Positions 1 to 39,630 of a stretch of DNA of 39,630 nt are shown here, piece after piece. The notes under the pieces are model-generated. The model worked only from the letters and a program-made list of their open reading frames with translations. It was not told the DNA's origin and did no database searches. Where the stretch lies: positions 1 to 39,630 of the forward strand of contig JARFRH010000182.1 in NCBI GenBank assembly GCA_029287355.1, written 5' to 3'. The stretch comes from Maribacter sp. (GTDB taxonomy: Bacteria > Bacteroidota > Bacteroidia > Flavobacteriales > Flavobacteriaceae). Each line of letters opens with the position of its first letter. The first letter of the stretch is position 1. The translations under genes and the position numbers were made by a program.

Positions 1-89
1 ACAAAACTGACTCCATTGATTTTTTTGGCAATCTGACCTGAGCATGAAAGTTGCAAAAAACACAGTAATAAAAAACCTAAAGTCCTCAT
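1..89 (-). CDS. Lipoprotein N-terminus, truncated by the window edge
   Basis: A minus-strand frame opens with ATG at 89-87 and runs 29 codons to the window edge without a stop. It reads MRTLGFLLLCFLQLSC followed by SGQIAKKINGVSF, a textbook Bacteroidetes lipoprotein signal: one charged residue, a leucine-rich core and the lipobox LQLSC with the acylated cysteine at residue 16. The other two minus frames give no such signal. The motif after the cysteine recalls flavobacterial lipoproteins related to glycoside-hydrolase TIM barrels, but too little is visible to name a function. It lies 47 nt downstream of the barrel protein gene on the same strand and may be co-transcribed with it. Confident as a lipoprotein start, not as to function. 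Confidence 0.6.
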   Translation of the reverse strand, partial: MRTLGFLLLCFLQLSCSGQIAKKINGVSF

Positions 90-136
90 TCATCACCATT
101 TAAGAACTTCAAAAATAGGTTATTTCTAAGGATTTT

Positions 137-1102
137 CTACAAAATCGCTCTTAGTCCCAAGCTGAATGTTTGGCCGAGGCCTTGGAAATTACTTCCTCTA
201 ACGAACTTATTATAAGAAAGCTCAATGTTCAAGGCATTTGTAAGCTGATACTTTCCACCAAATCCTAAAGCCGTATAATTTTGTGAAAAATTTTCGCCAC
301 CATCATTCGGGTTATCATAGCCTATGAAAAAATTATGCTGCCCATTAATAAAAATGGTCGATTTCGACGACGGAAAATAACTTAGGAAAATACTTGCAGG
401 TATTGCCAAACTGTTATTGGCAAAACGTTCACTTTCATTCACCTGAGTGGCATCTGCTTCTTGTCGATTCTCCCCAAAATTAAAACCCAGATCTGCCTCG
501 GTAAATAATTGCCATTTGTTACCTCCGAATGTTTTGTCATAGAAAATCTTAGTTTCCCAAAAGACACTTCTTTTATCTAAATATGGCGCATTGGGAACAT
601 CTTTAAAAACAGGTAAGAACAATGAACTTGTAAAAGAAAAATTTCCGATATTCTTAAAAGGTTGAACGCGAATAGACGGTGCAATAGTCGTCAAACCACT
701 TCTGGCATCAGTTTCGTTATCTTCAAAACTAAAGACACTTATTGCATTTGCACCATCATAAGTATTCGCTCTAACCTGAAAAACCAAACCGATATTAATT
801 CTGGAATTTTCACTTACCCCGGTATAAATTTCAGTAGTGTTGGTGAAGAAATTTTGTCTGGGAATATCTTGTGCATTACTACCCCCATCCGTCTGCTTTG
901 TCTGTGTGTATAAACCGTTGAAGAATTTAATATCCCATTGACCCTCTTTCAACAACTTTGAAGGTGTATATTCTTGCACCTTGCTTTTTTCTTGTTCAGA
1001 CTCATCCATCATTTCCTTTTCTTTTGTATCATCCTGCGCAAATGCAATTGTAGCGGAAAAAAGAACGGTGAAAATTAATAGCTTGCATTTAATTCTTTTC
1101 AT
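137..1102 (-). CDS. Outer-membrane beta-barrel-like protein of unknown function
   Basis: A 321-residue protein. Residues 1-22 form a signal peptide with a likely cleavage after FAFAQ. A short acidic/charged linker follows (DDTKEKEMMDESEQEK). From about residue 50 the chain alternates short polar turns with amphipathic strands such as SRINIGLVFQVRA, KSTIFINGQHNFFIG and ALNIELSYNKF, and ends FSLGLRAIL, as expected of an outer-membrane barrel. No enzyme motif was seen. The gene lies 90 nt downstream of the DUF547 gene on the same strand. I do not recognise a specific family; a channel or an outer-membrane sensor of the transporter-like porin type is possible. The ATG at 1102 fits the signal peptide well. 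Confidence 0.7.
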   Translation of the reverse strand: MKRIKCKLLIFTVLFSATIAFAQDDTKEKEMMDESEQEKSKVQEYTPSKLLKEGQWDIKFFNGLYTQTKQTDGGSNAQDIPRQNFFTNTTEIYTGVSENSRINIGLVFQVRANTYDGANAISVFSFEDNETDARSGLTTIAPSIRVQPFKNIGNFSFTSSLFLPVFKDVPNAPYLDKRSVFWETKIFYDKTFGGNKWQLFTEADLGFNFGENRQEADATQVNESERFANNSLAIPASIFLSYFPSSKSTIFINGQHNFFIGYDNPNDGGENFSQNYTALGFGGKYQLTNALNIELSYNKFVRGSNFQGLGQTFSLGLRAIL

Positions 1103-1192
1103 TTCTAAAGTTTTAAGTACCGATATCGTTATTTCATCTGAAATTCTATTTGAGGAGAATACACTGAGAAATAGGCAATTCTTCTTCTTTGA

Positions 1193-1906
1193 TTAATTGG
1201 ACTCGTTTAAGGTCCAATCATATAAATAATACGATACTTTGGCGTTTTCAGGAAGTTTCTCCGATTTGTATTTATTGATGAAATCCACCACTTTTCCATC
1301 ATGCTCAAAATCTCCTTTGTACCATTCGAAAATCTGCGATATTTTCACTTTGTTCTTATGAACCTGAATAAACCCCGGGTCGTTTAATGCTAATTTGGTC
1401 TGTTTTTCCAATTGGGCATCCAAAGTTGATGGCATATAAGAAGCGTTTATGATTGGGGGGCATCCTAAACCTCCACAAACCAAGACAAAATGAAATCGTG
1501 GTTCTTTGGGAAAGTTTTTACGAAGCAATTTGTTCTCAATATCATTTAGGGTAATACTCGTTCCTCCAATTTCATTTTTGTTTTTATCGAAAAAACCTGG
1601 TTTGTCCAGAGGTGATTTTATAGGATAGTTCTTGACAATACCATCAATGACCAAAAGGTTATACCCATTTATCCAAAAAGCTTGATACACCGCAGTATTA
1701 TCTTTAGTAACCACGATTTCTTTTGCCATTGCCAACAATTCATTCAAGGCTGTTTGATTTTCTTTAATAGCCTTATAAGCTACTCTGCCATCTTTAACAT
1801 GGTCCTTAAAAAAAGTGTCGGACTTCGAAAAGAATTCAGTGGTGCTTTGAGCATATCCTAAAGAAGTACTTAGAAATAATAGAATACTTAAAGAGGTCAT
1901 TCTCAT
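1193..1906 (-). CDS. DUF547 domain protein, exported
   Basis: A 237-residue protein with an N-terminal signal peptide (residues 1-19, ending GYAQ) and a DUF547 domain over most of the rest. Recognisable family landmarks are VAYKAI near residue 43, AFWINGYNLLVI near residue 80, the segment ITLNDIENKLLR, then HFVLVCGGLGCPPI with two cysteines, and the terminal FEWYKGDF. DUF547 proteins are widespread in Bacteroidetes and Proteobacteria; the fold has been compared with papain-like/transglutaminase proteins, but no reaction is established. It is first of a three-gene minus-strand run (this gene, the barrel protein, the edge lipoprotein), so an envelope role is likely. The family call is firm and the function open. 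Confidence 0.85.
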   Translation of the reverse strand: MRMTSLSILLFLSTSLGYAQSTTEFFSKSDTFFKDHVKDGRVAYKAIKENQTALNELLAMAKEIVVTKDNTAVYQAFWINGYNLLVIDGIVKNYPIKSPLDKPGFFDKNKNEIGGTSITLNDIENKLLRKNFPKEPRFHFVLVCGGLGCPPIINASYMPSTLDAQLEKQTKLALNDPGFIQVHKNKVKISQIFEWYKGDFEHDGKVVDFINKYKSEKLPENAKVSYYLYDWTLNESN

Positions 1907-2181
1907 TATCTTGTTATTTTATTATGTACACGAAACTGAAACCTATGTCGAACCCGTTTATGTAACCCTACAAAAAAAATGAACTTTTGTGCTTTTTTTA
2001 GATTTTAAAAAACAAGGCTAACTGTTCGAAAGACCGATCAAAACCTTACAAAATAGGTTAGTATTTAAATTGTTTCTAAATTAAGCAATGCAATTAAGTT
2101 CTAACATCAAGTAACGACCTAATTTTCATTCGACTGGTTCGAAACTATTGCTTTGAAACAATTGAAAAACTAACGCATCAC

Positions 2182-3543
2182 ATGGAACATATTGTTATCA
2201 TAGGAAACGGAATTTCCGGAATAACCGCGGCTAGGCACATTCGAAAAAATTCAGATAAAAAAATTACGGTGGTTTCTGCAGAAACCGACTACTTTTTTTC
2301 ACGTACTGCACTTATGTACGTGTACATGGGGCATATGAAGTTCGAGCATACCCAGCCCTACGAGAACTGGTTTTGGAAGAAGAATCGCATTGATTTGGTA
2401 AAAGGCTATGTAAGGACTGTCGACCATCAAAATAAAAAGCTGGTCTTACAGGATGGTAATACCATCGATTACGATAAACTCATTATTGCAACGGGCTCAA
2501 AACCAAATAAATTTGGTTGGCCCGGACAAGATTTGCCTGGCGTTCAAGGACTCTATTCCAAGCAAGATCTAGACCAACTTGAGGCAAATGCACCTGACAA
2601 CAAAACGTGTAAGCGGGCGGTAATCGTTGGTGGTGGCTTAATCGGAATTGAAATGGCCGAAATGCTCCTTAGCAGAAAAATACCCGTAACGTTTTTGGTG
2701 CGGGAAGACAGTTTTTGGAACGGGGTCTTGCCCGATGGGGAATCTCAAATGATTAATGAACACATTTTGGAACATCATATCGATTTGCGACTTGGTATGA
2801 ACCTCAAGGAAATTCTTGCCGATGAAAACGGGCAGGCAAGAGCTATTGTTATCGCAGAAACGGGCGAAGAGATTGCCTGTGATGTGGTCGGTCTTACTGC
2901 TGGGGTTTCGCCCAACATAAATTTCTTAAAAGAATCTGGAATCGAATTGGGGCGGGGCGTAAAAGTAAACCCTTATTTAGAAACCAATATTCCTGATATT
3001 TATGCCATTGGCGATTGTGCGGAGCAGCATGAGGGCATTGGGCAAAGAAGACCTATTGAAGCGGTTTGGTATACCGGACGCATGATGGGTGAAACCGTTG
3101 CTCAAACCATTTGTGGGAATAAAATTGAATACAAACCAGGTCATTGGTTTAATTCAGCCAAGTTTTTAGACTTGGAATATCAAACCTACGGATGGGTGTT
3201 CGCTAGAGGGCCTGCCAGAAAAGAATTTGAGCAGCACTTTCATTGGAGAGATTCCAAGGAAAAAATATGTGTTACCATAGCTTTTAATGAAGAATCCAAA
3301 CAATTTTTAGGCATTAATACTTTCGGAATTCGGATGCGGCATGAAATTTTTGATCGTTGGCTCACTGAAAAACGTGATGTCAATTATGTGCTGGAATATT
3401 TGAAGGATGCCAATTTCGATCCTGAATTCTATGCACAATACGAAAGCAAAATAGTCTCCAAATTCAATTCAAAATTCGGAACGAGTATTTCCCCTAAGAA
3501 AAAAAGTTGGAAACGAATTTTCGCCACTAGCAAGACCTGTTGA
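2182..3543 (+). CDS. NAD(P)/FAD-dependent oxidoreductase (pyridine nucleotide-disulfide reductase class I fold)
   Basis: A 453-residue flavoprotein. Residues 1-30 hold the FAD-binding Rossmann motif (VIIGNGISGITAARHI), LIIATGSKP near residue 95 is the usual linker, AVIVGGGLIGIEMAEML near residue 150 is the NAD(P)H-binding motif, and YAIGDCAEQ near residue 275 is the second FAD-contact motif. No redox-active CxxxxC pair is seen after the first Rossmann motif, so this is not a disulfide reductase; it resembles nitrite-reductase/rubredoxin-reductase-like flavoproteins. The C-terminal 130 residues are an extra domain. Its TGA is followed after 98 nt by the membrane 4Fe-4S protein, suggesting electron transfer from NAD(P)H into that protein. 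The electron acceptor is unknown. Confidence 0.85.
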   Translation: MEHIVIIGNGISGITAARHIRKNSDKKITVVSAETDYFFSRTALMYVYMGHMKFEHTQPYENWFWKKNRIDLVKGYVRTVDHQNKKLVLQDGNTIDYDKLIIATGSKPNKFGWPGQDLPGVQGLYSKQDLDQLEANAPDNKTCKRAVIVGGGLIGIEMAEMLLSRKIPVTFLVREDSFWNGVLPDGESQMINEHILEHHIDLRLGMNLKEILADENGQARAIVIAETGEEIACDVVGLTAGVSPNINFLKESGIELGRGVKVNPYLETNIPDIYAIGDCAEQHEGIGQRRPIEAVWYTGRMMGETVAQTICGNKIEYKPGHWFNSAKFLDLEYQTYGWVFARGPARKEFEQHFHWRDSKEKICVTIAFNEESKQFLGINTFGIRMRHEIFDRWLTEKRDVNYVLEYLKDANFDPEFYAQYESKIVSKFNSKFGTSISPKKKSWKRIFATSKTC

Positions 3544-3641
3544 TACTGTCTGAACAAGCGAAGTCAAGGCCTAAACAAAAAGATTCTTGCCCCTGCCTAC
3601 CGAAAGGCAGGTTCACAGGAAAAAAAACAAAAGAAATATTG
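3544..3641 (+). repeat. Composite intergenic repeat between oxidoreductase and Fe-S protein (copy A)
   Basis: This gap holds a short unit (ACTGTCTGAACAAGCGAAGTC) followed by a 38-nt palindromic element at 3582-3619 that begins GATTC and ends ACAGG, with the inverted pair CTGCCT/AGGCAG at its centre. The 38-nt element aligns without gaps to 14057-14094 and to the reverse complement of 36841-36878. An open frame reads through it from a TTG at 3540, but the repeat is not protein-like and the ATG at 3642 is the better start for the next gene. Confidence 0.65.
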
Positions 3642-5222
3642 ATGAAAACAATTAAGAACATAGGCTTGGTAATCTTTTTAATCGGCCTTGGCATTTTCGC
3701 AGCACTTCCCCTATTAGGAACCTATAAGATCAATCCATCCACTCTTGACGAAATTGTCACCAAAAAGCGAATAAAAAGCGAAATCTTCATCGAAGGTCTT
3801 CAAAAAAGTATTGTTGGCAAAGAATTTCAAGGTATGCAATCACTGTCTCCCTTAGTAGGTTCTGCAATAGAAAATGCCAACACACAACACGTTAAAAATA
3901 AGGAGTACAAAAAGAAAATCTATACGAGTGCCAGCGAAATGGCAGCACTGATCGGGAAAAAATCAGGCACAGGCTTTATGACCAACAACAAAGGCCTCAT
4001 GTGGTTTTTAACCTTTGGTTTTGGCATTATCGGAGCGCTTATGTTTATTGTGCCTAACGTAGTTCTCTTGGGCAAGAAGGGAATAAAAAACGATGGTATA
4101 TATCACGAAAATTCTACCAATAAAGGTTGGATTGCCTGGTTGGTTTTCATATTTCTGGTCGGTTTTTACCTTATCTTATATTTCAAATCCGAATATGCCG
4201 TCAACTGGACCTATCTGGTCGACCCTATAAGTGAAAGTTTAAGTGGAAACCCTGCAGGACATTGGTTTGTCTACGGATTTATGTATTGTACGGTAATGAC
4301 CGTGATGGCGGTACGCATGTACATTAAATACCGCCATAATGTGTATCAAATGATACGTACCACTTCAGTATTGTTCTTTCAAATTGTGTTCGCGTTTCTG
4401 ATTCCAGAAATTATGGTACGCTTACAAATGCCGTATTATGATTTTAAAAATGTCTTTCCATTAGATTATGACTTCTTTTTTCAATGGAATTTGAATTCTT
4501 TATTGGATAGTGGTGGGATCGGATTGTTTATTCTGGTTTGGGGCATTGTGCTCACCTTAGTAATAGTGCCGGTTATGGTATATTTCTTCGGAAAAAGGTG
4601 GTACTGTTCTTGGGTATGCGGATGCGGTGGCCTGGCGGAGACGCTAGGGGATCCCTATAGGCAACATTCCAGTAAATCTTTGTTCTCCTGGAAAATTGAG
4701 CGGTGGTTAATTCATGGTGTATTGGTTTTTGCCGTTGTCATGACCGGAATGACGCTTTATAGTTTCTTCGCCGAAACAGGAACTGTTTTGGGCCTAAAAA
4801 CCCAAAGCATTCAAAACACCTATAGTTTGGCCATTGGTTCGGTTTTCGCAGGGGTCATAGGCACAGGTTTCTATCCTATTTTTGGTAATAGGGTATGGTG
4901 TCGATTTGGTTGTCCACTTGCTGCATACTTAGGTTTTGTGCAGCGCTTTAAGTCTCGATTTAGAATTACCACCAACGGTGGGCAATGCATTTCTTGTGGA
5001 AATTGTTCCACCTATTGTGAGCAAGGAATCGATGTTCGGGCCTATGCACAAAAAGGAGAAAATATTGTTCGTTCAAGCTGTGTTGGCTGTGGTATTTGTT
5101 CAGCTGTATGCCCACGCGGGGTTCTCAAATTAGAAAACGGCCCTGAGCAAGGGCGCATCAACCCTACCGAAGTATTGCTAGGCAATGATGTGGATTTAAT
5201 GGAGTTGGTGAATAAGAAGTAA
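3642..5222 (+). CDS. Polytopic membrane 4Fe-4S binding protein (NapH/CcoG/NosR-like)
   Basis: 526 residues from the ATG at 3642. An in-frame TTG at 3540 would add 34 residues encoded by a dispersed repeat, so I reject it. The first helix is at residues 5-25, a soluble segment of about 90 residues follows, then about seven more helices. Cys motifs typical of the NapH/CcoG group are present (CSWVCGCGG and WCRFGCPLAAY). The C-terminus carries two [4Fe-4S] ferredoxin motifs, CISCGNCSTYC and CVGCGICSAVCP. Such proteins move electrons across or along the cytoplasmic membrane. The preceding gene is a FAD/NAD(P)H oxidoreductase, the probable donor. No nos, nap or cco genes are nearby, so the partner pathway cannot be named. 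Confidence 0.85.
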   Translation: MKTIKNIGLVIFLIGLGIFAALPLLGTYKINPSTLDEIVTKKRIKSEIFIEGLQKSIVGKEFQGMQSLSPLVGSAIENANTQHVKNKEYKKKIYTSASEMAALIGKKSGTGFMTNNKGLMWFLTFGFGIIGALMFIVPNVVLLGKKGIKNDGIYHENSTNKGWIAWLVFIFLVGFYLILYFKSEYAVNWTYLVDPISESLSGNPAGHWFVYGFMYCTVMTVMAVRMYIKYRHNVYQMIRTTSVLFFQIVFAFLIPEIMVRLQMPYYDFKNVFPLDYDFFFQWNLNSLLDSGGIGLFILVWGIVLTLVIVPVMVYFFGKRWYCSWVCGCGGLAETLGDPYRQHSSKSLFSWKIERWLIHGVLVFAVVMTGMTLYSFFAETGTVLGLKTQSIQNTYSLAIGSVFAGVIGTGFYPIFGNRVWCRFGCPLAAYLGFVQRFKSRFRITTNGGQCISCGNCSTYCEQGIDVRAYAQKGENIVRSSCVGCGICSAVCPRGVLKLENGPEQGRINPTEVLLGNDVDLMELVNKK

Positions 5223-5312
5223 GTTCAAAATCAAAAATTTGAACGCAAAAATGTTCTGAGCACTTCATGTTAGTTTGTTTAATTACACGCGACAAAATCG
5301 AAAACAATAACC

Positions 5313-5798
5313 GTGTTTACCAAAATAGCTATTCTGGTCTTGTTCATTTTTTCCTTAGGAAACCCCTCAGAGGACAATCGTTCGTACCAAAAGGAATACT
5401 ATCAAAAAGGAAAAATAAAAGCGGAGGGTTGGGTGAAAAATGGACTTAAAGAAGGCTATTGGAAGTTTTATCATCCTAACGGAAAACTTTCTGAAAAAGG
5501 GCATTTTAAAAGAGGCCAACGTCAAGACTATTGGTATTTTTACACGCAGAATGGCAATCCACGACAAGCAGGACACTATATGAAAGGAAAGATGGCCAAC
5601 TGGTGGCTGTTTTATGACTCCCAGGGCAAGGTATATCACAAATGCCAATTGAACAATGGTAAAAAAAATGGATATTGCCTTCAGTATAGAAATGAAAAAT
5701 TGACATCTGCCGAAAAATATCAGAATGGGAGGAAATTAAAAAAATGGACAAGTTTCAGTAGTTTTAAGCGCGAAAACAATCTTTCCGACCTCAAGTAA
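5313..5798 (+). CDS. Exported YwqK/MORN-like repeat protein
   Basis: 161 residues from a GTG at 5313; no ATG precedes the repeats. The N-terminus (MFTKIAILVLFIFSLG) is a plausible signal peptide or anchor. The rest is about five tandem repeats of roughly 23 residues of the type G-x-W-x-F-Y-x-x-N-G-K (GYWKFYHPNGKLSEKGHF, DYWYFYTQNGNPRQAGHY, NWWLFYDSQGKVYHKCQL), matching the YwqK antitoxin-like / MORN-type family. Databases often label this family an antitoxin, but in Bacteroidetes it is mostly a secreted repeat protein, and no toxin gene lies beside it here. It ends 2 nt before the DPM1-like glycosyltransferase and is probably the first gene of that operon. Confidence 0.7.
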   Translation: MFTKIAILVLFIFSLGNPSEDNRSYQKEYYQKGKIKAEGWVKNGLKEGYWKFYHPNGKLSEKGHFKRGQRQDYWYFYTQNGNPRQAGHYMKGKMANWWLFYDSQGKVYHKCQLNNGKKNGYCLQYRNEKLTSAEKYQNGRKLKKWTSFSSFKRENNLSDLK

Positions 5799-5800
5799 TA

Positions 5801-6511
5801 ATGACTACAGCATTTGAAATTAATCCTGACATCAAAGTAATTATACCGGCCTATAACGAAGCGGACTCCATTGCAGCGGTCATCAAAGAAATTCCCAATT
5901 CAGTTTCCGAGATTATTGTTGTAAACAATAATTCGTCCGATAATACGCTCAAAAACGCCGAAAATGCCGGCGCCACGGTATTGACCGAAAACCGAAAAGG
6001 ATACGGTTACGCCTGCTTAAAGGGGATGCAATATATTGCCGAACAATCCAACCCACCCCATATTATCGTATTTATTGATGGTGACTATTCAGATTATCCC
6101 GAAGAGCTCACCAAAATAGTGGAGCCTATTTTACAAGATGACAAAGATTTTGTAATAGGGGCCCGGGTTAAGAGACTAAGAGAGGGAGGTAGCATGACCC
6201 CCCAGCAGATTTTCGGTAATTGGCTGGCTACCTTTCTAATGAAGTTGCTTTTTGGGGCAACATATACTGACCTTGGTCCGTTTAGAGCTATAAAGTACGA
6301 TAAGCTACTTGAATTGCAGATGGAGGATAAGACCTATGGATGGACCGTTGAAATGCAATTGAAGGCTTTGAAAAAAAAGCTGTCATACACCGAAGTACCA
6401 GTGCGTTACAAGAAAAGAATTGGTATTTCAAAAGTGTCCGGTACAGTAAAAGGTAGTATCTTTGCAGGCATAAAAATCCTAAGTTGGATTTTCAAGTATA
6501 GTATTAAATAA
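5801..6511 (+). CDS. GT2 glycosyltransferase, dolichyl/polyprenyl-phosphate mannose synthase-like
   Basis: A 236-residue GT-A fold enzyme. VIIPAYNEADSI at residues 11-22 is the nucleotide-sugar-binding start, VVNNNSSDNT follows, and IVFIDGDYSDYPEEL near residue 90 carries the metal-binding DxD (DGD). TDLGPFRAIKYDKL and YGWTVEMQLKAL near residues 160-190 are typical of the polyprenol-phosphate hexose synthase branch. It has no transmembrane anchor, so it should act on the inner face of the cytoplasmic membrane. Its product, a lipid-linked sugar, would suit the GT-C-like membrane enzyme at 9615-10958. The stop is one base before the next GT gene, so the two are translationally close. Confidence 0.85.
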   Translation: MTTAFEINPDIKVIIPAYNEADSIAAVIKEIPNSVSEIIVVNNNSSDNTLKNAENAGATVLTENRKGYGYACLKGMQYIAEQSNPPHIIVFIDGDYSDYPEELTKIVEPILQDDKDFVIGARVKRLREGGSMTPQQIFGNWLATFLMKLLFGATYTDLGPFRAIKYDKLLELQMEDKTYGWTVEMQLKALKKKLSYTEVPVRYKKRIGISKVSGTVKGSIFAGIKILSWIFKYSIK

Positions 6512-6512
6512 T

Positions 6513-7997
6513 ATGGGACTAATAATAACTTATATCATACTGGCAATATATAGTATCGCACTATTGTTGATATTCTTCTATAGCCTTGCGCAGTTGAATT
6601 TATTGGTCAATTATTTGGGTAACAAACGGCGGAATGAAACCGCCCCCAAATATAATCTTCTCGACCCTAAGGAAATTCCTTATGTCACCATACAACTTCC
6701 CGTTTACAATGAGGAATATGTAATGGATCGCTTGTTGGAGAATATTGCCAAAATAGAATACCCGAAAAGCAAGTTGGAGATACAGGTGTTGGATGATTCA
6801 ACGGATGACACCGTTATCGATACGGCCAAACATATAGAAGCACTTAAGGCAACCGGGTTGGATATTACCCATATCCGCCGTGAAAATCGCCAAGGCTATA
6901 AAGCAGGTGCGTTGAAAGAAGGGCTAGAAATTGCCAAAGGTGAATTCATCGCCATATTCGATGCCGACTTCTTGCCCGACAGCGATTGGTTGAAAAAGAC
7001 CGTGATTTATTTCAAGGATGAGGAAATTGGGGTGGTACAAACTCGATGGGGACATATCAACAGAGACTATTCTACCCTGACCAAAATACAGGCCTTTGCT
7101 TTGGACGCACATTTTACATTGGAGCAAGTGGGAAGAAACTCGAAAGGACATTTTATCAACTTCAATGGTACAGCTGGTATTTGGCGTAAGGAATGTATTC
7201 TTGATGCCGGAAACTGGGAAGGGGATACCCTTACCGAAGATCTTGATCTAAGCTACCGTGCGCAATTAAAGGATTGGAAATTTAAATATTTGGAAGATGT
7301 CGAGACTCCTGCGGAGCTTCCTGTCGTCATCAGCGCTGCACGTTCACAACAATTTCGATGGAACAAAGGTGGTGCCGAGAATTTTAGAAAGACCGTTTTG
7401 AATGTATTATCCGCAAAAAACATCTCTTTCAAAACTAAATTTCATGGGGTGATGCACTTATTGAACAGCTCTATGTTCTTATGTGTTTTCCTGGTTTCAT
7501 TACTAAGTATTCCAGCCATGTATATCAAGGCCATATTCCCCCATTTAGATTGGGTATTTACGGCGTTGAGTTTCTTTGTGTCGAGTACTATTATTCTTTT
7601 TATCTGTTATTGGTTCACCTACAAAAGCATACAGGGCAGTAGCTTTGATAATTTTGTGGACTATATCAAAATCTTCTTTACTTTTTTCTCCGTTGCCCTC
7701 GGATTCTCCTTACACAATTCCATTGCCGTTTTAGAAGGGCATATGGGCAAACGCAGTGAATTCGTAAGAACACCGAAATTCAACCTCAACAATATTGCGG
7801 ATAGCTGGAAAGGCAACAAATACCTCACCAAAAAGTTATCACCAAATATGATTCTGGAATTTGGCTTGATGGGCTATTTTCTTTTCGGAATGTATAGCGC
7901 CATTCCCTTAAATGATTTCGGACTCTTTCCCTTTCATTTTATGTTGTTCCTAGGCTTTGGTTACGTCTTTTTTAAGTCGCTTACCGCAAGAGCATAA
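6513..7997 (+). CDS. Membrane GT2 glycosyltransferase, cellulose-synthase-like (processive type)
   Basis: 494 residues. An N-terminal helix (5-30) precedes a GT2 domain with the full set of processive-type motifs: VTIQLPVYNEEYV, the first Asp in LDDST, FDADF, TEDLDLSYRA and QQFRWNKGG (QxxRW). At least four C-terminal helices follow from about residue 310. The family includes cellulose synthase, CslA mannan/glucomannan synthases and some glucosyl-lipid synthases. No BcsB/BcsC-like partner or PilZ domain is present, so it is not a standard cellulose operon. It is coupled to the DPM1-like gene (1 nt gap) and converges with the paraoxonase gene 6 nt beyond its stop. Substrate unknown. Confidence 0.85.
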   Translation: MGLIITYIILAIYSIALLLIFFYSLAQLNLLVNYLGNKRRNETAPKYNLLDPKEIPYVTIQLPVYNEEYVMDRLLENIAKIEYPKSKLEIQVLDDSTDDTVIDTAKHIEALKATGLDITHIRRENRQGYKAGALKEGLEIAKGEFIAIFDADFLPDSDWLKKTVIYFKDEEIGVVQTRWGHINRDYSTLTKIQAFALDAHFTLEQVGRNSKGHFINFNGTAGIWRKECILDAGNWEGDTLTEDLDLSYRAQLKDWKFKYLEDVETPAELPVVISAARSQQFRWNKGGAENFRKTVLNVLSAKNISFKTKFHGVMHLLNSSMFLCVFLVSLLSIPAMYIKAIFPHLDWVFTALSFFVSSTIILFICYWFTYKSIQGSSFDNFVDYIKIFFTFFSVALGFSLHNSIAVLEGHMGKRSEFVRTPKFNLNNIADSWKGNKYLTKKLSPNMILEFGLMGYFLFGMYSAIPLNDFGLFPFHFMLFLGFGYVFFKSLTARA

Positions 7998-8003
7998 TCG
8001 CTA

Positions 8004-9050
8004 TTACTTGTTCAGTTTTAATACCATGAAATGGGAATCCATTACATTTCCGGTAATGATGATATCTTGATAGGGTGCGGCAACGGTTGAAGCTGACATT
8101 TCATTACCATCATTTATATATACCTGTTCAATGGTATAATCATTCTTTCCACGATAATCAATCTTAATAATTTCAGAAGGTGCAATTTCTCTATTACCAC
8201 CAGCATAAGACGAAAATCCTAATAAATTTGGGTGTGCGCCGATCCATAAACTACCCTCAGAATCAAATTCAATGTTATCGACACCGGTATGACAATCGAT
8301 ATCTTCGATAAAATTCAAAGATCCATCTTCATTTGTGGCGTACACCTTTACTTCGAAATTTCTTGGTGATGCGACAAAAAGTAATTTTCGCTCTTTATCA
8401 TAATTGATACCATTGGCATAACCAATACCCTTTGCGACTTCTTTATAATTTTTACCATCGAAATATACGACGTTCGACAAACCCAAACCCACATAGTCTT
8501 CAAGAAACCTCCCAACCCCCTCTTCATATTTATGGTCATTCGTGAAATAAAAACGATTTTCATCTAATAGTACAATATCATTGGGACTTACCAAGGCGGG
8601 ATTGGTTATTGTTCTTTCAAAAGTCAATACGGTATCTTGTAATTTGAACACTTCAAATGAATGGCCCTTCAAGGTGTGATTTACAGCCACAACCGTATAT
8701 GAGCTATCAGACTTGCTTATTGAAATTCCATGTGGTGCAAAAGGTATATTTAAATCGGACGTTAATTTTTTGACTTGATAATCTTTTGAATTTAAATTAA
8801 CCAAATACAAAGCGCCTGCGTTTTCCTGTAGCTCTAAAGGATCTTTGCGAGGGGAAGCTGAAACCAAAGCAACCCCTGTTTCAGGAATCACCGATATATC
8901 CTCTGCGCCAGCAATTGTAATCTCCTTTACAATTTCACCATCAAAATCATTTTCGATGGTTCTAAAATATCCCGTGGAAACCATAACATAAACTACATAC
9001 AGAAGCAAGAATAGCAAGGTATAGCCTGTGATTTTCTTTAAACGCTTCAT
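8004..9050 (-). CDS. Paraoxonase (PON)-family arylesterase/lactonase, membrane-anchored
   Basis: 348 residues with one N-terminal helix (7-25) that probably anchors it facing the periplasm. The six-blade propeller of the paraoxonase family is indicated by its complete calcium-site pattern: Glu50-Asp51 (GAEDI), Asn157-Asp158 (SPNDI), Asn213 (YANGI) and Asp258-Asn259 (HTGVDNI), plus two histidines, His107 (PHGI) and His125 (VNHT), placed like the catalytic His pair of human PON1. That family hydrolyses lactones and aryl esters. The gene sits alone on the minus strand inside a plus-strand glycosyltransferase cluster. A physiological substrate (for example an acyl-homoserine or sugar lactone) cannot be assigned from sequence. 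Confidence 0.8.
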   Translation of the reverse strand: MKRLKKITGYTLLFLLLYVVYVMVSTGYFRTIENDFDGEIVKEITIAGAEDISVIPETGVALVSASPRKDPLELQENAGALYLVNLNSKDYQVKKLTSDLNIPFAPHGISISKSDSSYTVVAVNHTLKGHSFEVFKLQDTVLTFERTITNPALVSPNDIVLLDENRFYFTNDHKYEEGVGRFLEDYVGLGLSNVVYFDGKNYKEVAKGIGYANGINYDKERKLLFVASPRNFEVKVYATNEDGSLNFIEDIDCHTGVDNIEFDSEGSLWIGAHPNLLGFSSYAGGNREIAPSEIIKIDYRGKNDYTIEQVYINDGNEMSASTVAAPYQDIIITGNVMDSHFMVLKLNK

Positions 9051-9132
9051 AATGGTATTTATAACTAGCTTTGAATGTAGCTTTTTTAGATTTCCAATGC
9101 AATTTTAAACTTAGTTGAAAACAACTTTTTCT

Positions 9133-9579
9133 ATGAACTATAAGTATCGTCTAATTATAATCTTATTCATAATAGCAACTTTAAACTGCCCGGCCCAAGA
9201 TGCTAAGAAAGAAGTCCTTAAAGTCGTTAATGATTTTTTCCATACCATGGAAACCAAAGACTCCGTCGCGTTCAACAATTTGTTTTTAAAGAACGCCTAC
9301 GCCTATTCCGTAAGACAGCAAAACGATTCTGCTCTTGTCCGAAGTTCGATTTTAAAAGCTAGCACTTCAAAGAATACGTGGAAAGAACAACTTCGCGAAG
9401 AAGAAATCACTATTCATATCAACAACAATGTTGCCGCTGTCTGGGCCCCTTATGATTTCTGGATAAACGAAGAACCCTCGCATTGTGGTTATGAGGTTTT
9501 TACGCTACTCAAAAAAGATTCCGGCTGGAAAATAGCCTCCCTTACCTACTCCGTAGAACAAGGTATATGCAACCAATAA
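9133..9579 (+). CDS. Small exported SnoaL/NTF2-like protein
   Basis: 148 residues from the ATG at 9133. A TTG 18 nt upstream would add MKTTFS but is not needed, since MNYKYRLIIILFIIATLNCPAQ is already a full signal peptide (it could also be read as a lipobox at TLNC). The mature part has the NTF2-like pattern: a helix VLKVVNDFFHTMETKDSVAF, then strands ending in AAVWAPYDFWINEEPSHCGY and GWKIASLTYSVE. This is a scaffold of ketosteroid-isomerase/SnoaL-like proteins used for many purposes, and no catalytic residue can be assigned. It lies 35 nt upstream of the GT-C-like gene on the same strand and starts 82 nt from the divergent paraoxonase gene, so the two may share a promoter region. Confidence 0.7.
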   Translation: MNYKYRLIIILFIIATLNCPAQDAKKEVLKVVNDFFHTMETKDSVAFNNLFLKNAYAYSVRQQNDSALVRSSILKASTSKNTWKEQLREEEITIHINNNVAAVWAPYDFWINEEPSHCGYEVFTLLKKDSGWKIASLTYSVEQGICNQ

Positions 9580-9614
9580 TTTTCGTTTCTTCGTAATATC
9601 GCTATTCAACCAAA

Positions 9615-10958
9615 ATGCCAAACCGCCTCATCACTTATTGGAAACTACACAAAGTAGCCATTTTGCTGGCATTACTGAGTTTGGCCTTCTATTCTACTTT
9701 CGCCTATCATTTAGAGCGAACAGATTTTGTAAAACTGCTCACTCTTTTTTCAGCGCTGTTTTTTTTATGCTTCAAGCTCATACAATTTGAAAAATGGAAT
9801 TTTAAATTCTTACTGAGCATAGGTATTCTTTTCCGTTTGATTTTTCTTATCGCAGAACCCAACCTCTCCCAAGATTTCTATCGTTTTATTTGGGATGGGG
9901 GTTTGGTCAAAGACTTTATCAACCCCTATTTGAACCTTCCGGATACCTTGATTGAACAATCTAATTTGGTGATTGCAAATGCCCAAGAACTCTATGTAGG
10001 CATGGGAAGTTTAAGTGCAAGACATTACAGTAATTACCCCCCGCTAAATCAACTCATTTTTGCACTGGCCTCTTTATTTGGCGGTAAAACGATTTTAGGT
10101 TCCATCGTTGCCATGCGTAGCATCATCATTTTCGCGGATGTTGGCATCTTTTATTTTGGGCGTAAGCTATTAAAGAATATCAATCAGTCACCGCACTTGA
10201 TTTTCTGGTATTTTTTAAATCCCTTGGTGATTATTGAATTGACGGGTAATCTCCATTTCGAAGGGGTCATGCTTTTCTTTTTTGTCTGGGCCTTGTACCT
10301 GCTATCAATTCATAAATGGCAATGGGCTGCAGTGGTTTATGCCTGCTCCATTTCGGTAAAGCTGGTGCCCTTATTGTTTCTACCCCTTTTCCTAAAGCAT
10401 TTTAACCTCAAGAAAAGCATTTCCTTTTACACTATTATCGGAGCCACTTCACTACTACTATTCGCGCCTTTTTATTCTTCGGAATTCATATCCAATTATT
10501 CCCAGACCATCGGCCTTTGGTTTTCCAAATTTGAATTCAATGCGGGACTTTGGAATGGCATCAAACATATTGGAATTCATTTGGATGTCAAACCTTGGGA
10601 ATTGATAAAGACCTATGGTAAGATAACTCCGGTATTAACCATCATTCTGGTCCTTCTTTTTACATTTCTTCGGAAAAATCAAAAACTTTCGGTGCTCATC
10701 ACTTCTATGCTTGGTATATTGACCTTGTATTTCTTTATGACCGCAACCGTGCATCCGTGGTATATCATCTTCTTGGTGCTTCTGACAATTTTCTCAAAAT
10801 ACCGCTATGCAATTGTGTGGTCGGCAGCTATTGTTCTGAGCTATTATGCCTATTCTTTGGCAGACTTCAAGGAAAACCTTTGGTTGCTTGCGCTTGAGTA
10901 TATCACAGTATATGCCTTTTTAATCTATGAATTAATTGCATATCGTAACAAAACATGA
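9615..10958 (+). CDS. Multi-pass GT-C-like glycosyltransferase (mannosyltransferase candidate)
   Basis: 447 residues, strongly hydrophobic, with about ten to twelve transmembrane helices. The first large loop holds LSQDFYRFIWDGG near residue 95, the acidic motif in the place where GT-C enzymes have their catalytic Asp, followed by INPY and by HYSNYPPLNQL, a pattern seen in PIG-M/ALG-like and bacterial GT87-like mannosyltransferases that use polyprenyl-phosphate sugars. The DPM1-like synthase at 5801-6511 could supply such a donor. This is inference from gene proximity; the acceptor could be a glycolipid or a protein glycan. Confidence 0.7.
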   Translation: MPNRLITYWKLHKVAILLALLSLAFYSTFAYHLERTDFVKLLTLFSALFFLCFKLIQFEKWNFKFLLSIGILFRLIFLIAEPNLSQDFYRFIWDGGLVKDFINPYLNLPDTLIEQSNLVIANAQELYVGMGSLSARHYSNYPPLNQLIFALASLFGGKTILGSIVAMRSIIIFADVGIFYFGRKLLKNINQSPHLIFWYFLNPLVIIELTGNLHFEGVMLFFFVWALYLLSIHKWQWAAVVYACSISVKLVPLLFLPLFLKHFNLKKSISFYTIIGATSLLLFAPFYSSEFISNYSQTIGLWFSKFEFNAGLWNGIKHIGIHLDVKPWELIKTYGKITPVLTIILVLLFTFLRKNQKLSVLITSMLGILTLYFFMTATVHPWYIIFLVLLTIFSKYRYAIVWSAAIVLSYYAYSLADFKENLWLLALEYITVYAFLIYELIAYRNKT

Positions 10959-11022
10959 AGTTTTTGTAAAAAAATCAGGCTGTTCTAGGTTAGTTCCAGA
11001 TAATTTGTACATTTACTCTGTA

Positions 11023-11106
11023 ATGAACGAGCAAAATAACATATTTACTTCCATGAGCAGCATTGCTCCAGTACGTCCATTCGCACCCCGTCGTCGTCGC
11101 CCGTAG
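11023..11106 (+). CDS. Arginine-rich leader peptide of the arg/pro operon (putative attenuator)
   Basis: A 27-codon ORF, ATG 11023 to TAG 11104-11106, beginning MNEQNN and ending FAPRRRRP-stop; an internal ATG at 11053 would give a 17-residue version. The four consecutive Arg codons (CGT CGT CGT CGC, 11089-11100) sit one codon before the stop, and a fifth Arg (CGT) is at 11074. The ORF stands 87 nt upstream of the first gene of an arginine operon. Codons CGT and CGC are read by one isoacceptor, so slow charging would stall ribosomes here. This is the classical layout of a transcription-attenuation leader. It is too short for ordinary gene callers. No homologue can be checked from here. Confidence 0.75.
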   Translation: MNEQNNIFTSMSSIAPVRPFAPRRRRP

Positions 11107-11146
11107 GGGTACTATACATTTCATGGAAATAGGTGAGTCCATTTCC
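11070..11146 (+). promoter_or_regulatory. Competing RNA hairpins in the arg-operon leader
   Basis: Complementary segments around the leader stop can form exclusive pairs. AGTAC (11070-11074) pairs with GTACT (11109-11113), and ACCCC (11085-11089) pairs with GGGGT (11106-11110), enclosing the Arg codons. Downstream, ATTTC-ATG-GAAAT (11118-11130) competes with GGAAAT (11125-11130) / ATTTCC (11141-11146). A ribosome stalled on the Arg run would block the ACCCC strand. I see no GC-rich hairpin with a long T-run before 11194 (only AATTTTT near 11170), so a Rho-dependent or translational mechanism is as likely as an intrinsic terminator. Stems are short and not folded computationally. Confidence 0.4.
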
Positions 11147-11193
11147 GCAAAAACCGTAAAATCATTTCGTAATTTTTCTAAAACACCACAGCA

Positions 11194-11808
11194 ATGGATA
11201 TTGTTGTCGCGAATCAATCACATTTTAAATACGCCCAGATCATCTGCGATACGATTGCCGATTCGGCAAAAGTTCGAGGTACGGGTATTGCCAAGCGTAC
11301 TCCGGAGTACATCCTTAAAAAACTCGAAAACGGCAACGGTGTCATCGCTTTGGACGGAGACACTTTTGCAGGTTTCTGTTATATCGAAGTATGGGGCCAT
11401 GAGAAATATGTAGCGAATTCGGGGCTCATCGTACACCCAGATTACAGAGCGCAAGGCCTTGCAAAGAGAATCAAACAAAAAATTTTTAAGCTATCCACCG
11501 AAAAATTTCCAGATGCCAAAATATTCGGTATCACTACGGGATTGGCCGTGATGAAAATCAACTATGAGTTGGGGTATAAACCAGTGACATTTTCAGAACT
11601 TACTGATGACCCAGAATTCTGGAAAGGCTGCCAGACGTGCAAAAACTTCGATGTACTTACCCGAACTGAACAAAAAATGTGCCTCTGTACCGGAATGTTA
11701 TACGACGCTACAACCAAAACAAAAAAAGAGAAAAAGGTGAATGGAAAAGCCTTTAAGAGATTGAAAAGTATCAAGGAAAGTTTATTCCTCAAAAAGAAAA
11801 CAAAATGA
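11194..11808 (+). CDS. GNAT N-acyltransferase, probable first enzyme of arginine synthesis (ArgA-like)
   Basis: 204 residues. The acyl-CoA binding motif A is VHPDYRAQGLAKRIK near residues 83-97 (R-x-x-G-x-A), with the remaining GNAT strands around it. Its place as the first gene of the arg operon, with ATGA overlap to argG, argues that it N-acylates glutamate. With the Ser-type transcarbamylase later in the operon, the acyl group may be succinyl. After the GNAT core there is an unusual cysteine cluster, CQTC, 13 residues, then CLC (near residues 149-166), which could bind zinc, followed by a Lys-rich tail (TKTKKEKKVNGKAFKRLK). It is far shorter than E. coli ArgA (443 aa) and lacks the kinase-like domain that mediates arginine feedback. 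Confidence 0.75.
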   Translation: MDIVVANQSHFKYAQIICDTIADSAKVRGTGIAKRTPEYILKKLENGNGVIALDGDTFAGFCYIEVWGHEKYVANSGLIVHPDYRAQGLAKRIKQKIFKLSTEKFPDAKIFGITTGLAVMKINYELGYKPVTFSELTDDPEFWKGCQTCKNFDVLTRTEQKMCLCTGMLYDATTKTKKEKKVNGKAFKRLKSIKESLFLKKKTK

Positions 11809-12995
11809 AAAAACTAGTTCTAGCATACAGTGGCGGATTAGACACCAGCTACTGCGCCAAATATTTATCTCAAGAACAAGGCTTTGATGTGCACGCAGTA
11901 AGCGTCAATACTGGTGGGTTCTCTAGAGAAGAAATCGCAACAATTGAAGAAAAAGCGTTGAAGTTAGGAGCTAGCACATATACATCCATCGATGCCGTTC
12001 AGACTTTTTATGAAAAAGTGGTCAAGTACCTCATCTTCGGTAACGTGCTAAAAAACAATACTTATCCCCTTTCGGTGAGTGCGGAACGAATTGTACAAGC
12101 GATCGAAATCGTAAACCACGCAAAAAAAATAGGAGCAAATTATATTGCACATGGTAGTACAGGAGCGGGTAATGACCAAGTGAGATTTGATATGATTTTT
12201 CAAATCATAGCCCCTGAAATCGAAATCATCACGCCTATTAGAGATAACAGCTTATCCCGTGAGGCGGAGATTGAATATCTAAAAGCAAACGGTGTAGACT
12301 ACGCTTGGGAAAAAGCGAAGTATTCTATCAACAAGGGACTTTGGGGAACTTCTGTTGGTGGTGAAGAAACGCTCACTTCGGAAAAGCCCTTGCCAGATTC
12401 CGCCTACCCAAGCCAGTTACAAGAAAAAGAACCTTCTGAAGTAAAGCTAACTTTTGAAAAAGGAGAGTTAGTCGCCATTGATGGTCTAAAGGATAATTCA
12501 GTCGCAAATATTGAAAAGTTAGAGGCTATGGCTTCAAAATATGCTATCGGCAGAGATATTCATGTGGGTGATACCATCATCGGTATTAAAGGAAGAGTCG
12601 GTTTTGAAGCCCCTGCATCCTTGATCATTATAAAAGCACACCATTTATTAGAGAAACATACGCTAACCAAATGGCAGCAATATCAAAAAGAACAACAGGG
12701 TAATTTCTACGGCATGCTCTTACATGAAGGGAATTATTTGGATGCGGTCATGCGGAATATTGAAGCTTTCTTAACGGATACACAAAAGACGGTTTCAGGA
12801 GATGTATTTGTGGGATTGTATCCCTTTCAATTTAGATTACATGGAATTTCCTCAAAACATGATTTGATGAATGCATCTTTCGGAAGTTATGGTGAAATGA
12901 ATAAAGGCTGGTCGGCAGATGATGCCAAAGGCTTTATCAAAATACTTTCTAATTCAGGAAAAATATACAACCATGTAAATCAAAAGGATGATTAA
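11805..12995 (+). CDS. argG: Argininosuccinate synthase
   Basis: 396 residues, the usual family length. The ATP pyrophosphatase P-loop LAYSGGLDTSYCAKYL is at residues 4-19, HGSTGAGNDQVRF near residue 118 is the citrulline/aspartate-binding motif, and the C-terminal region includes GDVFVGLYPFQFRLHG. The enzyme joins citrulline and aspartate using ATP to give argininosuccinate. ATG overlaps the GNAT stop (ATGA), and the 3' end overlaps argC by 8 nt, so it is translationally coupled on both sides. Arg codons are mixed AGA/CGA/CGT, unlike the all-CGT/CGC set in the leader peptide. Confidence 0.97.
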   Translation: MKKLVLAYSGGLDTSYCAKYLSQEQGFDVHAVSVNTGGFSREEIATIEEKALKLGASTYTSIDAVQTFYEKVVKYLIFGNVLKNNTYPLSVSAERIVQAIEIVNHAKKIGANYIAHGSTGAGNDQVRFDMIFQIIAPEIEIITPIRDNSLSREAEIEYLKANGVDYAWEKAKYSINKGLWGTSVGGEETLTSEKPLPDSAYPSQLQEKEPSEVKLTFEKGELVAIDGLKDNSVANIEKLEAMASKYAIGRDIHVGDTIIGIKGRVGFEAPASLIIIKAHHLLEKHTLTKWQQYQKEQQGNFYGMLLHEGNYLDAVMRNIEAFLTDTQKTVSGDVFVGLYPFQFRLHGISSKHDLMNASFGSYGEMNKGWSADDAKGFIKILSNSGKIYNHVNQKDD

Positions 12996-13962
12996 GGCAG
13001 GCATCATTGGGGGCTCGGGATATACTGGCGGTGAGCTAATCCGAATACTAATAAACCACCCTGAAGTGGAAATTGATTTTGTGTATAGTACAACACGAGC
13101 AGGAAAAGCCGTTTCTTCGGCTCATGCTGATTTATTGGGTACTACAAATTTGAACTTTGTTGGAAATATCAATCCCGAAATCGACCTGGTATTTTTGTGT
13201 TTAGGACATGGGAATTCTACAAAATTTTTGGACGAAAATCAGTTTTCCAAGAATACGAAAATCATTGATTTAAGCACCGACTTTAGATTACAAGTCGACT
13301 CCAATTTCGGTGGAAAGGAATTTATTTACGGCTTGCCAGAATTGAATACATCAGAAATTCGAGAAGCACGGTATATTGCTAATCCCGGCTGTTTTGCTAC
13401 CGCTATTCAATTAGCTCTGTTACCCTTAGCAAATGCAGGATTATTACAAAACGAGGTTCATATCAATGCCGTTACGGGAAGTACTGGAGCAGGTGTAAGT
13501 CCGTCTGGAACGACCCACTTCAGCTGGCGAAACAATAATGCTAGCTGGTACAAACCTTTTACCCATCAACATTTAGGAGAAATAAATGAAAGCCTGAAAT
13601 CAATGCAAAAAGATTCGGGAGAATTATTCTTCCTTCCCAACAGAGGGAATTTCACAAGAGGAATCTTAGCAACATCCTATACCAAATTCGAAGGAAGTGA
13701 AAAAGAAGTCGTTCAATTGTACAGAGATTTTTATGATGAAGCCGAATTCACTCAAATTTCGGAAGAGCCCATCCATCTAAAACAAGTCGTGAATACAAAC
13801 CAATGTCACATCCATTTGCATAAACATGATGACACTTTACTCATCACATCAGCTATTGATAATCTCCTAAAAGGTGCTTCAGGACAAGCCGTGCAGAATA
13901 TGAACTTGATGTTCGGTTTTGAAGAAGGTAAAGGCTTACACTTGAAGGCAGGGGTATTTTGA
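12988..13962 (+). CDS. argC: N-acetyl(succinyl)-gamma-glutamyl-phosphate reductase
   Basis: 324 residues. The NADP Rossmann motif IIGGSGYTGGELIRIL is at residues 6-21, and the active-site cysteine is Cys135 in IANPGCFATAIQLALL. HFSWRNNNASWYKPFTHQH and FFLPNRGNFTRGI follow in the catalytic domain. It reduces the acyl-glutamyl phosphate made by ArgB to the semialdehyde used by ArgD. Its start lies inside argG (8 nt overlap). It is followed by 154 nt of repeat-bearing DNA before proC, the first of two real gaps in the operon. Confidence 0.96.
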   Translation: MIKAGIIGGSGYTGGELIRILINHPEVEIDFVYSTTRAGKAVSSAHADLLGTTNLNFVGNINPEIDLVFLCLGHGNSTKFLDENQFSKNTKIIDLSTDFRLQVDSNFGGKEFIYGLPELNTSEIREARYIANPGCFATAIQLALLPLANAGLLQNEVHINAVTGSTGAGVSPSGTTHFSWRNNNASWYKPFTHQHLGEINESLKSMQKDSGELFFLPNRGNFTRGILATSYTKFEGSEKEVVQLYRDFYDEAEFTQISEEPIHLKQVVNTNQCHIHLHKHDDTLLITSAIDNLLKGASGQAVQNMNLMFGFEEGKGLHLKAGVF

Positions 13963-13987
13963 GCCTAAGAAGTTTAATGGAGTGATT

Positions 13988-14003
13988 GTCCCCTGAAGGG
14001 GAC
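13988..14003 (+). repeat. Perfect GTCCCC/GGGGAC hairpin downstream of argC
   Basis: GTCCCC-TGAA-GGGGAC is a perfect 6-bp stem with a 4-nt loop. There is no T-run, so it is not a convincing terminator. A similar CCCCT/AGGGG hairpin occurs at 36956-36971, again within about 80 nt of a copy of the 38-nt repeat. It may be an RNA-stabilising or processing element between argC and proC. Confidence 0.5.
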
Positions 14004-14056
14004 CCAAGAGTTGTTCTTACGCAATGTTGGATCACAAGTAAAAGTTTAAATAGAAA

Positions 14057-14094
14057 GATTCGCGACCCTACCTGTCGGCAGGCGGGTTCGCTGG
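14057..14094 (+). repeat. 38-nt dispersed palindromic repeat (copy B), argC-proC gap
   Basis: Begins GATTCGCGACCC and ends GGGTTCGCTGG, with CCTGTCGGCAGG at the centre (near-perfect inverted repeat CCTG/CAGG). It has the same length as, and aligns without gaps to, copy A (3582-3619) and copy C (36841-36878 on the minus strand). It is intergenic, 23 nt before the proC start. Confidence 0.7.
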
Positions 14095-14116
14095 AAAGAA
14101 AATAAAAAAGCCAACA

Positions 14117-14911
14117 ATGAAAATAGCCATCATAGGAGCAGGAAATTTAGGATTGTCCATAGCCAAAGGGGTACTTCACAGCAACGGTGCCACCAGCATG
14201 TATATGACCAAAAGGAACGTGGAAAGCATCAAAGAGTTTGAAAGCTACGGGAACGTATTGGTCACCTCAAATAATCGAGAAGCCGTTCAAAATTCCGATA
14301 TTCTAATTTTTGCAGTTCAGCCAGGGCATTTTGCGCAGATTTTAGAAGACATCAAAGATCTTTTGACCAAAAAACATGTCGTCATTTCAACGATTACGGG
14401 TTTTAGCATCGACAAAATAGAGGCGATCATCAGTGCAGAACAGCATATTATTCGAAGTATGCCCAATACCGCAATTTCCGTGGGTAAATCCATGACTTGC
14501 CTTTGTGCAAATGAAAAAGGGAAAAGTCGTATCGATTTGGCCAAAGCTATTTTCAATCGTATGGGGCATTCAATGGAAATTCCGGAAGAGCAAATGCAGG
14601 CGGCAACAGTAATCTGTGCTAGTGGAATCGCGTTCTGGATGCGCTTAATACGCGCCACTACCCAAGGCGCAATTCAATTGGGTTTTGACGCCAAAGAAGC
14701 ACAGGAATTGGCCATGCACACCTGCAACGGAGCGGCAAGTCTGTTAATAGAATCAGGCAATCATCCAGAAGAAGAAATTGACAGAGTTACCACCCCAATG
14801 GGTTGCACGATTAAGGGTTTAAACGAAATGGAACACCAAGGACTTAGCTCCTCCTTAATTCGAGGCATAGCAGCCTCATTTGATAAAATAACGGAGTTCA
14901 AAACAAATTAA
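14117..14911 (+). CDS. proC: Pyrroline-5-carboxylate reductase
   Basis: 264 residues, normal length. The N-terminal Rossmann motif IAIIGAGNLGLSIAKG binds NAD(P)H, ILIFAVQPGHF is the typical second motif, RSMPNTAISVGKSMTCL near residue 115 and GSG-like ICASGIAFW follow, and the C-terminal helical domain has TTPMGCTIKGLNEMEHQG, the substrate-binding TxPGGxT segment (here TPMGCT). It makes proline from pyrroline-5-carboxylate, the last step of the route started by ProB and ProA in the same operon. It also receives P5C from ornithine breakdown in some bacteria. The gene is flanked on both sides by repeat-bearing gaps, as if it were a separately inserted cassette. Confidence 0.95.
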   Translation: MKIAIIGAGNLGLSIAKGVLHSNGATSMYMTKRNVESIKEFESYGNVLVTSNNREAVQNSDILIFAVQPGHFAQILEDIKDLLTKKHVVISTITGFSIDKIEAIISAEQHIIRSMPNTAISVGKSMTCLCANEKGKSRIDLAKAIFNRMGHSMEIPEEQMQAATVICASGIAFWMRLIRATTQGAIQLGFDAKEAQELAMHTCNGAASLLIESGNHPEEEIDRVTTPMGCTIKGLNEMEHQGLSSSLIRGIAASFDKITEFKTN

Positions 14912-15036
14912 TACTGTCACATCGTGCGGAGTCGAGATACATTTTACCAAAAGGCCCGAACTAGACTAAGCCCGAACTGACTGACGTTAAAGAAAGATTC
15001 CCGCTTCCAAGGGAATGACATTAAAAGAAACAATAG
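14912..15036 (+). repeat. Repeat-bearing gap between proC and argD
   Basis: Starts ACTGTCACATCGTGCGGAGTC, which resembles the first unit of the composite repeat at 3544-3564 (ACTGTCTGAACAAGCGAAGTC). At 14996-15020 lies GATTCCCGC-TTCCAA-GGGAATGACA, an imperfect inverted repeat (GATTCCC/GGGAATG) whose first bases match the start of the 38-nt elements. No ORF of interest was seen. Flavobacterial intergenic repeats of this GATTCCCGC...GGGAATGACA kind are familiar from other genomes (from memory, not searched). Confidence 0.5.
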
Positions 15037-16161
15037 ATGAATTTATTTGATGTATACCCGCTATACGATGTAACACCGGTCTCCGCAAAGGGAATTGTAG
15101 TGATTGATGACAAAGACCAAGAATATCTTGATTTTTATGGAGGTCACGCAGTAATTTCCATTGGACATTCGCATCCGCATTATGTGAAGCGATTAAAAGA
15201 CCAATTAGATAAAATGGGTTTTTACAGCAACGCAGTTCAAAATCCGTTGCAAGTAGAATTGGCTACAAAATTAGGACAACTTTCCGATTGCGAAGATTAC
15301 AACCTCTTTCTATGTAATTCAGGTGCTGAAGCCAATGAAAATGCTTTGAAAATGGCCTCATTCCATACCGGAAAAACAAGAATAATCGCTTTCAAAAATG
15401 GGTTTCACGGCAGAACCTCCGCGGCAGTTGCCGCCACGGATAATGAAAAGATAAACGCGCCTTTAAACAAGCAACAAAAGGTAACCATTTTACCTTTGAA
15501 CGATATCGATGGTTTTACAAATGAAATAATAAAGGGAGATGTATGTGGGGTGATTCTGGAAGCCATTCAAGGTGTCGGAGGCTTGGATGAACCAACCAAT
15601 GAGTTCTATCAAAAAATCGCACTGCTGTGCAAAGAAAACAATGCAGTTCTGATTGCGGATGAAGTACAATCAGGTTTCGGACGTAGCGGTAAGTTTTTCG
15701 GATTCCAACATCACGATATCCAACCTGATATAATAAGCATCGCCAAAGGAATGGGCAATGGCTTTCCCGTAGGTGGAATTTTAATCCATGAAAGTATCAA
15801 AGCTTCCTACGGACTCTTAGGAACTACTTTTGGAGGCAACCATTTGGCCTGTGTCGCAACCTTATCGGTTTTAGAAGTCTTAGAAGAGGAAAATCTGATT
15901 GAGAATGCATCGCAATTAGGAATTTACTTTAATGAAAAGGCTGCCGAAATTCCGGATGTAAAAAGAGTAAAAGGCAAAGGACTAATGCTTGGCCTAGAAT
16001 TCGATTTTGAGGTTGCGGAATTACGCAAAAAGCTGATTTACGACCAGCATATGTTCACTGGTGGCGCAAAGGACAAGCATGTGCTTAGAATTCTACCTGC
16101 ACTGAACATTACCAAAGATCATCTTGATATTTTTTTCAAGGCCCTAAAAGCTGAACTATAG
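15037..16161 (+). CDS. argD: Acylornithine aminotransferase (class-III PLP aminotransferase)
   Basis: 374 residues, slightly short for the family (about 400). PLP-binding motifs are LFLCNSGAEANENALKMA (residues 90-107), FKNGFHGRTSAAVAAT, LIADEVQSGFGRSGKFF (near 205-221), and SIAKGMGNGFPVGG with the Schiff-base lysine at Lys237. It converts the acyl-glutamate semialdehyde to acylornithine. Its TAG overlaps the GTG of proA by one base (16161). Annotation pipelines may call this a generic aspartate aminotransferase-family protein; the operon makes ArgD the clear choice. Confidence 0.93.
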   Translation: MNLFDVYPLYDVTPVSAKGIVVIDDKDQEYLDFYGGHAVISIGHSHPHYVKRLKDQLDKMGFYSNAVQNPLQVELATKLGQLSDCEDYNLFLCNSGAEANENALKMASFHTGKTRIIAFKNGFHGRTSAAVAATDNEKINAPLNKQQKVTILPLNDIDGFTNEIIKGDVCGVILEAIQGVGGLDEPTNEFYQKIALLCKENNAVLIADEVQSGFGRSGKFFGFQHHDIQPDIISIAKGMGNGFPVGGILIHESIKASYGLLGTTFGGNHLACVATLSVLEVLEEENLIENASQLGIYFNEKAAEIPDVKRVKGKGLMLGLEFDFEVAELRKKLIYDQHMFTGGAKDKHVLRILPALNITKDHLDIFFKALKAEL

Positions 16162-17357
16162 TGAGCAAACAACTGAACATAGCGCAACGAAATACCGTTT
16201 TGACTTCGATGGCTCAATTCATCGTTGAAAGTCAAGCAGAAATTTTGACGGCCAACCAGATTGATTTGGATCGTTATTCGGGGGATGATATTTCAATGCG
16301 AGACAGGTTAAAACTTGACCAAGGTAAAATTGATGGTATGATTCTGTCATTGGAGCAGTTAGCCTCCGAACCAGACCCTTTGGGTATTGAACGATTTGCA
16401 ACTACTCATGAAAACGGGATGCATATCAGCAATAAAACAGCTCCGTTTGGCACCATTCTTATTATCTATGAATCTAGGCCAGACGTAACTATAGAAGCCG
16501 CTGGAATCGCCTTTAAATCAGGAAATGAAATCCTGTTAAAGGGAGGAAAAGAATCATTGAACAGCAACTTGGTATTAGTAAAACTCTGGCATAAAGCGCT
16601 TCAAGAAAATGATTGTGATACAAACTGGGTTACCTATTTACAATTCAACAGAACCCAAACACAGGCTTTTCTAGAAAAGCCCACCCAAAAATTAGACTTG
16701 ATTGTTCCTCGAGGCGGTGAAAGATTGATTGCTTTCGTAAAACAACATGCTACTTGCCCAGTAATCGTAAGTGGTCGTGGAAATAACTTTGTATATGTAG
16801 ATTCGGAGGCCGATTTGCAAATGGCTTTGGATATTATCGTCAATGCCAAGACCACAAAAATATCTGCCTGTAATGCCTTAGATAAGGTTTTAGTCGCTTC
16901 AAACTTGGGTAGAAAGCATCAATTTTTACAACAACTGATTCTAGAATTGCAAAAAAGCAAAGTAGAAATTTTTGCTGACGAAGCGCTGTCAAGTCTAGCA
17001 GGAACACTTCCGATTACAGATGAAAATATGTGGCATGAAGAATTTCTAGATTATAAAATTGCCATCGGGCAAGCATCTGACCTAGGGGATGCCATTACCA
17101 AAATAAACACCTATGGCGGTGGGCATTCGGCATCGATAGTAACCGCTAATGATGAAAAAGCGAACACGTTTATGGAATCTGTAGATTCGGCTGCAGTCTA
17201 TCACAATGCGTCCACGCGATTTACCGATGGCGGTCAATTCGGGCTGGGCGGCGAATTGGCGATTAGTACGGACAAATTACATCAAAGAGGGCCTATTGGT
17301 CTTCAGCATTTGGTAACCAATAAATGGTATGTGAAGGGTAACGGACAAATCAGATAA
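16161..17357 (+). CDS. proA: Glutamate-5-semialdehyde dehydrogenase (gamma-glutamyl phosphate reductase)
   Basis: 398 residues from GTG at 16161; the next ATG would remove 16 residues of the conserved N-terminal helix, so GTG is preferred. Family motifs: IIYESRPDVTIEAAGIAFKSGN (near 101-122), LIVPRGGERLI (180-190), and the catalytic cysteine Cys237 in KTTKISACNALDKVL. YHNASTRFTDGGQFGLGGE is the C-terminal signature. It reduces glutamyl-5-phosphate with NADPH. It lies one base into argD and 2 nt before proB. The order proA-proB is the reverse of the E. coli proBA operon. Confidence 0.95.
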   Translation: MSKQLNIAQRNTVLTSMAQFIVESQAEILTANQIDLDRYSGDDISMRDRLKLDQGKIDGMILSLEQLASEPDPLGIERFATTHENGMHISNKTAPFGTILIIYESRPDVTIEAAGIAFKSGNEILLKGGKESLNSNLVLVKLWHKALQENDCDTNWVTYLQFNRTQTQAFLEKPTQKLDLIVPRGGERLIAFVKQHATCPVIVSGRGNNFVYVDSEADLQMALDIIVNAKTTKISACNALDKVLVASNLGRKHQFLQQLILELQKSKVEIFADEALSSLAGTLPITDENMWHEEFLDYKIAIGQASDLGDAITKINTYGGGHSASIVTANDEKANTFMESVDSAAVYHNASTRFTDGGQFGLGGELAISTDKLHQRGPIGLQHLVTNKWYVKGNGQIR

Positions 17358-17359
17358 CT

Positions 17360-18124
17360 ATGGCCAAGAAAAGAATCTTACTGAAGGTTGGCACGAACAC
17401 CCTGACCAAGGAAACCGACCAGATTTCCCGAGGTAAAATCGAGGATATCGGAAGGCAGATTTCCAAACTGAAAGACCATTATGAATTTATCATCGTAAGT
17501 TCAGGTGCCATAGCTGCAGCCAAACAATTCGTGAAACTGGAGCATAACGGCCAAGAAATCAATGTAAAACAGGCGTTGGCGGCAATTGGCCAACCTCATT
17601 TGATGCGTATTTTTCAAGAGAATTTTAGAGAGCTGGGCTTGTTCACTTCGCAGTGCCTATTATCCTATTCCGATTTTGAGAAGCCTGAATCACAGGAAAA
17701 TATCAAGAATACGATTAATGTCTTAGTGGCCAATAATTTTATTCCTATCATTAATGAAAATGATACCGTTTCCACGGATGAAATACAGTTTGGTGACAAT
17801 GATAAACTAGCTGCTTTGGCCGCAGCCTTATTGCAAGTTGACTTGCTTTTAATAGCTACCAATACGGATGGAATTTATACGAAAACATCCATTACAGAAG
17901 GCAATCCCAAAACCATCGCAAGGGTTAACGACATCGATGAATTGAAAAAAGAAATCAGTTTAGAAAAATCTTCTCAAGGAACCGGTGGAATGCAGTCTAA
18001 AATACAAGCAACCACGATTGCACAAAACGCTTCGATTGAAACATGGATTGTCAACGGGTTAAAAGACAATTTTATTACTGATGCCATTGACGGTGTTTCT
18101 AATCATACTAAAATAAAAGCATGA
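17360..18124 (+). CDS. proB: Glutamate 5-kinase, short form without PUA domain
   Basis: 254 residues forming only the amino-acid-kinase domain. ILLKVGTNTLTK at residues 5-16 is the phosphate-binding start, IIVSSGAIAAAKQFV near 45-59, PIINENDTVSTDEIQFGDNDKLAA near 132-155 binds glutamate, and GTGGMQSKIQAT near 210 is the nucleotide loop. The RNA-binding-like PUA domain that extends E. coli ProB to 367 residues is absent. In E. coli that domain affects magnesium need and proline feedback rather than catalysis. The 3' end overlaps argF' by 4 nt (ATGA). Confidence 0.94.
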   Translation: MAKKRILLKVGTNTLTKETDQISRGKIEDIGRQISKLKDHYEFIIVSSGAIAAAKQFVKLEHNGQEINVKQALAAIGQPHLMRIFQENFRELGLFTSQCLLSYSDFEKPESQENIKNTINVLVANNFIPIINENDTVSTDEIQFGDNDKLAALAAALLQVDLLLIATNTDGIYTKTSITEGNPKTIARVNDIDELKKEISLEKSSQGTGGMQSKIQATTIAQNASIETWIVNGLKDNFITDAIDGVSNHTKIKA

Positions 18125-19056
18125 AACATTACCTATCAATAAAAAATATCGACTCCCTTCCCGACTGGGTATCGGAGGCTAGAGAACTAAAAGAGAACCC
18201 GGTCGCTCATAAAGCACTAGGTGCTGGAAAAACAATTTGCTTGTTATTCTTCAATAACAGTTTGAGAACACGATTAAGCACCCAAAAAGCAGCGATGAAC
18301 TTGGGTATGGAAGTCATGGTGATGAACTTCGGAAGCGAAGGTTGGCAGTTGGAATTCGAGGATGGGGCGGTCATGGACCAAGGCAAATCAGAACATATTA
18401 AAGAAGCGGCTAAGGTTGTTTCCCAATTTTGTGATATTGTGGCCATACGCGCTTTTGCTTCCCTAAACGACAAAGAAAAAGATGAAGCCGAAGTTGTTCT
18501 AAATGGATTCGAAAAATATGCTTCCGTTCCTGTTGTCAATATGGAAAGTTCAGCAGGGCATCCGTTACAAGCTCTTGCTGATGCTATTACCTTGGATGAA
18601 CAAAATAAGAAGGCAAAACCAAAAGTAGTACTTTCTTGGGCACCACATCCAAAAGCATTACCGCATGCCGTAGCCAATTCTTTTGTGGAAATGATGCAAT
18701 TACAAGTTGCGGATTTTGTGATTACACATCCTGAAGGATACGAATTGAATCCTGAAATCACCAAAAATATTCACATTGAACACGATCAGCAAAAAGCATG
18801 CGAAAATGCAGACTTTATTTATGTAAAAAACTGGAGTAGCTATTCGAATTATGGAAAGGTATTGCATCAAGATTCTGACTGGACGATGACAACGGAAAAA
18901 CTTGGTCTTGCTAAATTTATGCATTGTTTACCCGTTCGAAGAAACGTTGTTGTGGAAGATGCGGTTTTAGATGGAGGGCAATCGTTGGTTATTGAACAAG
19001 CAAATAATCGAACGTATGCGGCACAAGTAGTTTTGAAAAAGATATTAGAAAATTGA
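18121..19056 (+). CDS. argF': N-acylornithine transcarbamylase, predicted N-succinylornithine specific
   Basis: 311 residues. The carbamoyl-phosphate motif is FNNSLRTRLSTQKAA (residues 45-59), and VNMESSAGHPLQALAD and FMHCLPVRRNVVVEDAV are the other family signatures; the C-terminal end is AAQVVLKKILEN. The overall pattern matches Bacteroides fragilis ArgF' (succinylornithine transcarbamylase) rather than normal ornithine transcarbamylase, which has STRT in the first motif. Residue 90, in MDQGKSEHIKEA, is Ser. In the known pair of enzymes this position is Pro90 in B. fragilis SOTCase and Glu92 in Xanthomonas AOTCase, and published changes of Glu92 to Ser, Pro, Ala or Val gave succinyl specificity. 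I infer a succinylated pathway. The SDR gene begins 5 nt after the stop. Confidence 0.93.
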   Translation: MKHYLSIKNIDSLPDWVSEARELKENPVAHKALGAGKTICLLFFNNSLRTRLSTQKAAMNLGMEVMVMNFGSEGWQLEFEDGAVMDQGKSEHIKEAAKVVSQFCDIVAIRAFASLNDKEKDEAEVVLNGFEKYASVPVVNMESSAGHPLQALADAITLDEQNKKAKPKVVLSWAPHPKALPHAVANSFVEMMQLQVADFVITHPEGYELNPEITKNIHIEHDQQKACENADFIYVKNWSSYSNYGKVLHQDSDWTMTTEKLGLAKFMHCLPVRRNVVVEDAVLDGGQSLVIEQANNRTYAAQVVLKKILEN

Positions 19057-19060
19057 TAGG

Positions 19061-19810
19061 ATGAGCTTGAAGCTAAAAGATAAAATCTGTATTGTTACCG
19101 GAGCGACTAGTGGTATGGGAAAAGCCATTGCCGAAAGGTTTCATGGGGAAGGAGCGAAACTCGTATTATCCGGAAGGAATGAAGAAAGGGGCAATACATT
19201 GGCCAAATTGCTTGACAATGCGGTTTTCTTTGCCGGGGATGTCAGTGACCCAAATTACAATGAACAACTTGTCAAAATAGCCATTGAAAATTTCGGCAAA
19301 CTTGATATTGTATCAATGAATGCGGGTATCTTAGGATTGGGTAGTGTGACGGACCTATCGACCGAAGATTGGCATAAAACCTTAGACACAAATCTGAGTT
19401 CCATTTTTTATCTTTCTAAATACGCAATTTCCCATTTGAAAAAACAGCGTGGAACAATTTTGATCAATGCCTCGATTGCAGCCTACAAGAGTTTCCCGAA
19501 CCATCCGGCATATTGTGCTTCAAAAGCAGGCTCGGTAGCCCTTATGAAGCAATTGGCTTTGGAATATGCCCCAGAAATAAGAATAAATGCCATTTGCCCT
19601 GGGCCAGTGGACACACCTTTGATTTGGAATTCCGCCAAGGCATTCGAAAACCCCGAAATGGCCGTCGAAAATGTTGGAAAGGCAACTTTGATGAAGCGTT
19701 TGGGGCGACCTGACGATGTGGCTAATCTGGCCTTGTTCCTTGTTTCAGATGAGGCATCATGGATTACAGGAACGGCAATGACCATAGATGGGGGAATATT
19801 AAACACATAG
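19061..19810 (+). CDS. SDR-family NAD(P)-dependent oxidoreductase inside the arg operon
   Basis: A 249-residue classical short-chain dehydrogenase: cofactor motif TGATSGMGKAIA (residues 13-24), NAG in MNAGILGLGS (near 87), catalytic Ser in INASIAAYKS, and YxxxK in PAYCASKAGSVALM (near 150), ending with the usual GTAMTIDGGIL. It starts 4 bases after the argF' TGA and ends one base before argB, so it is fully embedded in the operon. No step of arginine or proline synthesis needs an SDR, so it may be a passenger or act on a side metabolite. The substrate is unknown. The sequence is intact and its composition looks like its neighbours. Confidence 0.9.
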   Translation: MSLKLKDKICIVTGATSGMGKAIAERFHGEGAKLVLSGRNEERGNTLAKLLDNAVFFAGDVSDPNYNEQLVKIAIENFGKLDIVSMNAGILGLGSVTDLSTEDWHKTLDTNLSSIFYLSKYAISHLKKQRGTILINASIAAYKSFPNHPAYCASKAGSVALMKQLALEYAPEIRINAICPGPVDTPLIWNSAKAFENPEMAVENVGKATLMKRLGRPDDVANLALFLVSDEASWITGTAMTIDGGILNT

Positions 19811-19811
19811 A

Positions 19812-20591
19812 ATGAATCAAGAACTTGCTATCATAAAAATAGGCGGCAATGTCATCGAGAACAAAACAGAGCTAACAAAGTTCTTAGCTCTTTTTGCGCA
19901 CCTAAACGGACATAAAATATTAGTACATGGTGGTGGAAAACTTGCTACCCAACTCGCCTCCAAACTCGGTGTAACATCCAAAATGGTAGGAGGGCGGAGA
20001 ATTACCGATACCGAAACACTTGAAGTAATCACGATGGTATACGCTGGATTGACCAACAAGAATATTGTAGCACTTTTACAAGCGAATAATTGCAATGCCA
20101 TCGGATTAAGTGGTGCTGATGGCGATGTCATTCAAGCACACAAACGACCTGTCGGAGAAATCGATTATGGTTTTGCTGGGGATGTAGATGGGGTGAACAC
20201 CCCAATGATTTCCAAATTACTGGACGCCGGTCTAACTCCCGTTTTTTGTGCCATGACCCATGACGGAAACGGACAGCTATTGAATACCAACGCAGATACC
20301 ATTGCTTCCGAGCTGGCAATTGGTATGAGTGAAATCTATGATACCACCTTGTATTATTGCTTTGAAAAGAAAGGGGTTTTAAAGGATATCAAAGATGAGA
20401 ATTCCGTGGTAAAACATATCGATTCAAATACTTATAAGCAATTGTTGGTAGCAGGTATTATCGCAGACGGAATGCTGCCAAAATTGGAAAATTGCTTTCA
20501 TGCCTTAAATAAAAAAGTGAATAAAGTATGTATCGGACATCCTTCGATGTTAGACCCTGAAAATGAACTTTTTACAACGATTACCTTATAA
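19812..20591 (+). CDS. argB: N-acylglutamate kinase
   Basis: A 259-residue amino-acid kinase. IIKIGGNVIENKTEL at residues 6-20 and LVHGGGKLATQLASKLG near 38-54 hold the ATP phosphate-binding glycines; NAIGLSGADGDVIQAHKR near 96-113 and LNTNADTIASELAIGM near 157-172 match the substrate and nucleotide sites. It phosphorylates the acylglutamate made by the GNAT. The N-terminal kinked helix that forms arginine-sensitive hexamers in many feedback-regulated NAGKs is absent (the protein begins MNQELAIIKIGG), suggesting an arginine-insensitive enzyme. That leaves room for control at the gene level. argE starts 1 nt after its stop. Confidence 0.95.
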   Translation: MNQELAIIKIGGNVIENKTELTKFLALFAHLNGHKILVHGGGKLATQLASKLGVTSKMVGGRRITDTETLEVITMVYAGLTNKNIVALLQANNCNAIGLSGADGDVIQAHKRPVGEIDYGFAGDVDGVNTPMISKLLDAGLTPVFCAMTHDGNGQLLNTNADTIASELAIGMSEIYDTTLYYCFEKKGVLKDIKDENSVVKHIDSNTYKQLLVAGIIADGMLPKLENCFHALNKKVNKVCIGHPSMLDPENELFTTITL

Positions 20592-20592
20592 A

Positions 20593-21657
20593 ATGACACA
20601 ACAACAACTTACTGATAAGGCTTTGGATTTATTGAAGCAATTGATTTCAATACAATCATTCTCTTCCGAAGAGGATAAAACCGCCGAAGCCATTCAAGAT
20701 TGGTTTAAGGAATTTGATATTCCTTTTGAACGTATTCATAACAATGTAATCACCAAAAATAAATATTGGGACGAAAGTAAACCCACCTTGCTTTTGAATT
20801 CGCACCACGACACGGTCAAACCAAACAAGGCCTACACCAAAGACCCGTTTCATCCACATATCGAGGATGGCAAGTTATACGGTTTAGGTAGTAATGATGC
20901 AGGAGGTTGTTTGGTTTCACTTATCGCAACGTTCACCCATTTATACTCCGCCGAAAACTTGAATCATAATATTCTAATGGTGGCCTCTATGGAAGAGGAA
21001 AATGCAGGTGCAAACAGCTTAAGGGGATTATTGCCGAGTCTTCCGGAAATTGATGTTGCGATAGTTGGCGAACCAACATCGATGAATTTGGCCATTGCCG
21101 AAAAAGGTTTGGTAGTCTTTGATGCCGTTGTAAAAGGAACGCCTTCCCACGCCGCACATCCTAATGAAAATAATTCTATTTACAATGCTATTGAAGTGTT
21201 GAAGTGGTTTAAGAACTATAAATTCGAAAAATCATCGGAGGCTTTGGGCGAAGTTAAAATGACGGTCACTCAAATTAATGCCGGTAGTCAGCACAACGTA
21301 ATTCCCGCACAGGTCGAATTGGTTATCGATGTCCGAGTCAACGATGCATATTCGAACAAAGAAATTGCAGACTTGTTGAAATCTGAAGCGCCCTGCGAAT
21401 TGAAAGAACGCGGATTGAAATTGAACTCATCCAAAATAGAAAAAGACCATCCATTGGTAAAATCGGGAAGTGCCTTGGGTAGAAAAACCTACGGCTCTCC
21501 AACCTTATCCGACCAAGCGGCATTGACCTGCCAATCACTGAAATTAGGCCCAGGAGACAGCACCCGATCCCATTCCGCAGATGAGTATATTTACGTGCAC
21601 GAAATCGAGGAAGGGATTGATTTGTATATCAAAATCCTGTTAGGCTTTTTACGATGA
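20593..21657 (+). CDS. argE: N-acylornithine/acylcitrulline deacylase (M20 peptidase family)
   Basis: 354 residues from ATG 20593. An in-frame ATG at 20563 would overlap argB by 29 nt and add a non-conserved decapeptide, so the later start is preferred. M20 metal ligands: His in LLLNSHHDTVKP, Asp in YGLGSNDAGGCLV, the Glu pair in MEEENAGANS, and VGEPTSMNLAIAEKG; a C-terminal His lies in DSTRSHSADEYIYV. It removes the acyl group after carbamoylation, so the real substrate here should be an N-acyl-citrulline. The gene is followed by 63 nt of AT-rich repeat DNA before argH. Confidence 0.92.
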   Translation: MTQQQLTDKALDLLKQLISIQSFSSEEDKTAEAIQDWFKEFDIPFERIHNNVITKNKYWDESKPTLLLNSHHDTVKPNKAYTKDPFHPHIEDGKLYGLGSNDAGGCLVSLIATFTHLYSAENLNHNILMVASMEEENAGANSLRGLLPSLPEIDVAIVGEPTSMNLAIAEKGLVVFDAVVKGTPSHAAHPNENNSIYNAIEVLKWFKNYKFEKSSEALGEVKMTVTQINAGSQHNVIPAQVELVIDVRVNDAYSNKEIADLLKSEAPCELKERGLKLNSSKIEKDHPLVKSGSALGRKTYGSPTLSDQAALTCQSLKLGPGDSTRSHSADEYIYVHEIEEGIDLYIKILLGFLR

Positions 21658-21672
21658 ACAAAAATGAATAAT

Positions 21673-21713
21673 CAGTTTACAATTAATCATTGTTTACTGT
21701 TAATTGCTAATTG
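21673..21713 (+). repeat. AT-rich short repeat pair in the argE-argH gap
   Basis: Two imperfect copies of GTTTACNNTTAAT (21675-21687 and 21692-21704) lie in the 63-nt gap, flanked by AATTAAT/AATTG-type inverted bits. No promoter or terminator could be recognised. This is probably simple intergenic repeat DNA; the operon may read through it. Confidence 0.35.
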
Positions 21714-21720
21714 AATAAAA

Positions 21721-22998
21721 ATGAAACTCTGGGACAAAGGCTTTAGCACCGACAAAAAAATAGACCACTTTACCGTGGGCAATGACCGCGAACTCGATCT
21801 GCACCTAGCAAAATATGATGTGATCGCTTCAAAAGCACATGCCAAAATGTTAGGCAAAATAGGACTGCTAACGGAAAAAGAAACTACCGCCCTAGTCGGC
21901 GAATTAGAGAACATTTCTAACAAAATCGAAGAGGGTTCTTTTACCATTGAAGATAATTTTGAGGACATGCATTCCAAAATCGAGTTTCAGTTGACCTTGG
22001 CATTGGGAGATACCGGTAAGAAAATACATACCGCGCGTTCGAGAAACGACCAAGTTCTTGTGGCCATGCATTTGTATTTAAAAGATGAACTCACTGAAAT
22101 CAAATTGCAAACCAAAAATTTGTTTGATTTATTATTGAACTTGGCGGATAAATATAAAAGAGTCCTCTTGCCTGGTTATACACACCTACAAATCGCAATG
22201 CCTTCTTCCTTTGGGTTATGGTTTTCTGCCTTTGCGGAAAGTTTAATCGACGATTTGTATTTTATCGATGCTGCTTATAAGGTTGCGGACCAAAATCCAT
22301 TAGGGAGTGCCGCAGGTTATGGAAGTTCTTTTCCTATAGACAGAACCTTTACGACCGAAGAAATGGGTTTTGATACGATGAAATATAATGTCGTAGCTGC
22401 ACAAATGGGTAGAGGAAAGGTCGAGAAAGCGACTGCATTCGGTATGGCAAATATCGCCGCTACCCTCTCCAAAATGGCCATGGACATATGTTTGTATATG
22501 AGTCAGAATTTTGATTTTATTTCCTTCCCAGACGAATTGACTACAGGTTCAAGCATTATGCCGCACAAAAAAAATCCTGATGTTTTTGAGCTAATTCGTG
22601 CCAAGTGCAATAAGCTTCAAGCGGTTCCCAATCAATTGACCTTAATCATCAACAACCTGCCTAGTGGGTATCATCGTGATCTGCAATTGGTGAAAGAGAT
22701 TATTGTTCCTGCTATTCAAGATATGAAGGCCTGCCTTGAAATTCTTACTTTCAGCCTGAGGGAAATCCGCATCAAAGAAAACATCTTGGAAGACCCGAAA
22801 TACGATTACCTATTTAGTGTTGACACCTTGAACGAGTTGGTCCAAAATGGGGTTCCTTTCCGTGATGCGTACAAACAAATGGGGCAGGAAATTCAAGCAG
22901 GTACATTTACCCCGAAACGTAATATCAAACATACCCATGAAGGTAGTTTAGGCAATTTATGTTTGAATGAGATTCGAGCTAAGATGAAAGCAGTTTAG
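21721..22998 (+). CDS. argH: Argininosuccinate lyase
   Basis: 425 residues, a little shorter than E. coli ArgH (457). KLWDKGFSTDKKIDHFT opens the protein, HTARSRNDQVLVAMHLYLK (near 101-119) carries the substrate-binding residues, LPGYTHLQIAMPSSFG (near 152-167) has the conserved His, and GSSIMPHKKNPDVFELIRAK (near 278-297) is the fumarase/aspartase-superfamily signature with the catalytic serine loop. It splits argininosuccinate to arginine and fumarate and closes the operon. No convincing terminator was seen in the 140 nt after it. Confidence 0.96.
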   Translation: MKLWDKGFSTDKKIDHFTVGNDRELDLHLAKYDVIASKAHAKMLGKIGLLTEKETTALVGELENISNKIEEGSFTIEDNFEDMHSKIEFQLTLALGDTGKKIHTARSRNDQVLVAMHLYLKDELTEIKLQTKNLFDLLLNLADKYKRVLLPGYTHLQIAMPSSFGLWFSAFAESLIDDLYFIDAAYKVADQNPLGSAAGYGSSFPIDRTFTTEEMGFDTMKYNVVAAQMGRGKVEKATAFGMANIAATLSKMAMDICLYMSQNFDFISFPDELTTGSSIMPHKKNPDVFELIRAKCNKLQAVPNQLTLIINNLPSGYHRDLQLVKEIIVPAIQDMKACLEILTFSLREIRIKENILEDPKYDYLFSVDTLNELVQNGVPFRDAYKQMGQEIQAGTFTPKRNIKHTHEGSLGNLCLNEIRAKMKAV

Positions 22999-23138
22999 TT
23001 AAAAGTGAAGAGAAAGAATTCAATCTAAAAATTGCTAGTACTCTTTTAGCCTAGCCATAAATTTACTAAATTGGGTGTATAGAAAAGCAGATAAAAAAAG
23101 TCTGATTATTCACTTAACCATTAAAAAAGCAAATTGAT

Positions 23139-23588
23139 ATGGGCTTATTTTCATTTATAAAAAACGCAGGGAAAAAATTGTTTGGAAAAAAAGAGGAAGC
23201 AGTTACAGTTGCGACAGCAAGCAAAACTGACTTATTGAAAGCAGAAGTTGCTCGATTGGGTATTCCGGTTTCCAATCTAACTGTTGAAGTATCAGAAATG
23301 GTAACCGTATCTGGCATTACGGATACCAATGCTGATCGAGAGAAGATTATTTTAGCTATGGGAAACATAGACAACATTGGAGCTGTTGAAGATAATATTA
23401 CCGTTACCAATCCTGAACCAGAAGCGACCTTTCATGTGGTACAATCTGGTGATACCTTATCTAAAATTGCTAAAGAGGTATACGGTGACCCTATGAAATA
23501 CAACATCATATTTGAAGCCAATCGACCTATGTTAGACCACCCTGATAAAATTTACCCAGGTCAAACTTTAAGAATACCGGCATTATAA
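23139..23588 (+). CDS. kbp: BON-LysM protein, homologue of E. coli Kbp (YgaU)
   Basis: 149 residues, the same length as E. coli Kbp. The start MGLFSFIKNAGKKLFG matches the Kbp N-terminus in style. A BON domain covers about residues 30-90 (VTVSGITDTNADREKIILA, IGAVEDNITV), and a LysM domain about 97-148 (FHVVQSGDTLSKIAKEVYG, FEANRPMLDHPDKIYPGQTL). There is no signal peptide, as in Kbp, which is a cytoplasmic potassium-binding protein in E. coli. Whether this one binds potassium is inferred from the family only. It has its own terminator (23610-23637). Confidence 0.88.
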   Translation: MGLFSFIKNAGKKLFGKKEEAVTVATASKTDLLKAEVARLGIPVSNLTVEVSEMVTVSGITDTNADREKIILAMGNIDNIGAVEDNITVTNPEPEATFHVVQSGDTLSKIAKEVYGDPMKYNIIFEANRPMLDHPDKIYPGQTLRIPAL

Positions 23589-23609
23589 AAAATACACCCT
23601 TTGATACAT

Positions 23610-23637
23610 AAGGCAATTCTAACGAGTTGCCTTTTTT
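23610..23637 (+). terminator. Rho-independent terminator after kbp
   Basis: Perfect 7-bp stem AAGGCAA (23610-23616) / TTGCCTT (23627-23633) with a 10-nt loop, running into TTTT. It sits 21 nt after the kbp stop. Confidence 0.85.
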
Positions 23638-23652
23638 AATTTCAATCCATTT

Positions 23653-23823
23653 ATGCCTCGTAGAAAAATAATCTCCGAATATGAAGAATCTTTAAAATTA
23701 AAAACCCGAAGTTTATGAAACTGAAAAAATCATCGCTATTTATATAACCTTATACTCGATTTTGGATTATGTGTAGTGTTGTTTTTTGTAGGTTTTATTG
23801 CCGCGATTACCGGACTCGTTTAG
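23653..23823 (+). pseudogene. Decayed small membrane-protein ORF
   Basis: A 57-codon frame from ATG 23653 to TAG 23821-23823 is broken by TGA at 23716 (codon 22) and another TGA two codons later. The first part reads MPRRKIISEYEESLKLKTR, charged and protein-like; the last part reads GLCVVLFFVGFIAAITGLV, a clean transmembrane helix. In the next frame, ETEKIIAIYITLYSILDY bridges the two, so two compensating frameshifts rather than two stops could explain the break. It resembles a small charged-plus-helix membrane protein, family unknown. It may be a degraded gene or may carry base-call errors. Confidence 0.35.
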
Positions 23824-23830
23824 TTAAAGA

Positions 23831-24673
23831 TTATTTGATCATCGAAAGATTAACAACTTCTTGATCCGTTAAAAAACGCCAATGGCCTCGAGGTAGGTCT
23901 TTTTTAGTCAAGCTCGCATATACGACACGATCGAGTTTCACAATTTCATAATCCAACTCTTCGAAAATACGCTTAACTATATTGTTCCGTGAACTGGAAA
24001 GTTCAATGCCAACCTGATTTTTAGGGGCATTCTCAACAAAACTGACATCTTGAACCCGAACCACATGATCCTCTACAGTCAACCCTTCTTGAATACGTTT
24101 GAGGTCTGCACTGCGTAAAGCCTTATTGAGCTCGACATGGTAGATTTTTCGGAGTCCGTTTTTAGGGCTGTTCAGGCGCTTGCTCATCTCCCCGTCATTA
24201 GTGAAAATAATAAGCCCTGTAGTGTCTTTATCTAATTTTCCAATGGGCTTTAGTTCGGTTTTTGATGCTTTTGATACAAGGCTTCGTGCAGTTCGACGCC
24301 CATGTTCATCTCGACCGGTAGTTGTAAAGTCTTTTGGTTTGTTCAGCAAGACATATTCCTTTTTAACAGGGTTCAATCTTCGCCCATCAAAACGAACATC
24401 ATCAGACAATTGAACTTTATAGCCCATTTCGGTAATGGGCTTTCCGTTCACGGTAACATTTCCTGCTGAAATATAGATATCCGCCTCTCGACGAGAGCAA
24501 ACGCCGGAGTTTGCCACATACCGATTCAACCGCATTTCATTGGGGTTCGAAGCTTGCTTGGCCTCGGTCTTTTTCTTTATAGGAGCATTACCCCTCGCGA
24601 AATTTTTCTTGCGAAACGCACCACCTTCTCGTCCTGACTTTCTATCTCCGTTTTTGGAATCTGACCTACTCAT
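23831..24673 (-). CDS. rRNA pseudouridine synthase, RluB/RsuA family
   Basis: 280 residues from ATG at 24673 (MSRSDSKNG); an in-frame ATG at 24733 adds 20 unconserved residues. A basic, disordered N-terminal extension (about residues 1-45, rich in Lys, Arg and Gly) is followed by an S4 RNA-binding domain (MRLNRYVANSGVCSRREAD) and the pseudouridine synthase domain with the catalytic Asp in KPIGKLDKDTTGLIIFTNDG. It should modify a uridine in large-subunit rRNA. In relatives it often sits next to the UbiA/mevalonate genes (from memory); here a nitrilase and a broken lipoprotein gene intervene. Confidence 0.9.
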   Translation of the reverse strand: MSRSDSKNGDRKSGREGGAFRKKNFARGNAPIKKKTEAKQASNPNEMRLNRYVANSGVCSRREADIYISAGNVTVNGKPITEMGYKVQLSDDVRFDGRRLNPVKKEYVLLNKPKDFTTTGRDEHGRRTARSLVSKASKTELKPIGKLDKDTTGLIIFTNDGEMSKRLNSPKNGLRKIYHVELNKALRSADLKRIQEGLTVEDHVVRVQDVSFVENAPKNQVGIELSSSRNNIVKRIFEELDYEIVKLDRVVYASLTKKDLPRGHWRFLTDQEVVNLSMIK

Positions 24674-24784
24674 GATTTGTATTTGTAGGCAAAGGTAGCG
24701 AAGGTATTTGGATGTCTGTTGAATGGGTGGCATTTAGTTCCGAAAAAGGCAACTCGATGGTATTCAAAAGGGAGGAATCGCAAT

Positions 24785-24837
24785 AAAAAAAGGCAACCAT
24801 AACCTGTTGTCATTTTTGACACGAGGCAACGGTTGCC
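24785..24837 (-). terminator. Strong terminator for the minus-strand lipoprotein gene
   Basis: On the minus strand GGCAACC (24837-24831) pairs with GGTTGCC (24798-24792), with nested GTTG/CAAC and TGTCA/TGACA pairs in the loop, and runs into seven T (24791-24785). It lies about 60 nt after the stop of the frameshifted gene at 24898. Confidence 0.8.
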
Positions 24838-24897
24838 GGCTAATTCACCTTATAATCGATTAAGAATCAAATGGTAATTTTATCAAAGATTTGGCTA

Positions 24898-25478
24898 TTA
24901 ATCGTCGTCGCAATCGTCATCATCATGATGATCAGGCCCATGACCACGATGGCGTTTTTTTACATAATAGCTAATGGTACCCACTGCATTGTGTCTTGCT
25001 GCCTCCTCATCGTATCTTCCATTGGGCATCTCAAAACTTCCTGCTGCTCTCTTTAATTTCCCTGTGCCGCCCGAAACTTCAAATGTACCTGTGTAGGTGC
25101 CTTCAGTTGCCGAAGATGGCACAATCGGAATAATACTGCTGGTAAAAAGTTTATCCCCGTTACGGCTAATGACCACGTATCACTCTTTTGTGTTAAAGTC
25201 CCATCTACTGCGGGGTTATCTTCAAAAAAGGTTATTGTGCTACTCCCGGTATATTGGCCAATGGCCGGTAACCAAAAACCAGAGAAATCATTTCCTATAG
25301 CGACATTTGCATTTAACGAACGCCGGGTTACCAATTTCTTTTTACCTTTTCGATGTTTTTTACCTTCAAGACATAAGGCCTCTAAATTCTCCGAAGCTGG
25401 GTCGGTCATCGCTTCTTTACTACATGAAAAGGAAATCAATAGCATGGTCAACATAGCCAGTTTAAAAATAGTCTTCAT
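24898..25478 (-). pseudogene. Lipoprotein gene with a single-base frameshift; His/Asp-rich tail
   Basis: Frame 1 begins at ATG 25478 with a lipoprotein signal (MLLISFSCSKEA, Cys19) and is sensible through KSDT (codon 101, about 25176). Beyond that, sensible protein continues in the -1 frame from 25176 (VISRNGDKLFTSS, then GTYTGTFEVSGGTGKLKRAA) to TAA at 24898, giving about 193 residues in all. The GTYTGTF...GGTGKL...AAGSFE pattern is that of small secreted beta-sandwich/barrel proteins of the GTGRF type. The C-terminus is HRGHGPDHHDDDDCDDD. Both halves and the downstream terminator look preserved, so the lesion is recent or a sequencing error. There is no slippery heptamer to suggest programmed frameshifting. 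Confidence 0.7.
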
Positions 25479-25947
25479 GCCACTTTGTTTTTTTGTTTTT
25501 ATAATTATTTAGGATTTAATTAGGTTGTACATTAATTCAAGTTCACTTAAAATAACAAAGGCTCCAGATGTTATTCCGATGCAGAATTAACCTTAGTGAG
25601 GTATTGAATTTTTATTAGGGGAATTTTACGACTTGTTGAGGGAATTCGATTTCAGGAAATTTCCGAATTACATTTAAGATAATTAAGCCAAAGGAAAAAA
25701 TCACTGGCTTTGGACGTATAGGTGCTTTTTTTCTCCGAAAGCACCCATTTGGTTATCAAGGGTTTAAATTTTAATCTAATAGCGAAATGGTCATTCCGGT
25801 ATTTCAGATAAGGTAGATTGTGAATACGGCTCCCATTTTGTATCGCTAAACTCCATATTTTATGTTCACTGAAAAAATTTGGTTTACATTCTTTATTCTC
25901 GACTACTGAAGTAAAGTAATGTAAAATTTCAATAGACCATAACCTTT
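25479..25947. other. 469-nt region without a recognised gene
   Basis: AT-rich. It holds two hairpins: AAGCCA/TGGCTT (about 25685-25711) and GGTGCTTT/AAAGCACC (25721-25745), neither with a good T-run. A minus-strand frame is open from just after the nitrilase stop to TGA at 25654-25652 (about 90 codons) but has no ATG and overlaps a plus-strand open frame of 40-odd codons, so I take both as chance or remnant. The 25479-25560 end should carry the promoter of the lipoprotein gene. Confidence 0.5.
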
Positions 25948-26901
25948 TTATACATCCTCAAACTCAACCGTAGATTGGCGTTCTCGATTTACGATCAATT
26001 TCGTTACATCAGGTCTTGAATAATGTCCAACAGGATCAAAGTTCTGCCGTTCTTCATAAACGCGGTTGAAATCCAGTTCTTGATAAATTAATCCTTCTTT
26101 GTGAAGTACCGGCGCTATTATCCACTTTCCATCAGGGCCAGCGATACATGAACCCCCATTGGCTAAAACATCGGGAGCTTTAACGAGAATAGCCGCTAAA
26201 TGAGGTGTTTCTTCCGGGAAGTCGTTTTTGCTCATCAATGAAGAGACCGAAATCACATAGCTTCTTGATTCACGGGCAATAAAACGGGTAATGTCTTTGG
26301 TATTATGGTCGCTACCCGGCCAAACTGCTACATGAAGATTTTCTCCTTGGCCGTAGAGCGCGGTTCGTGGTAAAGGCATCCAATTCTCCCAGCAGTTTAG
26401 TCCACCTACAGTGAATTGTTTTAAGGCGTGTACTTGCAAACCATTTCCATCACCTGGCGCCCAGGTAAGACGTTCATCATACGTAGGCTGCAACTTACGA
26501 TGAACGGATTTTATCTCTCCCTCCTGATTGATATATACCAAAGAAGCATAGATACTATGCCCGCCACGGTTTTTGGCACGCTCCATAATTCCCAAATAAA
26601 TAGCGATATTATTTTCTTTCGACAGTTTGCATATGGAATCTAACTCCCCAGCTTCAATTTGAACTGAATTTCTCGTATAGTGCGCATGGATTTCTTTATT
26701 AACTTTCTTATCCCATGCGGCACCGTCGGTCAAGGCTAACCAAAAGGGATAACCCGGCAACAGGGCTTCTCCAAAAACCACAAGTTCTGCTTCTTCTTTA
26801 GCAGCTTCTTGAATCGTATTTTCTATTTTTTTTATCGTAGCGGATTTGTCCAACCAAACAGGGGAAATTTGGGCCAAGGCCACCTTCAAATGATGTTCCA
26901 T
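25948..26901 (-). CDS. Nitrilase (carbon-nitrogen hydrolase family)
   Basis: 317 residues with a complete Glu-Lys-Cys triad: Glu45 (VVFGEALLPGYPFW), Lys136 (HRKLQPTYDERLTWAPGDG) and Cys170 (GGLNCWENWMPLPRTALY). The CWEN...PL and RKLxPTxxER signatures are those of true nitrilases (branch 1, aliphatic/aromatic) rather than amidases or NAD synthetase domains. It would hydrolyse a nitrile to an acid plus ammonia; substrate unknown. Its ATG overlaps the last 16 nt of the UbiA gene, so it is co-transcribed with mevalonate-pathway genes, an unexpected partner. Confidence 0.9.
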   Translation of the reverse strand: MEHHLKVALAQISPVWLDKSATIKKIENTIQEAAKEEAELVVFGEALLPGYPFWLALTDGAAWDKKVNKEIHAHYTRNSVQIEAGELDSICKLSKENNIAIYLGIMERAKNRGGHSIYASLVYINQEGEIKSVHRKLQPTYDERLTWAPGDGNGLQVHALKQFTVGGLNCWENWMPLPRTALYGQGENLHVAVWPGSDHNTKDITRFIARESRSYVISVSSLMSKNDFPEETPHLAAILVKAPDVLANGGSCIAGPDGKWIIAPVLHKEGLIYQELDFNRVYEERQNFDPVGHYSRPDVTKLIVNRERQSTVEFEDV

Positions 26902-27806
26902 TGTTGAAATCGTTTTAAAATTAAATCTATATCGATTAGGAGAATACTTAATACCCCAAGTATAATGATAAACTTCAAAATGTTATGCAGTCCGACGTAA
27001 TGCAGTTTTGTATTTGCCCTCCAAAGCATCATTAAGAATAGGATCAATAACACGATACATCCCAAAAAATATAAGTACATATACCCCACATCAAAGTACA
27101 GGAATAGCAATAATGATGGTATCAGTGTAAGCAGTACCAAAACACTTATGCACATCTTAGAAAACCGGGCACCGAATAAAATAGGGATGGTCTTATAGTT
27201 TTGGGCCATATCTCCGGCAATATTCTCTAAATCCTTGATCATTTCACGAACCAAAATCAGCAAGAACAAAAATATGGCATGAACAAAAATAACCGTCTCG
27301 AAATTCTTATAGTACACGAAAACCGCAAAGAAGGGAGCTATTGCCAATGTGGCCGAAACAAAATTACCTGCGAAAGGCACCTTCTTTAGTTTGTGTGAAT
27401 AGAACCAGATACCAAAAATATAGGCCGAGAAAAAGAAAACCGCTCGAAATGAAACATAACTTGACGCGATTACGGCCAACAAGTTCAAAATAAAATAAGT
27501 TGTCAATTTGAAGCGTTGGCTGACCAAACGGTCTAACATGCTCTTCTTGGGCTTATTGATTAAATCTTTTTCCGCATCGTAAAAATTATTGATGATGTAA
27601 CCACTAGCAATGACCAAAGCTGACGATACCACTATGAAAAAAAGGTTCAGGTCAAAAATGACTTTGCGGAGCGGCAAATCGGGTGAAAGAATATAAATGG
27701 ATGCCAAATATTGTGCTAAGGCAATCATTAGAATATTGTAACCCCTCACCACAGAGAACAGACTCAACAACTTTAATAGTAAGAGTTTGTTTTTTCTACT
27801 AAACAT
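26886..27806 (-). CDS. UbiA-family prenyltransferase (geranylgeranylglycerol-phosphate synthase-like)
   Basis: 306 residues with about eight transmembrane helices. The two Asp-rich prenyl-diphosphate motifs are NNFYDAEKDLINKPKK (near residue 70) and DLENIAGDMAQNYKTIP (near residue 191). This matches flavobacterial UbiA proteins usually named geranylgeranylglycerol-phosphate geranylgeranyltransferase, although homologues also serve quinone or other lipid prenylation. The neighbours upstream are the mevalonate kinase-like and mvaD genes, which supply its isoprenoid substrate. Its stop overlaps the nitrilase start. Confidence 0.85.
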   Translation of the reverse strand: MFSRKNKLLLLKLLSLFSVVRGYNILMIALAQYLASIYILSPDLPLRKVIFDLNLFFIVVSSALVIASGYIINNFYDAEKDLINKPKKSMLDRLVSQRFKLTTYFILNLLAVIASSYVSFRAVFFFSAYIFGIWFYSHKLKKVPFAGNFVSATLAIAPFFAVFVYYKNFETVIFVHAIFLFLLILVREMIKDLENIAGDMAQNYKTIPILFGARFSKMCISVLVLLTLIPSLLLFLYFDVGYMYLYFLGCIVLLILFLMMLWRANTKLHYVGLHNILKFIIILGVLSILLIDIDLILKRFQQWNII

Positions 27807-27821
27807 GATGATTGTGTTGTA

Positions 27822-28760
27822 CTAGAAGTTGTACACCACTTCTAATTGGTAATCTTTCAATGCAGATTTTGCTTTGTCGAAATCTTGGGTGAAACCTAAG
27901 ATATAACCGCCTCCTCCAGAGCCACAGAGCTTGAGATAATAGTCATTACTTTCAATACCTTTTTCCCATAACTCATGAAATTTAGCTGGAATCATGGGCT
28001 TGAAATTATCTAGAACAACATGTGAGAGCTGCTTGAGATTACCGAATAGTGATTTCACATTTCCATTTACAAAATCCTCTACACAAGCGTCAGTATGTTT
28101 AATAAATTGGTCTTTGAGCATGTTTCGGAAACCTTCCTGTTTCATCTTTTCCATAAAAATCTGAACCATAGGTGCGGTTTCACCAGTTGTGCCGCTATCC
28201 AATAGGAAAACAGCACCTTTTCCCTCCGTATTTTGAGAGGGTATATTTGCCGATTCAATGTTGTCTTTCGAGTTAATTAGAATAGGCAGGCTTAAATAGC
28301 TGTTCAGAGGATCCAAACCGGAAGATTTTCCATGAAAGAAGGATTCCATTTTCCCGAAAACCATTTTCAATTTTAAAAGTTTTTCCCTTGTCAGGTTTTC
28401 TAGAACGGTGATCTTGTCCTTTGCATATTTGTCATAAATTGCGGCAACCAATGCCCCACTACTGCCTACACCATATCCTTGTGGAATAGAGCTATCGAAG
28501 TACATACCGGAATCCACATCACTCTTTAAGGTCTCAAAATCAAATGTCACCAAATCAGGACTATTCTTTTGAACCATTTCTAAGTAACCAACAAATTCGC
28601 GTAAGGCGCTATTTGATTTCTTCGCTTTTTTAGAAGAAGAATCTTCAGTCTTCAAAGCACCCTTGAAAAAATTATATGGAATCGAAAGTCCTTTGGAATC
28701 TTTGATGATTCCATACTCTCCAAAGAGCAGGATTTTTGAGTAGAATAAGGGGCCTTTCAT
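27822..28760 (-). CDS. Mevalonate kinase-like GHMP kinase
   Basis: 312 residues. FYSKILLFGEYGIIKDSKGL at residues 6-25 is the GHMP N-terminal strand and substrate site, PQGYGVGSSGALVAAIYDKY near 94-113 is the ATP phosphate-binding loop, FHGKSSGLDPLNSYL supplies the catalytic Asp, and KLCGSGGGGYILGF is motif 3. It should phosphorylate mevalonate. It is 15 nt upstream of ubiA and 59 nt downstream of the mvaD frame on the same strand. No phosphomevalonate kinase is seen in the window. The motif set appears intact, unlike mvaD. Confidence 0.88.
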   Translation of the reverse strand: MKGPLFYSKILLFGEYGIIKDSKGLSIPYNFFKGALKTEDSSSKKAKKSNSALREFVGYLEMVQKNSPDLVTFDFETLKSDVDSGMYFDSSIPQGYGVGSSGALVAAIYDKYAKDKITVLENLTREKLLKLKMVFGKMESFFHGKSSGLDPLNSYLSLPILINSKDNIESANIPSQNTEGKGAVFLLDSGTTGETAPMVQIFMEKMKQEGFRNMLKDQFIKHTDACVEDFVNGNVKSLFGNLKQLSHVVLDNFKPMIPAKFHELWEKGIESNDYYLKLCGSGGGGYILGFTQDFDKAKSALKDYQLEVVYNF

Positions 28761-28819
28761 ATCATATTTCGATTTGGGATAATTAGTTAACGTCTTTCAA
28801 ACGTTTATATGCTAAAAAA

Positions 28820-29902
28820 TTACAGCTTTTTTGCGCCAAAACCAATTCTATCGCAAATGTACTGTCCATTTTCACAATATGCAACTAACTCATTCTTAAT
28901 AAATTGGTAAACCATTGCCTGTTCTTTCTCTGGATACAACACATGTACATTGGCCCCAGCATCTAAAGTAAAGCAAACGTTGGTCTTTGAAGATGCCCGA
29001 AAAGCCCAGATTTTAGTAATGATTTCCAATGTTTTGGGTTTCATTAGAATGAAATAAGGCAAACTTGTCATCATCATCGCATGCAAGGTCAAGGCCTCAC
29101 TTTCCACAATTTTTATGAACTCTGAAAGATTTCCTTCATCAAAAACCGTTTTCAATTTCGTCAGATTTTCGTGCGCTTGGGCGAACCGGTTTTCTGCAAA
29201 CGGATGATTGTGCATTAAATCATGACCAACCGTGCTGCTTATTTGTTTTTGGCCTTTATCGACCAAAAGTATGGTGTCATGGTAATTCTTGAACACTTCA
29301 TGAACAGTGTACGGGTATTTGATTCCGTATAAATCAGAACTTCCATTTATGTCATGCTGGCTACCCCATTGCACTATATCACCTTCAATGCTACGACAGG
29401 CACTTCCAGACCCCAAACGTGCTAAAAACGAAGCTTTTTTATTAAAAAAATCCGTTGTCATGTCAGGAATTGCTTCCCTCTCTATTTGCATCAGACAGAG
29501 TGCCAAGGCAGACATTCCGCTTGCAGAAGAGGCAATGCCGCTACTATGCGGAAATGAGTTTGAAGTTTCGATAGAAAAATGAAACTCTTTTATGAAGGGC
29601 AGGTACTTTTCTATTCGTTGTAAAAAAGTAGTGATTTTTTGTTTGAAACCTTCTTTAGGTTTTCCTTCAAAGATAAAATCGAATGAAAATTCAGAAGTCG
29701 GTTTTTCCAACTTACGATACGACACGGAAGTCGTAGTAGCACAAGCATCTAAGGTAAAACTTATGGATGGGTTGGCGGGAATTTGATTTTCTTTCTTGCC
29801 ACAATACTTGATCAAAGCGATATTACTTGGAGAAAGCCAAGTGGTTTTTCCCTCTTCGATAATTTATGAATAGGGTTTGGGAATGAAATCATATTCGGTC
29901 AT
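28820..29902 (-). pseudogene. mvaD: Diphosphomevalonate decarboxylase with in-frame stop at codon 13
   Basis: The full frame from ATG 29902 gives 360 residues. It begins MTEYDFIPKPYS, then TAA (29866-29864), then IIEEGKTTWLSPSNIALIKY and onward to the end. A Lys (AAA) would be expected at the TAA. Translation from a TTG at 29815 would lack the first strand of the GHMP fold. The KYWGK motif, near-invariant in the family, reads KYCGKK (TGT for TGG). The rest is well kept: PHSSGIASSASGMSAL (ATP loop), RLGSGSACRSI, DKGQKQISSTVGH and FTLDAGANVH with the catalytic Asp. The enzyme makes isopentenyl diphosphate and is normally essential where no other route exists. Either a recent pseudogene, an assembly error, or a second copy elsewhere. 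Confidence 0.8.
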
Positions 29903-29970
29903 CGGGCAAAGATAAGTTTTTGTTTTGTGTCGAATACTTGGAGTAGTTTCTAAGACTCGAGGTATCTCAA

Positions 29971-30516
29971 CTACCGCGCTGTACTCATCTCTAACAACTT
30001 GACCATCGTGTTAAAATTTCTTGCGGTAGCCGAAACCTTTAATTTTCGCTCGATGAAATTGTTACTGAGCTTTGCCTTGCCGGCACCGTTTGAATAGTTC
30101 AAATAAACACAATCTTCCGCTACAACAAATAGTTCGCCTAGAAATTTTACTTTTTGAAATGCTGCTATCAATTCCGGCTGCGGCGTTTCTTTTAGGAGTG
30201 CAAAATAAATTCTTTTATGTTCGATATCTGAAGTTTCCGCAAATGGGTTTTTGTCAAAAATTGACTTTAACTCTTTGTGTGTTTTGACTAAAACCGGCAC
30301 ATCAAGACTAAAGGTTTTGGCAATACTTTTTTTTATTTTCCTTTCTAGTTCTGAAGTTATGGTGATAGATGACTTAAAGACCACATTTCCGCTCTGAATG
30401 TAAGTAGCCACATCTTTCATGCCCATTTTATTCAACATCTCCTTTAGGTCGACCATTTTTATTTTTCTATGACCGCCTACATTTATACCTCTGAGTAAAG
30501 CTATATATATTTTCAT
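29971..30516 (-). CDS. DUF1697 domain protein
   Basis: A 181-residue protein matching DUF1697 from end to end: IALLRGINVGGHRKIKM at residues 4-20, the YIQSGNVVF motif near 39-47, and the C-terminal ATARNFNTMVKLLEM. No reaction is known for the family; it is an alpha/beta protein found singly in many bacteria. It lies 3 nt beyond the YhiN-like gene stop on the same strand (downstream), so it may share its transcript. The window offers no further hint as to its job. Confidence 0.9.
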   Translation of the reverse strand: MKIYIALLRGINVGGHRKIKMVDLKEMLNKMGMKDVATYIQSGNVVFKSSITITSELERKIKKSIAKTFSLDVPVLVKTHKELKSIFDKNPFAETSDIEHKRIYFALLKETPQPELIAAFQKVKFLGELFVVAEDCVYLNYSNGAGKAKLSNNFIERKLKVSATARNFNTMVKLLEMSTAR

Positions 30517-30519
30517 AAA

Positions 30520-31794
30520 CTATGCTTTAATTATTCCTTGGGCAGCCATATAACCTCCAGTCCAAGCGTTTTGAAAATTGAACCCGCCGGTAATGGCATC
30601 GACATTAATTACCTCACCGGCGAAAAATAAATTGGGATGCAATTTGCTTTCAAAAGTTTTGAAATTGATTTCCTTTAGGTTAACCCCTCCAGCAGTCACA
30701 AATTCTTCTTTGAAGGTACTTTTACCTTCCACCTTGAGCTCGCAGTTGGTCAATTGACGTGCTAGTTTTTGCAGTTGTTCTTTAGACACATCTGCCCAGG
30801 TCATGTTCGGTTCGATTGCCGAAGCTTTTACCAGATTCGTCCATAGCCTTCGAGGCAAATCCATCGCTTTAGTTCGCAATACGGTTTTCTTTGGTTCTAT
30901 TTCCTTTATCTCCATTAATAGATCAATTACGGACTCTTCGTGATAATCGGGCACCCAATTGACACGAATAGGAAATTTATAATTCTTCGCATTCAAGACA
31001 TTGGCGCCCCAAGCGGACAATCTCAAAATAGCAGGGCCACTCAGGCCCCAATGTGTAATCAATACTGGGCCTTCCTCTGTGAGTAAGGCCTCTCCTTTTA
31101 TGCTGCTTGCCAATGGTATGGATATCTTAGGGTTCAGATTTGATTTTAAAACGGATACCCTTGCATTTGTGCTAACGCCCTGAATACCATTGATTCGACC
31201 ATCTTGAATATTAAACGTAAAGAGCGAAGGTACGGGCTCATCAATGGTGTGCCCGAGATTTTTCAACATAGCCCAAACCTTCGGGTTGCTTCCTGTTGCC
31301 ACAAGTAATTTCTTGGTTTTGTATGTTTTTTTAATCGAAGTAACTTCCCAAAAGGAATCATTCCCACCTTGAACCGGCTTGATTTTGATAACACTACTTT
31401 GCTTTAAAATGGCAACTCCTAAACGTTTGGCTTCGTTTAAAAAACAATCGATAATAGTCTGTGAAGAATTCGAAACAGGAAACATTCTTCCATCCTCTTC
31501 AATTTTCAGGGGCACATTTCGCTCCTCAAAAAACTGAACAGTATCACCGCTGCAGTAGGTATGAAATGGCCCTAGGAGTTCTTTCTCTCCCCTAGGATAG
31601 TTTCTTACAAATTCACTCGGGTCAAATTCTGCATGTGTCACATTACATCGACCACCGCCGGATACTTTTACTTTTGTCAGTACTTCTTTACCTCTTTCTA
31701 AAATAGCGACTTTCAAATCTCGATTTTTCTCAGCGATATGAATGGCGGCATAGAAACCCGCTGCTCCTCCGCCGATGATGAGAACATCGTACAT
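30520..31794 (-). CDS. HI0933/YhiN-family flavoprotein (NAD(P)/FAD-dependent oxidoreductase)
   Basis: 424 residues. The FAD-binding motif is VLIIGGGAAGFYAAIHIAEK (residues 4-23), VKVSGGGRCNVTHAE (near 43-57) is the family-specific motif, LLVATGSNPKVW and FTAGGV-like EEFVTAGGVNLKEI follow, and the end has GEVINVDAITGGFNFQNAW with the second FAD contact. The HI0933/YhiN family is common in bacteria, its substrate undefined; some members are linked to RNA modification or flavin-dependent reduction only by homology. Its ATG overlaps the stop of the glycerophosphodiesterase gene by one base, so the two are coupled. Confidence 0.9.
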   Translation of the reverse strand: MYDVLIIGGGAAGFYAAIHIAEKNRDLKVAILERGKEVLTKVKVSGGGRCNVTHAEFDPSEFVRNYPRGEKELLGPFHTYCSGDTVQFFEERNVPLKIEEDGRMFPVSNSSQTIIDCFLNEAKRLGVAILKQSSVIKIKPVQGGNDSFWEVTSIKKTYKTKKLLVATGSNPKVWAMLKNLGHTIDEPVPSLFTFNIQDGRINGIQGVSTNARVSVLKSNLNPKISIPLASSIKGEALLTEEGPVLITHWGLSGPAILRLSAWGANVLNAKNYKFPIRVNWVPDYHEESVIDLLMEIKEIEPKKTVLRTKAMDLPRRLWTNLVKASAIEPNMTWADVSKEQLQKLARQLTNCELKVEGKSTFKEEFVTAGGVNLKEINFKTFESKLHPNLFFAGEVINVDAITGGFNFQNAWTGGYMAAQGIIKA

Positions 31795-32537
31795 TAGCGG
31801 ATTCTTTCTGGAAAATTGGTGATAATACCATCAACACCTAATCGCTTCATTGCCATGATATCTTGGGGGTCGTTCACGGTCCATGGATAGATTTTAAATC
31901 CGGCTTTTTTAATAGCCGAATTATTCTCAGCTGTTAATTTCCTGTAGTTCGGATTGATAGCTTCTGCGTTCAATTCCTTTGCGATTGAAATGGCATCTAA
32001 AGGGTCATCTGAAGTAAGTATCGCTATGGGAATCGATGCATTTACCTTTCTCATTTCGCGAAGTTCATCCCACTTAAAACTCGAAATCAAGAAATTATCC
32101 AGAGTCCAACCTCGTTCCTTAATATAATAATCCGTTATAAAGTTCACACGATTCACGGTGCCGGCACCTTTGAGTTCAATATTCAATCGCACCCTATTAT
32201 CAATCAATTTAAGAACATCTTGTAAACGAGGAATCTTGTGACCACCGTCAAGAATTACCTTGCGCAACTCGTAATAAGTCCATTCTTCTATTTTTCCTCC
32301 GGCGTTCGACAAACGGTCCAAGGTTTCATCATGAAAAACCATAGTATCTCCACTTGCTACATTAAACACGTCTATCTCTATCATATCAACACCGAGGTCC
32401 AAAGCTTTTTGAATTGAAGCTAATGTATTCTCCGTTTCATGGCCCATTGCCCCTCTATGGCCGATCACCAATGGTTTTTTTTCTTCCATACAACTTGTGA
32501 GCATAATTAGTGATACTAAAATTCTGAAAATTTTCAT
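31794..32537 (-). CDS. Lipoprotein glycerophosphodiester phosphodiesterase
   Basis: 247 residues. Lipoprotein signal with the lipobox at MLTSC (Cys16), then the GDPD domain: VIGHRGAMGHETENTLAS with the catalytic His27 and the Glu-Asn pair, MIEIDVF with metal-binding Glu and Asp, and MVFHDETLDRLSN with the second catalytic His. LNIELKGAGTVNR and NPNYRKL/YPWTVNDP complete the barrel. It should hydrolyse glycerophosphodiesters from phospholipid breakdown in the periplasm or at the outer membrane. The gene heads a minus-strand set followed by the YhiN-like and DUF1697 genes. Confidence 0.92.
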   Translation of the reverse strand: MKIFRILVSLIMLTSCMEEKKPLVIGHRGAMGHETENTLASIQKALDLGVDMIEIDVFNVASGDTMVFHDETLDRLSNAGGKIEEWTYYELRKVILDGGHKIPRLQDVLKLIDNRVRLNIELKGAGTVNRVNFITDYYIKERGWTLDNFLISSFKWDELREMRKVNASIPIAILTSDDPLDAISIAKELNAEAINPNYRKLTAENNSAIKKAGFKIYPWTVNDPQDIMAMKRLGVDGIITNFPERIR

Positions 32538-32590
32538 GAGTACTATTTGATTTATTGGAAGGCTAAAGATACAATTGACTTCGGCAATTC

Positions 32591-32616
32591 AAAAAAATCC
32601 TTCCTATTAGAAAAGG
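32591..32616 (-). terminator. Probable terminator after the GH13 gene
   Basis: On the minus strand CCTTTT (32616-32611) pairs with GGAAGG (32604-32599), two of six pairs being G-T, with a 6-nt loop, followed by A and seven T (32597-32591). It lies about 20 nt past the GH13 stop, at the end of the lacI-pgmB-GH65-GH13 run. Confidence 0.6.
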
Positions 32617-32637
32617 GTTCCTTGGTTTAGCCTTTTT

Positions 32638-34506
32638 TTATTGAAGTTTGAAAATGAAAGATTGCAAAGGTTCAAGCGAAACAGCGATTTTACCTATTCC
32701 ATTTTCAATTCGTAATTCTTCCTTACTGCCATAGAGCGCATCTTCTACCGTATGACTTCCATCCTTCAAATTCCATTTTTTTATGATTTCTTCGGGAATT
32801 TTCAATTCGAAAACCCTAGAATCATTGGCCTCGAAATTCGAAACAATGATCAACCGTTCAGAAGCGCTCCATCGAACATAAGAGAGCACCCTATGATCAT
32901 AGCCTTCAGTTCCGTCCTTATTAAAATAGTGGATGTCTTGATAGTTGCCCATCAATGCTTCACTTGAAATCGTAAAATTCAAAAGACGCTTATAAAAATC
33001 GCGGAGGTTTTTTTCACTATCGGACAATTGTTCACCATCGTATTTCTTATTATTCATCCACCGTTGATGGTGGGGTACCCCAATATAATCAAAAATGGAA
33101 GTTCTACTCGGTTTGCCAAAACCTGCGTGTTCTGCTCCTGGTTCGCCAACCTCTTGTCCAAAATAAATCATGGTAGGCGATGTGCTCGAAGTTGCTGAAA
33201 TGACCATAGCGGGCATTCCCTTTGTTGCGTCACCCGCAAATTCAGGACTTGCGATTCGTTGTTCGTCATGATTTTCAAGAAAGTGCAACATATGATGTTC
33301 GATATCTTGGAGTCCTTCTAAAACTTTGGGAATGTGGTCTGTCCAACCATGGCCTTGCATAATATGTTTGAGACTGTCATATAGTTCCACTTTATCGTAT
33401 AGATAATCCATCTTGCCTTTGTTGATATAATCTCTGTACAATGCAGGTTGATAGACTTCCGCCAAAAGCAAAGCTTTTTCATTCTTCACTTTAATATGCG
33501 AGTTCATATAACTCCAGAATTCGACGGGTACCATTTCGGCCATATCATATCGGAAGCCGTCGACGCCTAATTCTAACCAGTAAATGGCTATATCTTTGAA
33601 TTTCACCCAAGAATCGGGAATAATTTTATCCTGCCAGAACTTGTAATGCTTCTTGTAATCGGCCTTGCCAAAATCATCAGGTAATTTCTCAAAATCATAA
33701 GACCCATCTGGTCGAACCCCGTAATTGACCTTTACAGTTTCGTACCAATCGTTCATGTTAGGTTGTGCGTCTCTTGAACCATTCCCAGTCCACTTAGCGG
33801 GTACCTCGACAAATTTATTGTCGATCATTTCATGGTTTTCGCCCCCTAAAGGCAAGTATCCATTTTCCCATTTGGGCACCTTGAATTCTGAATTTGGGAT
33901 GTAATAAAAATTATTGTTTCGGGCATATTCAACCGTAAGGTCATCAGAAGAACCGAAGGCCGCTAAACCTGAAGGAGTGGACTTGCCCTCATAATTTCGG
34001 GCCACATGATTGGGCACAATGTCTATCAAGACTTTTAGCCCCGCCTTATGGGTACGTAAAATCAAATCTTTGAATTCTTCCAGACGATTTTCGACCGCAT
34101 CCGCCAAATCAGGATTTACATTATAATAGTCTTTAACAGCGTAGGGTGACCCCGCTCTACCTTTCACAATATCAGGATCGTCTTTTGAGATCCCGAAGGA
34201 AGTATAATCGGTAATCAAGGCATGGTGTGGCACACCCGTATACCAAATGTGGGTCACACCTAGGTCTTTGATTTCTTGGAGTGCTTTTTCAGAAAAGTCC
34301 GAGAATTTACCCGTGCCGTTTTCTCTTAGTGTTCCCCAAGGTTTATTAGTGGTATTGGTATTTCCAAAAAGTCTTGGAAATACTTGGTAAATGACTTTTT
34401 TATGTATTTTTATTTCATCTACTTTCATTGCTTGTGGGGCTTCTTTTTTAGATTGGCAACCGAAAGCGGTCATCACCAATGCCAATAGTGTTAATCGTTT
34501 CATCAT
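32638..34506 (-). CDS. GH13 alpha-amylase-family lipoprotein
   Basis: 622 residues. Lipoprotein signal LTLLALVMTAFGC (Cys17), then a GH13 barrel: VIYQVFPRLF at 38-47, DIVPNHVA (region I) near 162-169, DGFRYDMAEM with nucleophile Asp321 (region II), LLAEVYQP with acid/base Glu350 (region III), and FLENHDEQR with Asp414 (region IV). The C-terminal beta domain follows. It should cut alpha-1,4 (or alpha-1,6) glucans at the cell surface or in the periplasm, a SusA/neopullulanase-like role. It overlaps the GH65 gene stop by 4 nt and is the last gene of the minus-strand operon. Confidence 0.92.
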   Translation of the reverse strand: MMKRLTLLALVMTAFGCQSKKEAPQAMKVDEIKIHKKVIYQVFPRLFGNTNTTNKPWGTLRENGTGKFSDFSEKALQEIKDLGVTHIWYTGVPHHALITDYTSFGISKDDPDIVKGRAGSPYAVKDYYNVNPDLADAVENRLEEFKDLILRTHKAGLKVLIDIVPNHVARNYEGKSTPSGLAAFGSSDDLTVEYARNNNFYYIPNSEFKVPKWENGYLPLGGENHEMIDNKFVEVPAKWTGNGSRDAQPNMNDWYETVKVNYGVRPDGSYDFEKLPDDFGKADYKKHYKFWQDKIIPDSWVKFKDIAIYWLELGVDGFRYDMAEMVPVEFWSYMNSHIKVKNEKALLLAEVYQPALYRDYINKGKMDYLYDKVELYDSLKHIMQGHGWTDHIPKVLEGLQDIEHHMLHFLENHDEQRIASPEFAGDATKGMPAMVISATSSTSPTMIYFGQEVGEPGAEHAGFGKPSRTSIFDYIGVPHHQRWMNNKKYDGEQLSDSEKNLRDFYKRLLNFTISSEALMGNYQDIHYFNKDGTEGYDHRVLSYVRWSASERLIIVSNFEANDSRVFELKIPEEIIKKWNLKDGSHTVEDALYGSKEELRIENGIGKIAVSLEPLQSFIFKLQ

Positions 34507-36818
34507 TTTTTGACAACTTCCTCTTTAAGCGGCGTTAAAACAACCCTATTTCCATTTACTCGAATTGACATTTCCTCTTTTCCATTCAATTTAAATTTGG
34601 TTTCGTCATGGCTCACATTAATTTTCAAAATGCGTTTTCTGAAATTCACCTTGAAAGAATACCCATTCCATTGCTTCGGAATCCTGGGCGTGAAGGACAA
34701 TTTATCATCCACTATACGCATACCACCAAAACCTTCTACAATACTCATCCAGGTGCCTGCCATTGAGGTGATATGAAGTCCCTCTTCTACCTCTTTGTTA
34801 TAATCATCAAGATCCAAACGTGAGGTTCTTAGGTAAAAAACATAGGCTTGATCCATTTGATTCAATTTTGAGGCTTGAATGCTATGTACACAAGGTGAAA
34901 GTGAAGATTCATGAACAGTAAAAGGTTCATAAAAATCAAAATGCTTTTGAAGTTGTTCCGTTGTAAAATGATCCTCGAAAAAATAAAAACCCTGTAAAAC
35001 ATCGGCTTGTTTGATGTATGGAGAACGAAGAATACGATCCCAGCTCCATTTTTGGTTAATGGGGCGTTCCGATTTTGGCAAATCAGCAACTGATATCAAT
35101 TCTTTATCCAAAAACCCATCTTGTTGTAAAAAGACGTCCTTTTCTTTGGAATATGGAAAATACATCCTGTCCGCTACTTCCTTCCATTTTGATTTTTCAG
35201 TATCGGTTAATTTGGTTTTGCCGATAATTCTATGATAGTCATCAGGATAACCATCTTTGACTTTTTGTAATTGTTCGACCGTATAATCGATACACCATTT
35301 CGCCAAATAATTAGTGTACCAGTTATTATTTACGTTGTTTTCATATTCGTTGGGGCCCGTTACACCAAGAATGACATACTTGTTTCTTGGTTCTGAAAGC
35401 GTAGCACGCTGTTGCCAAAACCGCGCGATGCCAATTAGTACTTCCAATCCCATTTCAGGGATGTACGAATAATCTCCGGTAAACCTATAAAAGTTATAAA
35501 TGGCAAATGCAATCGCACCATTTCTATGGATTTCCTCGAAGGTAATTTCCCATTCGTTATGGCATTCCTCTCCGTTCATGGTGACCATTGGGTACAAGGC
35601 TGCTCCATTTGAGAAACCTAGTTTTTCGGCGTTCTCAATTGCTTTTTCCAGATGGTTGTATCGATATTCCAACAAATTCCTGGCAACTTCCTGGTCTTTT
35701 GTAGTCATATAAAAGGGAATACAATACGCTTCCGTATCCCAGTAGGTACTACCCCCATATTTTTCCCCTGTGAAGCCTTTTGGGCCGATGTTCAATCTCG
35801 AATCCTTGCCTGAATAGGTCTGGTTCAATTGAAAAATATTAAACCGAATACCTTGTTGTGCCTTGACATCGCCATCTATGCCAATATCACTCATTTCCCA
35901 AATCTTTGCCCAGGCATTTTTCTGCTTTTCCAAAAGGTTTTCGAAGCCCAAGTCGGTAGCTTTCTTCAGAACCGCTTTTGCAGCCAAAATCAATTCGGCT
36001 TTTTCATGGTTGGTATCGACAACGTACCCACCGAACTTAAGCAATACAAGGCTTTCCCCTTTTTTTACTTCATGCACATAAGAGTGTGCAACAGAAAATT
36101 CATCTTGTTTCTCAGCGGAAGGATTTCCAATAATTTCTTTATCATTAAGCACTAATTTTGCTTCCATGAAAGTGCAGGTAGCAAAATTGGTCTTCATCGT
36201 GTGCGCCTCTATAAACGCCTGATTGCCTTCGGAAAGTATGTTTGTTGTATTCCAAAATTTATCGTCCCAATTACTATCTTCATTTGTGATTCCGCTGTCT
36301 AAATAAGGTGAGAATCTAATTTCCACATCGGTATTCAATGGTTTGATCTCGTATTTGATAGCCCCGATTTCGTCTAGGTCAAGACTTAAAAATCGGGTCA
36401 CTTTAACGGCAAGCTCTATTTCATTTAAGGTGGTGGCTAAAAAACTTCGTTGATACCAACCTTCTTTCATATTCAATTCACGACGAAAATCTTTTACCAT
36501 TTTACAAGTTGCAAGATCTAGTGCCTCACCGTCAACGAAGACATTGATTCCTATCCAATTCGGAGCGTTCAACACTTTTGCAAAATACTCGGGGTATCCA
36601 TTTTTCCACCAGCCTACTCTCGTCTTATCAGGGTAGTAGACCCCTGCAATATAACTCCCTTGAAAAGTTTCGCCTGAATACTTCTCTTCAAAATTCGCAC
36701 GTTGCCCCATAGCGCCGTTACCAATACTAAATAGACTTTCTGAAGATTTTACCCTTTCTTTATAAAAGCCCTCTTCTATAATCGACCAATTGTTTGGTTT
36801 TATATATTCTTGATTCAT
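34503..36818 (-). CDS. GH65 maltose phosphorylase
   Basis: 771 residues from ATG 36818 (MNQEYIKPNNW); an in-frame ATG at 36839 would add seven residues. N-terminal beta-sandwich with SIGNGAMGQRANFEE, then the alpha/alpha barrel with GGSTYWDTEAYCIPFYMTT and GEECHNEWEITFEEIHRNG, which holds the conserved acid catalyst glutamate, and VTGPNEYENNVNNNWYTN. The match is to maltose/trehalose/kojibiose phosphorylases; maltose is the best guess given the GH13 partner and pgmB upstream. It would release glucose and beta-glucose-1-phosphate. No signal peptide, so cytoplasmic. Confidence 0.92.
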   Translation of the reverse strand: MNQEYIKPNNWSIIEEGFYKERVKSSESLFSIGNGAMGQRANFEEKYSGETFQGSYIAGVYYPDKTRVGWWKNGYPEYFAKVLNAPNWIGINVFVDGEALDLATCKMVKDFRRELNMKEGWYQRSFLATTLNEIELAVKVTRFLSLDLDEIGAIKYEIKPLNTDVEIRFSPYLDSGITNEDSNWDDKFWNTTNILSEGNQAFIEAHTMKTNFATCTFMEAKLVLNDKEIIGNPSAEKQDEFSVAHSYVHEVKKGESLVLLKFGGYVVDTNHEKAELILAAKAVLKKATDLGFENLLEKQKNAWAKIWEMSDIGIDGDVKAQQGIRFNIFQLNQTYSGKDSRLNIGPKGFTGEKYGGSTYWDTEAYCIPFYMTTKDQEVARNLLEYRYNHLEKAIENAEKLGFSNGAALYPMVTMNGEECHNEWEITFEEIHRNGAIAFAIYNFYRFTGDYSYIPEMGLEVLIGIARFWQQRATLSEPRNKYVILGVTGPNEYENNVNNNWYTNYLAKWCIDYTVEQLQKVKDGYPDDYHRIIGKTKLTDTEKSKWKEVADRMYFPYSKEKDVFLQQDGFLDKELISVADLPKSERPINQKWSWDRILRSPYIKQADVLQGFYFFEDHFTTEQLQKHFDFYEPFTVHESSLSPCVHSIQASKLNQMDQAYVFYLRTSRLDLDDYNKEVEEGLHITSMAGTWMSIVEGFGGMRIVDDKLSFTPRIPKQWNGYSFKVNFRKRILKINVSHDETKFKLNGKEEMSIRVNGNRVVLTPLKEEVVKK

Positions 36819-36840
36819 GAAATATTCTTTTGATTTCATT

Positions 36841-36878
36841 CCAGCGAACCTATCTGCCGACAGGCAAGGGCTGGAATC
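36841..36878 (-). repeat. 38-nt dispersed palindromic repeat (copy C), GH65-pgmB gap
   Basis: Reading on the minus strand, GATTCCAGCCC ... GGTTCGCTGG with CCTGTCGGCAG in the middle. It matches copy B at most positions and copy A at many, with equal length. It lies immediately upstream of the GH65 start region. Confidence 0.7.
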
Positions 36879-36955
36879 TATTTCTCTTTTTCTAACCTTG
36901 ATTTTATGAATTTAGGCTTGCGATTTTCAACCCCCAAGTCCAATAAATTCGTCGC

Positions 36956-36971
36956 CCCCTCTTTTTAGGGG
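36956..36971 (-). repeat. CCCCT/AGGGG hairpin in the GH65-pgmB gap
   Basis: CCCCT-CTTTTT-AGGGG, a 5-bp stem with a 6-nt loop, 20 nt beyond the pgmB stop. There is no T-run after it on the minus strand, so read-through into GH65 is expected. Compare the GTCCCC/GGGGAC hairpin at 13988-14003. Confidence 0.4.
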
Positions 36972-36990
36972 AGGAACTCAATCTGTTCTC

Positions 36991-37656
36991 CTATTTTAGA
37001 TTTTTATTGACCAATCCTTCCAAAAACTCCAAATCGATTTCTGTAAAATCATTGAAATTATAATCCGCTTCCGAAAGTATTTCCGCATCACCAATGCCAA
37101 TACTAATCATGTTTGCAGCATTCGCCGCTTGAATTCCTGCTTGTGCATCTTCGAAAACAATGCAATTTTCAGGTTCTACCCCGAGTTGATCGGCCGCAAT
37201 AAGGAAAACTTCTGGGTCTGGCTTTGCTTTGGTGACGTTATTACCGTCTACTATGGTATTGAAATACGATAATAAATTTACTTTCTCTAAAATTGGTATG
37301 GCATTTTTACTTGCCGAACCCAATGCAATGGGAAAATTACGCTCTTTGAGGTACTGAAGTATTTTTGGTACATCTGGAAGAATTTCAGTCTCGTCCATTT
37401 TTTCGATATACTTTAAATAGTCTTCGTTTTTTTCAACCATCCAAGTATCGAATTGTTTTTGAGTCGATTTTACTTGACCAATGTCAAGTAAGATTTCAAG
37501 ACATCTTTTTCTACTCACCCCCTTAAACAATTCATTTTGCTCATCGGTAAATTCAAACCCCAGCTCATTTGCAAGGTTTTTCCAAGCTAGGTAATGATAT
37601 TTGGCGGTATCAACAATAACACCATCTAAATCGAATATAAATCCGGTTTCGTTCAT
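36991..37656 (-). CDS. pgmB: Beta-phosphoglucomutase
   Basis: A 221-residue HAD-family mutase. Motif I FIFDLDGVIVDTAKYHYLAW has the nucleophile Asp9 and acid/base Asp11; the cap domain carries LFKGVSRKRCLEIL; motif II is ALGSASKNA, motif III the Lys in TKAKPDPEVFL, and motif IV CIVFEDAQAGIQAA. It turns beta-glucose-1-phosphate from the GH65 enzyme into glucose-6-phosphate. It lies 20 nt downstream of the lacI-type regulator gene and some 170 nt upstream of the GH65 start. Beta-anomer specificity is inferred from the GH65 partner and the HAD cap pattern. Confidence 0.94.
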   Translation of the reverse strand: MNETGFIFDLDGVIVDTAKYHYLAWKNLANELGFEFTDEQNELFKGVSRKRCLEILLDIGQVKSTQKQFDTWMVEKNEDYLKYIEKMDETEILPDVPKILQYLKERNFPIALGSASKNAIPILEKVNLLSYFNTIVDGNNVTKAKPDPEVFLIAADQLGVEPENCIVFEDAQAGIQAANAANMISIGIGDAEILSEADYNFNDFTEIDLEFLEGLVNKNLK

Positions 37657-37676
37657 TTCTTAAAATATTGTGGTAA

Positions 37677-38702
37677 TTATATAGTAGACTCCCTTTCAAT
37701 CAAGGTGGCCTCTATAATTTCGGTTCGATACGTTTCCTCCTCATTTTCTTGAATTTCGGTCTCTACCTTTTCAATAAGCATTTGTGCGGCAATGGCACCC
37801 ATTCGTTCACCGTGTTGCGCCACGGTAGTCAGGCTTGGCACGGAATATCTTGAAAGCAAGCCATCGGTAAAGCCAATAATGGAGACATCTTCGGGAATCT
37901 TCATTCCCAATTTTTGAATCATCCCCATGCAATGTATAGCAAATACTTCATTCACACATAATACGGCATCGATAACATTTTCATTGAAAAAGTGTTCAAT
38001 TTTTGTTTTCGCTATTCCTCGATAAGGCAAGGTCAAAACATGCTTTTCGTCAAAAGGAATTTCATTATCCGCTAAAGCAGCTTTATATCCTTCAGCCCTT
38101 CTTTTGCTTACATTGAAATAACTATCAGTGGTCACCAAAGCTATTTTTCTTTTTCCTGAATCTATTAATTTTTTTACAGCAGCATAGGCAATTTCCTTAT
38201 CATTGATAATGACCTTATCGCATTCTATTTCATCAGTAACACGGTCGAAGAGCACTAGTGGAATACCTTGTTCGGTTACCTCCTTCAGGTGGTTGAAATC
38301 ATTTTTTTGCTGTGTTTCCGCAGATAATGACATGATAAAACCGTCAATACTGCCATTCGCCAACATTTCCATATTTATGACCTCTTTATCAAATGACTCA
38401 TCTGACACGCAGATAATCACGTTATAACCCCTACTATTGGCATATTTCTCGATTCCCCTAAAAACGGTAGTAAAAAAATGATGCACGATATCAGGAATAA
38501 TTACACCGATATTTCTAGTTCGTTTATTTTTTAGGCTAATAGCAATGTTATTAGGCCTATAATTATAAAGCTTGGCAAAGGCTTGCACTTTCTCTTTTGT
38601 ATCGGTACTTATTTCCTCACTGTTCTTTAGCGCTTTCGATACCGTAGAAATAGAAACATCAAGTTCACGGGCAATGTCTTTTAGGGTTGTTTTTCTTTTC
38701 AA
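37677..38702 (-). CDS. LacI-family transcriptional regulator of the alpha-glucan locus
   Basis: 341 residues from TTG at 38702, which gives MKRKTTLKDIARELDVSIST, the usual LacI start; a TTG at 38738 would add 12 residues with no conserved content. The helix-turn-helix is TLKDIARELDVSISTVSKAL, the hinge helix region YNYRPNNIAISLKNKRTRNIG, then a periplasmic-binding-protein-like effector domain (IGVIIPDIVHHFFTTVFRGI, AVLCVNEVFAIHCMGMIQ). It is divergent from susC and first in the minus-strand operon with pgmB, GH65 and GH13. The palindrome at 38949-38964 is its likely operator. The effector would be a maltooligosaccharide or sugar phosphate. Confidence 0.92.
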   Translation of the reverse strand: MKRKTTLKDIARELDVSISTVSKALKNSEEISTDTKEKVQAFAKLYNYRPNNIAISLKNKRTRNIGVIIPDIVHHFFTTVFRGIEKYANSRGYNVIICVSDESFDKEVINMEMLANGSIDGFIMSLSAETQQKNDFNHLKEVTEQGIPLVLFDRVTDEIECDKVIINDKEIAYAAVKKLIDSGKRKIALVTTDSYFNVSKRRAEGYKAALADNEIPFDEKHVLTLPYRGIAKTKIEHFFNENVIDAVLCVNEVFAIHCMGMIQKLGMKIPEDVSIIGFTDGLLSRYSVPSLTTVAQHGERMGAIAAQMLIEKVETEIQENEEETYRTEIIEATLIERESTI

Positions 38703-39058
38703 AATCGAGGACTTTTGGTTATCTGAGCTACAAATCAATGAAATTTACATTGAATAAACGAAATGTATATCATTTGGCACAACAATTATGGGGACGACCG
38801 AAATATAATGTTAAAGTATTAATAAAAAGAAAAAAGAGTATATTTGAGCGAAATTATCAAATTCCCTTTTTTGCTTTTACTTTAATATGATTTCAATAAA
38901 ATCGCAAGAGATATGTTGTTATTATGCTAATTGGACAAAGTTATTAACACGAAACCGTTTTCGTAATTCCATGAATCTCTCTTAACATTTATATTAACAA
39001 CAATTTTACATATTTTTAACGCTCGAACTAAAATTAACCCAATTTAAATTAACAATTT
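38703..39058. promoter_or_regulatory. Divergent regulatory region between lacI and susC
   Basis: 356 nt, very AT-rich, without a gene. The susC-proximal half has several poly-A/T tracts and the LacI-type palindrome, which lies 95 nt before the susC ATG. I could not fix -33/-7 elements with confidence; the region TTTACATATTTTTAAC near 39005-39020 is a candidate susC core-promoter segment. The long untranslated stretch after it is usual for sus operons. Confidence 0.5.
38949..38964 (+). promoter_or_regulatory. LacI-family operator palindrome upstream of susC
   Basis: ACGAAA-CCGT-TTTCGT: perfect 6-bp arms around a central CG-containing core, matching the general LacI-family form CGNAANCGNTTNCG. 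It is the only such palindrome I found in the region, and it lies between the regulator gene and its presumed target susC. Confidence 0.7.
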
Positions 39059-39630
39059 ATGAAGATTACGCTACTAAAGAACTTGTTGATTACCGGCGCA
39101 TTTTTGTGCTTTGGTATGGCGCAAGCACAGGAGGTAACAGGAACCGTTTCCGATGCGACCGGACCATTACCTGGTGCTAGTGTTGTTGAAAAAGGAACAA
39201 CTAACGGTACTCAAACCGATTTTGATGGTAATTATACCATAAACGTAGAAGATGTGGATGCCATTTTGGTATTTAGCTATATCGGGTACAAAGGTCAAGA
39301 AATTGCCGTTGCTGGCCAATCGACGATCAATGTAGCCATGGAAGAAGATGCACAGGCATTGGAAGAAGTGGTCATTGTTGGTTATGGTAGTCAGGCCAAA
39401 AAAGAAATTACGTCTGCAGTGACCAGTGTTAGTGTAGAAGACTTCAACCAAGGTGTTGTCGACAATCCTGCTCAATTATTGGTAGGTAAAGTTGCAGGCC
39501 TTAGTATTGCCAACCCAGGGGGTAACCCAAACCAACGACCCACCATTCGTTTAAGAGGTATTTCAACCGTTGGTGGTAACCAAGAACCTTTAGTTGTAAT
39601 CGATGGAGTTCTTGGGGGATCCTTAGACAG
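39059..39630 (+). CDS. susC: SusC/RagA-family TonB-dependent receptor, N-terminal part
   Basis: 190 codons are visible from ATG 39059 and the frame continues past the window. Signal peptide residues 1-22 (ending MAQAQ), then a carboxypeptidase-regulatory-like domain (EVTGTVSDATGPLPGASVV, DFDGNYTINVED, LVFSYIGYKGQEI), the SusC-type linker EEVVIVGYGSQAKKEITSAV, and the plug domain start (NPAQLLVGKVAGLSIANPGG, TIRLRGISTVGG, PLVVIDGVLGG). It is an outer-membrane importer working with a SusD lipoprotein, expected next to the right. The neighbouring GH13, GH65, pgmB and lacI genes point to maltodextrin as cargo. Confidence 0.95.
   Translation, partial: MKITLLKNLLITGAFLCFGMAQAQEVTGTVSDATGPLPGASVVEKGTTNGTQTDFDGNYTINVEDVDAILVFSYIGYKGQEIAVAGQSTINVAMEEDAQALEEVVIVGYGSQAKKEITSAVTSVSVEDFNQGVVDNPAQLLVGKVAGLSIANPGGNPNQRPTIRLRGISTVGGNQEPLVVIDGVLGGSLD

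Follow-up and report, generated by a model that had tools for sequence, protein, structure and literature searches.

Background

The closest described systems with which the leader presented here can be compared are the his, thr, ilv and trp attenuators of the E. coli type, in which a short open reading frame (ORF) carries a run of codons for the end-product amino acid, hairpins lie alongside it and the cognate genes follow 3' of it; arginine is not a classical case of this kind. The arginine leader is alike in each of these features, but no conserved antiterminator/terminator pair was found in it, its Arg run and stop codon lie in a hairpin themselves, it possesses an extra, nearly invariant hairpin, and its predicted transcript is nearly leaderless. 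In pyrBI-type attenuation the ribosome itself blocks folding of the terminator hairpin, no antiterminator is involved, and UTP is sensed via polymerase pausing. The likeness to the present locus is the ribosome-blocked hairpin; in the arginine leader, amino acid codons would set the position of the ribosome instead.

Sensing of arginine by leader Arg codons has been described in other bacteria. In the Salmonella speF leader orf34, which is compared here by its description, consecutive Arg codons sense arginine, but the controlled gene is described as encoding ornithine decarboxylase rather than an enzyme of arginine synthesis, and the output as depending on Rho and RNase G (PMC6386406). The rbfL leader ORF of Staphylococcus aureus is likewise described as sensing arginine limitation by its Arg codons; unlike those of the present leader, these are the rare codons AGA and AGG, the stalled ribosome blocks the ribosome-binding site of the next gene, and starvation lowers rather than raises expression (PMC13009471). 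For Flavobacterium psychrophilum, clues have been reported for leader-peptide attenuation before amino acid operons, with pheA and hisG elements conserved in the family; the main text of that report uses the word arginine once, for cyanophycin, and has no arginine leader among its named elements (PMC9723704). No arginine-biosynthesis leader peptide in Bacteroidetes was found among the matches listed from the open-licence literature.

The leader described here lies in a 39,630-nt stretch of a Maribacter sp. genome, which is referred to below as the window. Comparison with related loci of marine flavobacteria gives good support to a codon-reading arginine leader ahead of arginine genes, one that appears to work like a leader-codon attenuator and in which the exclusive hairpins of the classical type were not found.

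The leader ORF, its predicted promoter and the downstream genes

The leader ORF occupies positions 11,023 to 11,106 of the forward strand (ATG at 11,023, TAG at 11,104–11,106) and comprises 27 codons, encoding MNEQNNIFTSMSSIAPVRPFAPRRRRP followed by the stop. Its five Arg codons (R18 and R23–R26) are all CGT or CGC, and the peptide ends RRRRP-stop. The ATG of the first downstream gene, which encodes a GNAT acetyltransferase, is at 11,194, with 87 nt between it and the leader stop codon. The window sequence bears out the description in an earlier note, made from the letters of the window, of a 27-codon, Arg-rich ORF with five CGT/CGC Arg codons located 87 nt before the first arginine gene. Readthrough of the leader stop into the GNAT gene was considered and rejected, as the frame hits a TGA within AGGTGA.

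Upstream of the ORF, a −7 promoter box of the TAnnTTTG type, TACATTTA, is located at 11,008–11,015 on the forward strand. The flavobacterial consensus box is reported to sit at −12 to −5 (PMC9723704), and with the box so placed transcription is predicted to start near 11,020, leaving a 5' UTR of only ~3 nt before the leader ATG. A box of the TA[CA][AT]TT[TA][GA] type is present in 80 of the 81 leaders of the near set (defined below), where it starts 14–17 nt before the ATG (15 nt in 53 of them); no −33 TTG conserved at one position was found in these 81 leaders.

The leader is followed by a 12-gene arginine/proline cluster, as judged by best Pfam and NCBIfam matches. The first gene, at 11,194–11,808 on the forward strand, matches Pfam Acetyltransf_1 and Acetyltransf_7, with weak NCBIfam and PDB matches. 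It matches GNAT models only and has no AA_kinase domain, in agreement with the earlier proposal that it lacks the regulatory domain of ArgA. The remaining genes span 11,805–22,998 on the same strand and were identified by NCBIfam and Pfam matches as argG, argC, proC, argD, proA, proB, a carbamoyltransferase gene, a short-chain dehydrogenase (SDR) gene, argB, an ArgE/DapE deacylase gene and argH. The carbamoyltransferase is of the N-acetylornithine type by best match; the argD, carbamoyltransferase and ArgE/DapE matches fall below the NCBIfam cut-offs. The short-chain dehydrogenase gene (19,061–19,810) sits inside the arginine cluster, between the carbamoyltransferase gene and argB. The ORFs of the cluster mostly overlap or lie a few bases apart, the largest gaps being 154 and 125 nt around proC, and the genes are probably co-transcribed as an operon.

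Conservation of the leader ORF

The leader was compared in two overlapping sets of loci, whose counts are not additive. The near set consists of the window and the 80 nearest relatives of its GNAT protein (the best 80 of at least 452 relatives in one protein scan). The family set was drawn from 149 family genomes, 99 of which have a GNAT match; upstream DNA was examined for 98 loci, including the window and leaving out a weak match in genome G089, and several of the family-set counts rest on the 81 of these 98 leaders in which the motif of hairpin hp2 (below) was found.

The earlier note had suggested looking in relatives for a short, Arg-rich upstream ORF and for frameshifting substitutions in it. 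Such an ORF is present with its frame unbroken in all 81 near leaders, being 25–28 codons long in 80 of them and 22 codons in one. The stop codon (TAA in 74, TAG in 7) begins 86–98 nt 5' of the GNAT start. Some peptide residues (e.g., APVRPF) are shared in the near set to a greater extent than in the wider family, where the peptides range from nine residues (MRRFYPRRP) to more than 30 (36- and 38-residue forms) and vary widely in sequence, with the terminal Arg codons kept. In ~17 family leaders with a stop codon at hairpin hp1 (below), the open frame has only GTG or TTG and no ATG, which counts against an ORF in those leaders or at least blurs it. In at least nine family leaders the stop codon lies ~3–6 codons 3' of hp1 (e.g., RRLVRV, RRTSVRV, RRTFVRA and RRPLGV, each followed by the stop), with RR or RxR still at the hp1 5' arm; the script that placed family stop codons mis-framed some rows (e.g., L116, L136, L155 and L173). 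That the Arg codons stay at the hp1 5' arm when the stop shifts suggests that it is these codons, and not the stop, that are pinned, which favors codon reading over an arrest peptide.

Codon-level conservation of the Arg run

The proposed sensor is the run of four Arg codons, CGT CGT CGT CGC, at 11,089–11,100 on the forward strand. Counted back from the stop, Arg occupies codon −2 in 81 of 81 near leaders (100%), codon −3 in 78 (96%) and codon −4 in 78 (96%), while in the other two frames none of the final 12 codon positions has more than 19% Arg. In the family set the corresponding values are 96% for codon −2 and 90% for codon −3, based on 67 of the 81 leaders; the remaining 14 lack a stop codon where the script expected one. 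Only the first of these three codons, −2, takes part in hp1. At the two outside the hairpin, CGT and CGC have replaced one another repeatedly, with minimum counts of 13 switches (codon −3) and 19 switches (codon −4) on a GNAT protein tree with 100 members.

The class of codon is also kept. CGY (CGT or CGC) makes up 329 of the 339 leader Arg codons in the near set (97%) versus 224 of 1,123 (20%) in GNAT and argG of the same loci, a comparison in which the rows are related, so that chi-square is indicative only, and in which argG is incomplete in some loci. When the last, hp1-bound Arg codon of each leader is dropped, the proportion is still 248 of 258; across 17 genes of the window, 52 of 173 Arg codons are CGY. 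As the leader frame, the amino acid and the codon class have all been retained, the data support selection at the level of the codon. A theory of selective tRNA charging has been described as predicting biased choice of regulatory codons in leaders (PMC1183508). With its clustered end-product codons and adjoining cognate genes, the locus resembles the ribosome-mediated attenuators in the broad sense.

Conserved RNA hairpins

Three hairpins were recognized in the leader, designated hp0, hp1 and hp2. The first, hp0 (GAGCA-GCAU-UGCUC, 11,055–11,068, forward strand), is a small hairpin inside the ORF. In the near set 296 of 400 cells are paired, versus at most 185 when the arms are slid by one or two columns, and its both-sided changes are no clearer than in the slid registers; this gives moderate support to hp0 as a conserved hairpin, weaker than that for the other two.

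Hairpin hp1 (11,098–11,111, forward strand) is short and takes in the end of the ORF: its 5' arm is formed by the last Arg codon and the Pro codon, its loop holds the stop codon and its 3' arm is GGGU. Consensus folding gives CGCCC-GUAA-GGGUG, with a linker after hp1 that is U-rich in many relatives, and the median energy is −7.2 kcal/mol in the near set and −6.2 kcal/mol in the family set. Its pairs are kept in 93.6% of cells (89 sequences), and most of them are invariant, so that covariation is slight and the case for hp1 is one of conservation; in the window the outermost pair is disrupted. Among the 81 near leaders, 74 have a GUAA loop and the other seven, which include the window, have GUAG; other forms occur in the family. 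The placement of the codon run, with the last Arg codon in the hp1 5' arm, is such that a stalled ribosome would cover an arm of a conserved hairpin.

Hairpin hp2 (11,125–11,146, forward strand) consists of a six-pair stem with an A bulge and the nearly invariant sequence AGGUGnGUCC. The earlier note had proposed a search for covarying stems in relatives, and the hp2 stem is one: all six pairs have changed on both sides, with 97.4% of cells paired (89 sequences). In the register fixed by AGGUG, 471 of 486 pairs are formed over the 81 family leaders, as compared with a maximum of 421 in 2,000 shuffles. On the tree, at least 30 changes of state among standard pairs were counted (5, 8, 5, 9, 0 and 3 for the six pairs), one-sided changes included; an independent-pairs sign test on the tree had too few cases for significance. 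The distance from the stop codon to AGGUG is 25–29 nt in 65 of the 81 family leaders, and the other 16 comprise nine in which the stop lies 3' of hp1 and a remainder that the script had for the most part placed in the wrong frame.

Taken together in an alignment of 36 sequences, hp1 and hp2 have 96.4% of cells paired and six pairs with both-sided changes; none of 500 shuffles reached four of the five measures used, and three of 500 reached the fifth. The alignment of 89 sequences, which was made with the covariance model and is thereby fitted to the structure, has 96.3% of cells paired, eight pairs and 94 cells with both-sided changes, and no shuffle of 500 that was as good on any of the five measures. 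The window leader on its own folds no better than its shuffles (z = −0.02), and the evidence for structure therefore comes from the comparison of relatives.

Two further ideas about hp2 were considered and set aside. Docking of hp1 on hp2 by a GNRA loop was rejected, given that the hp1 loop varies while the GG-CC pairs of hp2 hardly change. A role for hp2 as a common genome element was rejected as well: the pattern AGGTGNGTCC has 14 matches in the genome versus 12 for reversed-pattern controls, and only the match in the leader has a 6/6 stem.

Distribution of the element and search for ArgR

The whole core element, at 11,090–11,147 on the forward strand, is matched by both covariance models built for it, R1 and R2, with an E-value of 2.2e-13 in its own genome, where it is present in a single copy (the next best match has E 4). 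R1 matches 92 of the 98 family loci upstream of GNAT, 36 of these sequences having been used to build it; at E up to 0.5 there were 93 matches, one of them spurious, and six of the 98 loci had none. R2, run under stricter filters that lose weak matches, identified the element in 94 of the 149 family genomes with an E cut-off of 0.01; the E-value was 2e-7 or lower in 92, each genome carrying a single strong copy. A search of 395 genomes across the phylum with the same kind of filters produced 16 strong R2 hits, including that of the window, all of them in Flavobacteriaceae; ten additional hits, with E-values between 4e-4 and 7e-3, are probably due to chance. No R2 match was found in the 19 listed genomes of one genus (g127); of this genus, the presence of GNAT was examined in genome G127, where the gene was found. 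Rfam has no match at gathering score in the window, and over 10,950–11,250 four matches at E up to 10 lie far below gathering.

Three loci show other arrangements. In genome G084, which has no GNAT match, the first gene is replaced by an ORF with a sub-threshold Acetyltransf_1 match (locus L208, ~958–1,539), argG being next; the element is kept, and its leader frame ends SVRRNFSRRP-stop. Locus L179 has no model hit and has an Arg-ending ORF, FDFRRRLLA-stop, which by eye lies over a GCC-UUUU-GGC hairpin with a U-run, followed by a differently looped second hairpin; these may represent a remote variant of the element. In G127 (locus L174), where GNAT is present and no model hit was obtained, an upstream ORF encoding MNKISLHITSLSRTISPGTSPEVRMLSI and a stop lies behind the box TACTTTTG and has two Arg codons only; it may be a decayed or a different arginine leader.

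A search with PF01316 identified no ArgR in the window's own genome or in the 149 family genomes, while a control search did give matches in Bacteroides and others, 9 of the 14 named genomes in all. The locus is not assigned to an ArgR regulon, as no ArgR was found encoded in its genome. The suggestion in the earlier note that arginine is sensed at the level of the genes by way of a leader is strengthened by these results: an Arg-codon ORF is conserved before arginine genes, selection has evidently acted on its codons, and no ArgR match was found in the family genomes searched.

Other amino acid leaders and a tandem Arg-codon ORF

The same genome possesses leaders of other amino acid operons. 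A his leader encoding MKNKNTHHHLSTGCQAR and a stop (locus L229, 393–446) is followed by a 12-pair terminator. A branched-chain leader before ilvD, MKVYENLVNVLLIVPSTG and a stop (L230, 510–566), is followed by a long hairpin and UUUU by eye, where the scan flagged a different stem. The thr leader before thrA (L232, 777–866) ends TTATTTPLG-stop and forms CCCC-UUU-GGGG, with no terminator by the scan. This architecture is close to that of hp1 in the arginine leader, which hints at a shared flavobacterial design.

A second Arg-codon leader, uORF1, lies in tandem ~210–300 nt before GNAT in 46 of the 98 family loci by a loose rule, a count that probably takes in some different ORFs as well. Loci with uORF1 include L105, L109, L111, L113, L120, L122, L126, L133, L138 and L152, among others; in L122, for example, it encodes MKNLKNKIRCTVPGFPVRFRRRY followed by the stop. 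In a consensus fold of 29 sequences, the start of uORF1, AAAAAUAAAAUACGU, can pair with ACGUnAUUUUAAUUUUUU located after its stop, so that the Arg run is enclosed by an A/U stem resembling a terminator.

Proposed mechanism and alternatives

The reading that we favor, and consider rather probable, is that of a ribosome-read arginine leader in which a stall on CGY codons keeps hp1 from forming and transcription goes on, whereas ample arginine allows hp1 to form. Transcription would begin just before the leader ATG, with the ribosome trailing RNA polymerase. A shortage of charged tRNA-Arg able to read CGY would halt the ribosome in the terminal Arg run; from codon −3 or −2 its footprint would be large enough to cover the hp1 5' arm and keep hp1 open, and polymerase would continue into the arginine genes. 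With ample arginine, the ribosome would reach the stop codon in the hp1 loop and leave, hp1 would fold and expression would drop. The likeliest output would be premature termination of transcription, located in hp1 or immediately 3' of it and either weakly intrinsic or assisted by a factor such as Rho. In this scheme hp2 would be a constant part beside the gate, and it is probably read by some factor, as its loop hardly varies. Ribosome stalling, the direction of the response, termination as the output and the role of hp2 are all proposed from comparison of sequences, and a weak point of the scheme is that it gives no firm reason why hp2 should be the most conserved part of the element.

The search for terminators bears on the proposed output. 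No canonical terminator or terminator-like site was found in the window, but 36 of the 81 near leaders and 38 of the 81 family leaders have one, versus 3.3 and 4.6 in crude control shuffles of 2-base blocks; the other 45 near and 43 family leaders have none. Of the terminator-like stems, 34 of 56 in the near set and 37 of 53 in the family set end at the position of hp1, and 22 of the near-set stems lie inside the ORF. An intrinsic terminator at hp2 was rejected on the ground of too few T residues after it (at least five T in eight positions in 1 of 81 near and 8 of 81 family leaders). Because terminator-like stems often end at hp1 and few T follow hp2, hp1 is the better candidate for a stop signal, though a weak one.

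With the same Arg-codon sensor, the output might instead be produced 3' of hp2, in the stretch before the GNAT start, by RNA decay or by termination that depends on Rho, access being shaped by the two hairpins. The stretch from hp2 to the start codon has a composition that would suit this, with 7% G and 16–19% C in both sets over a median of 49 nt, and the scarcity of U after hp2 points the same way. The Salmonella orf34 leader is described as using two consecutive Arg codons together with Rho and RNase G (PMC6386406). An A/U-rich, G-poor stretch before start codons may however simply reflect translation initiation in this phylum, and the stretch in question lies beyond the cover of the stalled ribosome; we regard this output as less likely, but as the main rival to termination near hp1.

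Classical attenuation of the trp/his type, with mutually exclusive antiterminator and terminator hairpins, appears improbable, even though the terminal codon run, the position of the ORF beside hairpins and the cognate genes are what it calls for, and the his and ilv leaders of the same genome, with the 12-pair terminator of the one and the long, perfect hairpin and UUUU of the other, speak for it. The earlier note had proposed exclusive hairpins around the Arg codons and the stop. Both hp1 and hp2 proved to be real and conserved, but they are compatible with each other, and no conserved competing helix or antiterminator was identified either by a mutual-information (MI) covariation screen or by ensemble folding of full and cut (5'-truncated) leaders, so that the mutually exclusive helices of the classical type were not found. 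The MI screen over the whole leader returned the pairs of hp0 and hp2, plus scattered single pairs of the kind produced by shared ancestry. In ensemble folding, hp2 is the dominant pairing both in full leaders, where its probability exceeds 0.5 in 62% of the near and 56% of the family set, and in leaders cut at the stop codon in mimicry of the ribosome (65%); the similar values in the two states indicate that the gate does not obviously switch hp2. The window is, moreover, without a terminator-like site.

Translational control, in which the VRPF part of a ribosome-free leader would hide the GNAT start codon and a stalled ribosome would keep that start open, is very unlikely. The fold of the window does pair GUCCAUU with AAUGGAU at the GNAT start, and a run of at least six pairs is possible in 53 of the 81 near leaders; when the pairings were re-dealt 200 times, the average was 43 leaders and the highest count 51. 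This excess, counted in the near set, is small, though, and relatedness alone can yield it, and hp1 and hp2 are left unexplained. There is a similarly slender chance that the regulator is RNA only, hp1 and hp2 forming a small aptamer or protein-binding site and the RRP end of the peptide being a by-product of hp1. The nearly invariant AGGUGnGUCC of hp2, which is not common in the genome, would suit such a site, but codons −3 and −4, outside hp1, stay Arg while their third base changes freely, and the reading frame is kept in 81 of 81 leaders.

Least probable is an arrest peptide, in which nascent RRRP-stop would stall the ribosome on free arginine or another ligand: the Pro immediately 5' of the stop codon in all 81 near leaders does recall TnaC, which ends RP-stop, but this pattern also follows from hp1, the upstream residues and lengths vary across the family with only the terminal Arg codons well conserved, and the stop is displaced by ~3–6 codons in the genomes noted above (at least nine).

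Implications for arginine control in the family

A broader version of the favored codon-reading scheme can be put forward tentatively, as something we consider possible but somewhat doubtful: a family-wide arginine attenuator that is free of an antiterminator, in which hp2 is read by a factor acting in trans, one candidate being the tail of 16S rRNA, and which in many genera takes the form of a tandem two-stage gate. The 3' tail of 16S rRNA contains the sequence GGAUCACCU, and the AGGUG and GUCC of hp2 could pair with it around the single variable base, a match that was noticed post hoc. Ribosomes of Bacteroidia have been reported to keep this tail sequestered (PMC9976891). If the pairing is real, a Shine-Dalgarno (SD)-like sequence would serve in regulation in a phylum in which the anti-SD is kept hidden by the ribosome.

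The arginine leader is a compact element that joins a sharp CGY codon signature to one nearly invariant hairpin. Through it, arginine synthesis would join the operons under leader-codon control, and it may be a case of direct gating of a hairpin by the ribosome, free of an antiterminator. It is proposed as a means of controlling arginine synthesis in a large bacterial family whose searched genomes yielded no arginine repressor.
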